In this document: one piece after another, positions 1 through 35,314 of the stretch
Layout of the letters: the number at the start of each line of letters is the position of its first letter
Position numbering within the stretch: the first letter of the stretch is position 1
Assembly: GCA_016872015.1 (NCBI GenBank)
Contig: VHBK01000012.1
Location: forward strand, 1-35,314
Direction: 5' to 3'
Source: Nitrososphaerota archaeon
GTDB taxonomy: Archaea; Thermoproteota; Nitrososphaeria; Nitrososphaerales; Nitrosopumilaceae
Length of the DNA stretch: 35,314 nucleotides
The notes under the pieces: model-generated
Told to the model about the DNA's origin: nothing
Databases searched by the model: none
What the model saw: the letters and a program-made list of their open reading frames with translations, nothing else
Position numbers and translations under genes: made by a program

Positions 1-184
1 GTGTTGCATGAGTCCTTGCCAGCTCTGAATTGGAATCATCCAGATTCAGCTCAAGTGCATGTAGGTGTCCAAGTGTTTCTTCCAGTGCAGATGCAAACGA
101 TTCCTTTTCAGATTCTTCTGCATGCGCATAGGAGAAACCTACTGCAAAAAGTATTGCCGCTAGTGCTGCAATAGTTTTATTCAT
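1..184 (-). CDS. secreted protein of unknown function, 3' part cut off by window edge
   Basis: An open frame starts at an ATG on the minus strand and runs off the left edge. The first about 21 residues (MNKTIAALAAILFAVGFSYA then HA) form a typical signal peptide, so the product is probably exported. The visible mature part is acidic and helical (LEETLGHLHALELNLDDSNS). A TATA-like TTTAAA lies near position 211, about 27 bp upstream of the ATG, which supports this start. The gene is divergent from proS. I do not recognise the family, and the missing C-terminus prevents a call on anchoring or sorting signals. Confidence 0.7.
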   Translation of the reverse strand, partial: MNKTIAALAAILFAVGFSYAHAEESEKESFASALEETLGHLHALELNLDDSNSELARTHAT

Positions 185-297
185 GTAAGGGCAAGCTAAG
201 CTTTTCGATTTAAACGGACTAGCCATTCCATACTCTTAGAATGATATTTTAGAACAACTAGGAAACGCTCATTTACCAAGAATCAGTCACAAAACCG

Positions 298-1740
298 TTG
301 AGCAAAGAAAGCCCTGGGATTACAGTGTCAAAAAAGGACGATTTTTCTGAATGGTATACGCAAGTGGTGCTAAAGGCAGAGCTTGCAGACTATGCGCCAG
401 TCAAGGGATTAATCGTACTGCGGCCAGATGGCTATGCTATTTGGGAATCTATTCGAGAAACACTTGACAAAAAATTCAAGGCAACTGGGCACAGAAACGG
501 ATTCCTCCCAGTATTGATTCCGGAATCATTACTTGCAAAAGAGTCGGACCATTTTGCAGGATTTAACCCAGAGGTATTTTGGGTTACTCATTCTGGCGAA
601 AACGAAATCGGTGATAGATTAGCACTGCGTCCAACTTCAGAGACACTAGCATATTCAATGTATTCAAAATGGATTCAATCATGGCGTGATCTGCCACTAA
701 AGATTAATTTCTGGAACACTGCATTACGTGCAGAAATCAAGGCTACAAAGCCATTTTTGAGAACATCTGAATTTTTGTGGCAGGAAGGCCACACGGTACA
801 TGCAACACATGAAGAGGCAGAAAAAGAAGTCTTGGACATTTTGGAAATTTACAAAAGCACAGTAGAACACGAATTAGCAATTCCTGTAATCACTGGCAAA
901 AAAAGCGACAAGGAAAAGTTTGTAGGAGCTGTATACACTACTACCATGGAATCTATAATGCCTGACGGAAAGGCACTGCAAATGGGCACATCACATTTTC
1001 TAGGGCAGAATTTCTCAAAACCATTTGAGGTAAAATATCTAGACAAAAACAATTCCGAGACGTTTGCATGGCAGACATCGTGGGGAGTGTCATGGAGACT
1101 AATTGGCGCAATGATAATGGTACATGGTGATGACAAGGGCTTGGTCTTGCCTCCACGAGTAGCGCCAATCCAGATAGTTATTGTTCCAATTTACTATAAT
1201 GACAAAGACGCAGACAGGGTCAATACAGAAGCAGACAAGGTGGAAAAAATTCTCAAAGAAAAAGGCTTGCGAGTACATGTTGATAGACGAGACCAGCTAA
1301 CGCCTGGCTTCAAGTACAATGAATGGGAGATGCGTGGCGTGCCATTGCGTATAGAAATTGGCCCCAAGGACATTGACACAAACAAGGTCATGTATGCTAC
1401 TCGCCACATCAAGCAAAAGCTTGACCTGCCAATGGACAAAATATCATCGGAGATTGACGGAATTTTGCAGAAAATCCAAGATGAGATGTTTGAAGCAGCC
1501 AAGAAATTACTCTCAGAGAAAACTGCTAAAACGTCTGAATACTCTGAATTTAGAGAGGCTATTGAATCTGGCAATTTTGTGGATGCTGGCTGGTGTGGAA
1601 GACGCGAATGTGAGGAAAAGATCAAAGAGGACACCATGGCAGATATTCGCGTCATACCGTTTGATGCACAAAATTCTGGCAAGTGCGTGTACTGCAAGGG
1701 TACAAGCGTCACCAATGCAATCTTTGGCCGCGCATATTGA
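298..1740 (+). CDS. proS: prolyl-tRNA synthetase, archaeal/eukaryotic type
   Basis: Cytoplasmic class II aminoacyl-tRNA synthetase that charges tRNA-Pro. The 480-residue product has the normal length for the archaeal/eukaryotic-type enzyme. Visible landmarks are the N-terminal ADYAPVKG block, the class II motif 2 region LRTSEFLWQEGHT, the GTSHFLGQNF segment and a C-terminal zinc-binding extension with CGRRECEE followed by CVYC. Translation starts at a TTG; the next residues (SKESPGITVSKKDDFSEWY) lead straight into the conserved start of the family, so no better start is needed. It is divergent from the secreted-protein gene and followed after 28 bp by an ABC ATPase that appears to have its own promoter. 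Confidence 0.97.
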   Translation: MSKESPGITVSKKDDFSEWYTQVVLKAELADYAPVKGLIVLRPDGYAIWESIRETLDKKFKATGHRNGFLPVLIPESLLAKESDHFAGFNPEVFWVTHSGENEIGDRLALRPTSETLAYSMYSKWIQSWRDLPLKINFWNTALRAEIKATKPFLRTSEFLWQEGHTVHATHEEAEKEVLDILEIYKSTVEHELAIPVITGKKSDKEKFVGAVYTTTMESIMPDGKALQMGTSHFLGQNFSKPFEVKYLDKNNSETFAWQTSWGVSWRLIGAMIMVHGDDKGLVLPPRVAPIQIVIVPIYYNDKDADRVNTEADKVEKILKEKGLRVHVDRRDQLTPGFKYNEWEMRGVPLRIEIGPKDIDTNKVMYATRHIKQKLDLPMDKISSEIDGILQKIQDEMFEAAKKLLSEKTAKTSEYSEFREAIESGNFVDAGWCGRRECEEKIKEDTMADIRVIPFDAQNSGKCVYCKGTSVTNAIFGRAY

Positions 1741-1747
1741 TATACCG
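1738..1747 (+). promoter_or_regulatory. TATA-like box for the ABC ATPase gene
   Basis: The string TGATATACCG overlaps the proS stop codon. Its centre is about 26 bp upstream of the TTG start at 1769, the spacing expected for a leaderless archaeal transcript. This suggests the ATPase is transcribed separately from proS. Confidence 0.4.
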
Positions 1748-1768
1748 AATTTCTGGATTGTATAATAC

Positions 1769-2599
1769 TTGAGCGATATACTGCAGGTTGCAAATCTGGT
1801 AAAACATTATTCAAAGAGGAATTTCTTTGGCAAAGAGACATCTCTGGTAAAAGCAGTAGACGATGTTTCTTTTTCTGTCCGAGAGGGAGAAACACTAGTC
1901 TTGGCAGGCGAGTCGGGCTCTGGTAAGTCCACAATTGCAAAGTTGATTCTACATGCAATACCTGCTGACTCTGGTAGAATTATCTTTGATGGGTTAGAGA
2001 TTTCCAATGATTCACAGTCGCTCAAAAAAATCCGAATGGGAATTCAGATGGTGTACCAGGACCCGTATGATTCCATAAACCCGCAAATGAAAATAAAGGA
2101 CATAATTTCAGAGCCGCTTGAAATCCACAAAGTTGGAAATTCCAAAGAAAGATTTGAAATGGTAAAACAAGTATTGCACGAAGTAAAGCTAGAGCCATCA
2201 GAAGAAATAATGGAAAAATATCCACACATGCTCTCAGGCGGCCAGCGGCAAAGAATAGTTCTAGCTCGAGCCTTGGTGCTAAAGCCGAAAATGATCATAG
2301 CAGATGAGCCAGTATCGATGCTTGATGTTTCAATTAGAGCCGAAGTGTTGGAATTGATGAACGAGTTACGGCAAAAGCACCACATTTCATTTTTGTACAT
2401 CACACATGACTTGGCAACTGCCAGATACTTTGGGCAAAAAATTGCCATACTGCACAAGGGCAAAATTGTAGAGAGCGGTCCAATAGATGAGGTCTTGTTT
2501 TGCCCAAAGCACCCCTACACCCAGGCATTAATTGACGCAATATCAGAGCCGGACCCGGCTAATCTGAACAGAGAGAAGAAGATTCGTGCTTTCTCATAA
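1769..2599 (+). CDS. oligopeptide/dipeptide-type ABC transporter ATP-binding protein (OppF/DppF-like)
   Basis: ATP-hydrolysing subunit of a peptide/nickel-type ABC importer. Visible motifs are Walker A GESGSGKST (about residues 47-55), Q-loop region VYQDPYDSINP typical of OppD/OppF, signature LSGGQRQR, Walker B IIADEPVSMLD and switch His in THD. The tail has CPKHPYTQALIDA, the start of the oligopeptide-transporter C-terminal region, but the protein ends about 30 residues later (276 aa, against roughly 320 for many OppF), so the usual Cys cluster is missing. No permease or partner ATPase is adjacent. A family 5 substrate-binding protein lies at 27803-30262 and could serve it, but that link is inference. 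The start is TTG, supported by an upstream TATA-like box. Confidence 0.9.
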   Translation: MSDILQVANLVKHYSKRNFFGKETSLVKAVDDVSFSVREGETLVLAGESGSGKSTIAKLILHAIPADSGRIIFDGLEISNDSQSLKKIRMGIQMVYQDPYDSINPQMKIKDIISEPLEIHKVGNSKERFEMVKQVLHEVKLEPSEEIMEKYPHMLSGGQRQRIVLARALVLKPKMIIADEPVSMLDVSIRAEVLELMNELRQKHHISFLYITHDLATARYFGQKIAILHKGKIVESGPIDEVLFCPKHPYTQALIDAISEPDPANLNREKKIRAFS

Positions 2600-2603
2600 C
2601 TAA

Positions 2604-2655
2604 ACAGAACTAGACAGTTTTGGAATTATACCACAACTAGACAGAACTAGACAGT
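2604..2655. repeat. short direct repeats between convergent genes
   Basis: The 15-mer ACAGAACTAGACAGT occurs at 2604-2618 and again at 2641-2655. The inner decamer AACTAGACAG occurs three times (2608-2617, 2635-2644, 2645-2654), the last two in tandem. They fill the only sizeable gap between convergent coding regions at this junction (ABC ATPase and SMC). The function is unknown; a 3'-end processing/termination element or protein site is possible. Confidence 0.75.
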
Positions 2656-2706
2656 GTTGTGCGTAATTTGGGCTAGTAATTTAACACTAGCATTGCTGGG
2701 GTTAAA

Positions 2707-5700
2707 CTAGATTGTAATGGACGGCATGCGCTTGTCCTTGTAGGTTACAACATGCGAGACACCATTCTTTGGAAAGACACCGTAAATCAGCTTGGCCTTT
2801 TGCACAACAGAATCCTTGAGGGACACCATGATGAATTGGCTTCCTGCAGAGCGCTGTTCTATTATTTTTGCAAGTTTTTCAGAGTTGGGGGCATCCAAGT
2901 GTGCATCTACCTCATCAAACAGGTAAAACACTGACGGCTTTAGTTTCTGCAAAGCCAGCACGAATACGATTGCCGCAAGTGTTTTTTCCCCACCGGATAT
3001 CGATGTTGATTCTCTTTTTGGCTTGTTTGGGAACTGTATCAGATATGATATTCCAGAATTGAAAATGTCGTCTTCATTTTGCAGCTCCAGCCAGGCCTCA
3101 CCGCCTGTCATGGTATGGAATGCGTCTCGGATTTCCTTGTCCACTTTGTCAAATGCCTCCAAGAATGTCTGGCGCTTGTCCTTGTCAATTTCTTCTATAA
3201 ATCTCACTATGGCGTTTCGCTCTTCTTCCAGCTCGTTCTTTCTGTCCGACATGGAGCGGTATCCAGTGGAGATTTCAACAAATGTCTGGGGAGCAGTTGC
3301 GTTCAGCTTTGTCGTCAGCGAATTCATTTCTGATTCCAGTGATGATAACATTGAATCCACCTCAAATGTTTCAGTGATTTCCTGATAGCCGTATTTTTCT
3401 AGGACCTTCTGTATTTTTGCCTCATTTTCTATCATATCCCGAATATCGCGCGATAATGAATCAGACTGGCGCTCTAGTGCGTTTATCTCTCGTGTTACCA
3501 GCCTTTCTTTTTCATTTAGTAATGACAGCCTGTCGTCAAACTCTTGCAGTTTTGATATTGACGTGCCAGAGGTGGCAATGAGGTTTTGCTCTTTTTCACG
3601 CAGTTTGACTAGGTTTTGGCTTGCCAATTCCTTGTCTTTTGCTATTTGGCCTAGTCGGGTTTCTATTTCGTGCTTTTCATGATTCAGCGAGGATTGCTCT
3701 TCTCGCAGATTCTGCATTTTTGTCTTTTCGCCCAGATCCTGTGCGGATAATGTTGCTAGCTGGGATTCCCGGTCTCGTAATTCATTGACGATACTAGACT
3801 GGTGCGCCATAAGCTCGGATCGGTTCTCATTTAGCCTGTTAAGCTCAGACGCAATTCGGTGGTTTTCCCCGTCCGCATAATTTTCATGCATTAGCGTAAT
3901 CCTTTCTTCTAGTGATGTAATGAGTGATTCCTCCTTGGAGTGGTCCAGTGTTATTTTTTCTATTTGTCTAGCTAATTGTGTAATTCTGGATTCTAGTTGC
4001 GATTTTGTCTTGTCTATTGTGGATATCCTTAGTTTGAGATCGGAATAGCTAATGTCTGCATTTGCAAGGCCAGTTTCGGATATGGATAATCTTTCTCTGT
4101 AATTTTGGATTATTCCATCTACTTTTTTGATTGATAATCGTTTTTTGAGGACATATCTTTTTAGTAGCGATATTGACTGGTGCAGTCCCTCAACTGATGT
4201 GCTCATGGAGATTATCTTGGTGACCTTGGAGATTTTCGAGTTGATGTCTATTACAACTGCAGATGCCTTTGCCTCAAAGAACTCGCCATCTATTGTTACT
4301 GTCTTGTAGCCTGATTTTGATAGTCGCAGGCCGGCATCCTGGTTTTTGACTAGAATCACATTGCCAAACAAAAACGTCAGTAATGGTGCGTATTTTGCAT
4401 CACATCTAACAAAATCAGACAATACTCCAAGTACGTCAGAGTCGTTTGGTACATTTAGTGAGAATTTTGGAATTGCCTCTAGTGGGATGATTTTGAGCTT
4501 TGGTAGTTTCTTTGCGCGTGCTACTTCTGCTAGGCTCAGCAATGTCCCAAAGTCTTGCACTACGAAGGACTTGATCCAGTCCGATGCTGCAGCCAAAATT
4601 GCACGCTCGTATTGCTTGTCCCAGGATATCATCTCGTATACTAGGCCCTCTATTCCTAATTCCTCGCGGTGTTCCTTGAGGTGTGCAATTGTGTAATCTT
4701 CATGCATTATGCTTTTGACTACTCTGATTTTTGCATCATATTGAGCGGCTGCCTTTGCAGCTTTTTCCAAGATGAAATTCAGCTCGTCAATGTCGTGTTC
4801 AATTTTTCCGTGTTTGTTCCCTTGCTCTGAGATTCTTCCCCGCAGCTCTGAAATTGTCGCCTTGTGGTTTTCTATGATTAATTCCAGTCTTGATTTTAAT
4901 GTTGAAAGCTTGACAGATTCTGCATCAATTTCTACTAGTCTGTTTTTGTTAGAGTCTATTTTTGATTTAGAGTCATTGATTTCGGATTCTAGTTTTGCAA
5001 ATTCTACCTTGGCGTGGTTTAGCTTTTGTGTCAACCCTTGGATTTTGGTGTCAATTTCTTTTCTTTGCGATATTGCATGCGATTGTTGCTTGTATACTGC
5101 AGATAATTCAGATTCGACTGATTTTATTTGCTCATAGATCTGGTTTTTGTCTTCTCTGATTTTTGATAATATTGTTTTTTGTTCTGTTGATTGTGATTCG
5201 ATGTTTAGTCTTGCCTGATGTAATGATTCCAGGTCGGATGCAATAATCGGCAGTCTTGCATTGATTTGCTCTACTCGCCTTGATTTGGTTATGGTTTCAG
5301 TGTTGGCAGATTCGTAGATCTGCATTGCCTGCGATAATTCAGAATCAATTGACGCCTTTGCTTGGTTGTAGGCGTTAACCTCGCTCATGAATGTGAATTT
5401 TTGCGATTCCAGCTCGGAGATCTCTTTTTTGACTAGTGCCCTTTCTTCATCTAGCTTCTTTGATTCAGAAACCAGAGAGTGCATGGAGCGCTCTTTGGAT
5501 ACTTTTTCTGTTTGGATTGCCTTCATTTTGTTCGAAGCCGAAATTGCATGCAGTCTACCTAGCTCAAAGTTGATGAATTCATGCCTGAGTTTTTGGTTTC
5601 TCTCCGCTTCCAGCTCGTCGATTCTCTTTTTGATTTCATCCATTCTTGCCAAGGCAATTTCGAGTCTTCTGTCGGCATCCTCTAGCTGTTTTATTGATTC

Positions 5701-6231
5701 GGACTTTTTCTCATCAAAGTATGCTAATCCAATTAAATCCTCGATTACTGTTCTCTTTTCTTCTGCAGTAAACTCTGAAATTCTAGTTACTGTTCCCTGC
5801 TGTACTGCGTTTAGCTGATTCAGACTAGCATTTGCAACTTCGAGCAAGTCCAGGATTTGGTTTCGGTTTGTCTGCTTTTGGTTTAGATAGTAAATGTTTT
5901 CGCCGTCTTCGCCCATTTCTCGCGTAATTACAACTGCGTTAGAGTCGACTGGGATTTTTCTATCAGAATTATCAAAGTGTAGTGAGACTCGCGCCATTTT
6001 GGTTCCGCGCTTGTTTCCCTCTATATCGTGGATTAGCGATCGAAGCTTGTCAACTCTCATGACCTTTGGCTTGTTCTCGCCTAGTGCAAAGATGATCGCA
6101 TCCAGAATGTTACTCTTGCCAGACCCGTTTGGCCCAGATATCGATACTAGTCCTTGCTCAAAGCCGACTGTGGTATTTGTAAATCCAAATGACTTGAATC
6201 CATAGATCTCTACCTTTTTGATGTGAACCAA
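2707..6231 (-). CDS. smc: chromosome segregation protein SMC
   Basis: Structural maintenance of chromosomes ATPase, which folds into a rod of antiparallel coiled coil and acts in chromosome compaction and segregation. The N-terminus has IKKVEIYGFKSFG and Walker A GPNGSGKSN. Long coiled coils flank a globular hinge in the middle (around LGIEGLVYEMISWDKQYERA to FEAKASAVVID). The C-terminus has the ABC signature ISGGEKTL and Walker B VFYLFDEVDAHLD. About 1,174 residues is normal for SMC. The track start (TTG, 6264) is likely too long: a TATA-like AAATATA at 6263-6269 overlaps it, whereas TTG at 6231 sits about 35 bp downstream and gives the family-like start M-VHIKKVEIYGFKSFG. No ScpA/ScpB kleisin genes are adjacent. 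Transcription is divergent from the nitrilase gene. Confidence 0.97.
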   Translation of the reverse strand: MVHIKKVEIYGFKSFGFTNTTVGFEQGLVSISGPNGSGKSNILDAIIFALGENKPKVMRVDKLRSLIHDIEGNKRGTKMARVSLHFDNSDRKIPVDSNAVVITREMGEDGENIYYLNQKQTNRNQILDLLEVANASLNQLNAVQQGTVTRISEFTAEEKRTVIEDLIGLAYFDEKKSESIKQLEDADRRLEIALARMDEIKKRIDELEAERNQKLRHEFINFELGRLHAISASNKMKAIQTEKVSKERSMHSLVSESKKLDEERALVKKEISELESQKFTFMSEVNAYNQAKASIDSELSQAMQIYESANTETITKSRRVEQINARLPIIASDLESLHQARLNIESQSTEQKTILSKIREDKNQIYEQIKSVESELSAVYKQQSHAISQRKEIDTKIQGLTQKLNHAKVEFAKLESEINDSKSKIDSNKNRLVEIDAESVKLSTLKSRLELIIENHKATISELRGRISEQGNKHGKIEHDIDELNFILEKAAKAAAQYDAKIRVVKSIMHEDYTIAHLKEHREELGIEGLVYEMISWDKQYERAILAAASDWIKSFVVQDFGTLLSLAEVARAKKLPKLKIIPLEAIPKFSLNVPNDSDVLGVLSDFVRCDAKYAPLLTFLFGNVILVKNQDAGLRLSKSGYKTVTIDGEFFEAKASAVVIDINSKISKVTKIISMSTSVEGLHQSISLLKRYVLKKRLSIKKVDGIIQNYRERLSISETGLANADISYSDLKLRISTIDKTKSQLESRITQLARQIEKITLDHSKEESLITSLEERITLMHENYADGENHRIASELNRLNENRSELMAHQSSIVNELRDRESQLATLSAQDLGEKTKMQNLREEQSSLNHEKHEIETRLGQIAKDKELASQNLVKLREKEQNLIATSGTSISKLQEFDDRLSLLNEKERLVTREINALERQSDSLSRDIRDMIENEAKIQKVLEKYGYQEITETFEVDSMLSSLESEMNSLTTKLNATAPQTFVEISTGYRSMSDRKNELEEERNAIVRFIEEIDKDKRQTFLEAFDKVDKEIRDAFHTMTGGEAWLELQNEDDIFNSGISYLIQFPNKPKRESTSISGGEKTLAAIVFVLALQKLKPSVFYLFDEVDAHLDAPNSEKLAKIIEQRSAGSQFIMVSLKDSVVQKAKLIYGVFPKNGVSHVVTYKDKRMPSITI

Positions 6232-6262
6232 TAGAATTTGTTGCCGTGCAGGTTTGTTAATC

Positions 6263-6269
6263 AAATATA
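6263..6269 (-). promoter_or_regulatory. TATA-like box of smc
   Basis: AAATATA on the plus strand (TATATTT on the coding strand) is centred about 35 bp upstream of TTG 6231 and overlaps the longer ORF's TTG at 6264. The position makes the shorter start more likely, with a leader of only a few bases. Confidence 0.45.
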
Positions 6270-6340
6270 GACAAGTTTAGTTGACTGGCTTAACAAAATT
6301 CTTGTAATGTTATGAAAAATCTTGTCGCAGTCATGTGGGC

Positions 6341-6348
6341 TTAAATTT
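6341..6348 (+). promoter_or_regulatory. TATA-like box of the nitrilase-family gene
   Basis: TTAAATTT is centred about 27 bp upstream of ATG 6372. It favours that ATG over the TTG at 6357 given by the longest ORF and implies a leaderless transcript. Confidence 0.45.
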
Positions 6349-6371
6349 GGTCATTATTGTGCAATGATCAA

Positions 6372-7109
6372 ATGGTAAAGCTAGGCATAGCGCAAACCGT
6401 CGCAACAAGCACTAATGAAGAAGGAATCAAGCAGGCATCTCACCTGCTAGAACGCCTAGGCAAAAACGAGGCAGACATTGCGTGCCTGCCTGAACAGTAC
6501 CTGACAAACAACAAAATTGACAACTTTGAGGCTACGTTTGCCCCTTTTGCCAAAATAGCAAAACAATATTCCATGAGTGTTATTGCGGGTGCATTTTACA
6601 CAAAATCAGGCACAAAGCAGACCATTTCTGCGCCAGTAATTGATAGTATGGGTCAGTTTATCGGAGTTCAAGATAAAATTCACCCATTTGATTACGAGCA
6701 AGACTCTATCAAGCCAGGAGTTGAGGCCAAGGTATTTTCAACAAAATGCAAGTTTGGGGTGGTGATTTGCTATGACATGGTGTTTTCCGATGTTGCAGAG
6801 ACACTTGCCAAAAAGGGAGCAGATGTGTTGTTCTCTCCAGCAAGGATTGTTCGGCGCGGAATTTACCCATGGCACCTGTACTGCCAGACAAGGTCACTAG
6901 AAAACAGAATGCCAATACTTGCTGCAAACACGCAGACGCCTAAGTTTGGCGGAAAAAGCATTATCGTTGACCTAGAGGAAAATGACGGGGTCATGATACC
7001 AAGAACCAAGATTACAGTGGGTCAGGGAATCAGGCTAGAATCGTTTGACCTTGGAAAATACGAAAAATCCCGCAAAATCAGATATTCAGACCACAGAAAA
7101 TTTTCCTAG
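6372..7109 (+). CDS. carbon-nitrogen hydrolase (nitrilase superfamily)
   Basis: Hydrolase acting on a non-peptide C-N bond (an amide, a carbamoyl group or a nitrile); the exact substrate cannot be read from the sequence. The catalytic Glu-Lys-Cys triad is visible: E41 in CLPEQYL, K102 in VQDKIHPFDYE and C133 in VVICYDMVFSD. The 245-residue length from ATG 6372 fits a single-domain cytoplasmic enzyme. I chose the ATG over the upstream TTG because MVKLGIAQT matches family N-termini and a TATA-like box is correctly spaced. Omega-amidase or N-carbamoyl hydrolase-like roles are possible. It is divergent from smc, and its stop codon overlaps that of the small gene on the other strand within one CTAG. 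Confidence 0.92.
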   Translation: MVKLGIAQTVATSTNEEGIKQASHLLERLGKNEADIACLPEQYLTNNKIDNFEATFAPFAKIAKQYSMSVIAGAFYTKSGTKQTISAPVIDSMGQFIGVQDKIHPFDYEQDSIKPGVEAKVFSTKCKFGVVICYDMVFSDVAETLAKKGADVLFSPARIVRRGIYPWHLYCQTRSLENRMPILAANTQTPKFGGKSIIVDLEENDGVMIPRTKITVGQGIRLESFDLGKYEKSRKIRYSDHRKFS

Positions 7110-7264
7110 TATTCCCTAGAGTGAAACGCCATAATGTGCGCCTCAAGGCTTCTAACTGCGATAAGCTTGGAGCAAAAACCGCACTCTACCTCAAATCGCT
7201 CTGCCTGCTCTGGAGTGATATCTTGAGAGGCCATTATTGTAATTTCGTCTTGTACTAGTGCCAT
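7106..7264 (-). CDS. small zinc-finger-like protein (52 aa)
   Basis: This gene is below the ORF-track cut-off. The ATG frame encodes 52 residues with CGFC, then about 15 residues later a HIMAFH pair, i.e. a CxxC...HxxxxH zinc-binding pattern (ECGFCSKLIAVRSLEAHIMAFH). An internal ATG at residue 11 is an alternative start. The stop codon shares a CTAG tetranucleotide with the nitrilase stop, a packing style repeated elsewhere in this window, which supports reality. The role is unknown; the protein is probably cytoplasmic and binds nucleic acid or a protein partner. Confidence 0.75.
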   Translation of the reverse strand: MALVQDEITIMASQDITPEQAERFEVECGFCSKLIAVRSLEAHIMAFHSREY

Positions 7265-7590
7265 TTCCTTGCCAAGTTTTCAAACTAGACCTAGCTTGAT
7301 AAGCTTTTGCCGATAATACCAATTTTGGAAATACTTTATCCATGGTACAGTATTACCATCCCACTATTTTTGTCCACATTGTAAAAAATTCAGTTAGTCT
7401 AGTTTACAAAAAAGACAAAGTCTGTAATTTGTCAAATTATGAATAATACCTTTACAAAGCAGACATTATCAAAATCAGCCACAGCCCCCTTTCCTGATGA
7501 TTTTAGCTCGAATTAAAGTGCAAAAAATGCCATAATCAGAAGACTGCATGCCGTTTTTGCACTTCACTCCTAGCCAAATTATAGACAAAG
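7265..7590. other. non-coding intergenic stretch upstream of the PAC2 gene
   Basis: About 330 bp with no convincing gene. It should hold the promoter of the minus-strand zinc-finger gene at the left and the PAC2 promoter at the right, plus an inverted repeat at 7516-7564. A 25-codon ORF (7439-7516) is present but shows no supporting feature. It has no tRNA-like arms. Confidence 0.55.
7516..7564. repeat. 11-bp perfect inverted repeat
   Basis: AAGTGCAAAAA (7516-7526) is the exact reverse complement of TTTTTGCACTT (7554-7564), separated by 27 bases. It lies just upstream of the PAC2 TATA-like box, so it could be an operator-like site or an RNA hairpin. Confidence 0.7.
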
Positions 7591-7596
7591 TATATC
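7591..7596 (+). promoter_or_regulatory. TATA-like box of the PAC2 gene
   Basis: TATATC is centred about 27 bp before ATG 7621. It favours this ATG over the TTG at 7606 used by the longest ORF. Confidence 0.5.
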
Positions 7597-7620
7597 AGTG
7601 ATTTTTTGCAAAAATACACC

Positions 7621-8337
7621 ATGGCGCCAAAATTATGGGTCAAAGAGACCAAGCCAATTAGCATAGAGGGCGGCTACCTCATTGACGGCTTTCCATCAGT
7701 AGGATTTACCAGCGCAATAGCAAGCGAATCACTCATGCATGGAAATAATTATGATCTGGTAGGATTTGTCGACTCGTATGATTTTCCAACAGTATCAATA
7801 CTAAAGGACGGGATTCCAAGCTATGCCACTAGAATCTATGTCAACCCATCACTAAAGGTGGGAGTGTTCTCATCGTTTCTTACAATTAACGAGCCGTACC
7901 ATAGAACTATTGCGAAAATGATGTTGCTTTGGGCAAAAAAACACAAGTGCTCTTTGGTTGTCAGCTCGTCGCCAATGAACCTAACAGATAGCGACAAAAA
8001 GCAGATAATTGCTGCCGGAAGCACTACAGAGGCCAGAGAGAAAATAAAGCAGGCTGGAATGATGATGCTACAAAACGGTACCATTCCTGGAATTCCAGGA
8101 GAATTGCTAAACCAAGGAATGCTGCATGGTCAAAATGTCATAGTGATTTTGGTAAATGTGGACGATGCAGGCCCCGACTTTGGCTCTAGTGTGGACTTGT
8201 GCATGGCAATGTCCAAGATTTTGCCAGGGGTGTCATGTGATCTGTCCATGATGCGAAAGCAGGCCGAAGTTGCAGAAAAACAGATCAAAGAGACAGAAAA
8301 GGAAACAAGGGCGCTTCGCGACTCTATGTACGGTTAG
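7621..8337 (+). CDS. PAC2 family protein (proteasome assembly chaperone-like)
   Basis: The 238-residue product matches the archaeal PAC2/COG2047-type family, related to eukaryotic proteasome assembly chaperone 2. Supporting segments are the early GGYLIDGFPSVGFTSAIASE strand-turn-helix, the central SSPMNLTDSD region and the GIPGELLNQGM motif. The C-terminal about 30 residues are a charged helix (QAEVAEKQIKETEKETRAL), likely coiled coil. The protein should be cytoplasmic; a chaperone role in archaea is by homology only. The start is ATG 7621, chosen from TATA spacing. The LysE-type gene begins directly after its stop codon, so the two are probably co-transcribed. Confidence 0.88.
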   Translation: MAPKLWVKETKPISIEGGYLIDGFPSVGFTSAIASESLMHGNNYDLVGFVDSYDFPTVSILKDGIPSYATRIYVNPSLKVGVFSSFLTINEPYHRTIAKMMLLWAKKHKCSLVVSSSPMNLTDSDKKQIIAAGSTTEAREKIKQAGMMMLQNGTIPGIPGELLNQGMLHGQNVIVILVNVDDAGPDFGSSVDLCMAMSKILPGVSCDLSMMRKQAEVAEKQIKETEKETRALRDSMYG

Positions 8338-8946
8338 ATGCAAGAATTTTTTGCGTTTTTTGCCACAGTAATAGTAGTTTCTGTCTCCGGTGTGATGGCG
8401 CCAGGACCTCTTTTTGCAGCCACAATATCAAGTGGATTGAAACAGAGGCTTGCGGGATTCAAGATTGCAATAGGCCACACTGCAATAGAACTCCCACTGG
8501 TAGTCATGATTGGCCTAGGCGTCTTGTCATTAGAGAGTTTTCCGCAGTTCAGAATTATAATAACCGCCCTTGGCGCCGTAAGCATCTTTGGTTTTGCTGC
8601 ATTGCAGCTAAGATCAGCATTGAGAGAAGTTGCCACAAAAGACTCCAAGCATGGTCCGTTGCTCACAGGGATTTTGTTGACAGGCCTAAACCCGTTCTTT
8701 TTGGTTTGGTGGTTTACAATTGGAATCAAGTTGATTTCTGATGCCATGGTGTTGTGGTCGTTTTGGGGAATCTTGGTGATGTTTGCATTGCACATTTGGA
8801 TGGATTATGCGTGGCTGATGTTTGTCTCTGCATCATCTGCAAAAAGCGCAAAGATTCTCTCTGGAAAATCCTACAAAATATTCATGATTGGAATCAATGT
8901 AGTACTAGTTTACTTTGGAATAACTTTTCTGCTTGAGATATTCTAG
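8338..8946 (+). CDS. LysE/RhtB family transporter
   Basis: Integral membrane protein of 202 residues resembling amino-acid exporters of the LysE/RhtB superfamily. The family hallmark at the N-terminus is visible as VSGVMAPGPLFAATISSGL, followed by GFKIAIGHTAIE. The middle has TGILLTGLNPFFLVWW, matching the family's conserved N-P-x-x-x-x-W-W segment. About six hydrophobic segments are present. The substrate is not known; amino acids or other small metabolites are likely. The ATG follows immediately after the PAC2 stop, so translation is probably coupled. The 3' end overlaps the opposite-strand gene by 4 nt in a CTAG. Confidence 0.9.
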   Translation: MQEFFAFFATVIVVSVSGVMAPGPLFAATISSGLKQRLAGFKIAIGHTAIELPLVVMIGLGVLSLESFPQFRIIITALGAVSIFGFAALQLRSALREVATKDSKHGPLLTGILLTGLNPFFLVWWFTIGIKLISDAMVLWSFWGILVMFALHIWMDYAWLMFVSASSAKSAKILSGKSYKIFMIGINVVLVYFGITFLLEIF

Positions 8947-9182
8947 CCGCAGTATAGGGTTTCCAGATTGGATGTGCATTCTGCGTTTAGTGTTTGGATT
9001 TTTTCTGCCAAAGACACGCACATGGAATAATCCATTGCGGATTCATATTGGATTATCTCGTCTATTATTGAGAACTGCCTTGCAGGGCACGAGTTGAAAT
9101 TCTGAAACATGATAAGGGATGCAATAATTATGATTCCGCCGACTACTGATAATTTGTAATAATTACTCTTTTGAAATATCAA
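8943..9182 (-). CDS. small membrane-anchored Cys-containing protein, unknown function
   Basis: The 79-residue ORF has an N-terminal hydrophobic segment (about residues 11-28, SVVGGIIIIASLIMF) and a mature part with four cysteines, suggesting an externally exposed, possibly disulfide-bonded domain. It starts at TTG inside the 3' end of the Alba gene (20-nt overlap, different frame), so it is likely translated from the same message. Its stop shares a CTAG with the LysE gene stop. I do not recognise the family. Confidence 0.65.
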   Translation of the reverse strand: MIFQKSNYYKLSVVGGIIIIASLIMFQNFNSCPARQFSIIDEIIQYESAMDYSMCVSLAEKIQTLNAECTSNLETLYCG

Positions 9183-9522
9183 TTTCTATTGTGGATACGT
9201 TTCGAGTCTTGCCGTCTTGTGATTGAAGTGAATCAGACGCAATTCGAACGTCCTTGATGTAATATCCCACAGTATTCATGCGCTTTACTATCATTTGGGA
9301 TACATCTACTGCCTGTGTGATTCTTTGTCCGCGAGCCTTGATTGTTACTACTGGTTGAGTGGAAATCTGAGTCAGTGTTGCTGTGACATAGGTCATGATC
9401 GGTTTTACGCCAACAAAAATCACGTCGCGTGTCTTTTTTGCATTTTCGTCCTCGTCGGTTCGCATCTTTTGTGACTCTTCCAAAATTTCTTGTGCTTCAG
9501 TTGGTTTGTCAGACTCGCTCAT
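9163..9522 (-). CDS. albA: Alba family DNA/RNA-binding protein
   Basis: Small basic archaeal chromatin/RNA-binding protein. The core fits Alba: VIFVGVKPIMTYVTATLTQ holds the conserved Lys/Pro of the nucleic-acid-binding loop, then VTIKARGQRITQAVDV and the C-terminal SQDGKTRNVSTIEIDI strand. The product is 119 residues, somewhat longer than the roughly 90-residue classical Alba because of an acidic N-terminal tail (about 30 residues, SESDKPTEAQEILEESQK). A TATA-like TTTTATTTA at 9547-9555 on the opposite strand's reading is about 27 bp upstream of ATG 9522, so it probably has its own leaderless promoter inside the 3' end of the preceding gene. Confidence 0.93.
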   Translation of the reverse strand: MSESDKPTEAQEILEESQKMRTDEDENAKKTRDVIFVGVKPIMTYVTATLTQISTQPVVTIKARGQRITQAVDVSQMIVKRMNTVGYYIKDVRIASDSLQSQDGKTRNVSTIEIDISKE

Positions 9523-9547
9523 GATTTGCTATGTTGCCCTTTTGCTT

Positions 9548-9799
9548 TTATTTAATGCTTAAGTTGTTTTTGGCCAAAAAATCTTGGATTATTTTTTCTA
9601 TCTCGTCTGGGTTTTTGCACTCCTTTACAATTGAGACAATATCTTCCTCCTCTATTTCATAACAGTTGAGAAACTCTTGTTCATCTTTGTACACCAGCAT
9701 TACTTTGTTGTTGTGGTAGCAATAGTACATTTTCTCTGGTTCCATCTCCTGGGCGATGATTTTGATTCCTTTTTCGTCAGGAACCAGAGGATATCCCAT
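9548..9799 (-). CDS. small acidic protein of unknown function
   Basis: 83 residues from ATG 9799 (the longest ORF adds five residues from a TTG at 9814). The sequence is soluble, with several aromatic and acidic stretches (EPEKMYYCYHNNKVMLVYKD, then EIEEEDIVSIVKE). No signal peptide, membrane segment or known motif is visible. It lies 25 bp upstream of the Alba gene on the same strand and divergent from dinB. I do not recognise it; it appears to be a lineage-specific cytoplasmic protein. Confidence 0.7.
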   Translation of the reverse strand: MGYPLVPDEKGIKIIAQEMEPEKMYYCYHNNKVMLVYKDEQEFLNCYEIEEEDIVSIVKECKNPDEIEKIIQDFLAKNNLSIK

Positions 9800-9875
9800 G
9801 AGAATAGCTTTCAAAATCTGTTATTTAGACTCAGCTTGCCGATATTGTAATAAGGATTTTTTGCGCAATGATGTT

Positions 9876-10964
9876 ATGCGGGTGATATTTCACATTGACT
9901 TTGATTATTTTTTTGCCCAGTGTGAAGAAATTAGAAACCAGACGCTCAAGACCAAACCGGTCTGCGTTTGCATTTTCTCAGACAGGGGTGGAGACAGTGG
10001 TGCAATTGCCACTGCCAACTATATTGCAAGAAAATATGGTGTAAAGTCCGGTATGCCAATCAAGTTTGCAAAGGCAAGGCTAAGAGAGATTCCAGAATCT
10101 GTATTTTTGCCTGCTGATTTTCCGTATTATTCAGAGATTTCACAAAAGGCAATGGAGATAATGAAGTCATATGCAGATGTATTCGAGTATGTAGGTCGCG
10201 ATGAGGCATACTTGGATGTCACAAAAAGAGTGAAAGGAAGTTTTGTTATTGCCATGCATTTGGCCCAGCAGCTAAAAAACCAGATTCGCACCGAGGTGAA
10301 AATGACATGTACCGTCGGGATTTCTCAAAATAAGCTAGTATCAAAGATTGCATCCGGATTTAGAAAGCCAGACGGGCTGACTGTAGTAGAACCAGAAAAA
10401 ACAGAATCGTTTTTGGCCCAGCTAAATGTAGGCGACATTCCAGGAATAGGCAAGGTGACTGGAGAAAAATTCGCAGAACTAGACATCAAGACAATCTCGG
10501 ATCTGGCAAGGCTTGATGTATTTACTCTAAACAAGATGTTTGGCAAAAAAATTGCATCCTACATGTACAATGCAGCTCGCGGAATTGATGATGAACCTGT
10601 GGCAGAGCGGGCACCAGCTGTGCAGTATTCCAGAATCATAACATTAAGGCAGGATTCAAAGGACTTGTCCTTTCTATCAGACGCTCTGGATGAGATTTGC
10701 GCAGACCTACACGAAACAATACTAAAGCACAAAAAAACGTTCAAATCCGTTGGAATCCAGTTTGTCCAGTCTGATCTATCTAACAAGACAAAATCAAGAA
10801 TGCTCAAAAATCCAACGTCAAGTCTGGATGAGCTCAAAAAGACTGCTACAATTTTACTCCAAGAAGCCCTAGCTGACCAGGACCAGAACGTGCGAAGATT
10901 GGGAGTTAGAATATCAGAATTGTCCGATGTTACTGGCCAGAGCTCAATTGAGAATTTCTTTTAG
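9876..10964 (+). CDS. dinB: DNA polymerase IV (Y-family translesion polymerase)
   Basis: Translesion DNA polymerase of 362 residues from ATG 9876. The ORF-track start at 9756 is too early: MRVIFHIDFDYFFAQCEE is the canonical Y-family N-terminus. Catalytic residues visible are D8 in HIDFD and D109-E110 in GRDEAYLDV. The residue two after the YF pair is Phe (F13), the steric-gate position that is Tyr in Sulfolobus Dpo4. A helix-hairpin-helix segment reads VGDIPGIGKVTGEKF. The last eight residues, QSSIENFF, are a clear PCNA-interacting (PIP) box. The usual Ser-x-Asp-Glu is Gly-Arg-Asp-Glu here. It overlaps the archaeosortase-like gene by 4 nt tail to tail. Confidence 0.96.
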   Translation: MRVIFHIDFDYFFAQCEEIRNQTLKTKPVCVCIFSDRGGDSGAIATANYIARKYGVKSGMPIKFAKARLREIPESVFLPADFPYYSEISQKAMEIMKSYADVFEYVGRDEAYLDVTKRVKGSFVIAMHLAQQLKNQIRTEVKMTCTVGISQNKLVSKIASGFRKPDGLTVVEPEKTESFLAQLNVGDIPGIGKVTGEKFAELDIKTISDLARLDVFTLNKMFGKKIASYMYNAARGIDDEPVAERAPAVQYSRIITLRQDSKDLSFLSDALDEICADLHETILKHKKTFKSVGIQFVQSDLSNKTKSRMLKNPTSSLDELKKTATILLQEALADQDQNVRRLGVRISELSDVTGQSSIENFF

Positions 10965-11878
10965 GCGGCCATTTTTTTGATTCTCTTGGTCTCTATCACA
11001 GTTACTGCAAACAGATATGCAAAGAGCCACGGCAAAAACATTATCTCGCCTGCGATTCCGTGAAATTCCTCAAACTCGACTGGATTTGTAGATACCTTGA
11101 GGACAAACAGCGACAAAGAGAATATTCTTATCATGTTGACAAATATGGTTCCTGCAATTCCTATTGCAAAGTACATTGCCTTTCGCTTTGGTGCAATGTT
11201 CATCTTTAGCAAAAACGCCATCATCACCAAGGAATAGATAATAACCGAATGTACACCAGCAGACGGCCAAAACACCTGTAGCGCCATGGAGCCATGGTCA
11301 CCTTTGAGAAACATCAGATTGTTTCGCGCAATCGCAGTACCAAGATCAAAGAACTTGATTATCTCTACGTTTGCCTTGACCAAATACGGTACAATATACT
11401 GCAGGGGTCCTAAGGTATCATACGGGAAAAATGCATCAAGCGATAGAATAATTGCACTACCACACAGAAAAATCGGTCCTGCGGGTGCAATTCTAATCCA
11501 TCGCTTGCCAAAGAGTATGGTCACAGCGGCAATCACAAACGCACCCATTATCACAAAGTCCCAAAGCCAGGTCCAGGAATGAATCAGATTTACGTTATAG
11601 TATTGGGCACCGTCCTGTATGTATTGCCTGAGGCCGTGATCAAGGGCTATCAAATACGCAAAGACTGCAGCTGCAAATGGGATTGTCGCTATGACTCGTT
11701 TTTGTGAGACGATGGTCTTGATTCCAATTAATTCTGCTACAATAAACGCCATTGCAAAGAGCCAGCCTCCTCTTCCTTGGTTCCAGCTTAGTGAAAACGA
11801 GTCGGGCTGATACGCCAAGGCAAAGAGAACTGGACTGATTATAATAATAATAGCAAATGTCAGAGATTTGTTTTGCAA
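10961..11878 (-). CDS. archaeosortase/exosortase family membrane protein (thaumarchaeal type)
   Basis: Polytopic membrane protein of 305 residues with about eight hydrophobic segments. The exosortase/archaeosortase catalytic pattern is recognisable: PSAGVHSVIIYSL (around residue 206) aligns with the usual C-S-G-x-R block, VNMIRIF supplies the Asn-x-x-Arg (R251), and EEFHGIAGEIMF supplies the His (H273). The catalytic Cys position is Ser here. Family members cleave and process C-terminal sorting tags of surface proteins; in thaumarchaea the proposed tag is PEFG-CTERM, but none is visible in the window. The start is TTG, with a TATA-like TTTTTATTC about 26 bp upstream. An inactive or serine-dependent variant is possible. 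Confidence 0.8.
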   Translation of the reverse strand: MQNKSLTFAIIIIISPVLFALAYQPDSFSLSWNQGRGGWLFAMAFIVAELIGIKTIVSQKRVIATIPFAAAVFAYLIALDHGLRQYIQDGAQYYNVNLIHSWTWLWDFVIMGAFVIAAVTILFGKRWIRIAPAGPIFLCGSAIILSLDAFFPYDTLGPLQYIVPYLVKANVEIIKFFDLGTAIARNNLMFLKGDHGSMALQVFWPSAGVHSVIIYSLVMMAFLLKMNIAPKRKAMYFAIGIAGTIFVNMIRIFSLSLFVLKVSTNPVEFEEFHGIAGEIMFLPWLFAYLFAVTVIETKRIKKMAA

Positions 11879-11913
11879 TGATTAGAGGAAATCTTGATTT
11901 GAATAAAAACTAA

Positions 11914-12459
11914 TTATTTCTTCTTTATAGTGAGTGTTTTTTGAATCTCGCTCATCGAGCTGATGAATTTCTGTTTTGCCTCATATTCGTTTGAGACCTT
12001 TACTATAATCTCAGTTGATGACAATAATACATCTTTGACAACTAAAGGTGCAGACAATCCAAGTAATTCAGATAGGAAATCAAAGAGATTGTGGAACTTG
12101 GTTTGATTCTTGTACTGATACATGACTCGCCCGTCCTTGAACATCGGTTTTGGATCAAGTGGAATTACCAGATCTGGCGACGTCATGTCGTTGATGAATC
12201 TTGCAGTGTCTGTTTTGATTGATGTTGACAGCTCCTCTTTTTTTGCCTCTAGATTTGCCTTGGTCTTTTCCAGATTTGCCTGTTGGTCGTCATATTCTGT
12301 TCCAATCATTTTTGCAAACGCAGATTCTGTTGGCTTTTTGAGTGGTATTTCGTGCAGCTTCATGTTTATTATTTTGAGTTCGTCTTCTATTTGCACAAGG
12401 TATTTCCTATTTGCCTTGATCTGGCCGGCAAGTTCCTCAAGATAGGTAAAATCAGACAT
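11914..12459 (-). CDS. coiled-coil protein, likely partner of the adjacent tubulin/FtsZ-like protein
   Basis: The 181-residue product has an N-terminal heptad-rich coiled coil (residues about 5-95, e.g. KANRKYLVQIEDELKIINMK and QQANLEKTKANLEAKKEELS) and a compact C-terminal alpha/beta domain (about 100-178). There is no signal peptide or membrane segment. Its ATG is only 7 nt after the tubulin-like stop codon, and a Shine-Dalgarno-like GAGGG overlaps that stop, so it is translated from the same message. The family is not recognised. The gene order suggests a role with the cytoskeletal GTPase, such as adaptor or regulator; that is inference. Confidence 0.75.
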   Translation of the reverse strand: MSDFTYLEELAGQIKANRKYLVQIEDELKIINMKLHEIPLKKPTESAFAKMIGTEYDDQQANLEKTKANLEAKKEELSTSIKTDTARFINDMTSPDLVIPLDPKPMFKDGRVMYQYKNQTKFHNLFDFLSELLGLSAPLVVKDVLLSSTEIIVKVSNEYEAKQKFISSMSEIQKTLTIKKK

Positions 12460-12466
12460 TATACCC

Positions 12467-13861
12467 TCACTGGCTAAACTGATGAACTACGTCCATTAGG
12501 GATTGTTTGAAATCTTCAGTGGCCATACCCCATCTGCCGTATTCATCCTTGTATGCATCCCAGGCTTCTTCTGCCTCGCGGGCAATCTCTAGCACCTTTG
12601 GCCCTATTGCCTTTGTGTTAACAAGAATTGTGATGTTTGCCTGTTCTTTGTCCATGATTGGAATCTTGACAAATATCATTCTGGAATCCTCTATGTTGAA
12701 TCTCTCCTTGATGAGTCTCTTGAGCAATTCGCGCTCTTTGATGTCAAATTCGCCTTTTACTTTAACCAGTGCACAGCAAGAGTCCTTCGCTCCGCCATAA
12801 TTACGAATATCAGTCTCGTCAATATCGAATAATATTGCATCCTGTTTTTTGTTTAGGTTCTCAATTATACTATCCATGGTGTTGTGCTTGTTGCCAGTAA
12901 TGGTGTTGAGGTTCCACTGGTCTTCATCAGGCAATACAGGTATGACCCATGGAATTGCAAATTTGGGTCTCTTTGTTGCAAGCCATGTTCTGTAATTTGA
13001 CATGTCCCATTCTGTTTCTCTGGCAAATGAAGAAATGAACATAGAGATTGCGTTTGCAGCAATCAGATTCATGCCCTTGTAGTCTTTCCATCCAACTTCG
13101 TGTTCCTTTGGCAGATCATCTATTATAGATGGAATCTTGTCCACTCGTTTTTCATACTTGTGGGCTACTTCGCGTAGTCGCTTGTTTGAAAATAGTATAG
13201 AACAGTCAGAATACTTGATTTGGTATTCCAGATTCATTACTATATTGATTGCAGCTGCTTCCAATATGACTGGGTCCCAGCCAAATTCCGGTAACAACCC
13301 TAGTGTTGCAATTGTTGCATGTTCCTTTGTGTTGCTTCTAATAAATTCGATAAACGAGCAAGCAAAAGAGCTTCCAGTACCACCACCCATTGCAAACGGA
13401 ACGGTATAGCCTCGGACTTGTTCTGGCGATAATGCTGATAATTGTTTTCCAAAGTCCCATTTTTGGGTGACTTCGTTTTTGAATCTAGAGCGTCCCTCTG
13501 CCCAGTTTCTTGCGGCGCCTCCTGCACCATGGATTACGTGCTTGTCGCGCAAGGCAAAAAGGTCCGGATATGATTGTAAAATGAGATTTGCAGCCCTTGG
13601 GTCCAAGTCCACTAGCAATGCTCTTGGAATTAGTGGGGTTTCGCCACCAGTATATGCACCTGGGAATCGAAGGATTGTGCTTCCGTATCTTTTTAGGATT
13701 CTGGACTCGTCTTTGGTGTCCTTGAGAACTGGCTTTAGTGGATCGGCGCCAACATCAAGCAGCAGCCTACGGTAGGATTCTGCTCCAAGACCAATTCCAC
13801 AGTGACCAAAGCAGGTCATCAGAACTGGTGCTGGCGGTAGTGGGGCGCTTGCTTGTGCCAT
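12467..13861 (-). CDS. tubulin/FtsZ superfamily GTPase (thaumarchaeal FtsZ-like / artubulin-like)
   Basis: 464 residues. The P-loop-like T1 region is CFGHCGIGLGAESY (about 17-30), tubulin style. PRALLVDLDPRA (79-90) resembles the tubulin T3 segment PRAVFVDLEP, and GAGGAARNWAEG resembles the following tubulin segment. The tubulin/FtsZ signature is present as GGGTGSS (159-165). LFSNKRLREV resembles the tubulin H7-start DNEALYDI. In the T7 synergy loop, EWDMSNYR (284-291) keeps one Asp but has Asn where the second catalytic acidic residue is expected, so GTP hydrolysis may be weak. Thaumarchaea are known to carry a divergent FtsZ-like protein, and some carry artubulin; which of these this is needs a tree. 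TTTAA at 13884-13888 gives a leaderless start at ATG 13861. Confidence 0.9.
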   Translation of the reverse strand: MAQASAPLPPAPVLMTCFGHCGIGLGAESYRRLLLDVGADPLKPVLKDTKDESRILKRYGSTILRFPGAYTGGETPLIPRALLVDLDPRAANLILQSYPDLFALRDKHVIHGAGGAARNWAEGRSRFKNEVTQKWDFGKQLSALSPEQVRGYTVPFAMGGGTGSSFACSFIEFIRSNTKEHATIATLGLLPEFGWDPVILEAAAINIVMNLEYQIKYSDCSILFSNKRLREVAHKYEKRVDKIPSIIDDLPKEHEVGWKDYKGMNLIAANAISMFISSFARETEWDMSNYRTWLATKRPKFAIPWVIPVLPDEDQWNLNTITGNKHNTMDSIIENLNKKQDAILFDIDETDIRNYGGAKDSCCALVKVKGEFDIKERELLKRLIKERFNIEDSRMIFVKIPIMDKEQANITILVNTKAIGPKVLEIAREAEEAWDAYKDEYGRWGMATEDFKQSLMDVVHQFSQ

Positions 13862-13883
13862 GTTATTTGTTTTCCCCTTGGAG

Positions 13884-13888
13884 TTTAA
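13884..13888 (-). promoter_or_regulatory. TATA-like box of the tubulin/FtsZ-like gene
   Basis: TTTAA (TTAAA on the coding strand) is centred about 26 bp upstream of ATG 13861, giving the two-gene operon its own promoter separate from the upstream nre gene. Confidence 0.4.
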
Positions 13889-14011
13889 CTTGGTCTACTA
13901 AACAAAATGAAGCGATTGCTTGATCGTTGTAGACATGTTTCATGAATGGAATTACGCATAAATGGATTTAACCATTAAGTATGAATTATCTGTAGTATAC
14001 GAACTGTAGAA

Positions 14012-15193
14012 TCAGAAATAATCCGTGATTGTTTTTTGTTTTAGCATCTTTAGTATGGTTCCCTTGGCAAGCCATTCGTTTTTGCTTATGCTCATATTTT
14101 TGCAGGCAATATCAATCCCCTGATCCAGCGTATCTACCAAAGTTGGTATTTTATTCATGGCAGCTCGGATTGCCTCTCGGACCTGCCACACCCCAACCGG
14201 CACTGCGTATTCCGGTTGTATCTCTCGCAAAACCAAGACGCCGGCTTGTCTTTTTTTCTTTGAGAGATATTCCGCTATTCCAAGCTTTGCAGCAAAATAT
14301 GCACCTGCAATGCTTGGATAATGATCCAATCCGTTTGCGTCTTCTGCGTCTGCACCGAATCCAATTTCTCCCTTGTCTGTGTGCCAAGCTTCTTCCATTT
14401 CGTAAATCCATCGATGTGGGAACAGTAATACAGAAAACTGATTCCCCAAGTGTTCGTGCGTAAATACAAGATACGAGTCAATCTGGGAATAGTCTAAAAT
14501 TTCATCGACTAGATTTTTTGATATCATATCATCGGTTGCAGTAATGCTCCATCGTGTTGGCACTAGCTTGCGGTCTTTGCCAAACATTCCAATGGAGAAG
14601 CATTTTTGGATTTTTGAAATCTCTATTCCGGAATTGTACAAAGCAAGAACTGCGTCTTCGGCCTTGAGGTCTCTGTCATAGTAGGCTTTTTCAACTGACT
14701 TGGATGTAGACATGCCTGAAAATTTTGCAGATTTTATTTCTCCAATTGGGCCAAACGGCGCCGATTCGCCATCGATAAATGTAGTAGGGGTAGTGTTTTT
14801 GTAAAATGTAATTTCAGAGTCTGGTGTGTTTGATGACATTGCAAGCTCTTGCAGATTCTCAATGTAGCGACCTTGAGGATTACTTACAGAAACATTTTGA
14901 GTTCCTCGAACCAGATTCAGTCTAAAGTTTACAATTTCCTCCAATGTTTTTCCAAGCCATCTCTCTGGCGCATCAAGTATGCTTGTGTCACCGTGGATTG
15001 GTGGAACCATTGGGCCAACTCCCACCTTTGGATAACCAAAGGATCCGACAAAGACAGAAGGTGGACTGGAACCGGAAACAGAGCTGGAAGAAAACAGGTT
15101 ACCATATTTTGAGAGATACTCGTTCCAGTTTTTTTCTATTGATTTGCGAATGTTTGCCGCAGTTGGTTCCATGTCATGACTAGCGATGTGCAT
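14012..15193 (-). CDS. Nre family archaeal DNA repair protein
   Basis: The 393-residue product matches the archaeal Nre family (NreA/NreB), linked genetically to DNA damage repair in haloarchaea. Landmarks are SPPSVFVGSFGYPKVGVGPM near the N-terminus, the central PFGPIGEIKSAKFSGM, the LVPTRWSITATDD block and the C-terminal VPVGVWQVREAIR. The last residues QKTITDYF form a PIP box, which fits the known PCNA binding of NreA. No N-terminal zinc finger is present. The start is uncertain: the ATG at 15193 or the in-frame ATG at 15172 (MEPTAANIRKS), the latter better spaced from an AT-rich TATAAT-like stretch at 15192-15199. It is divergent from the BtuF-like gene. Confidence 0.93.
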   Translation of the reverse strand: MHIASHDMEPTAANIRKSIEKNWNEYLSKYGNLFSSSSVSGSSPPSVFVGSFGYPKVGVGPMVPPIHGDTSILDAPERWLGKTLEEIVNFRLNLVRGTQNVSVSNPQGRYIENLQELAMSSNTPDSEITFYKNTTPTTFIDGESAPFGPIGEIKSAKFSGMSTSKSVEKAYYDRDLKAEDAVLALYNSGIEISKIQKCFSIGMFGKDRKLVPTRWSITATDDMISKNLVDEILDYSQIDSYLVFTHEHLGNQFSVLLFPHRWIYEMEEAWHTDKGEIGFGADAEDANGLDHYPSIAGAYFAAKLGIAEYLSKKKRQAGVLVLREIQPEYAVPVGVWQVREAIRAAMNKIPTLVDTLDQGIDIACKNMSISKNEWLAKGTILKMLKQKTITDYF

Positions 15194-15262
15194 TATTTAG
15201 CATGATTTGTTGATGCAGTGCTACTCAAAAATGACATATTGTAGCTAACCATAACCATACCA

Positions 15263-15883
15263 ATGAGAATTGTCTCTTTTCTGCCTAGTGCGACTGAGCT
15301 TGTCTTTGAGCTTGGTGCGGGAGACGATCTGGTCGGTGTGACGCATGAGTGTCTCTACCCAGAGCAGGCAAGGCAAAAGCCACGCATGATCAGCTCCGTC
15401 TTTGAGCCAGATACAATGACTAGTCGCCAAATTGACGACAAGATAACCGATCTTGCAAAGACCGGTGCGCCAATTTTTCTTGTACATGAAGACAATATCA
15501 AAAATGCCAAGCCCGACCTCATAATAGGTCAGGGAACATGCGCTGTGTGTTCTGCATACACAAACGAGGTGAACCGAGCGCTTGAGATTCTAGAAAAAAG
15601 GCCGCAGGTAGAAGTAATTGATCCCCACAGCATTGATGATATTCTATCTAGCGTAAGTGTAATTGCAAAAAAGATTGGCCGAGAAAGTCAAGGAAAAGCA
15701 CTAGTCGAGTCGATCCAAAAAAGAATTGATTTTATCAAAAATCAAGATCACGCCACAAAGCCCAAGGTATTATGCATAGAATGGGTAGAACCGTTTTTCA
15801 CATCTGGTCACTGGGTTCCGCAGATGGTGCAAATTGCAGGTGGCACGAATCTGATAAGCAGTACTGGCGAACACGAAAAATGA
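15263..15883 (+). CDS. BtuF-like cobalamin/siderophore-binding protein, 5' part of a frameshifted gene
   Basis: N-terminal two thirds of a periplasmic-binding-protein-fold protein of the BtuF/COG0614 type. MRIVSFLPSATELVFELG is the family start, GQGTCAVCSAYTNEV holds the characteristic C-x-V-C segment, and IEWVEPFFTSGHWVPQM and IAGGTNL are conserved. There is no signal peptide, so this may be a cytoplasmic member, as in many archaeal relatives. The frame ends at TGA 15881-15883 right after a run of five A, while homologous sequence continues in another frame from 15880. Adding one A to the run would give a single protein of about 302 residues. This could be a real frameshift, programmed slippage or a sequencing error. 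The ATG has a TATA-like ATATTG about 25 bp upstream. Confidence 0.88.
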   Translation: MRIVSFLPSATELVFELGAGDDLVGVTHECLYPEQARQKPRMISSVFEPDTMTSRQIDDKITDLAKTGAPIFLVHEDNIKNAKPDLIIGQGTCAVCSAYTNEVNRALEILEKRPQVEVIDPHSIDDILSSVSVIAKKIGRESQGKALVESIQKRIDFIKNQDHATKPKVLCIEWVEPFFTSGHWVPQMVQIAGGTNLISSTGEHEK

Positions 15884-16170
15884 CGCTAGACGAAGTAATA
15901 TCAGCAGACCCAGACATCATAATCATGATGCCCTGCGGATTTGACACAGAAAGAACCACATCAGAATGCGCATTAAGTATGCAAAAAAATCCAAGATGGC
16001 AGAACCTCAGAGCTGTAAAGTCAGGCAATTTGTACGCAGTCGACGCAAACTCGTATTTTTCCAAGCCAAGCATCAGAACCATAACTGGGATAGAGATACT
16101 CTCAAAGATAATCCACCCAGAAAAGTTCGCAGGCCTAGCTACGCCAGAGGGTGCATTTTCCAAGATCTAG
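15880..16170 (+). CDS. BtuF-like protein, 3' part of the frameshifted gene
   Basis: C-terminal third of the binding protein. MTLDEVISADPDIIIMMPCG, then NPRWQNLRAVKSGNLYAVD and ANSYFSKPSIRTITGIEIL, are standard for the second lobe of BtuF-like proteins. The ATG at 15880 overlaps the upstream TGA as ATGA, so re-initiation could yield a separate 96-residue polypeptide, but a lone lobe would not be expected to bind ligand. The simplest reading is a one-base deletion in the A tract at 15876-15880. The stop codon shares a CTAG with the stop of a tiny opposite-strand ORF. Confidence 0.85.
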   Translation: MTLDEVISADPDIIIMMPCGFDTERTTSECALSMQKNPRWQNLRAVKSGNLYAVDANSYFSKPSIRTITGIEILSKIIHPEKFAGLATPEGAFSKI

Positions 16171-16241
16171 TCTTGGATATACTCATCATCCGAATCCAGG
16201 GTCTTCTTTGAAGGCCTAGTAGGTACAAAAAGAACAGTCAT
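16167..16241 (-). CDS. possible 24-aa small protein
   Basis: An ATG frame encodes MTVLFVPTRPSKKTLDSDDE plus four residues. Two facts favour a real gene: its stop shares CTAG with the BtuF-like stop, as with other convergent pairs here, and a TATA-like TGATATTA lies about 27 bp upstream of the ATG. Against it is the very short length. I do not know a family. Confidence 0.35.
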   Translation of the reverse strand: MTVLFVPTRPSKKTLDSDDEYIQD

Positions 16242-16469
16242 GTTTTGGAATCAGCAAAGCCGCTCTAATATCAAATCTGGCGCAAAAAAATCAAACTCCA
16301 AGTTAATTTTTTGCAAACCAAATGAGCCCCGATATTAACTGGAGGTTTGTCCACATACAACACACAGCATCTGATATCAAACCGCCCCCATATCAAACCA
16401 GAATGGCCTGAATCCAGCCTCCTTTGGTCCTATCTCGTGGCTTTCCTGTCTTGTATGATTCAGGCGGTT
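16242..16469. repeat. non-coding stretch with ATATCAAA repeats and an inverted repeat
   Basis: No gene is visible. ATATCAAA occurs at 16268, 16374 and 16390; the last two are extended to ATATCAAACC and lie 16 bp apart. GCCTGAATC (16406-16414) and GATTCAGGC (16457-16465) form a 9-bp perfect inverted repeat just beyond the 3' end of the membrane-protein gene. The sequence could hold protein-binding sites or an RNA 3' hairpin; no tRNA fold was found. Confidence 0.6.
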
Positions 16470-16946
16470 CTAATTTTTAATCCTGCAATTGTCTCGTAAT
16501 GATCTTGTTGTCTGATAGTACGCAATGCCCAATATTCCAAGCGATAACAATCTCAGCGGCATCTCATAGGTGGTCAAAAATGCAGTTGCAGTTCCGCCAA
16601 CTGTACCAAAAGTCGATATTATTGAAAACCCAACTGGGCCGCAACTACATGCTCCAGCAGATGCGCCAATAATAGAACCCACAACTCCACCACTTGCACG
16701 CTTTACTTTTTGCACCAGCCTTACCAAATAGACATTCATTGGTATGACAAGTGCAGACATGACAGAAACTGTGATTAGTAGTGCAAAGCTTGCCGTCCTA
16801 TCATCTGGAACATAGAAAATAAAGTATGGCTCAAAGAAAACAAACTCTGATAGCGCAGATAATACCATAAACATTGCAGAAAAGATCATGCCTGCAAGAA
16901 TAACATAACCATAGTTTGAAAATACCAGATGAATTGAACTTGCCAT
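16470..16946 (-). CDS. four-helix membrane protein with intramembrane CSCG motif, unknown function
   Basis: 158 residues with four probable membrane helices (about 13-35, 50-74, 86-112, 128-147). The third contains GASAGACSCGPVGFSIIS, a Cys-x-Cys inside a Gly/Ala-rich helix. The ATG start is supported by a TATA-like CTTAAAA at 16970-16976, 27 bp upstream, implying a leaderless transcript. The upstream same-strand gene encodes a tiny CxxC protein. I do not recognise a characterised family; the Cys pair hints at metal or redox work, but this is inference. Confidence 0.75.
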   Translation of the reverse strand: MASSIHLVFSNYGYVILAGMIFSAMFMVLSALSEFVFFEPYFIFYVPDDRTASFALLITVSVMSALVIPMNVYLVRLVQKVKRASGGVVGSIIGASAGACSCGPVGFSIISTFGTVGGTATAFLTTYEMPLRLLSLGILGIAYYQTTRSLRDNCRIKN

Positions 16947-16969
16947 TTTTTGAGCTTTTCTTAGAACAG

Positions 16970-16976
16970 CTTAAAA
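16970..16976 (-). promoter_or_regulatory. TATA-like box of the CSCG membrane protein gene
   Basis: TTTTAAG on the coding strand is centred 27 bp before ATG 16946, in the gap after the small CxxC gene. Confidence 0.4.
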
Positions 16977-16989
16977 GGATTCTTCCAAA

Positions 16990-17079
16990 TTATTTTTTCT
17001 TGAACAGTCTTGCAATCATCTTTGGTATAGAATCAAGTGGACATGATTCACAGGAGACCTTGTCGGTTTTTTCTTCCAT
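16990..17079 (-). CDS. small CxxC protein (29 aa)
   Basis: This ORF is below the track cut-off: MEEKTDKVSCESCPLDSIPK followed by a basic tail ending FKKK. The CESCP motif could bind metal, and the second half is an amphipathic basic helix. A TATA-like CATATAAG at 17101-17108 is 25-26 bp upstream of the ATG, exactly as for other genes here, which argues for expression. It lies 43 bp upstream of the CSCG membrane protein on the same strand. The function is unknown. Confidence 0.6.
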   Translation of the reverse strand: MEEKTDKVSCESCPLDSIPKMIARLFKKK

Positions 17080-17100
17080 GATATAATATCAACACAATAC

Positions 17101-17108
17101 CATATAAG
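17101..17108 (-). promoter_or_regulatory. TATA-like box of the small CxxC protein gene
   Basis: CTTATATG on the coding strand is centred about 26 bp upstream of ATG 17079 and is the main support for this 29-codon gene. Confidence 0.45.
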
Positions 17109-17156
17109 AAATTCTCAAAAAGACAATCCTAAATAGCAAAATAGCGCCACAGAATT

Positions 17157-17429
17157 GTGCTGGACAAGATCATAACGGGATTGTTTGTCGGGGTTCTCGG
17201 GATGCTGTGGTTTTTTACAAGAAAATGCGAGCTGCCACACCCATACAGACTAGTCACATACGACAGGCTAGGAAAGCAGGTAAATTTGGATCTGAGAACC
17301 ATATTTCACACACATACTGCCGCAGTAAGTTTTGCCAAGCACTATCGAGTGTTGTTTCCCCAGTACGATTTTGTCCTAGAATCAGGAATTCCCCAACTGA
17401 GGCGCAAATTCCTAGTGCATCAGAAATAA
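17157..17429 (+). CDS. small single-pass membrane protein, unknown function
   Basis: 90 residues from a GTG start. Residues about 3-20 (DKIITGLFVGVLGMLWFF) form a membrane anchor; the rest is a basic, aromatic-rich soluble part (e.g. HTHTAAVSFAKHYRVLFP). A TATA-like CTAAATAG at 17129-17136 is about 25 bp upstream, which supports the GTG. It is divergent from the CxxC gene and overlaps the opposite zinc-finger gene by 10 nt at the 3' ends. I do not recognise the family. Confidence 0.7.
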   Translation: MLDKIITGLFVGVLGMLWFFTRKCELPHPYRLVTYDRLGKQVNLDLRTIFHTHTAAVSFAKHYRVLFPQYDFVLESGIPQLRRKFLVHQK

Positions 17430-17800
17430 TGCATTTTCATGTGGTTTTGCAATAATACTTCGTATGGAGTAACGTATCCACAATGACTGCACGAGAACAT
17501 CGAGTTTTCCGGTTTTTCTTTTTTTATTGGCCCCTCATGAATTGACGTTATCATGATTATCTCGTCTTTTGGCAAAACCCCATAGTTTGCAGTTTCTCCT
17601 ATTGATGCAAAAAACTCCTTTATTGCCTTGACCACATATTCTGCGTCTAGGTTCTTGTCGTCCATGGTGCTGAGCACGAACTCGTGCAGCTTCATGGTTG
17701 GAATTGCCCCTAGCCAGTCAGATACAAACACTGCCATTTCGTGCTTGAGGTGTTCTGCCTCACGGCAATCAATTGTGATCAACGCATCAACTACGATCAC
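17420..17800 (-). CDS. protein with a C-terminal C2H2 zinc finger
   Basis: 126 residues from a GTG start. The N-terminal about 95 residues form an alpha/beta domain with no motif I know. The last 24 hold CSHCGYVTPYEVLLQNHMKM then H, a textbook C-x2-C-x12-H-x3-H finger. It is probably cytoplasmic; nucleic-acid or protein binding is likely from the finger. The promoter region shared with the divergent secreted-protein gene contains a 15-bp palindrome (17831-17845). Confidence 0.75.
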   Translation of the reverse strand: MIVVDALITIDCREAEHLKHEMAVFVSDWLGAIPTMKLHEFVLSTMDDKNLDAEYVVKAIKEFFASIGETANYGVLPKDEIIMITSIHEGPIKKEKPENSMFSCSHCGYVTPYEVLLQNHMKMHYF

Positions 17801-17830
17801 GGCGTATTTTTAGATGTGGTTTTGCCAATT

Positions 17831-17845
17831 TCCTTAACTTAAGGA
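17831..17845. promoter_or_regulatory. 15-bp palindrome between divergent genes
   Basis: TCCTTAACTTAAGGA is a perfect palindrome around a central C (17838). It lies 31 bp upstream of the GTG at 17800 and 57 bp upstream of the ATG at 17902, suitable for an operator or TATA/BRE-overlapping site acting on one or both genes. Confidence 0.45.
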
Positions 17846-17901
17846 TTACGTACAAGTTCTGTCAAAGCGCTAAATACAAAATCACATACTAGAGGGAATG
17901 G

Positions 17902-18495
17902 ATGGCAAGAAATCTGATTGCGTGCACTGTTGTGCTGAGCTTTTTTGTCATCATTGGTACGATTCTTCCTAGCTTTGCAGACGAAATCAGGGCAACTGAT
18001 CAAATCAAAAAAAATCTTGAAATGATAGAGATGCTAAAGAAAATCGAGCTATCAAAAAAGATTCTAGCACAAATGCAGGAAGGAAAAACAATTGACAATA
18101 CCAAGGCGCAACAGATACAAGAATTACGAAGCAAAGTCAAGGCAAGCCTAGCAGAAGAAGTAAACAGAATGAACAAGGATTACGAGCAGTATAATTCACA
18201 AAACGCATTTGCAAAATTTGTCGCCAAAAAGCCAGGACATGTCCAGCCAATATACCAAGAGATGTTTTCATATCACCAAGAAAAGGTAAGCCAGGCAAAA
18301 TCAGAATATAACAAGATAATCTCTTCTGGCGGCAAGACAAAAGACGCATGGGACGCATACCACAAATCATCTGCTACAAACAGAATAAAGCTGATTCAGC
18401 TAAACAAGGACCTGTCCATAAAATATGGTAATGCAAATCTTGCTATACAGAACACCTTTGATGAGAAAGGCAAGATTCCACGAACTAGTGAATAG
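17902..18495 (+). CDS. secreted helical protein of unknown function
   Basis: 197 residues. A signal peptide is clear (ARNLIACTVVLSFFVIIGTI, cleavage near FADE). The mature protein is Lys/Glu/Gln-rich and almost entirely helical, with coiled-coil tendency (EMIEMLKKIELSKKILAQMQ). No cysteines or domain motifs are seen in the mature part. The ATG at 17902 is preceded by an SD-like GAGGG and by a TATA-like CTAAATAC about 30 bp upstream. The 3' end overlaps the opposite MFS gene by 11 nt. The family is not recognised. Confidence 0.8.
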   Translation: MARNLIACTVVLSFFVIIGTILPSFADEIRATDQIKKNLEMIEMLKKIELSKKILAQMQEGKTIDNTKAQQIQELRSKVKASLAEEVNRMNKDYEQYNSQNAFAKFVAKKPGHVQPIYQEMFSYHQEKVSQAKSEYNKIISSGGKTKDAWDAYHKSSATNRIKLIQLNKDLSIKYGNANLAIQNTFDEKGKIPRTSE

Positions 18496-19765
18496 TTTTT
18501 TCCGACAATCGGTGGTGCAAATAGAACCTAAAGAGTACCACAGAGCCAAACAAGACCACAGATGACGCAATAAACGTCATAGTATAGTTAAAGGTCGTAG
18601 CCACAAAGCCGGCAGTAAGCGCACCTCCAAAGACGCCCATTCCGATCATGGAGCTGTTCACGCCCAAATACGTGCCCTCAAAGCCCTTTGGAATGGCTTT
18701 GAAGAATAAAACAGAGTTTGCGGTAGTAAATATGGAAAACCCAACCACCATCAAACACATCGAAAGTATTGCAAACGACAATAACACATAACCAGAAAAT
18801 ATTGTGATTAGAAACGCCGCAATCATGACGCCTAGGATTCTTGGCAAGTATGCAAGCATTGTTGCTTTTTCCTCGCCAAGCCTTGAGATTATTTTGGGCG
18901 CTACAAAAAATATCGCCGCCATCATGCAAGTCTGTATCAGATATAATGTAAACACAGTAGAGTCAGACATCTTTAGTGTTTTGAGAAATGGAGTCAGTGC
19001 TGTAAAGTAGATGTTGCTTCCAAAATAAAACAAAAGGTTTGCCAAAAACAAAAATCCAATTTCGTGTGAGATCTTTCCTTTTAGGATAGATATGACGTGC
19101 TTGTAGTCATGTATGCTCGGGATTTTTGGAAAAACAAAATGATGATGCATTCTAAAGTGGCCAAATGCATGTTGTATCCCATGCACAGAGTGCGCAATTG
19201 CGTGTCGCTCAATGTGAAAATTCGTCTTGCTGATTTGCGTGCTGATTCCAAGTGCGACTGCGCTTGCAATCGCACATATTGCAAAGTATTGCCTGCTATC
19301 AAAGTACAGACTCCACACCGCACCAATTAACATTGCACCAAGACTGCCAAACGTGGAGAGAATAGACGTTCTAGCAAACAGCTTGCCCCACTGATTATTC
19401 ATGCTAGTTTCCATCACCAGCATTTGTGTAACAGGACTGCGCGCAGTCAAAAAGAATCCAGATAACGGAGCCACGACATAGAGCGGCCCAAGATCATTTG
19501 TAAAATACAGCCACATACAACACAAGACTATGGCAGAAAAAGACACAAGCAAGACTGCCTTTTTTGCATGATATTTGTCCAGAATTTTGCCCCAAAGAAT
19601 AGAACCAAGTGCAGCCGCCCCATAATGAATTGCAACCATAATAGAAACTTCGCGTATTCCCCCTCCCAGATGTATGACAAAAAGCGGAATTGCTGTGTGT
19701 AGTCCTTCGGCCGCTATGTTAATTGGCGGAATAAACCAAATCCATTTTTTGCTCATTGTAGGCAA
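18485..19765 (-). CDS. major facilitator superfamily permease with His-rich central loop
   Basis: Membrane transporter of about 426 residues with 12 predicted helices in two six-helix halves. GSILWGKILDKYHAKK between helices 2 and 3 is the MFS loop signature (G-x-x-x-D/G-R/K). The central cytoplasmic loop is unusual: about 11 histidines within some 45 residues (e.g. HAFGHFRMHHHFVF), which suggests metal binding or sensing. Substrate unknown; drug or metabolite efflux and metal transport are both conceivable. The TTG at 19765 or the ATG at 19756 (MSKKWIWFIPP) may be the start. It is convergent with the secreted helical gene. Confidence 0.9.
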   Translation of the reverse strand: MPTMSKKWIWFIPPINIAAEGLHTAIPLFVIHLGGGIREVSIMVAIHYGAAALGSILWGKILDKYHAKKAVLLVSFSAIVLCCMWLYFTNDLGPLYVVAPLSGFFLTARSPVTQMLVMETSMNNQWGKLFARTSILSTFGSLGAMLIGAVWSLYFDSRQYFAICAIASAVALGISTQISKTNFHIERHAIAHSVHGIQHAFGHFRMHHHFVFPKIPSIHDYKHVISILKGKISHEIGFLFLANLLFYFGSNIYFTALTPFLKTLKMSDSTVFTLYLIQTCMMAAIFFVAPKIISRLGEEKATMLAYLPRILGVMIAAFLITIFSGYVLLSFAILSMCLMVVGFSIFTTANSVLFFKAIPKGFEGTYLGVNSSMIGMGVFGGALTAGFVATTFNYTMTFIASSVVLFGSVVLFRFYLHHRLSEKTIH

Positions 19766-19831
19766 CCCAAAGTCAAGCCAAAAACCGGACTAATCTATGA
19801 TGCATTAAAACTTGTTGTACAGAATTGTGGA

Positions 19832-20413
19832 TTAGTTTGCGCCCATTTCCATGGATTCGCTAAGCTCAATGGTGTGGTTTTGCGGGGTCGGCTCTGTGCC
19901 GTTTCCAGAGGATGCGCTTTCTTCCACCTCAACTTTTTCTTCTAGTTCTATTTCCCCTGGGTTTTCTTCCATTACCTCATCTTTTGGCATGGATTCCATC
20001 ATTCCAGCCAGTTCTTCGTGTGATGGTTCATGTGCAGACACCCAACCTCTTTGTGATAGTACATCATAGCTTGATTCTTTGATGCATGAAGGTCTAAAGT
20101 TGCTTGCCTTGAAGACCAGTTTCATTCCCTCACCGCATTGGATTTCATGTGGGTCGGTTCCGCTCTTTAGTTGTTGTAGTGGAGAAGCAATAAGTGCCAT
20201 AGTGGTCAGCATTTCTTCTTCCATAGCATCATCCATTGTTTCATCTGTTTCTTCCATAGTATCATCCATGGTGTCGTCCATTACTTCTTCGTCCATTATT
20301 TCCTCATCAGGCATTTCATCTTCAGATGGTGCCTCTTGAGCAAAAACAGGAGCAAATCCAAACATCGTGGATGCAACTATGCCAAGTAACAAAAGCAGTG
20401 TCAGACCCTGCAT
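19832..20413 (-). CDS. secreted acidic protein with Met/Asp/Glu repeats
   Basis: 193 residues with a signal peptide (about 1-25, ending VFAQ). Residues about 28-70 are a low-complexity acidic stretch of DDTMDDTMEETDETMDD type. A compact central domain (about 75-125) with two Cys, ASPLQQLKSGTDPHEIQC to RPSCIKES and RGW, resembles a small domain that recurs in thaumarchaeal exported proteins (recalled from general familiarity, not searched). The tail is again acidic and lacks a visible membrane anchor or PEFG tag. The Met/acid repeats could bind cations. A TATA-like GTTAAATG sits about 25 bp upstream of the ATG. Confidence 0.8.
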   Translation of the reverse strand: MQGLTLLLLLGIVASTMFGFAPVFAQEAPSEDEMPDEEIMDEEVMDDTMDDTMEETDETMDDAMEEEMLTTMALIASPLQQLKSGTDPHEIQCGEGMKLVFKASNFRPSCIKESSYDVLSQRGWVSAHEPSHEELAGMMESMPKDEVMEENPGEIELEEKVEVEESASSGNGTEPTPQNHTIELSESMEMGAN

Positions 20414-20490
20414 TGATTAATCTGAATTGACTTTGCATTTAACCTTTTTTATAATCATAGAATAAGTGCTGATCCTGTGGAACCAATAAC

Positions 20491-20877
20491 ATGAAGATGG
20501 ATTCAGAGACTTTTGGCATAGAAAAGGGACACGGCCAAGAAGCAATTGACTGGCTAAACGAGAAGGCAAAAAAAGACAAACTCAAATTCGAGGCAAGGCT
20601 CTACGGCGAAGAAATAGAGACCCAGAACTTTGGTACCTTTGAGTTGTTTTCATGGATTGGTGATGTTCAGGTTGCCAGAAAACTGGTAATCAAGGCAAGC
20701 AAGCGATTCAAAATCAAGGTAATCGAGGGCGGCTACAGGACCAAAGATAAAATTTTCAAAATGTCAAAGCAGGACTATGGCGTAGTCAGAAAGGGAGACA
20801 AGGTAATAGGACACCTGGCATTTACTGCACCAATGCTTGGCGGCAAATGGAAGGTATCCGAGGAAGAGCTTCGCTAA
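20491..20877 (+). CDS. conserved-looking cytoplasmic protein of unknown function
   Basis: 128 residues from ATG 20491 (an in-frame ATG two codons later is an alternative). It is basic, soluble and alpha/beta, with a run of alternating strands and helices (GTFELFSWIGDVQVARKLVI, FKIKVIEGGYRTKDKIFKM). There is no signal peptide, membrane segment, Cys pair or nucleotide-binding loop. The dehydrogenase gene follows 32 bp later on the same strand, so co-transcription is possible. I do not recognise the family. Confidence 0.75.
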   Translation: MKMDSETFGIEKGHGQEAIDWLNEKAKKDKLKFEARLYGEEIETQNFGTFELFSWIGDVQVARKLVIKASKRFKIKVIEGGYRTKDKIFKMSKQDYGVVRKGDKVIGHLAFTAPMLGGKWKVSEEELR

Positions 20878-20909
20878 AGCACAAATAATCAGGCATTACA
20901 ATTTTTCTT

Positions 20910-21773
20910 GTGCGAATCGGAATTGTCGGTACCGGTCTTTTAGGAAATGCAGTCGGCCTCAACCTCTTAAAGCGTGGACATGTCGTTACTGCATATAATA
21001 GAACAAAATCCAAGACAAAAGAACTAGAGGAAAACGGAGCAAAAATTGTGGACTCGCCAAAAAAAGTATCAGAGAATTCTGATGTTGTGTTTAGCATTGT
21101 AAAAAACGCAGACGCCGTAAGAAAAGTTGCATTTGGGGACGAATGCATTGCTTGTGGGAAGCATGACGGCCTGATTGTGTGCGACATGAGCACAATAAAC
21201 CCAATAGCATCAAAAGAGATTGCCCAGGAATTTTCAAGTAGAGGAATTCCGTTTTGCGACACGCCAGTCATGGGCGGCCCAAACGTTGCAATCACAGGCG
21301 ACCTATTGATGATGGTTGGTGGAGAAAAGGCGACGTTTGAGAAATGCGAAAAACTGTTCAATGACATTGCAAATAAGGTCTTTTACTTGGGGCAAAACGG
21401 CACTGCACATTCTGTCAAAATTGCAATGAATCTTCAGATAGCCATGCTTGCTTTGGCAATAGCTGAGGGAATTACGCTTGCACGAGCCTCAAAAATAAAG
21501 CCAGAAACTTTCTTGGAGATTCTCAACTCGACTTATTTTAAGACAGGAATGAGTGAGAACAAGGCCTACAAGATGCTAAAGCAGGACTATTCCCCGACAT
21601 TTACACTATCAAATCTAAAAAAAGACCTAGACACAATCAATGAGGCCGCAAAGGCATTTGGTGTAAATCTCCCAATGGCAACAAAGGCAAACCAAATTTA
21701 TCAAGACGCAGAGGAGGAATTTGGAAGTCTGGACTATACTGCCATACTAGAATACCTATCCAAATCAAAATGA
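20910..21773 (+). CDS. beta-hydroxyacid dehydrogenase / 3-hydroxyisobutyrate dehydrogenase-like NAD(P) oxidoreductase
   Basis: 287 residues, standard for the family. The N-terminal Rossmann fold has MRIGIVGTGLLGNAV and, at the end of strand 2, AYNRTKSK, whose Arg/Lys favour NADP(H). DMSTINP and DTPVMGGP (about 92-124) are the substrate-binding signatures, and K170 in GTAHSVKIAMN is the expected catalytic lysine. The C-terminal half is the helical dimerisation domain. The substrate is not determined: 3-hydroxyisobutyrate, tartronate semialdehyde or glyoxylate/succinic semialdehyde reduction are all possible. Start GTG. The 3' end overlaps a small opposite-strand gene by 9 nt. Confidence 0.9.
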   Translation: MRIGIVGTGLLGNAVGLNLLKRGHVVTAYNRTKSKTKELEENGAKIVDSPKKVSENSDVVFSIVKNADAVRKVAFGDECIACGKHDGLIVCDMSTINPIASKEIAQEFSSRGIPFCDTPVMGGPNVAITGDLLMMVGGEKATFEKCEKLFNDIANKVFYLGQNGTAHSVKIAMNLQIAMLALAIAEGITLARASKIKPETFLEILNSTYFKTGMSENKAYKMLKQDYSPTFTLSNLKKDLDTINEAAKAFGVNLPMATKANQIYQDAEEEFGSLDYTAILEYLSKSK

Positions 21774-21887
21774 AGGATCGTATTTTTTCTTGGCAAGATA
21801 TGCGCGATATGATACTCCGGTGACCAAGAAAAGAACACCCGCAATAACACACCAAACAATGAACGGGACTGATTGCAGTTCTGCCAT
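21765..21887 (-). CDS. small single-pass membrane protein (40 aa)
   Basis: The ORF track shows a longer 106-aa frame, but only the last 40 residues look real: MAELQSVPFIVWCVIAGVLF continuing through a hydrophobic helix to a basic tail (YLAKKKYDPSF). The ATG at 21887 lies about 24 bp from an AT-rich block (21906-21916) that also fits the divergent gene. The topology is probably N-out with a positive C-terminal tail inside. Function unknown. Confidence 0.65.
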   Translation of the reverse strand: MAELQSVPFIVWCVIAGVLFLVTGVSYRAYLAKKKYDPSF

Positions 21888-21905
21888 GGTATGATTTAGC
21901 ACACA

Positions 21906-21916
21906 ATAAATAAATA
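21906..21916. promoter_or_regulatory. shared TATA-like block for two divergent genes
   Basis: ATAAATAAATA is centred about 24-28 bp from both ATG 21887 (minus) and ATG 21939 (plus), whose start codons are 52 bp apart. One AT block seems to serve both directions. Confidence 0.5.
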
Positions 21917-21938
21917 GATTTGAAGATTGAGCAGCAAC

Positions 21939-22145
21939 ATGCCAGAAATAATTTGTGAGGAATGTGGTGCAAAAATGTTCCACGAAAATCCGGACACCCT
22001 CAAAATAGAAGAGGCAATACACAAAAAATTCTGCAGGCAAAAACAAGGCGAGGCGCACAGCTATATGCATCGCGATCCAAAACACATGTCCACATTTGAC
22101 TCGGAGCGAACAGCCGACCAGAAAGGCAAACCGCTAGTAAAGTAG
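21939..22145 (+). CDS. small zinc-finger protein
   Basis: 68 residues from ATG 21939; the longest ORF begins four codons earlier at 21927, inside the would-be promoter spacing. MPEIICEECGAKMFHENPDT begins with a CxxC and is followed by HKKFC, giving a C-C-H-C zinc-binding set. The C-terminal half is polar with several His (HSYMHRDPKH). It is followed after one base by the TPR gene, so the two are probably translated together. Nucleic-acid or protein binding is inferred only from the finger. Confidence 0.75.
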   Translation: MPEIICEECGAKMFHENPDTLKIEEAIHKKFCRQKQGEAHSYMHRDPKHMSTFDSERTADQKGKPLVK

Positions 22146-22146
22146 C

Positions 22147-22626
22147 TTGGATGTATACGATTCTGCAATCATTGAATTCAATTTAGGTAATTTCAAAAAA
22201 GCATTAGTATTATTTGAGCAGGTCTTGCAATCAGAGCCACTCCATGTCACTGCGCTAATCAAAAAGGGCAACATCCTAGGCAAGTTTGCAAAATATTCCG
22301 ATGCAATATCATGCTATGACAAGGCACTGTCTGTAGAGCCAAAAAACGCACTTGCCCTCATAAACAAGGGCCTAGCCCTGCATTACTTGCAAAAATACCC
22401 AGAGGCAATCACATGCTATGATGCAATACTGGAGGAGAAACCAAAAAGCGCACTAACACTATACAACAAGGCATCAAGCCTAGTTAGAGACAAACAGATA
22501 CCAGAAGGATTAGAGATTCTAAAAAAGGCAATAGTGTTGGATTTTTCCTGCAAGTACAAGGCACGATCAGATGTTGATTTTGAGCAAATACAAAAGACGC
22601 CGGAATTCAAAAGGCTGGTTTTGTAA
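22147..22626 (+). CDS. TPR repeat protein
   Basis: 159 residues, start TTG one base after the zinc-finger gene stop. At least three tetratricopeptide repeats are visible with the W/L-G-Y-A-F-A-P pattern, e.g. LGNFKKALVLFEQVLQSEP, YSDAISCYDKALSVEPKN and YPEAITCYDAILEEKPKS, followed by a capping helix region. It should act as a protein-protein scaffold in the cytoplasm. The partner is unknown; the coupled zinc-finger protein is a candidate. Confidence 0.9.
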   Translation: MDVYDSAIIEFNLGNFKKALVLFEQVLQSEPLHVTALIKKGNILGKFAKYSDAISCYDKALSVEPKNALALINKGLALHYLQKYPEAITCYDAILEEKPKSALTLYNKASSLVRDKQIPEGLEILKKAIVLDFSCKYKARSDVDFEQIQKTPEFKRLVL

Positions 22627-22630
22627 AAAC

Positions 22631-22640
22631 ATAATATTTG
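22631..22640 (+). promoter_or_regulatory. TATA-like box of the geranylgeranyl reductase gene
   Basis: ATAATATTTG is centred about 26 bp before TTG 22661 and only about 14 bp before TTG 22649, favouring the later start. Confidence 0.45.
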
Positions 22641-22660
22641 CAGGCTAGTTGCGAATTGCA

Positions 22661-23881
22661 TTGGCTAAAGAGTTAAGCTATGATATCGTAATAGTAGGCG
22701 CAGGCCCCGCAGGATCGTCTGCTGCATTTTCTGCCGCAAAGACAGGAGCTAGAGTAGCATTGCTAGAAAAAGAAGAAACTGTAGCACAAACGGTTCGCAC
22801 AAGCGGTGTTACCTGGATGGACAGCATAAAGGAATTTGAAATTCCTGAATATTGCTACAACCCAGTCAAAAATTATGGGTTTTGCTCTCCTAGAAATGAG
22901 GTTATGATATCATCTAATACTCCAATGGCCGCAGTGCTTGATGTTCGAAAGACATACCGATGGTTAGCTGAAAAGGCAAAAAAGCAAGACGTTGAATTGT
23001 ACACAGGTACTGTAGTCACAGAGGTAACTCGAACCCCATATGGAATGACACTGTACACAACATCAAACAAGGAAGAGATTTTGTTTCATGCAAAAATAGT
23101 AATTGATGCAAGTGGATTTCAAAGTGTGGTTGCAAAGTCACTAGGATTAGTGACACAGTGGAAGAGGTTTGGCGCCGGTGCAGAATACGAAGTCGAAGTG
23201 GAAAATGCAGACCCCGACACTTGGTGGCTCATGGTTGGCCAAGACTATTCCCCTGCAGGTTATGCGTGGGTTTTCCCAATGGGCGGCAAAATTGTGCGAA
23301 TCGGAGTAGGGGTCGGCAAGCCAGAATCTACACTAGACCCAACTGAGCGACTAGAGCAAATAATGCAAAAAAAACTCGGACCAATTGCCAAGCTTGGCAA
23401 AATCACACAAATTGAATTTCATTATGGACTGATTCCAAACGACGGACTCTCAAGAAAAACAGTCTATGATAATTTGATTCTAGTAGGAGACACTGCAGGA
23501 CAGGCAAATCCACTTGTCCTAGAAGGGATTCGCTATGCAATACGATTTGGCAGGGTGGCAGGTGAAGTGGCAGCTAGTGCAATCCTGAAGGGAGATCTGT
23601 CAGAAAGATCCCTAAAGCCATATGAGGAAAACTGGAAAAAGGCAATCCAGAAAAAAATAGAATCTGCATCAAGGGTTCAGACACGCTGGATTGGCCTCTC
23701 CGATAAAGAATGGGATAAGGAACTAGACATCATAAAGGAGCTCAATATTGACGAGTTTTTGGATTTTATCAAGGCAGATTTCAGTCTAGCCAGCATAATC
23801 AAGATGGCAGTCAGTCATCCAAAACTCGCTGTGCGACAATTGTTCAATATTGTTAAAGGTACCACAGGAAAATCATCGTAG
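22661..23881 (+). CDS. geranylgeranyl reductase family FAD-dependent oxidoreductase
   Basis: Flavoenzyme that saturates isoprenoid double bonds, in archaea typically of geranylgeranyl membrane-lipid chains. The 406-residue product has the FAD-binding YDIVIVGAGPAGSSAAF near the N-terminus, DASGF in the middle, GYAWVFPMGGKIVRIGVGVG (family motif) and LVGDTAGQANPLVLEGIRYA, the second FAD-binding block. A polyprenyl chain or quinone-type substrate cannot be excluded, since archaea carry several paralogues. I prefer TTG 22661 (MAKELSYDIVIVG) over TTG 22649 from TATA spacing. The 3' end overlaps the opposite nuclease-like gene by 9 nt. Confidence 0.9.
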   Translation: MAKELSYDIVIVGAGPAGSSAAFSAAKTGARVALLEKEETVAQTVRTSGVTWMDSIKEFEIPEYCYNPVKNYGFCSPRNEVMISSNTPMAAVLDVRKTYRWLAEKAKKQDVELYTGTVVTEVTRTPYGMTLYTTSNKEEILFHAKIVIDASGFQSVVAKSLGLVTQWKRFGAGAEYEVEVENADPDTWWLMVGQDYSPAGYAWVFPMGGKIVRIGVGVGKPESTLDPTERLEQIMQKKLGPIAKLGKITQIEFHYGLIPNDGLSRKTVYDNLILVGDTAGQANPLVLEGIRYAIRFGRVAGEVAASAILKGDLSERSLKPYEENWKKAIQKKIESASRVQTRWIGLSDKEWDKELDIIKELNIDEFLDFIKADFSLASIIKMAVSHPKLAVRQLFNIVKGTTGKSS

Positions 23882-24421
23882 ATCAGCATTTTCAAATCTC
23901 GGTGCAAGCTGTCTTTCCAATACCTCAAATTCAGCCATCCATTCTTTGCCCGATTTTATCAAATAGATCATGTTTACCTCAAATGGTGATTCTAGTACCG
24001 CATCTATTTGGAATATTGCAAGTTTGAGTGTTATTTGCGACATGGCAAAAACCTGGCTATCAGAAAGTGTACCTCTGCCTGTCTTTATCTCAACCCAGCA
24101 TAATTCTTCAGGATAATTCACGGGAAAGTATTTTTTGCGAGTACCCACCCGGCATGCCAGAAAATCAAAGACAAAGCTTGGGTTTTGTGAAGAATTGTTT
24201 GTGGGTTTCATCATTGCCTCCACTTCATTACGAATATTTTGTGGAATTTTGACTCGAATTCGGTTAAACCCTTTTTTGAATGTGAAAACCCATTCGTCAT
24301 TTTTCATAAAGTAAAGATTCTCAAGTGAAATGTACGCCCAACCCCTCTGATCGCAATATTCCTTGTAGTATATTTCTCCCAAAGAACCTTTTAGGGCATT
24401 GGTTATTCTTGGTCTTGACAC
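23873..24421 (-). CDS. PD-(D/E)XK nuclease-fold protein (Holliday-resolvase/VRR-NUC-like)
   Basis: 182 residues from a GTG start. The catalytic pattern is visible in order: G-S-L-G-E16 in helix 1 (KGSLGEIYYKEYC), D86 in FVFDFLACR, E111-I-K113 in CWVEIKTGRG, and Q123 in TLSDSQV. This G-x-x-G-E ... D ... E-x-K ... Q arrangement is that of PD-(D/E)XK DNA nucleases such as archaeal Holliday junction resolvases and their relatives. An insert (about 40-80) separates the first two elements. Cytoplasmic; the DNA target is unknown. It is convergent with the geranylgeranyl reductase gene. Confidence 0.75.
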   Translation of the reverse strand: MSRPRITNALKGSLGEIYYKEYCDQRGWAYISLENLYFMKNDEWVFTFKKGFNRIRVKIPQNIRNEVEAMMKPTNNSSQNPSFVFDFLACRVGTRKKYFPVNYPEELCWVEIKTGRGTLSDSQVFAMSQITLKLAIFQIDAVLESPFEVNMIYLIKSGKEWMAEFEVLERQLAPRFENADLR

Positions 24422-24488
24422 ATTTTCTGAAATTATTTTCTAAACAAAAAGGAATATGATGTTCTATTCTACAACATATTTTTAGAAA

Positions 24489-26084
24489 TTAATCTATTCT
24501 AAAGAAATCAGACACTGTCAGCTCGTGATATTCCAGCTGCGCCACATACACGCCAGGTCCATACGATTTTGACAAAACCTGGTTAAAGTGCCCAGACGCA
24601 TTGTCCTTTAGTGGAATTTCGTCTATTCTCTCTCCACTCTGATCAAAAATGTCTACATAGAGATCTTCTGGGAATGCCACTGTCTTGTAAATAGCGCCAG
24701 ACAGGTACAGCTTTCCGTCATCAACATATGCATCAAGTATTCCGACCTTTGATCGTGTAGGCAAATATCTTTCTATTAGCGACTGTAATTCTTTGATTTT
24801 GGATTTTGCAGATGATATGTCCTTGTCATGTAATGCATTCTCAATGTCAGTCATTACAGAATCAAACTTTGCCTTGTTGGAATTATACCCAGAAGAACCA
24901 AAGACATTGATAAAGTTCTGCAGGTCCTCATACTGACGAGCTAAATCCACGTTTTGTGTATAGTCCCGCGATGGTGGCGGAGTCTTGGCAGTAAGAGTTG
25001 GCTTTTCTGCAACATCAACTATTTGCGATGCAACAGCATTTCTCCACTGTAATTTTACAACATACAGTCCAGGCTCTGTTGGTGCAAACCATTGCGTAAA
25101 AAAGTCGCCGTCTTTGGTATCAGAGAATTCCAGCGTGCTGTGCTGAATGCCTTGCATATCATATACTGTAAGGTACAGGTTCTCACGCCTATCAAATAGT
25201 TCCTTGTCGACTGCGCCATTCATTACCCAGGTTTGCGTTATTGGGTTGTACGAAATATCAAAGAGAATCTTTTTGTGGTTTAACTCTATTTGGTCTGCCA
25301 CATAGTTGCGGATTTCGTTTAGCTTCTTGTCCGCATCATCGAAATTGCCCAAGTCGATTTTCTGGTATGCATCATCAGTCATGTCGATGAATCGCTCTGA
25401 ATCAAAGTCAGCATTGTAAAATGTGGTAACAAAGTTCGAGAGATCATCTAGCTTGTTTCTGTATTCAATTCGCTTTAGCTCATCAAGTGAGTAGCCAGAT
25501 TCAGAGCCAAATGGATCCTCGTCATATTTTTCAGATACTTGGCGCCACTCATCAAATAGCGCACGAACCTGATTGTCTGCCGCATCAAGGTCCTTTTTGA
25601 CTACCAAGTCCCGTGCCTTGTCTAGGCGTATCTTCATAGAATCAGTAAAGTCAGTGTATCCAGGAAGGAACTTGTTGTGACGCTCTCCAAGCAAAATAAG
25701 GTTCTCTATCGACTTTGCTCTTTGTAAGATTTCGGATGCTCTAATCTTGTACGAGTCCTTGGTGTAAGAATCAAGCTTGGTTACAATCACAGATAGTTGC
25801 GTATTGTAATAGTTTAGCAGGACCTCGATTTTGTCGATTTTGTTAATTGTCGGGTTGCCTTTTTCAATTTCAATTGCAGTCTCGATTACCTTGAGTGCGT
25901 TTTTGATGGTGTTTAGGCTTTCATAGTCGGATTGTAGTTCTGCTCTTGCCCTTAGTTTTTCGTATTCAAATTTCAAAGTTGATAGTGGACTGCGCTTTTC
26001 TCGCAATTCATTAATTGATGCCTCATAATCAGATACAATTTTTAGAATTTCTTCTAGCGTTTGTGCGTCTTTAACATTATCCAA
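24489..26084 (-). CDS. C-terminal part of a large secreted multi-module protein, split by an in-frame stop
   Basis: 531 residues, alternating helical bundles with two beta modules. Module at about 290-370: WVMNGAVDK ... NLYLTVYDMQG ... GLYVVKLQWRN. Module at about 450-530: LYLSGAIYK ... DLYVDIFDQSGE ... GVYVAQLEYHE. These resemble each other and the beta module in the upstream ORF. There is no signal peptide, SD or TATA upstream of the TTG. The frame is identical to that of the upstream gene: after its TAA come nine sense codons (STVESFQIL) and then this TTG. This is best read as the second half of one protein of about 1,000 residues that is interrupted by a nonsense codon. No C-terminal anchor is visible. 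Confidence 0.8.
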   Translation of the reverse strand: MDNVKDAQTLEEILKIVSDYEASINELREKRSPLSTLKFEYEKLRARAELQSDYESLNTIKNALKVIETAIEIEKGNPTINKIDKIEVLLNYYNTQLSVIVTKLDSYTKDSYKIRASEILQRAKSIENLILLGERHNKFLPGYTDFTDSMKIRLDKARDLVVKKDLDAADNQVRALFDEWRQVSEKYDEDPFGSESGYSLDELKRIEYRNKLDDLSNFVTTFYNADFDSERFIDMTDDAYQKIDLGNFDDADKKLNEIRNYVADQIELNHKKILFDISYNPITQTWVMNGAVDKELFDRRENLYLTVYDMQGIQHSTLEFSDTKDGDFFTQWFAPTEPGLYVVKLQWRNAVASQIVDVAEKPTLTAKTPPPSRDYTQNVDLARQYEDLQNFINVFGSSGYNSNKAKFDSVMTDIENALHDKDISSAKSKIKELQSLIERYLPTRSKVGILDAYVDDGKLYLSGAIYKTVAFPEDLYVDIFDQSGERIDEIPLKDNASGHFNQVLSKSYGPGVYVAQLEYHELTVSDFFRID

Positions 26085-26111
26085 TAGAATCTGGAATGAT
26101 TCTACTGTGGA

Positions 26112-27470
26112 TTAGCTTGCGGCATTGTTTTTGGCAAACGATATGGTGCTAGATATTCTGGATGAAATCTCGATGACGTTTTTCATATCGACTATATCTT
26201 TTTGCGATGCAATGATGTCATCTGGGGAGGTTGCGCCGCCAAGCTTACTCATAAGCGAGTCCAGCCTTGGCTTTATCAATACGGCAAGCTCAGAGTTTTG
26301 CGTGTCATCATCAGAGACAAATCTGTCTACTTTATCCAGGTTACGCAAAAGCAGCGTTGCCTCGTGAAGCTTGTCGACCTTTGGTTTTGCGTCCAAAAAT
26401 TTCGCCAGTGTTTCTTTTGCAAGCAGTGATTCTCGCAGTGTGCTCCATTCTGTTCTGATCAATCTGGACAGGTTGTCGTCTTTTTTGAGTGTGCCATCAA
26501 GGAGTCTTGCCTTTGTTAGCAGATTCACCAAGTTGTTTAGCTCTTCTGCATAGACTGGGCCTGTTCCTCGAGCAAAGATGAATCCGATTTCTTCTTTGAC
26601 TAGCCTATTCATAATAGAGCCAGATTTTGTCATCAGATTCAGCAATAATTGGTTGAGCTCAGAATAGCTTAGCTGTTTTTCCTGCTGTGGTTTTTGTGGG
26701 TCTACATTAATCAATGAAACATAAACGTCGCTGAGCTCCCTTACTGCAGATTTTGCATCACCGATTGCGGAATAAAACGCAACACCTGCTGTCTGGATGT
26801 CTATTTTCTTTGCAGCCTCAGAGTCCAGCTTTGATGCAGATGCTAGTGACTTGGTTGTCGCAAATGCTGTCTCAATTGCAGGACGAATTCTGGAATCAAG
26901 ATCCAGCACATCAGATTCTGAAGGATATGCCAAAAACAGATCTGAATACAGAGACTTTAGCTTGGAAATATCGCTAGTTGATTGCAAGTCGGAAAATCGA
27001 GTCTCAAATTCGCTTGATATTGTTCCAGTCTTTTTTACTGTTGAGATTTTTGATTCAATTACTGATACAGCAGATGCCAAATAGTCCTTGCTTGATTTTT
27101 CTGTTGTCTTTTCGTTTTTGACATTAAATGAGCTTGACATGGTGTAGTCACCATAGAAAACTCGGACATCATATTTTCCTGTCAGGCCGCAGATTTTGCC
27201 AGTAAGTGGTATTGGGTCGGTAATGAAATTACCATCAGATAGCGGCTTTAGCTGCTGAATCTGGCACAAATCCCCATTAGGGTTGATGATTTGCGTTACC
27301 ACATACAAGTCAGAAGAGACCTGCGATAACTGCCCGAAAATAAAGACATTTTCGCCCTTTTTGTAGTCGCCAAACGTATCAAGCAGGATAATTCGTGAGC
27401 TTTGTGAAAACGCACTAGTCGGAATAAGCAGCATTGCCATTAGAATCAGTGCCGTGCCTACTTTGCGCAT
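26112..27470 (-). CDS. N-terminal part of a large secreted multi-module protein, ends at an in-frame TAA
   Basis: 452 residues from ATG 27470 (the track's TTG at 27485 adds five residues before the signal peptide). MRKVGTALILMAMLLIPTSA is a clear signal peptide. A beta module follows (FIFGQLSQ ... DLYVVTQIINPNG ... GKYDVRVFYGD), then a long helical region (about 130-452). The open frame continues in the same register past TAA 26112-26114 into the next ORF, whose modules match this one, so the original gene was probably one unit. The product should be extracellular. A stable truncated form, readthrough, a true pseudogene or a sequence error are all possible. Confidence 0.82.
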   Translation of the reverse strand: MRKVGTALILMAMLLIPTSAFSQSSRIILLDTFGDYKKGENVFIFGQLSQVSSDLYVVTQIINPNGDLCQIQQLKPLSDGNFITDPIPLTGKICGLTGKYDVRVFYGDYTMSSSFNVKNEKTTEKSSKDYLASAVSVIESKISTVKKTGTISSEFETRFSDLQSTSDISKLKSLYSDLFLAYPSESDVLDLDSRIRPAIETAFATTKSLASASKLDSEAAKKIDIQTAGVAFYSAIGDAKSAVRELSDVYVSLINVDPQKPQQEKQLSYSELNQLLLNLMTKSGSIMNRLVKEEIGFIFARGTGPVYAEELNNLVNLLTKARLLDGTLKKDDNLSRLIRTEWSTLRESLLAKETLAKFLDAKPKVDKLHEATLLLRNLDKVDRFVSDDDTQNSELAVLIKPRLDSLMSKLGGATSPDDIIASQKDIVDMKNVIEISSRISSTISFAKNNAAS

Positions 27471-27525
27471 AGAGTGATCGATCAAGGTCGAAAAAGACTA
27501 CTTAAGCATTAGGTATGATTTCTAC

Positions 27526-27735
27526 TCAGGCTGCAATTATCTGTCTTTGAAAGATTTTTGGCACTGTTGCTTCTTCTATTTTTGGAATCTCTGCCATAAA
27601 GCACAAGGAATGAATCTGCTCCTTTGTTCTTGTTCCACATTGCACGCAGACTAGGCTCACTGCATCTCGGCATTCTGCACATATTGTGCAATTTTTTAAT
27701 TGTCCGCCACATCTTCGGCATGATTCATCTGGCAT
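27526..27735 (-). CDS. small multi-CxxC zinc-ribbon protein
   Basis: 69 residues, rich in Cys pairs: CRRCGG, CTICAEC and CVQCGT within the first 35 residues, i.e. a double zinc-ribbon-like domain. The remainder is a mixed helix with no motif. The overlapping ORF at 27509-27721 in another frame is a shadow. Probably cytoplasmic and a nucleic-acid or protein adaptor; I do not know the family. It lies between the secreted protein and the substrate-binding protein on the same strand. Confidence 0.75.
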   Translation of the reverse strand: MPDESCRRCGGQLKNCTICAECRDAVSLVCVQCGTRTKEQIHSLCFMAEIPKIEEATVPKIFQRQIIAA

Positions 27736-27802
27736 TTGTTCTCAAGGTGTTTTGATGATATTTTGGATATAAGACTGTGGTAGAATTTGTATGAATGAAT
27801 TA

Positions 27803-30262
27803 TCAGTGATTTGTGCGCAGTTTACGTGATTTTCTGATATATAGAATAACGCCGACAATTATTGCGCCCAATATAACAAAGACAATTCCATAGTTGTTTT
27901 GTGTCTCTGATTTTTCCGATTCTAGTATAGTTTCAGTATAGGCCTCATCAATTTTATCCACTGTTGAAAAGCTTGTCAGATAAATATCCGGCTTGAGAAC
28001 AGAGTCAGATATTGCATAGACTTTGATGTCGTGGCCTCCCAACATCATGGTATTAGTTACTTGAGAGTCAAGCAAAATTTCTGCAGAATTATCTTTAACT
28101 GGGATTATGCCACTTGTTATTTCTGCGCCAGACGCATCATTTACAAAATAATACAGAGTCGTCGAATGCTCGGTGGTGATTGGAATGGTAATATCGTGTC
28201 CGCGCATTATTTTGTCTGGCACGTCAATTGATGTGATTTGTGGTAGGCTTACTTGCTCAAAGATATTCCAGTGTCCTGCGGAAAACGGATAGGACTCGTC
28301 ATCAAATGCGCGAACCGTAATTGTCCTCGCTTCCGGAGAATAACTATCCAAATAGAACGGTCCGTTGCTAATTACCGCATGGTTTTTCTGCGCTATCCAC
28401 GATATGGTGCTTTGGTATCTGGAATCATAGTATTGTGAATTATTGCCAAATTTTTCCAGTGCAGGCGGCACATAGCCAGACTCGGAGAATTCCTCGAGGT
28501 ATTGCGATATCAATTGTGCATCACGCGGAATAATCAGGGAAAGCCAGTTGAGGCTTTTTGCCTGGGCGTCGGTTCTCGAAAACGAGGCTTTGCCATCAAT
28601 TACTGCCTGCTCCATTGCTGCCATTGGCTCCCAGGGCATTGTAACCCAGACTCCTCCCCAGTCGGCAATCTCAGTATCATCAAAGTGCCAATAGTCAACA
28701 TAGACTTCTATAGTGTTATCATCAATTGGTCTGACAGCAACTAGTGTCTTTGCTGCCTGGCTTGCAGTGGGGGTGTATTCAGGATCAAATGTCTTGTCGT
28801 TTTGCGTTTGTGCAGAACCCCATTCCTGTGTGAAATAAACAGAATACAGGACATCATTCATGTCCATTTTTTGGCCGTTGTGCCAGTTTGACCAGAGAAG
28901 TTCATATGTTACCTTGCTTGTCGCCTTTTTGCCTTCAGTGGATTGCCATTTTTGTAGTGTCGGATCCCAAAATATTGCATCATCTGGCACATCTAGTTTT
29001 CCTGTAGGTCCTGCTGTTTTCACATTCCAGTCTTGTCGCACTGCAAAGTTTTGGCCAGAATACGGATTTTTGAACATCCCAGGATCATACAGCACATCCC
29101 AAATATTTTTGGAGTATGCGTCTGCCAGGCCCCGCACTGGATTCCATGCACCCTGATAGATTTGCTTGACGCCAATTTTGAGTGTGTCATCGTTTGTCCT
29201 AGAGTTGATTGGCGTAAATCTGGTTTGTATTCCTCCTCCAAAATCATTGATTACGCCATCTAAGTTTTTGTTTACTACAAATGGGTCCACTTTGGCTGCT
29301 AGAAATATTCTCACAGACTCGTTTACGCCAAGAATTGTTGCCTGGCGAATCAGCTCGGCTCGCTCACCATATGTAGTGTAATTGCTGGAATAGATTTTCT
29401 GTGTAAGCTCATCGAGTTTTTCGTTTTTGTAGTTCCAGTATTGCGGATTGTTAAAGCCCGGCATGTTCGAATACCACGGAGAATACATTTGTGCAAGACC
29501 CAGAGGATCATACTTTACAAATGCAGACCGTCCTGCATAGCCTTCGGTGTATAGACTCCATTTGAGTTCGGCAGGATCAGAGCCATACACCAAAACATAT
29601 GCCTTGTTCAAATCCCCAAAGTCTTTTCTCACAGTAAAGCCTGACTTTTCAAGCTCGGACGATATTACCTCGCCAATGGATTTTCGTACTGGATCATCAT
29701 TTCTAATAAAAAATGTCACAGTGATTTGCTTGCCATTATAGTGCCACTTGCCGTCGATTTTTTGCGCTCCTGCTTCTATCATTGCCTCAGATATCATGGA
29801 ATTTGCAAGCTCCGGATTGTACCTAAAGTGGAACTTTTCAAGCTCGGATACAATATTTAGAAAATCAGGATCAAATGGACCGTAATTTGATGTCATTACT
29901 ACTCCATACCCAGACATTAGCTCATCTACGATTAGCTTTCTGTCAACTAGATAATTCAGTGCAAATCGCGCCTTTTGATAATAAAACGGGTTGAACTCTT
30001 CTCCTTGTGCTGGATTTACCAGTATGCTAAACGAGCCGCCGGTCGTGTAAAATATTTTCAGGTTGCTAGTGTCGGTGTCCGATATCAGCTCTGCTGGAAT
30101 TCGCGAATAGTAAATGTCCAGATTTTTCTTTTTTACTTCTTCGATTGCAGTGCTCTCATCGAGATACTGGATAAATTGGATTGTATCCACAAATGTGCCT
30201 TTTTCTGCAAAGGCAATCCCAAACCCAGATAATATTAAAACTGCAAAGAATAATACTTTCAC
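27803..30262 (-). CDS. membrane-anchored family 5 (peptide/nickel-type) ABC substrate-binding protein
   Basis: 819 residues from a GTG. An N-terminal signal peptide (MKVLFFAVLILSGFGIAFA) is followed by the periplasmic-binding fold of the OppA/DppA/NikA family: the FYYQKARFALNYLVDRKLIV helix, TVTFFIRNDDPVRKSIGEVI and a WDVLYDPG segment. A tail beta domain (about 690-760) precedes a single membrane helix (NNYGIVFVILGAIIVGVILY) and a basic C-terminus, so the protein is anchored outside the cell by its C-terminus. It would capture peptides or similar solutes for an Opp-type importer; no permease is adjacent. A TATA-like TAATTTAAAG lies about 26 bp upstream of the GTG. Confidence 0.92.
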   Translation of the reverse strand: MKVLFFAVLILSGFGIAFAEKGTFVDTIQFIQYLDESTAIEEVKKKNLDIYYSRIPAELISDTDTSNLKIFYTTGGSFSILVNPAQGEEFNPFYYQKARFALNYLVDRKLIVDELMSGYGVVMTSNYGPFDPDFLNIVSELEKFHFRYNPELANSMISEAMIEAGAQKIDGKWHYNGKQITVTFFIRNDDPVRKSIGEVISSELEKSGFTVRKDFGDLNKAYVLVYGSDPAELKWSLYTEGYAGRSAFVKYDPLGLAQMYSPWYSNMPGFNNPQYWNYKNEKLDELTQKIYSSNYTTYGERAELIRQATILGVNESVRIFLAAKVDPFVVNKNLDGVINDFGGGIQTRFTPINSRTNDDTLKIGVKQIYQGAWNPVRGLADAYSKNIWDVLYDPGMFKNPYSGQNFAVRQDWNVKTAGPTGKLDVPDDAIFWDPTLQKWQSTEGKKATSKVTYELLWSNWHNGQKMDMNDVLYSVYFTQEWGSAQTQNDKTFDPEYTPTASQAAKTLVAVRPIDDNTIEVYVDYWHFDDTEIADWGGVWVTMPWEPMAAMEQAVIDGKASFSRTDAQAKSLNWLSLIIPRDAQLISQYLEEFSESGYVPPALEKFGNNSQYYDSRYQSTISWIAQKNHAVISNGPFYLDSYSPEARTITVRAFDDESYPFSAGHWNIFEQVSLPQITSIDVPDKIMRGHDITIPITTEHSTTLYYFVNDASGAEITSGIIPVKDNSAEILLDSQVTNTMMLGGHDIKVYAISDSVLKPDIYLTSFSTVDKIDEAYTETILESEKSETQNNYGIVFVILGAIIVGVILYIRKSRKLRTNH

Positions 30263-30282
30263 GAATCTACTATGGTATCATC

Positions 30283-30291
30283 TAATTTAAA
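30283..30291 (-). promoter_or_regulatory. TATA-like box of the substrate-binding protein gene
   Basis: TAATTTAAA is centred about 25 bp upstream of GTG 30262, supporting that non-ATG start and a leaderless transcript. Confidence 0.45.
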
Positions 30292-30343
30292 GCTCCAATG
30301 GTGTTTTTTGCAACACTGTATTAGTACAAATCGTATGCAATCC

Positions 30344-30353
30344 TTTTAATTTA
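30344..30353 (+). promoter_or_regulatory. TATA-like box of the Mrr-like nuclease gene
   Basis: TTTTAATTTA is centred about 27 bp upstream of TTG 30376, supporting the TTG start. Confidence 0.45.
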
Positions 30354-30375
30354 CAAAAACAGAAAACAAAACAAA

Positions 30376-31014
30376 TTGAGCGCAAAACTGTGGCTTGATG
30401 GAATTGACGGTATCATCCCAGGCGGAATATCAATTGAGGATTTTGCAATGGTATCAAAGATAGACAAGAATTCTGCAAGGCGCATGATCCAGGAGCTTGC
30501 AGCAAATGATATCGGCAGCTTTGATGGTACCACAATAGAATTTGAGGAAGGCGACAAGCTCCGAGCTGCAATCATTGCCCTAAGCAAGGGAATCCTAGTT
30601 GACGAAATAGCAAAACACTTGGACTGGAGGGACTTTGAGGGCTTGGCAGCAAAGATACTGGAAATTCATGATTTTGCCACAATGAGGAATCTGATTCTGA
30701 CTGGCCCACGCATGGAAATCGATGTTGTTGGAATCAGGCTGGGCGTTGCAATGCTAATTGACTGCAAGCACTGGAAAAAGATGACGCCATCAGCATTAAA
30801 TGAAATTGTCCAAAAGCAAATAGAGCGCACAAAACACTATGTCTCAAAAACAAAGGGTGCAATTGCAGCACCAGTCATAGTAACATTATACCAGGACAAG
30901 GTAAGCTTTGTGGATAAGGTCCCAGTTGTCCCAATTTTCCAGCTGGGAAATTTTTTGGATGAATTTTACGGAAACTTGGAAAATATAGAGACTATAGGAA
31001 AAGAGAGCCAATAA
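30376..31014 (+). CDS. Mrr-like PD-(D/E)XK nuclease with N-terminal winged-helix-like domain
   Basis: 212 residues, start TTG. The first about 75 residues look like a winged helix-turn-helix (SIEDFAMVSKIDKNSARRMI). The catalytic domain follows: WRDFEGLAAKIL (E88), MEIDVVGIR (D116) and MLIDCKHWKK (D129-C-K131), the restriction-endonuclease type IV/Mrr-like arrangement. No methylase or specificity gene is nearby, so a repair or housekeeping DNA-processing role is as likely as restriction. The 3' end overlaps the DUF2070 gene by 23 nt on the opposite strand. Confidence 0.82.
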   Translation: MSAKLWLDGIDGIIPGGISIEDFAMVSKIDKNSARRMIQELAANDIGSFDGTTIEFEEGDKLRAAIIALSKGILVDEIAKHLDWRDFEGLAAKILEIHDFATMRNLILTGPRMEIDVVGIRLGVAMLIDCKHWKKMTPSALNEIVQKQIERTKHYVSKTKGAIAAPVIVTLYQDKVSFVDKVPVVPIFQLGNFLDEFYGNLENIETIGKESQ

Positions 31015-32734
31015 AGACAAGAAAACTTCCAATGGCAAATCCCTTGGTTAGTAAAAGAGACTTGTCCAGTGCCTTGGAAAAGTCCTCAAGGACTGCAGTG
31101 CCCATTACTTTGACCTCGGCTTTATGTTCTAGGATCTCAAATGATGTGGGTTCCAGCTTGGCCTCTGCCTGCTTTGCTATGGAATAATACCAGTTTGCCA
31201 TGGTGTCAGGAGTAGTAATTTTGCCAAATGGATAGTAGCCGGTTCTTGTGCGCACAACAATAGAGCTAAAGTGAGTATCTGATGTGCACAATTCCACTAG
31301 TGCCATGCCGTTTTTTGCAAAATGATTTACGACATGTTCACGCACGCCATTTTCCATGTTATTAGAGTCAGACCAGCCAAAAAAGAAATTCTTGCCGTTT
31401 ATTTTCAAACATAATACGCCAAGACCTCCAGGGCCAAGATCAATTGATTTTACATCCATGCCGTTGGAATTTGCATATCCAAACTCTAGTGCATATGATT
31501 CCTTTGTAACAAGAGACTCTAGTGTTGCCTTTGCTGCTTTTAGCATGTCTTGCGAGTCTTCTTGGCCAATTTCCTCACCCATTGCATTGTGACAATCCAC
31601 TACCAAAATTCTCTCAAAGTCTCGATTACTTGCAAGCTGTTCAATTTCCTTTTTGATATTACTTGGTACATCTTCCATTCCGTGCGGCGATAATGACAAA
31701 AACAAGATTGCTGTCTTTTCAAAGAGCATTCCTGTGACGCGCGCCTTGTTCACAGTTACTGTTACTGGCTCTGTACAGTTAGAGCCCTTTTTGAGAACCA
31801 TGTTAGTTGAGAATGTTCCAAGATAGTCATTTACCGCATCCTGTGATGGTAAATTCAGCGCATGGTCAGATACGCTGTGCATTACCATTGCAGACGAGTT
31901 TAGCGTCTTGTAAATTCTATATGTGATGTTGCTTCCTCCAATTGGGTGGTATGGCCCTGGGTGCACCCCTGGCAAGACCATCCTAAAGTCGCCATTATTT
32001 GACTGGAATCTAATCTGCGATGTTAGAACATTTGATGGATTTGAGCGCGACTCAATTATAGATTCTACTTCTTCATAGTTATCTTTACCCCTTGATGCCA
32101 AATATGCCTGGATTAGCTCGTGTGTACTTTTGACTTCTGGATGGCCTGCCCTATCAGTAAGATATGACCAAATCGATGCAATTGCCAAAAATGTAGCGCC
32201 TAGGCCCATTACAATTGGGTCAGTCAGAGACGATACCCACAATTCCTGCGGAATTAATACAAGATACATTGCTACTGGCTGAACAAAGCAAATCGCCCAC
32301 GCCTTTCTCATTGATAGTCCCAAAGTGGTAGTGAGCAGTCCGATTCTAAAGCTGGTAAAAATCAGCATTCCTTCTGTCACATATAACAATGACATCTCAG
32401 GTTTTCCCAAAACGGAAAATGCCGCCAGTCCCATTAATACAATTGCAAGCCACGACATGTTGCCAAAAAGCGACATGTGCAGTGCTTTGGAGTATTCGCG
32501 GTTTCGAATTAGTCTTGCATCGATTTTTTGCGTGATTAGCAGGATGCCCATCAAAATCGGCAGACGGAATGCAAGCTCGTCTTGCCTGTCAAGATATGAT
32601 GTCAAAATGAAATATCCAGTGATTGCAGATACAATTGCAGAAAATATCAGTGAATGATATTTTGATGATGGGGTAAGTAATGTCAGGGAATAACGCTTGT
32701 GTATTTTAGATACATCATCGTATGATTCTGTCAT
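30992..32734 (-). CDS. DUF2070 family membrane protein
   Basis: 580 residues; archaeal DUF2070 proteins have this layout. About six N-terminal membrane helices (residues about 30-200) are followed by a large soluble domain (about 205-555) and a final helix at the C-terminus (LLLTKGFAIGSFLVFIGSLF). The soluble domain holds LPGVHPGPYHPIGGSNITY, VVDCHNAMGEE and LCTSDTHFSS, whose His/Asp residues look like a metal-dependent hydrolase site; that activity is inference. The Sec61-beta gene ends 9 bp upstream, so the two are co-transcribed. Confidence 0.88.
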   Translation of the reverse strand: MTESYDDVSKIHKRYSLTLLTPSSKYHSLIFSAIVSAITGYFILTSYLDRQDELAFRLPILMGILLITQKIDARLIRNREYSKALHMSLFGNMSWLAIVLMGLAAFSVLGKPEMSLLYVTEGMLIFTSFRIGLLTTTLGLSMRKAWAICFVQPVAMYLVLIPQELWVSSLTDPIVMGLGATFLAIASIWSYLTDRAGHPEVKSTHELIQAYLASRGKDNYEEVESIIESRSNPSNVLTSQIRFQSNNGDFRMVLPGVHPGPYHPIGGSNITYRIYKTLNSSAMVMHSVSDHALNLPSQDAVNDYLGTFSTNMVLKKGSNCTEPVTVTVNKARVTGMLFEKTAILFLSLSPHGMEDVPSNIKKEIEQLASNRDFERILVVDCHNAMGEEIGQEDSQDMLKAAKATLESLVTKESYALEFGYANSNGMDVKSIDLGPGGLGVLCLKINGKNFFFGWSDSNNMENGVREHVVNHFAKNGMALVELCTSDTHFSSIVVRTRTGYYPFGKITTPDTMANWYYSIAKQAEAKLEPTSFEILEHKAEVKVMGTAVLEDFSKALDKSLLLTKGFAIGSFLVFIGSLFL

Positions 32735-32743
32735 TTTAGGTCT

Positions 32744-32914
32744 TTATTTTATCAGGAATAAGTCAAGCATCCAAGATACTACAATTAGACCAACTGGAAT
32801 TGCAACTACGATTCGTGGATCGAGTCTGTATCCTTTAGTTTCGTCCTCAAAGAAGCGCAATAAACCTGCAGACGATGCTGGTAGTGGTGCGCTTTTCTTT
32901 TTGCTACTGCTCAT
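32744..32914 (-). CDS. protein translocase subunit Sec61-beta / SecG (archaeal)
   Basis: A 56-residue gene missed by the ORF track. MSSSKKKSAPLPASSAGLLR then FFEDETKGYRLDP and a single C-terminal membrane helix (IVVAIPVGLIVVSWMLDLFL) match the archaeal Sec61-beta subunit: basic/Pro N-tail, S-S-A-G-L-x-R-F-F block, tail-anchor. It is the small non-essential-type subunit of the SecYE-beta channel in the cytoplasmic membrane. A TATA-like TTTTTATC around 32943 is properly spaced. It precedes DUF2070 by 9 bp. Confidence 0.92.
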   Translation of the reverse strand: MSSSKKKSAPLPASSAGLLRFFEDETKGYRLDPRIVVAIPVGLIVVSWMLDLFLIK

Positions 32915-32951
32915 TTGATTGTGAAGCTAGGAACTAAAGATAAAAACTTTA

Positions 32952-33278
32952 TCATTTCTGTAACTTGGAAACAGTCTCTAAAAGCGCGTTTATCGATTTT
33001 AGTATTTGTTGTTGTTTTTCATGGTCTTTTTCCGCCTCTAGCTCCTTTGTGAGATCTTCCAGTTTTTTGTTCATAGAATCCAATATAGGATTCTTTGGCT
33101 GATCTATTTTCGGCGCCTCCACAACCTTGCTCTGGTCAGGCTCTTTTCCACAGCTGACACAAAGAGCATTGCCGTCTTTCATTACGCGAACCCCCTTGCA
33201 ATACGGACACGGCTCTGCAAGAAGTGTGGCCCCCTTTAACAATAATTCTACTGCCTTTTTTCGAAGATCCTGCGACAT
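32952..33278 (-). CDS. UPF0148 / autoantigen p27-like zinc-ribbon protein
   Basis: 108 residues from ATG 33278 (MSQDLRKKAVELLLKGATLL); the longer track start adds five residues. Residues about 24-45 form a C-x2-C...C-x2-C ribbon (CPYCKGV then CVSCGK), preceded by the helix LRKKAVELLLKGATLLAEPC that characterises archaeal relatives of the Sjogren/scleroderma autoantigen p27 family. The C-terminal third is a coiled coil (LEDLTKELEAEKDHEKQQQI). Cytoplasmic, function unknown. It lies upstream of the Sec61-beta gene on the same strand and is divergent from aIF1. Confidence 0.85.
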   Translation of the reverse strand: MSQDLRKKAVELLLKGATLLAEPCPYCKGVRVMKDGNALCVSCGKEPDQSKVVEAPKIDQPKNPILDSMNKKLEDLTKELEAEKDHEKQQQILKSINALLETVSKLQK

Positions 33279-33370
33279 GATATGATACATCAAGTCTTTG
33301 ATAAAAAAACTTGCAAGAAAATTCCAATAAGGCTTAATAGTCGGCTCAAGGAAATTATTTTAGTAAAATA

Positions 33371-33679
33371 ATGGCAGTAATTTGCAACACATGTGGACTA
33401 CCTGAAGATTTGTGTGCTTGCGGCGATCTTAACAAAGAATCAACCAAAATTGTTATCAGACTAGAAGAAAGGCGATTTAAGAAAAAGGGCACAATGATCG
33501 AAGGGCTGGATTCAAAGCTAAACGACCTAAACGGAACGCTATCTGAGCTAAAGCGCAAGTACGCCTGCGGTGGGACAACAAAGGACAACTATATTTTCCT
33601 CCAAGGAGACCACCGAGACACCATGAAAGAAACCCTAGTCAGACTCGGATTCTCCGAATCAAGCATCGAAGTCCACTAA
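33371..33679 (+). CDS. translation initiation factor aIF1 (SUI1 family)
   Basis: 102 residues. The SUI1 core is clear: TKIVIRLEERRFKKKGTMIE (beta-hairpin basic loop), LKRKYACGGTTKDN and the closing FLQGDHRDTMKETLVRLGF. The N-terminus has CNTCGLPEDLCACGD, the Cys cluster seen in archaeal SUI1 proteins and likely zinc binding. aIF1 binds the small ribosomal subunit and guards start-codon selection, relevant in a genome with many leaderless mRNAs and TTG/GTG starts. The CPBP protease gene begins at the base after its stop codon. Confidence 0.95.
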   Translation: MAVICNTCGLPEDLCACGDLNKESTKIVIRLEERRFKKKGTMIEGLDSKLNDLNGTLSELKRKYACGGTTKDNYIFLQGDHRDTMKETLVRLGFSESSIEVH

Positions 33680-34657
33680 ATGCAAGACCACAAAATCCTG
33701 CAGGGCCTAGCAATTCCATATTCCGCTTTAATCTCAGTTGTTTTCGGACTGATGATACTATCATTCCCAATCGGCGCGTATTTGTTTTTCAACTCCCAAA
33801 TAGGAAAAAGCGTTGATTATGCATTACCCATAACAGAATTAGATTTTTTAAAGGGACAGGACTGGCTTGGCTGGCTTGGAATCGGCGATGTCTTTATTGT
33901 GGCCTGGGCCGCATTTCTGATTTTATTTGTAATATCCAGCATGGGGCCAAAAAAGAACTTTCTCAAAGTATTGTCTCCTATAATGTCTGGCTCGTATGAA
34001 TCCCAGGATGGCAGCTACCTAGTCCAGATTATCAAGTGGTTCTCAATCATCATTGTGTTATCTGGATTAATTGACATCACACAACGGTTGGTAGGCATCA
34101 CAATAACGCCGCCAACCTTTGAGAACGACCTGACAGGATTTTTAGGAATCACCACTGCACCAATAATTGAAGAGATTGGCTTTAGAATAATTCTAGTCGG
34201 CATTCCTCTGTTTTTGCTATACTCTCATAGAGCATCCGCAAGATTGTTCTTCAAGTCATTGTGGAATCCGTCCGCAAATCTGCCAATCACTAGTCCAAAA
34301 AAGGCAATCATACTTGTTGTACTAGTAGGTGTCATGTTTGGGGCAACCCATGTTCTGTCGGATCAGTGGAGCAACGGCAAGTTTGCCCAGGCAGCAATGG
34401 CAGGAATAATAATTGGTTGGGTCTACTATCGATACGGCTTTGTTGCTGCATTGCTAATCCATTGGGCGACAAACTATGTCGTGTATTCTTATGCATATTT
34501 GGTGTCAAGCATCAACGAAACAAGAGTGATGGACTCGTTTTCACATTCCCTTATTTTGACAATAGAGGTAATTTTGCTTCTGACAGGTGCACTTGCAATT
34601 GCGCTAAGTATACTAGAATACAGAAAGAACAAGATGGTAAAAAGTCTAAGCGTCTAG
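33680..34657 (+). CDS. CPBP (CAAX/Abi-type) intramembrane metalloprotease
   Basis: 325 residues with about eight membrane helices. The three CPBP motifs are present: APIIEEIGFR (E-E-x-x-x-R), VMFGATHVLS (F-x-x-x-H) and LLIHWATNYV (H-x-x-x-N), which together form the intramembrane zinc-protease site. Relatives cleave prenylated or membrane substrates, or process peptides. Translation starts at the ATG immediately after the aIF1 stop, so the genes are a transcriptional unit, though a functional link is not evident. Nine bases separate its stop from that of the last, opposite-strand gene. Confidence 0.92.
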   Translation: MQDHKILQGLAIPYSALISVVFGLMILSFPIGAYLFFNSQIGKSVDYALPITELDFLKGQDWLGWLGIGDVFIVAWAAFLILFVISSMGPKKNFLKVLSPIMSGSYESQDGSYLVQIIKWFSIIIVLSGLIDITQRLVGITITPPTFENDLTGFLGITTAPIIEEIGFRIILVGIPLFLLYSHRASARLFFKSLWNPSANLPITSPKKAIILVVLVGVMFGATHVLSDQWSNGKFAQAAMAGIIIGWVYYRYGFVAALLIHWATNYVVYSYAYLVSSINETRVMDSFSHSLILTIEVILLLTGALAIALSILEYRKNKMVKSLSV

Positions 34658-34666
34658 ATTTGTAAA

Positions 34667-35314
34667 TTAGGGTTTCCAGTCTTTAGGCATAGAGCCACGA
34701 TTTGAGTTTGGTTTTGGCTCTTCCTTTGGTGCCTCATGTCCTGCTGGAAGTGAGCCACGTGTAGAGCCCTGGTCATAGACACTTGTGTGTTGCTTGTAGC
34801 TAGTGTCGCCTGTTGCAAGTTCTGCTTCGCCTCTGTTGGTCTTGTATCCACCAGATGCCTCACTTGTGTCAACTCCTCGAAGATATTTTGGGTCAATGCC
34901 AGTCTGGATGTATTCAGATTCTTTCTTTGCTTTTTTGTTGCTCCACCAAAAGAATCCACCTGCGCCGGCTGCTGCCATGCCAGCCATTCCATATATGATG
35001 AATATTGGGAACGAACCGGACGATGTCTGTGCGCCAGTAGACGGTGCCACTGGGGATACACCCACTACCTCACCGCCATTTAGTTTGTCAGGCGATGCAT
35101 AGCCTGCAAGGAAGATGTTGCCAGAGTCACCAGACTCGATTGTTCTAATGTGATAAGTTTTATCAGAGGTAAATGTCACCTCAAATTCTTTTTCTTTGAT
35201 TTGTCCTTCACGGAAGCTGCTCTCACCCATGGTAAATGATGATACCACTACCTTGGCGCCGGAAAATCCGTATTTGCTGGTCTCTGCAACTATACCAGTT
35301 GGGTCTGCCAAAAA
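34667..35314 (-). CDS. membrane-anchored protein with external domain, 5' end cut by window edge
   Basis: At least 214 residues; the reading frame stays open to the last base, so the TTG at 35311 is probably not the true start and an N-terminal signal region lies outside. The visible part is an external beta-type domain (e.g. FEVTFTSDKTYHIRTIESGD), a Gly/Ala-rich membrane helix (about 103-125, FPIFIIYGMAGMAAAGAGGF) and a Lys/Ser/Pro-rich cytoplasmic tail of about 85 residues with two similar segments (STRGSLPAGHE, SNRGSMPKDW). I do not recognise the family. Confidence 0.75.
   Translation of the reverse strand, partial: FLADPTGIVAETSKYGFSGAKVVVSSFTMGESSFREGQIKEKEFEVTFTSDKTYHIRTIESGDSGNIFLAGYASPDKLNGGEVVGVSPVAPSTGAQTSSGSFPIFIIYGMAGMAAAGAGGFFWWSNKKAKKESEYIQTGIDPKYLRGVDTSEASGGYKTNRGEAELATGDTSYKQHTSVYDQGSTRGSLPAGHEAPKEEPKPNSNRGSMPKDWKP

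Follow-up and report, generated by a model that had tools for sequence, protein, structure and literature searches.

Prokaryotic tubulins such as BtubA/B, with bKLC, and plasmid TubZ, with TubR, have an accessory gene in their operon. The tubulins closest to the gene studied here are the artubulins, proposed earlier as possible ancestors of eukaryotic tubulin. Published trees place artubulins apart from CetZ (PMC9871819, PMC13394414), and their synteny with CdvB and dCMP deaminase in Nitrosarchaeum was published by Yutin & Koonin in 2012 (PMC3349469). Asgard AtubA and AtubB likewise form a pair in an operon (PMC13394414). In tubulin the catalytic acid is alpha E254, located three residues past the Asp of the T7 loop (PMC13394414). 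An engineered human alpha-tubulin, E254N, shows no GTP hydrolysis, catastrophe-free growth and stable microtubules (PMC8764682), and nucleation by E254N tubulin is poor (PMC11893814). The FtsZ-like protein of N. maritimus, Nmar_1262, carries AGKAGSA instead of GGGTG and did not polymerise in a yeast test (PMC3684127).

The window analysed here, a stretch of 35,314 nucleotides, contains a GTPase gene followed by a coiled-coil gene. An earlier note had described both open reading frames from the sequence alone; they were found on the minus strand at the coordinates it gave, and its motifs GGGTGSS and EWDMSNYR were confirmed. The GTPase family is already known; what is new is the invariant coiled-coil partner and the T7 position that reads Asn almost throughout the family. 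The relevant features are as follows.

12467-13861, minus strand: tubulin/FtsZ-superfamily GTPase, 464 aa, assigned to artubulin from its PF00091 match and its identity to artubulin loci
11914-12459, minus strand: coiled-coil partner gene, 181 aa, directly 3' of artubulin
12460-12466, minus strand: intergenic spacer GGGTATA, 7 nt, after the stop codon TGA
13772-13807, minus strand: T1-type nucleotide loop GHCGIGLGAESY (residues 19-30; alignment A4)
13367-13387, minus strand: T4 GTP-binding signature GGGTGSS (residues 159-165), kept across the alignment
12989-13018, minus strand: putative T7 loop and start of H8, ETEWDMSNYR (residues 282-291), placed by motif pattern, spacing and the invariant Asn265
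13919-13935, minus strand: element TGTCTAYAACRATCAAG, conserved in 44 loci and placed some 75-85 nt 5' of the artubulin start

Family of the GTPase

Membership of the tubulin superfamily, as the earlier note had claimed, is borne out by the Pfam family Tubulin (PF00091), whose score of 54.7 bits exceeds the cut-off of 33 and which is the sole Pfam match of the window GTPase. Neither Tubulin_2 (PF13809) nor the Tubulin C-terminal domain was matched in this protein, nor were the FtsZ families of Pfam and NCBIfam, and at T7 it reads EWDMSN and not the FtsZ pattern NxDxxD. Among solved structures, Asgard tubulins match the GTPase domain best (E 7e-22), followed by gamma-tubulin; judged by these best solved matches, from Asgard archaea and eukaryotes, artubulin is nearer to tubulins than to FtsZ. 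Sequence similarity to tubulins ends near residue 235. A Foldseek search with the AF2 model of artubulin, itself of low confidence (pLDDT 51), ranks full-length tubulins at the top. The nucleotide-binding motifs appear intact from the sequence: G19, H20, G22, G24, G26, A27, E28 and Y30 of the T1-type loop are invariant (alignment A4), and (G/A)GGTG of T4 is kept in 71 of 71 sequences.

A scan of GTDB genomes yielded 57 artubulin loci, all but one of them 72-97% identical to the window GTPase, and most are named Nitrosotenuis, Nitrosotalea, Nitrosarchaeum, Nitrosopumilus or 'Thaumarchaeota'. Compared over the full length, nearly all loci, with copies from Nitrosotenuis, Nitrosotalea and Nitrosarchaeum among them, are 76-97% identical to that of the window, and the identity between genera agrees with the approximately 79% given for Nitrosotenuis versus Nitrosarchaeum artubulins in PMC3835317. 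In Nitrosarchaeum-type loci CdvB (Snf7, PF03357) and dCMP deaminase adjoin artubulin; neither is found in this window. The artubulins described in PMC3349469 and PMC3835317 thus belong to the same family as the window GTPase by identity, tubulin-type motifs and the Nitrosarchaeum neighbourhood. Because the identity range and the Nitrosarchaeum synteny fit, and the FtsZ-like gene sits elsewhere, the window GTPase is almost certainly an artubulin, a member of one coherent family and not of an unrelated one. The earlier note was therefore right about a tubulin relative, but the divergent FtsZ-like gene that it also brought up is another locus.

Among 400 sampled genomes of the class, artubulin was found in 16 genera from several families; outside the class, none was detected at E<1e-8 among 397 sampled genomes of the phylum. 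Two matches in IMG/VR, considered as possible viral artubulins, were rejected as phage proteins whose only common feature is the string AARNWAE. One locus labelled Gammaproteobacteria bacterium (BMAH01000059.1) is of the Nitrosotenuis type, with 96% identity, and is probably a mislabelled bin. Some genomes (G112, G374 and the single assembly that holds L043 and L046) contain two artubulin-partner pairs, which are paralogues or reflect mixed bins.

The coiled-coil partner gene

The partner gene lies directly 3' of artubulin in all 53 public loci that extend past artubulin. Four of the 57 loci were left out of this count, as they end no more than 45 nt past artubulin or within it; in 52 of those counted the partner is complete or almost so and has the orientation of artubulin, and L005 breaks off inside the partner start. 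Artubulin is carried by 86 of the 400 sampled genomes of the class, and the partner is present in every one (86/86). In 85 of 89 artubulin matches in genomes the partner follows at 6-25 nt, measured from one profile edge to the next; the remaining four matches lie at contig ends or in fragments. The linkage is kept in the outlier L055 (52% identity for artubulin, 32% for the partner), as well as in families f4 and f9, where artubulin identity is about 51-56%. The +1 neighbour is constant, whereas the -1 and +2 neighbours of artubulin change by lineage. The trees of the two proteins show largely the same groups, with faster evolution in the partner. For both genes dN/dS is 0.02-0.04, synonymous changes far outnumbering amino-acid changes, so both are real genes under strong purifying selection. 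In our view the two proteins are very probably linked in an obligate functional partnership. Adjacency across genomes of the class, which the earlier note had named as a check, thus holds everywhere it could be assessed, and its proposal of an operon with a dedicated, unnamed coiled-coil protein of no known family is supported.

The SD-like GAGGG that had been noticed ahead of the partner is present in the window, where it overlaps the artubulin stop, but other loci carry different spacers, some of 2 nt, or a 4-nt overlap. Since the spacer sequences vary between loci and the spacing stays short, the constant feature is close gene coupling and not the GAGGG SD. Between two Nitrosotenuis subclades (that of the window and that of L006 and L008-L010) the partners differ by about one-third and the artubulins by only about 8%, a contrast sharper than inside each subclade. 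A thaumarchaeosortase gene (TIGR04297; 10961-11878, minus strand) begins 35 nt beyond the 3' end of the partner, in the same orientation, and could be co-transcribed with the pair. Only Nitrosotenuis-type loci have this gene order.

Structure prediction, also suggested earlier, was successful for the partner (mean pLDDT 93.9) but poor for artubulin. The partner model consists of a helical hairpin (residues 4-51 and 60-92), which supports the coiled-coil call, and a C-terminal alpha/beta domain (93-181). The C-terminal domain and the region of the hairpin tip (residues 36-63) are the most conserved parts of the partner, and helix 2 is the least conserved. The partner has no family match in Pfam, NCBIfam or PADLOC; its best Foldseek matches were not significant (E 0.13 in the PDB, 0.096 in BFVD), and profile searches of the PDB returned unrelated coiled coils only. 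An ESCRT-III/Snf7 identity was considered and rejected: PF03357 gave no match and is absent among the 25 families listed for 53 members, and the C-terminus is predicted to form an alpha/beta domain instead of Snf7. A defence role or membership of another known family was likewise discarded after database and PDB profile searches without a family match.

PMC3349469 lists a 'conserved hypothetical protein' among artubulin neighbours, and PMC9871819 mentions that coiled-coil genes without a name occur close to tubulin-like genes of archaea generally, so the partner may already have been drawn in earlier papers. In the open-access literature covered, we found neither a description of the partner as conserved or obligate nor any comment on the Asn in artubulin T7.

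Upstream of artubulin, the conserved element TGTCTAYAACRATCAAG is accompanied by two further conserved blocks, CTTTACAATCTTGCACT and TTAAAGAGACAAG. It has one match at two or fewer mismatches in its own genome and is absent from Nitrosarchaeum-type loci, where CdvB is the 5' gene; it is probably a promoter or operator. A 16-codon leader peptide in this region was rejected, as codon positions are equally variable and premature stops are present. No RNA structure was found in the upstream leader, and no Rfam family was found anywhere in the window.

T7 position, proposed mechanism and alternatives

The Asn noticed earlier in place of a catalytic acid in T7 proved to be a property of the family. 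The T7 segment ETEWDMSNYRTWL is found in 69 of 71 artubulins, and Asn289 (codon AAT, 12995-12997) in 70 of 71, with Ser in the remaining one, among sequences down to about 51% identity. D286 and Asn265, the expected base contact in H7, are invariant across the 71 sequences. From the motif pattern, the spacing and the invariant Asn265, we infer that Asn289 would occupy the position of alpha-tubulin Glu254 and FtsZ Asp212. The AF2 model, at pLDDT 51, has two helices joined by a short loop in this region, comparable to H7-T7-H8; in the profile comparison of artubulin with FtsZ the aligned region stops short of T7. By analogy with the engineered mutant, we also infer that artubulin may be a natural E254N-like tubulin.

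We propose that the gene pair encodes a two-gene cytoskeletal module, in which a GTP-bound, slowly or non-hydrolysing artubulin polymer is controlled by the partner, and we consider the chances of this proposal to be even. Artubulin would bind GTP and assemble head-to-tail into tubulin-type protofilaments. The T7 loop of the next subunit would then bring Asn, not Glu or Asp, so that GTP hydrolysis at self-interfaces would be very slow or absent. Because the T7 Asn would block or slow hydrolysis, the filaments would be stable and not dynamically unstable, comparable to those of alpha-tubulin E254N; for such a hydrolysis-impaired polymer, we find belief and doubt equally justified. Since E254N tubulin nucleates poorly, a dedicated nucleator or stabiliser would be useful, and the partner, whose alpha/beta head carries a helical hairpin, might replace hydrolysis as the means of control by nucleating, capping, cross-linking or anchoring the polymer. 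A direct regulatory action of the partner on the polymer is predicted with a confidence that is evenly balanced. The more far-reaching idea of a cytoskeleton built from a natural tubulin that lacks a GTP-hydrolysis switch, the whole family being GTP-locked by the T7 Asn with assembly and turnover left to the obligate coiled-coil partner, is offered tentatively and may well be wrong. In broader terms, and as the earlier note had supposed, the pair may be a cytoskeletal or positioning module; cell shape, positioning and division with Cdv are its candidate roles. No polymerisation, GTPase, binding or other functional study of artubulin was found in the open-access literature.

Several other explanations have to be weighed. 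Artubulin might form a dynamic, hydrolysing polymer whose active site is completed by E282, E284 or D286, or by a residue supplied by the partner. These three acids near T7 are invariant or nearly so, and the geometry may differ, as the segment from Asn265 to D286 is, by hand count, one or two residues shorter than its counterpart in tubulin and FtsZ. Yet the known tubulins and FtsZ depend on the acid three residues past the Asp, human tubulin E254N is inactive (PMC8764682), and Asn289 is fixed, as though selected; we therefore regard a hydrolysing polymer as rather unlikely.

The proposal of Yutin & Koonin that artubulin acts with CdvB/ESCRT-III in division, which would make the coiled-coil gene secondary, agrees with the Nitrosarchaeum-type loci, where CdvB (PF03357) is directly 5' of artubulin as in the literature. 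However, CdvB takes this place in only 7 of 57 loci, all from one clade; the -1 gene is NreA in Nitrosotenuis and a SHOCT-domain gene in most others, with still other genes elsewhere, and PMC3835317 reports no CdvB beside the N. uzonensis artubulin. Outside that one clade the division proposal loses its Snf7 link, and of all the neighbours of artubulin only the coiled-coil gene stays constant. A division role of this kind thus seems improbable.

The partner might also be a passenger with a tubulin-independent job, kept adjacent through operon structure. In family f2 (L098-L101), where artubulin is missing, a full-length partner adjoins a radical-SAM gene and the gene for a protein of about 94-110 aa that has no Pfam family, with archaellin close by. 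Family f3 (L102, L104-L107 and L109) keeps only the second helix and the C-terminal domain, again without artubulin, and in most genomes read this half-partner has the RNase P Rpr2 gene on one side and Nep1 on the other. In the home family, the interval from Rpr2 to Nep1 was searched for an ancestral paralogue of the partner, and none was found. The linkage of 53/53 and 86/86 despite the turnover of all other neighbours argues against a passenger, as does the finding that home-family genomes that lack artubulin yet match the partner profile (G087, G108 and G195) hold broken remnants of the partner only; no clear artubulin remnants were seen beside these. A mere passenger is accordingly quite improbable. 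Given these artubulin-less copies, whole in f2 and halved in f3, the partner probably either serves, or once served, a purpose independent of tubulin, or survived the loss of artubulin. The orphan copies are what weighs most against a role tied to tubulin alone, and the accessory protein of the earlier note thus accompanies artubulin wherever this could be checked but is not strictly bound to it.

A gamma-tubulin-like or other non-polymerising, GTP-bound scaffold that templates something else would fit with gamma-tubulin being the next-best solved match after the Asgard tubulins. In the genome, however, no other tubulin partner was found, its sole other PF00091 gene having a degenerate GTP motif, and we assign this scaffold a similarly low probability. 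A GTP-bound polymer under the control of the partner remains the reading that we prefer.

Relation to known systems

The genome of the window has only two PF00091 genes, artubulin and an FtsZ-like gene on contig C31. The latter encodes a protein of 351 aa with AGKSGCA in the place of GGGTG and corresponds to the FtsZ-like protein of N. maritimus. That the window gene could itself be a divergent thaumarchaeal FtsZ-like protein of the Nmar_1262 type, with which it has a superfamily and an archaeal host group in common, is practically excluded by its GGGTGSS motif and by the shorter AGKSGCA protein, with a degenerate GTP motif, encoded separately on contig C31. In f2 genomes, those members of the tubulin superfamily that were found are of the FtsZ-like type; among the f3 genomes tested, most have FtsZ-like genes, two additionally have true FtsZ, and one has no PF00091 match. 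The f3 genomes G109 and G121 (L118, L119, L136 and L137) have two true FtsZ paralogues (GGGTGTG, NIDFAD) plus the FtsZ-like gene. At L120, L129 and L132-L135 (f2 and f3) the FtsZ-like gene lies directly 3' of a MiaB-type radical-SAM methylthiotransferase gene.

The invariant partner provides a first concrete handle on artubulin function and bears on the role of tubulin in ammonia-oxidising archaea, of which the studied N. maritimus divides by Cdv. If true, a natural E254N-like state would mean that tubulin filaments are usable without dynamic instability, and it would bear on whether hydrolysis-driven dynamics are basic to tubulins or a lineage-specific elaboration.

The artubulin literature stresses the Snf7 neighbour, whereas the constant neighbour in this analysis is the coiled-coil gene. 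Asgard AtubAB (PMC13394414), the nearest solved structures to the GTPase domain, are an alpha/beta-like tubulin pair, whereas artubulin is a single tubulin with a T7 Asn and a non-tubulin partner. Alpha-tubulin E254N (PMC8764682, PMC11893814) and artubulin would both have Asn at the T7/H8 catalytic position, an equivalence drawn from the motif and not from structure; E254N is, however, an engineered mutant in an alpha/beta dimer, whereas the Asn of artubulin is natural and fixed across the family. BtubA/B-bKLC and TubZ-TubR offer a works-like analogy to artubulin with its operon accessory gene. Pfam and fold searches gave the artubulin partner neither the TPR repeats of bKLC nor the DNA-binding winged helix of TubR.
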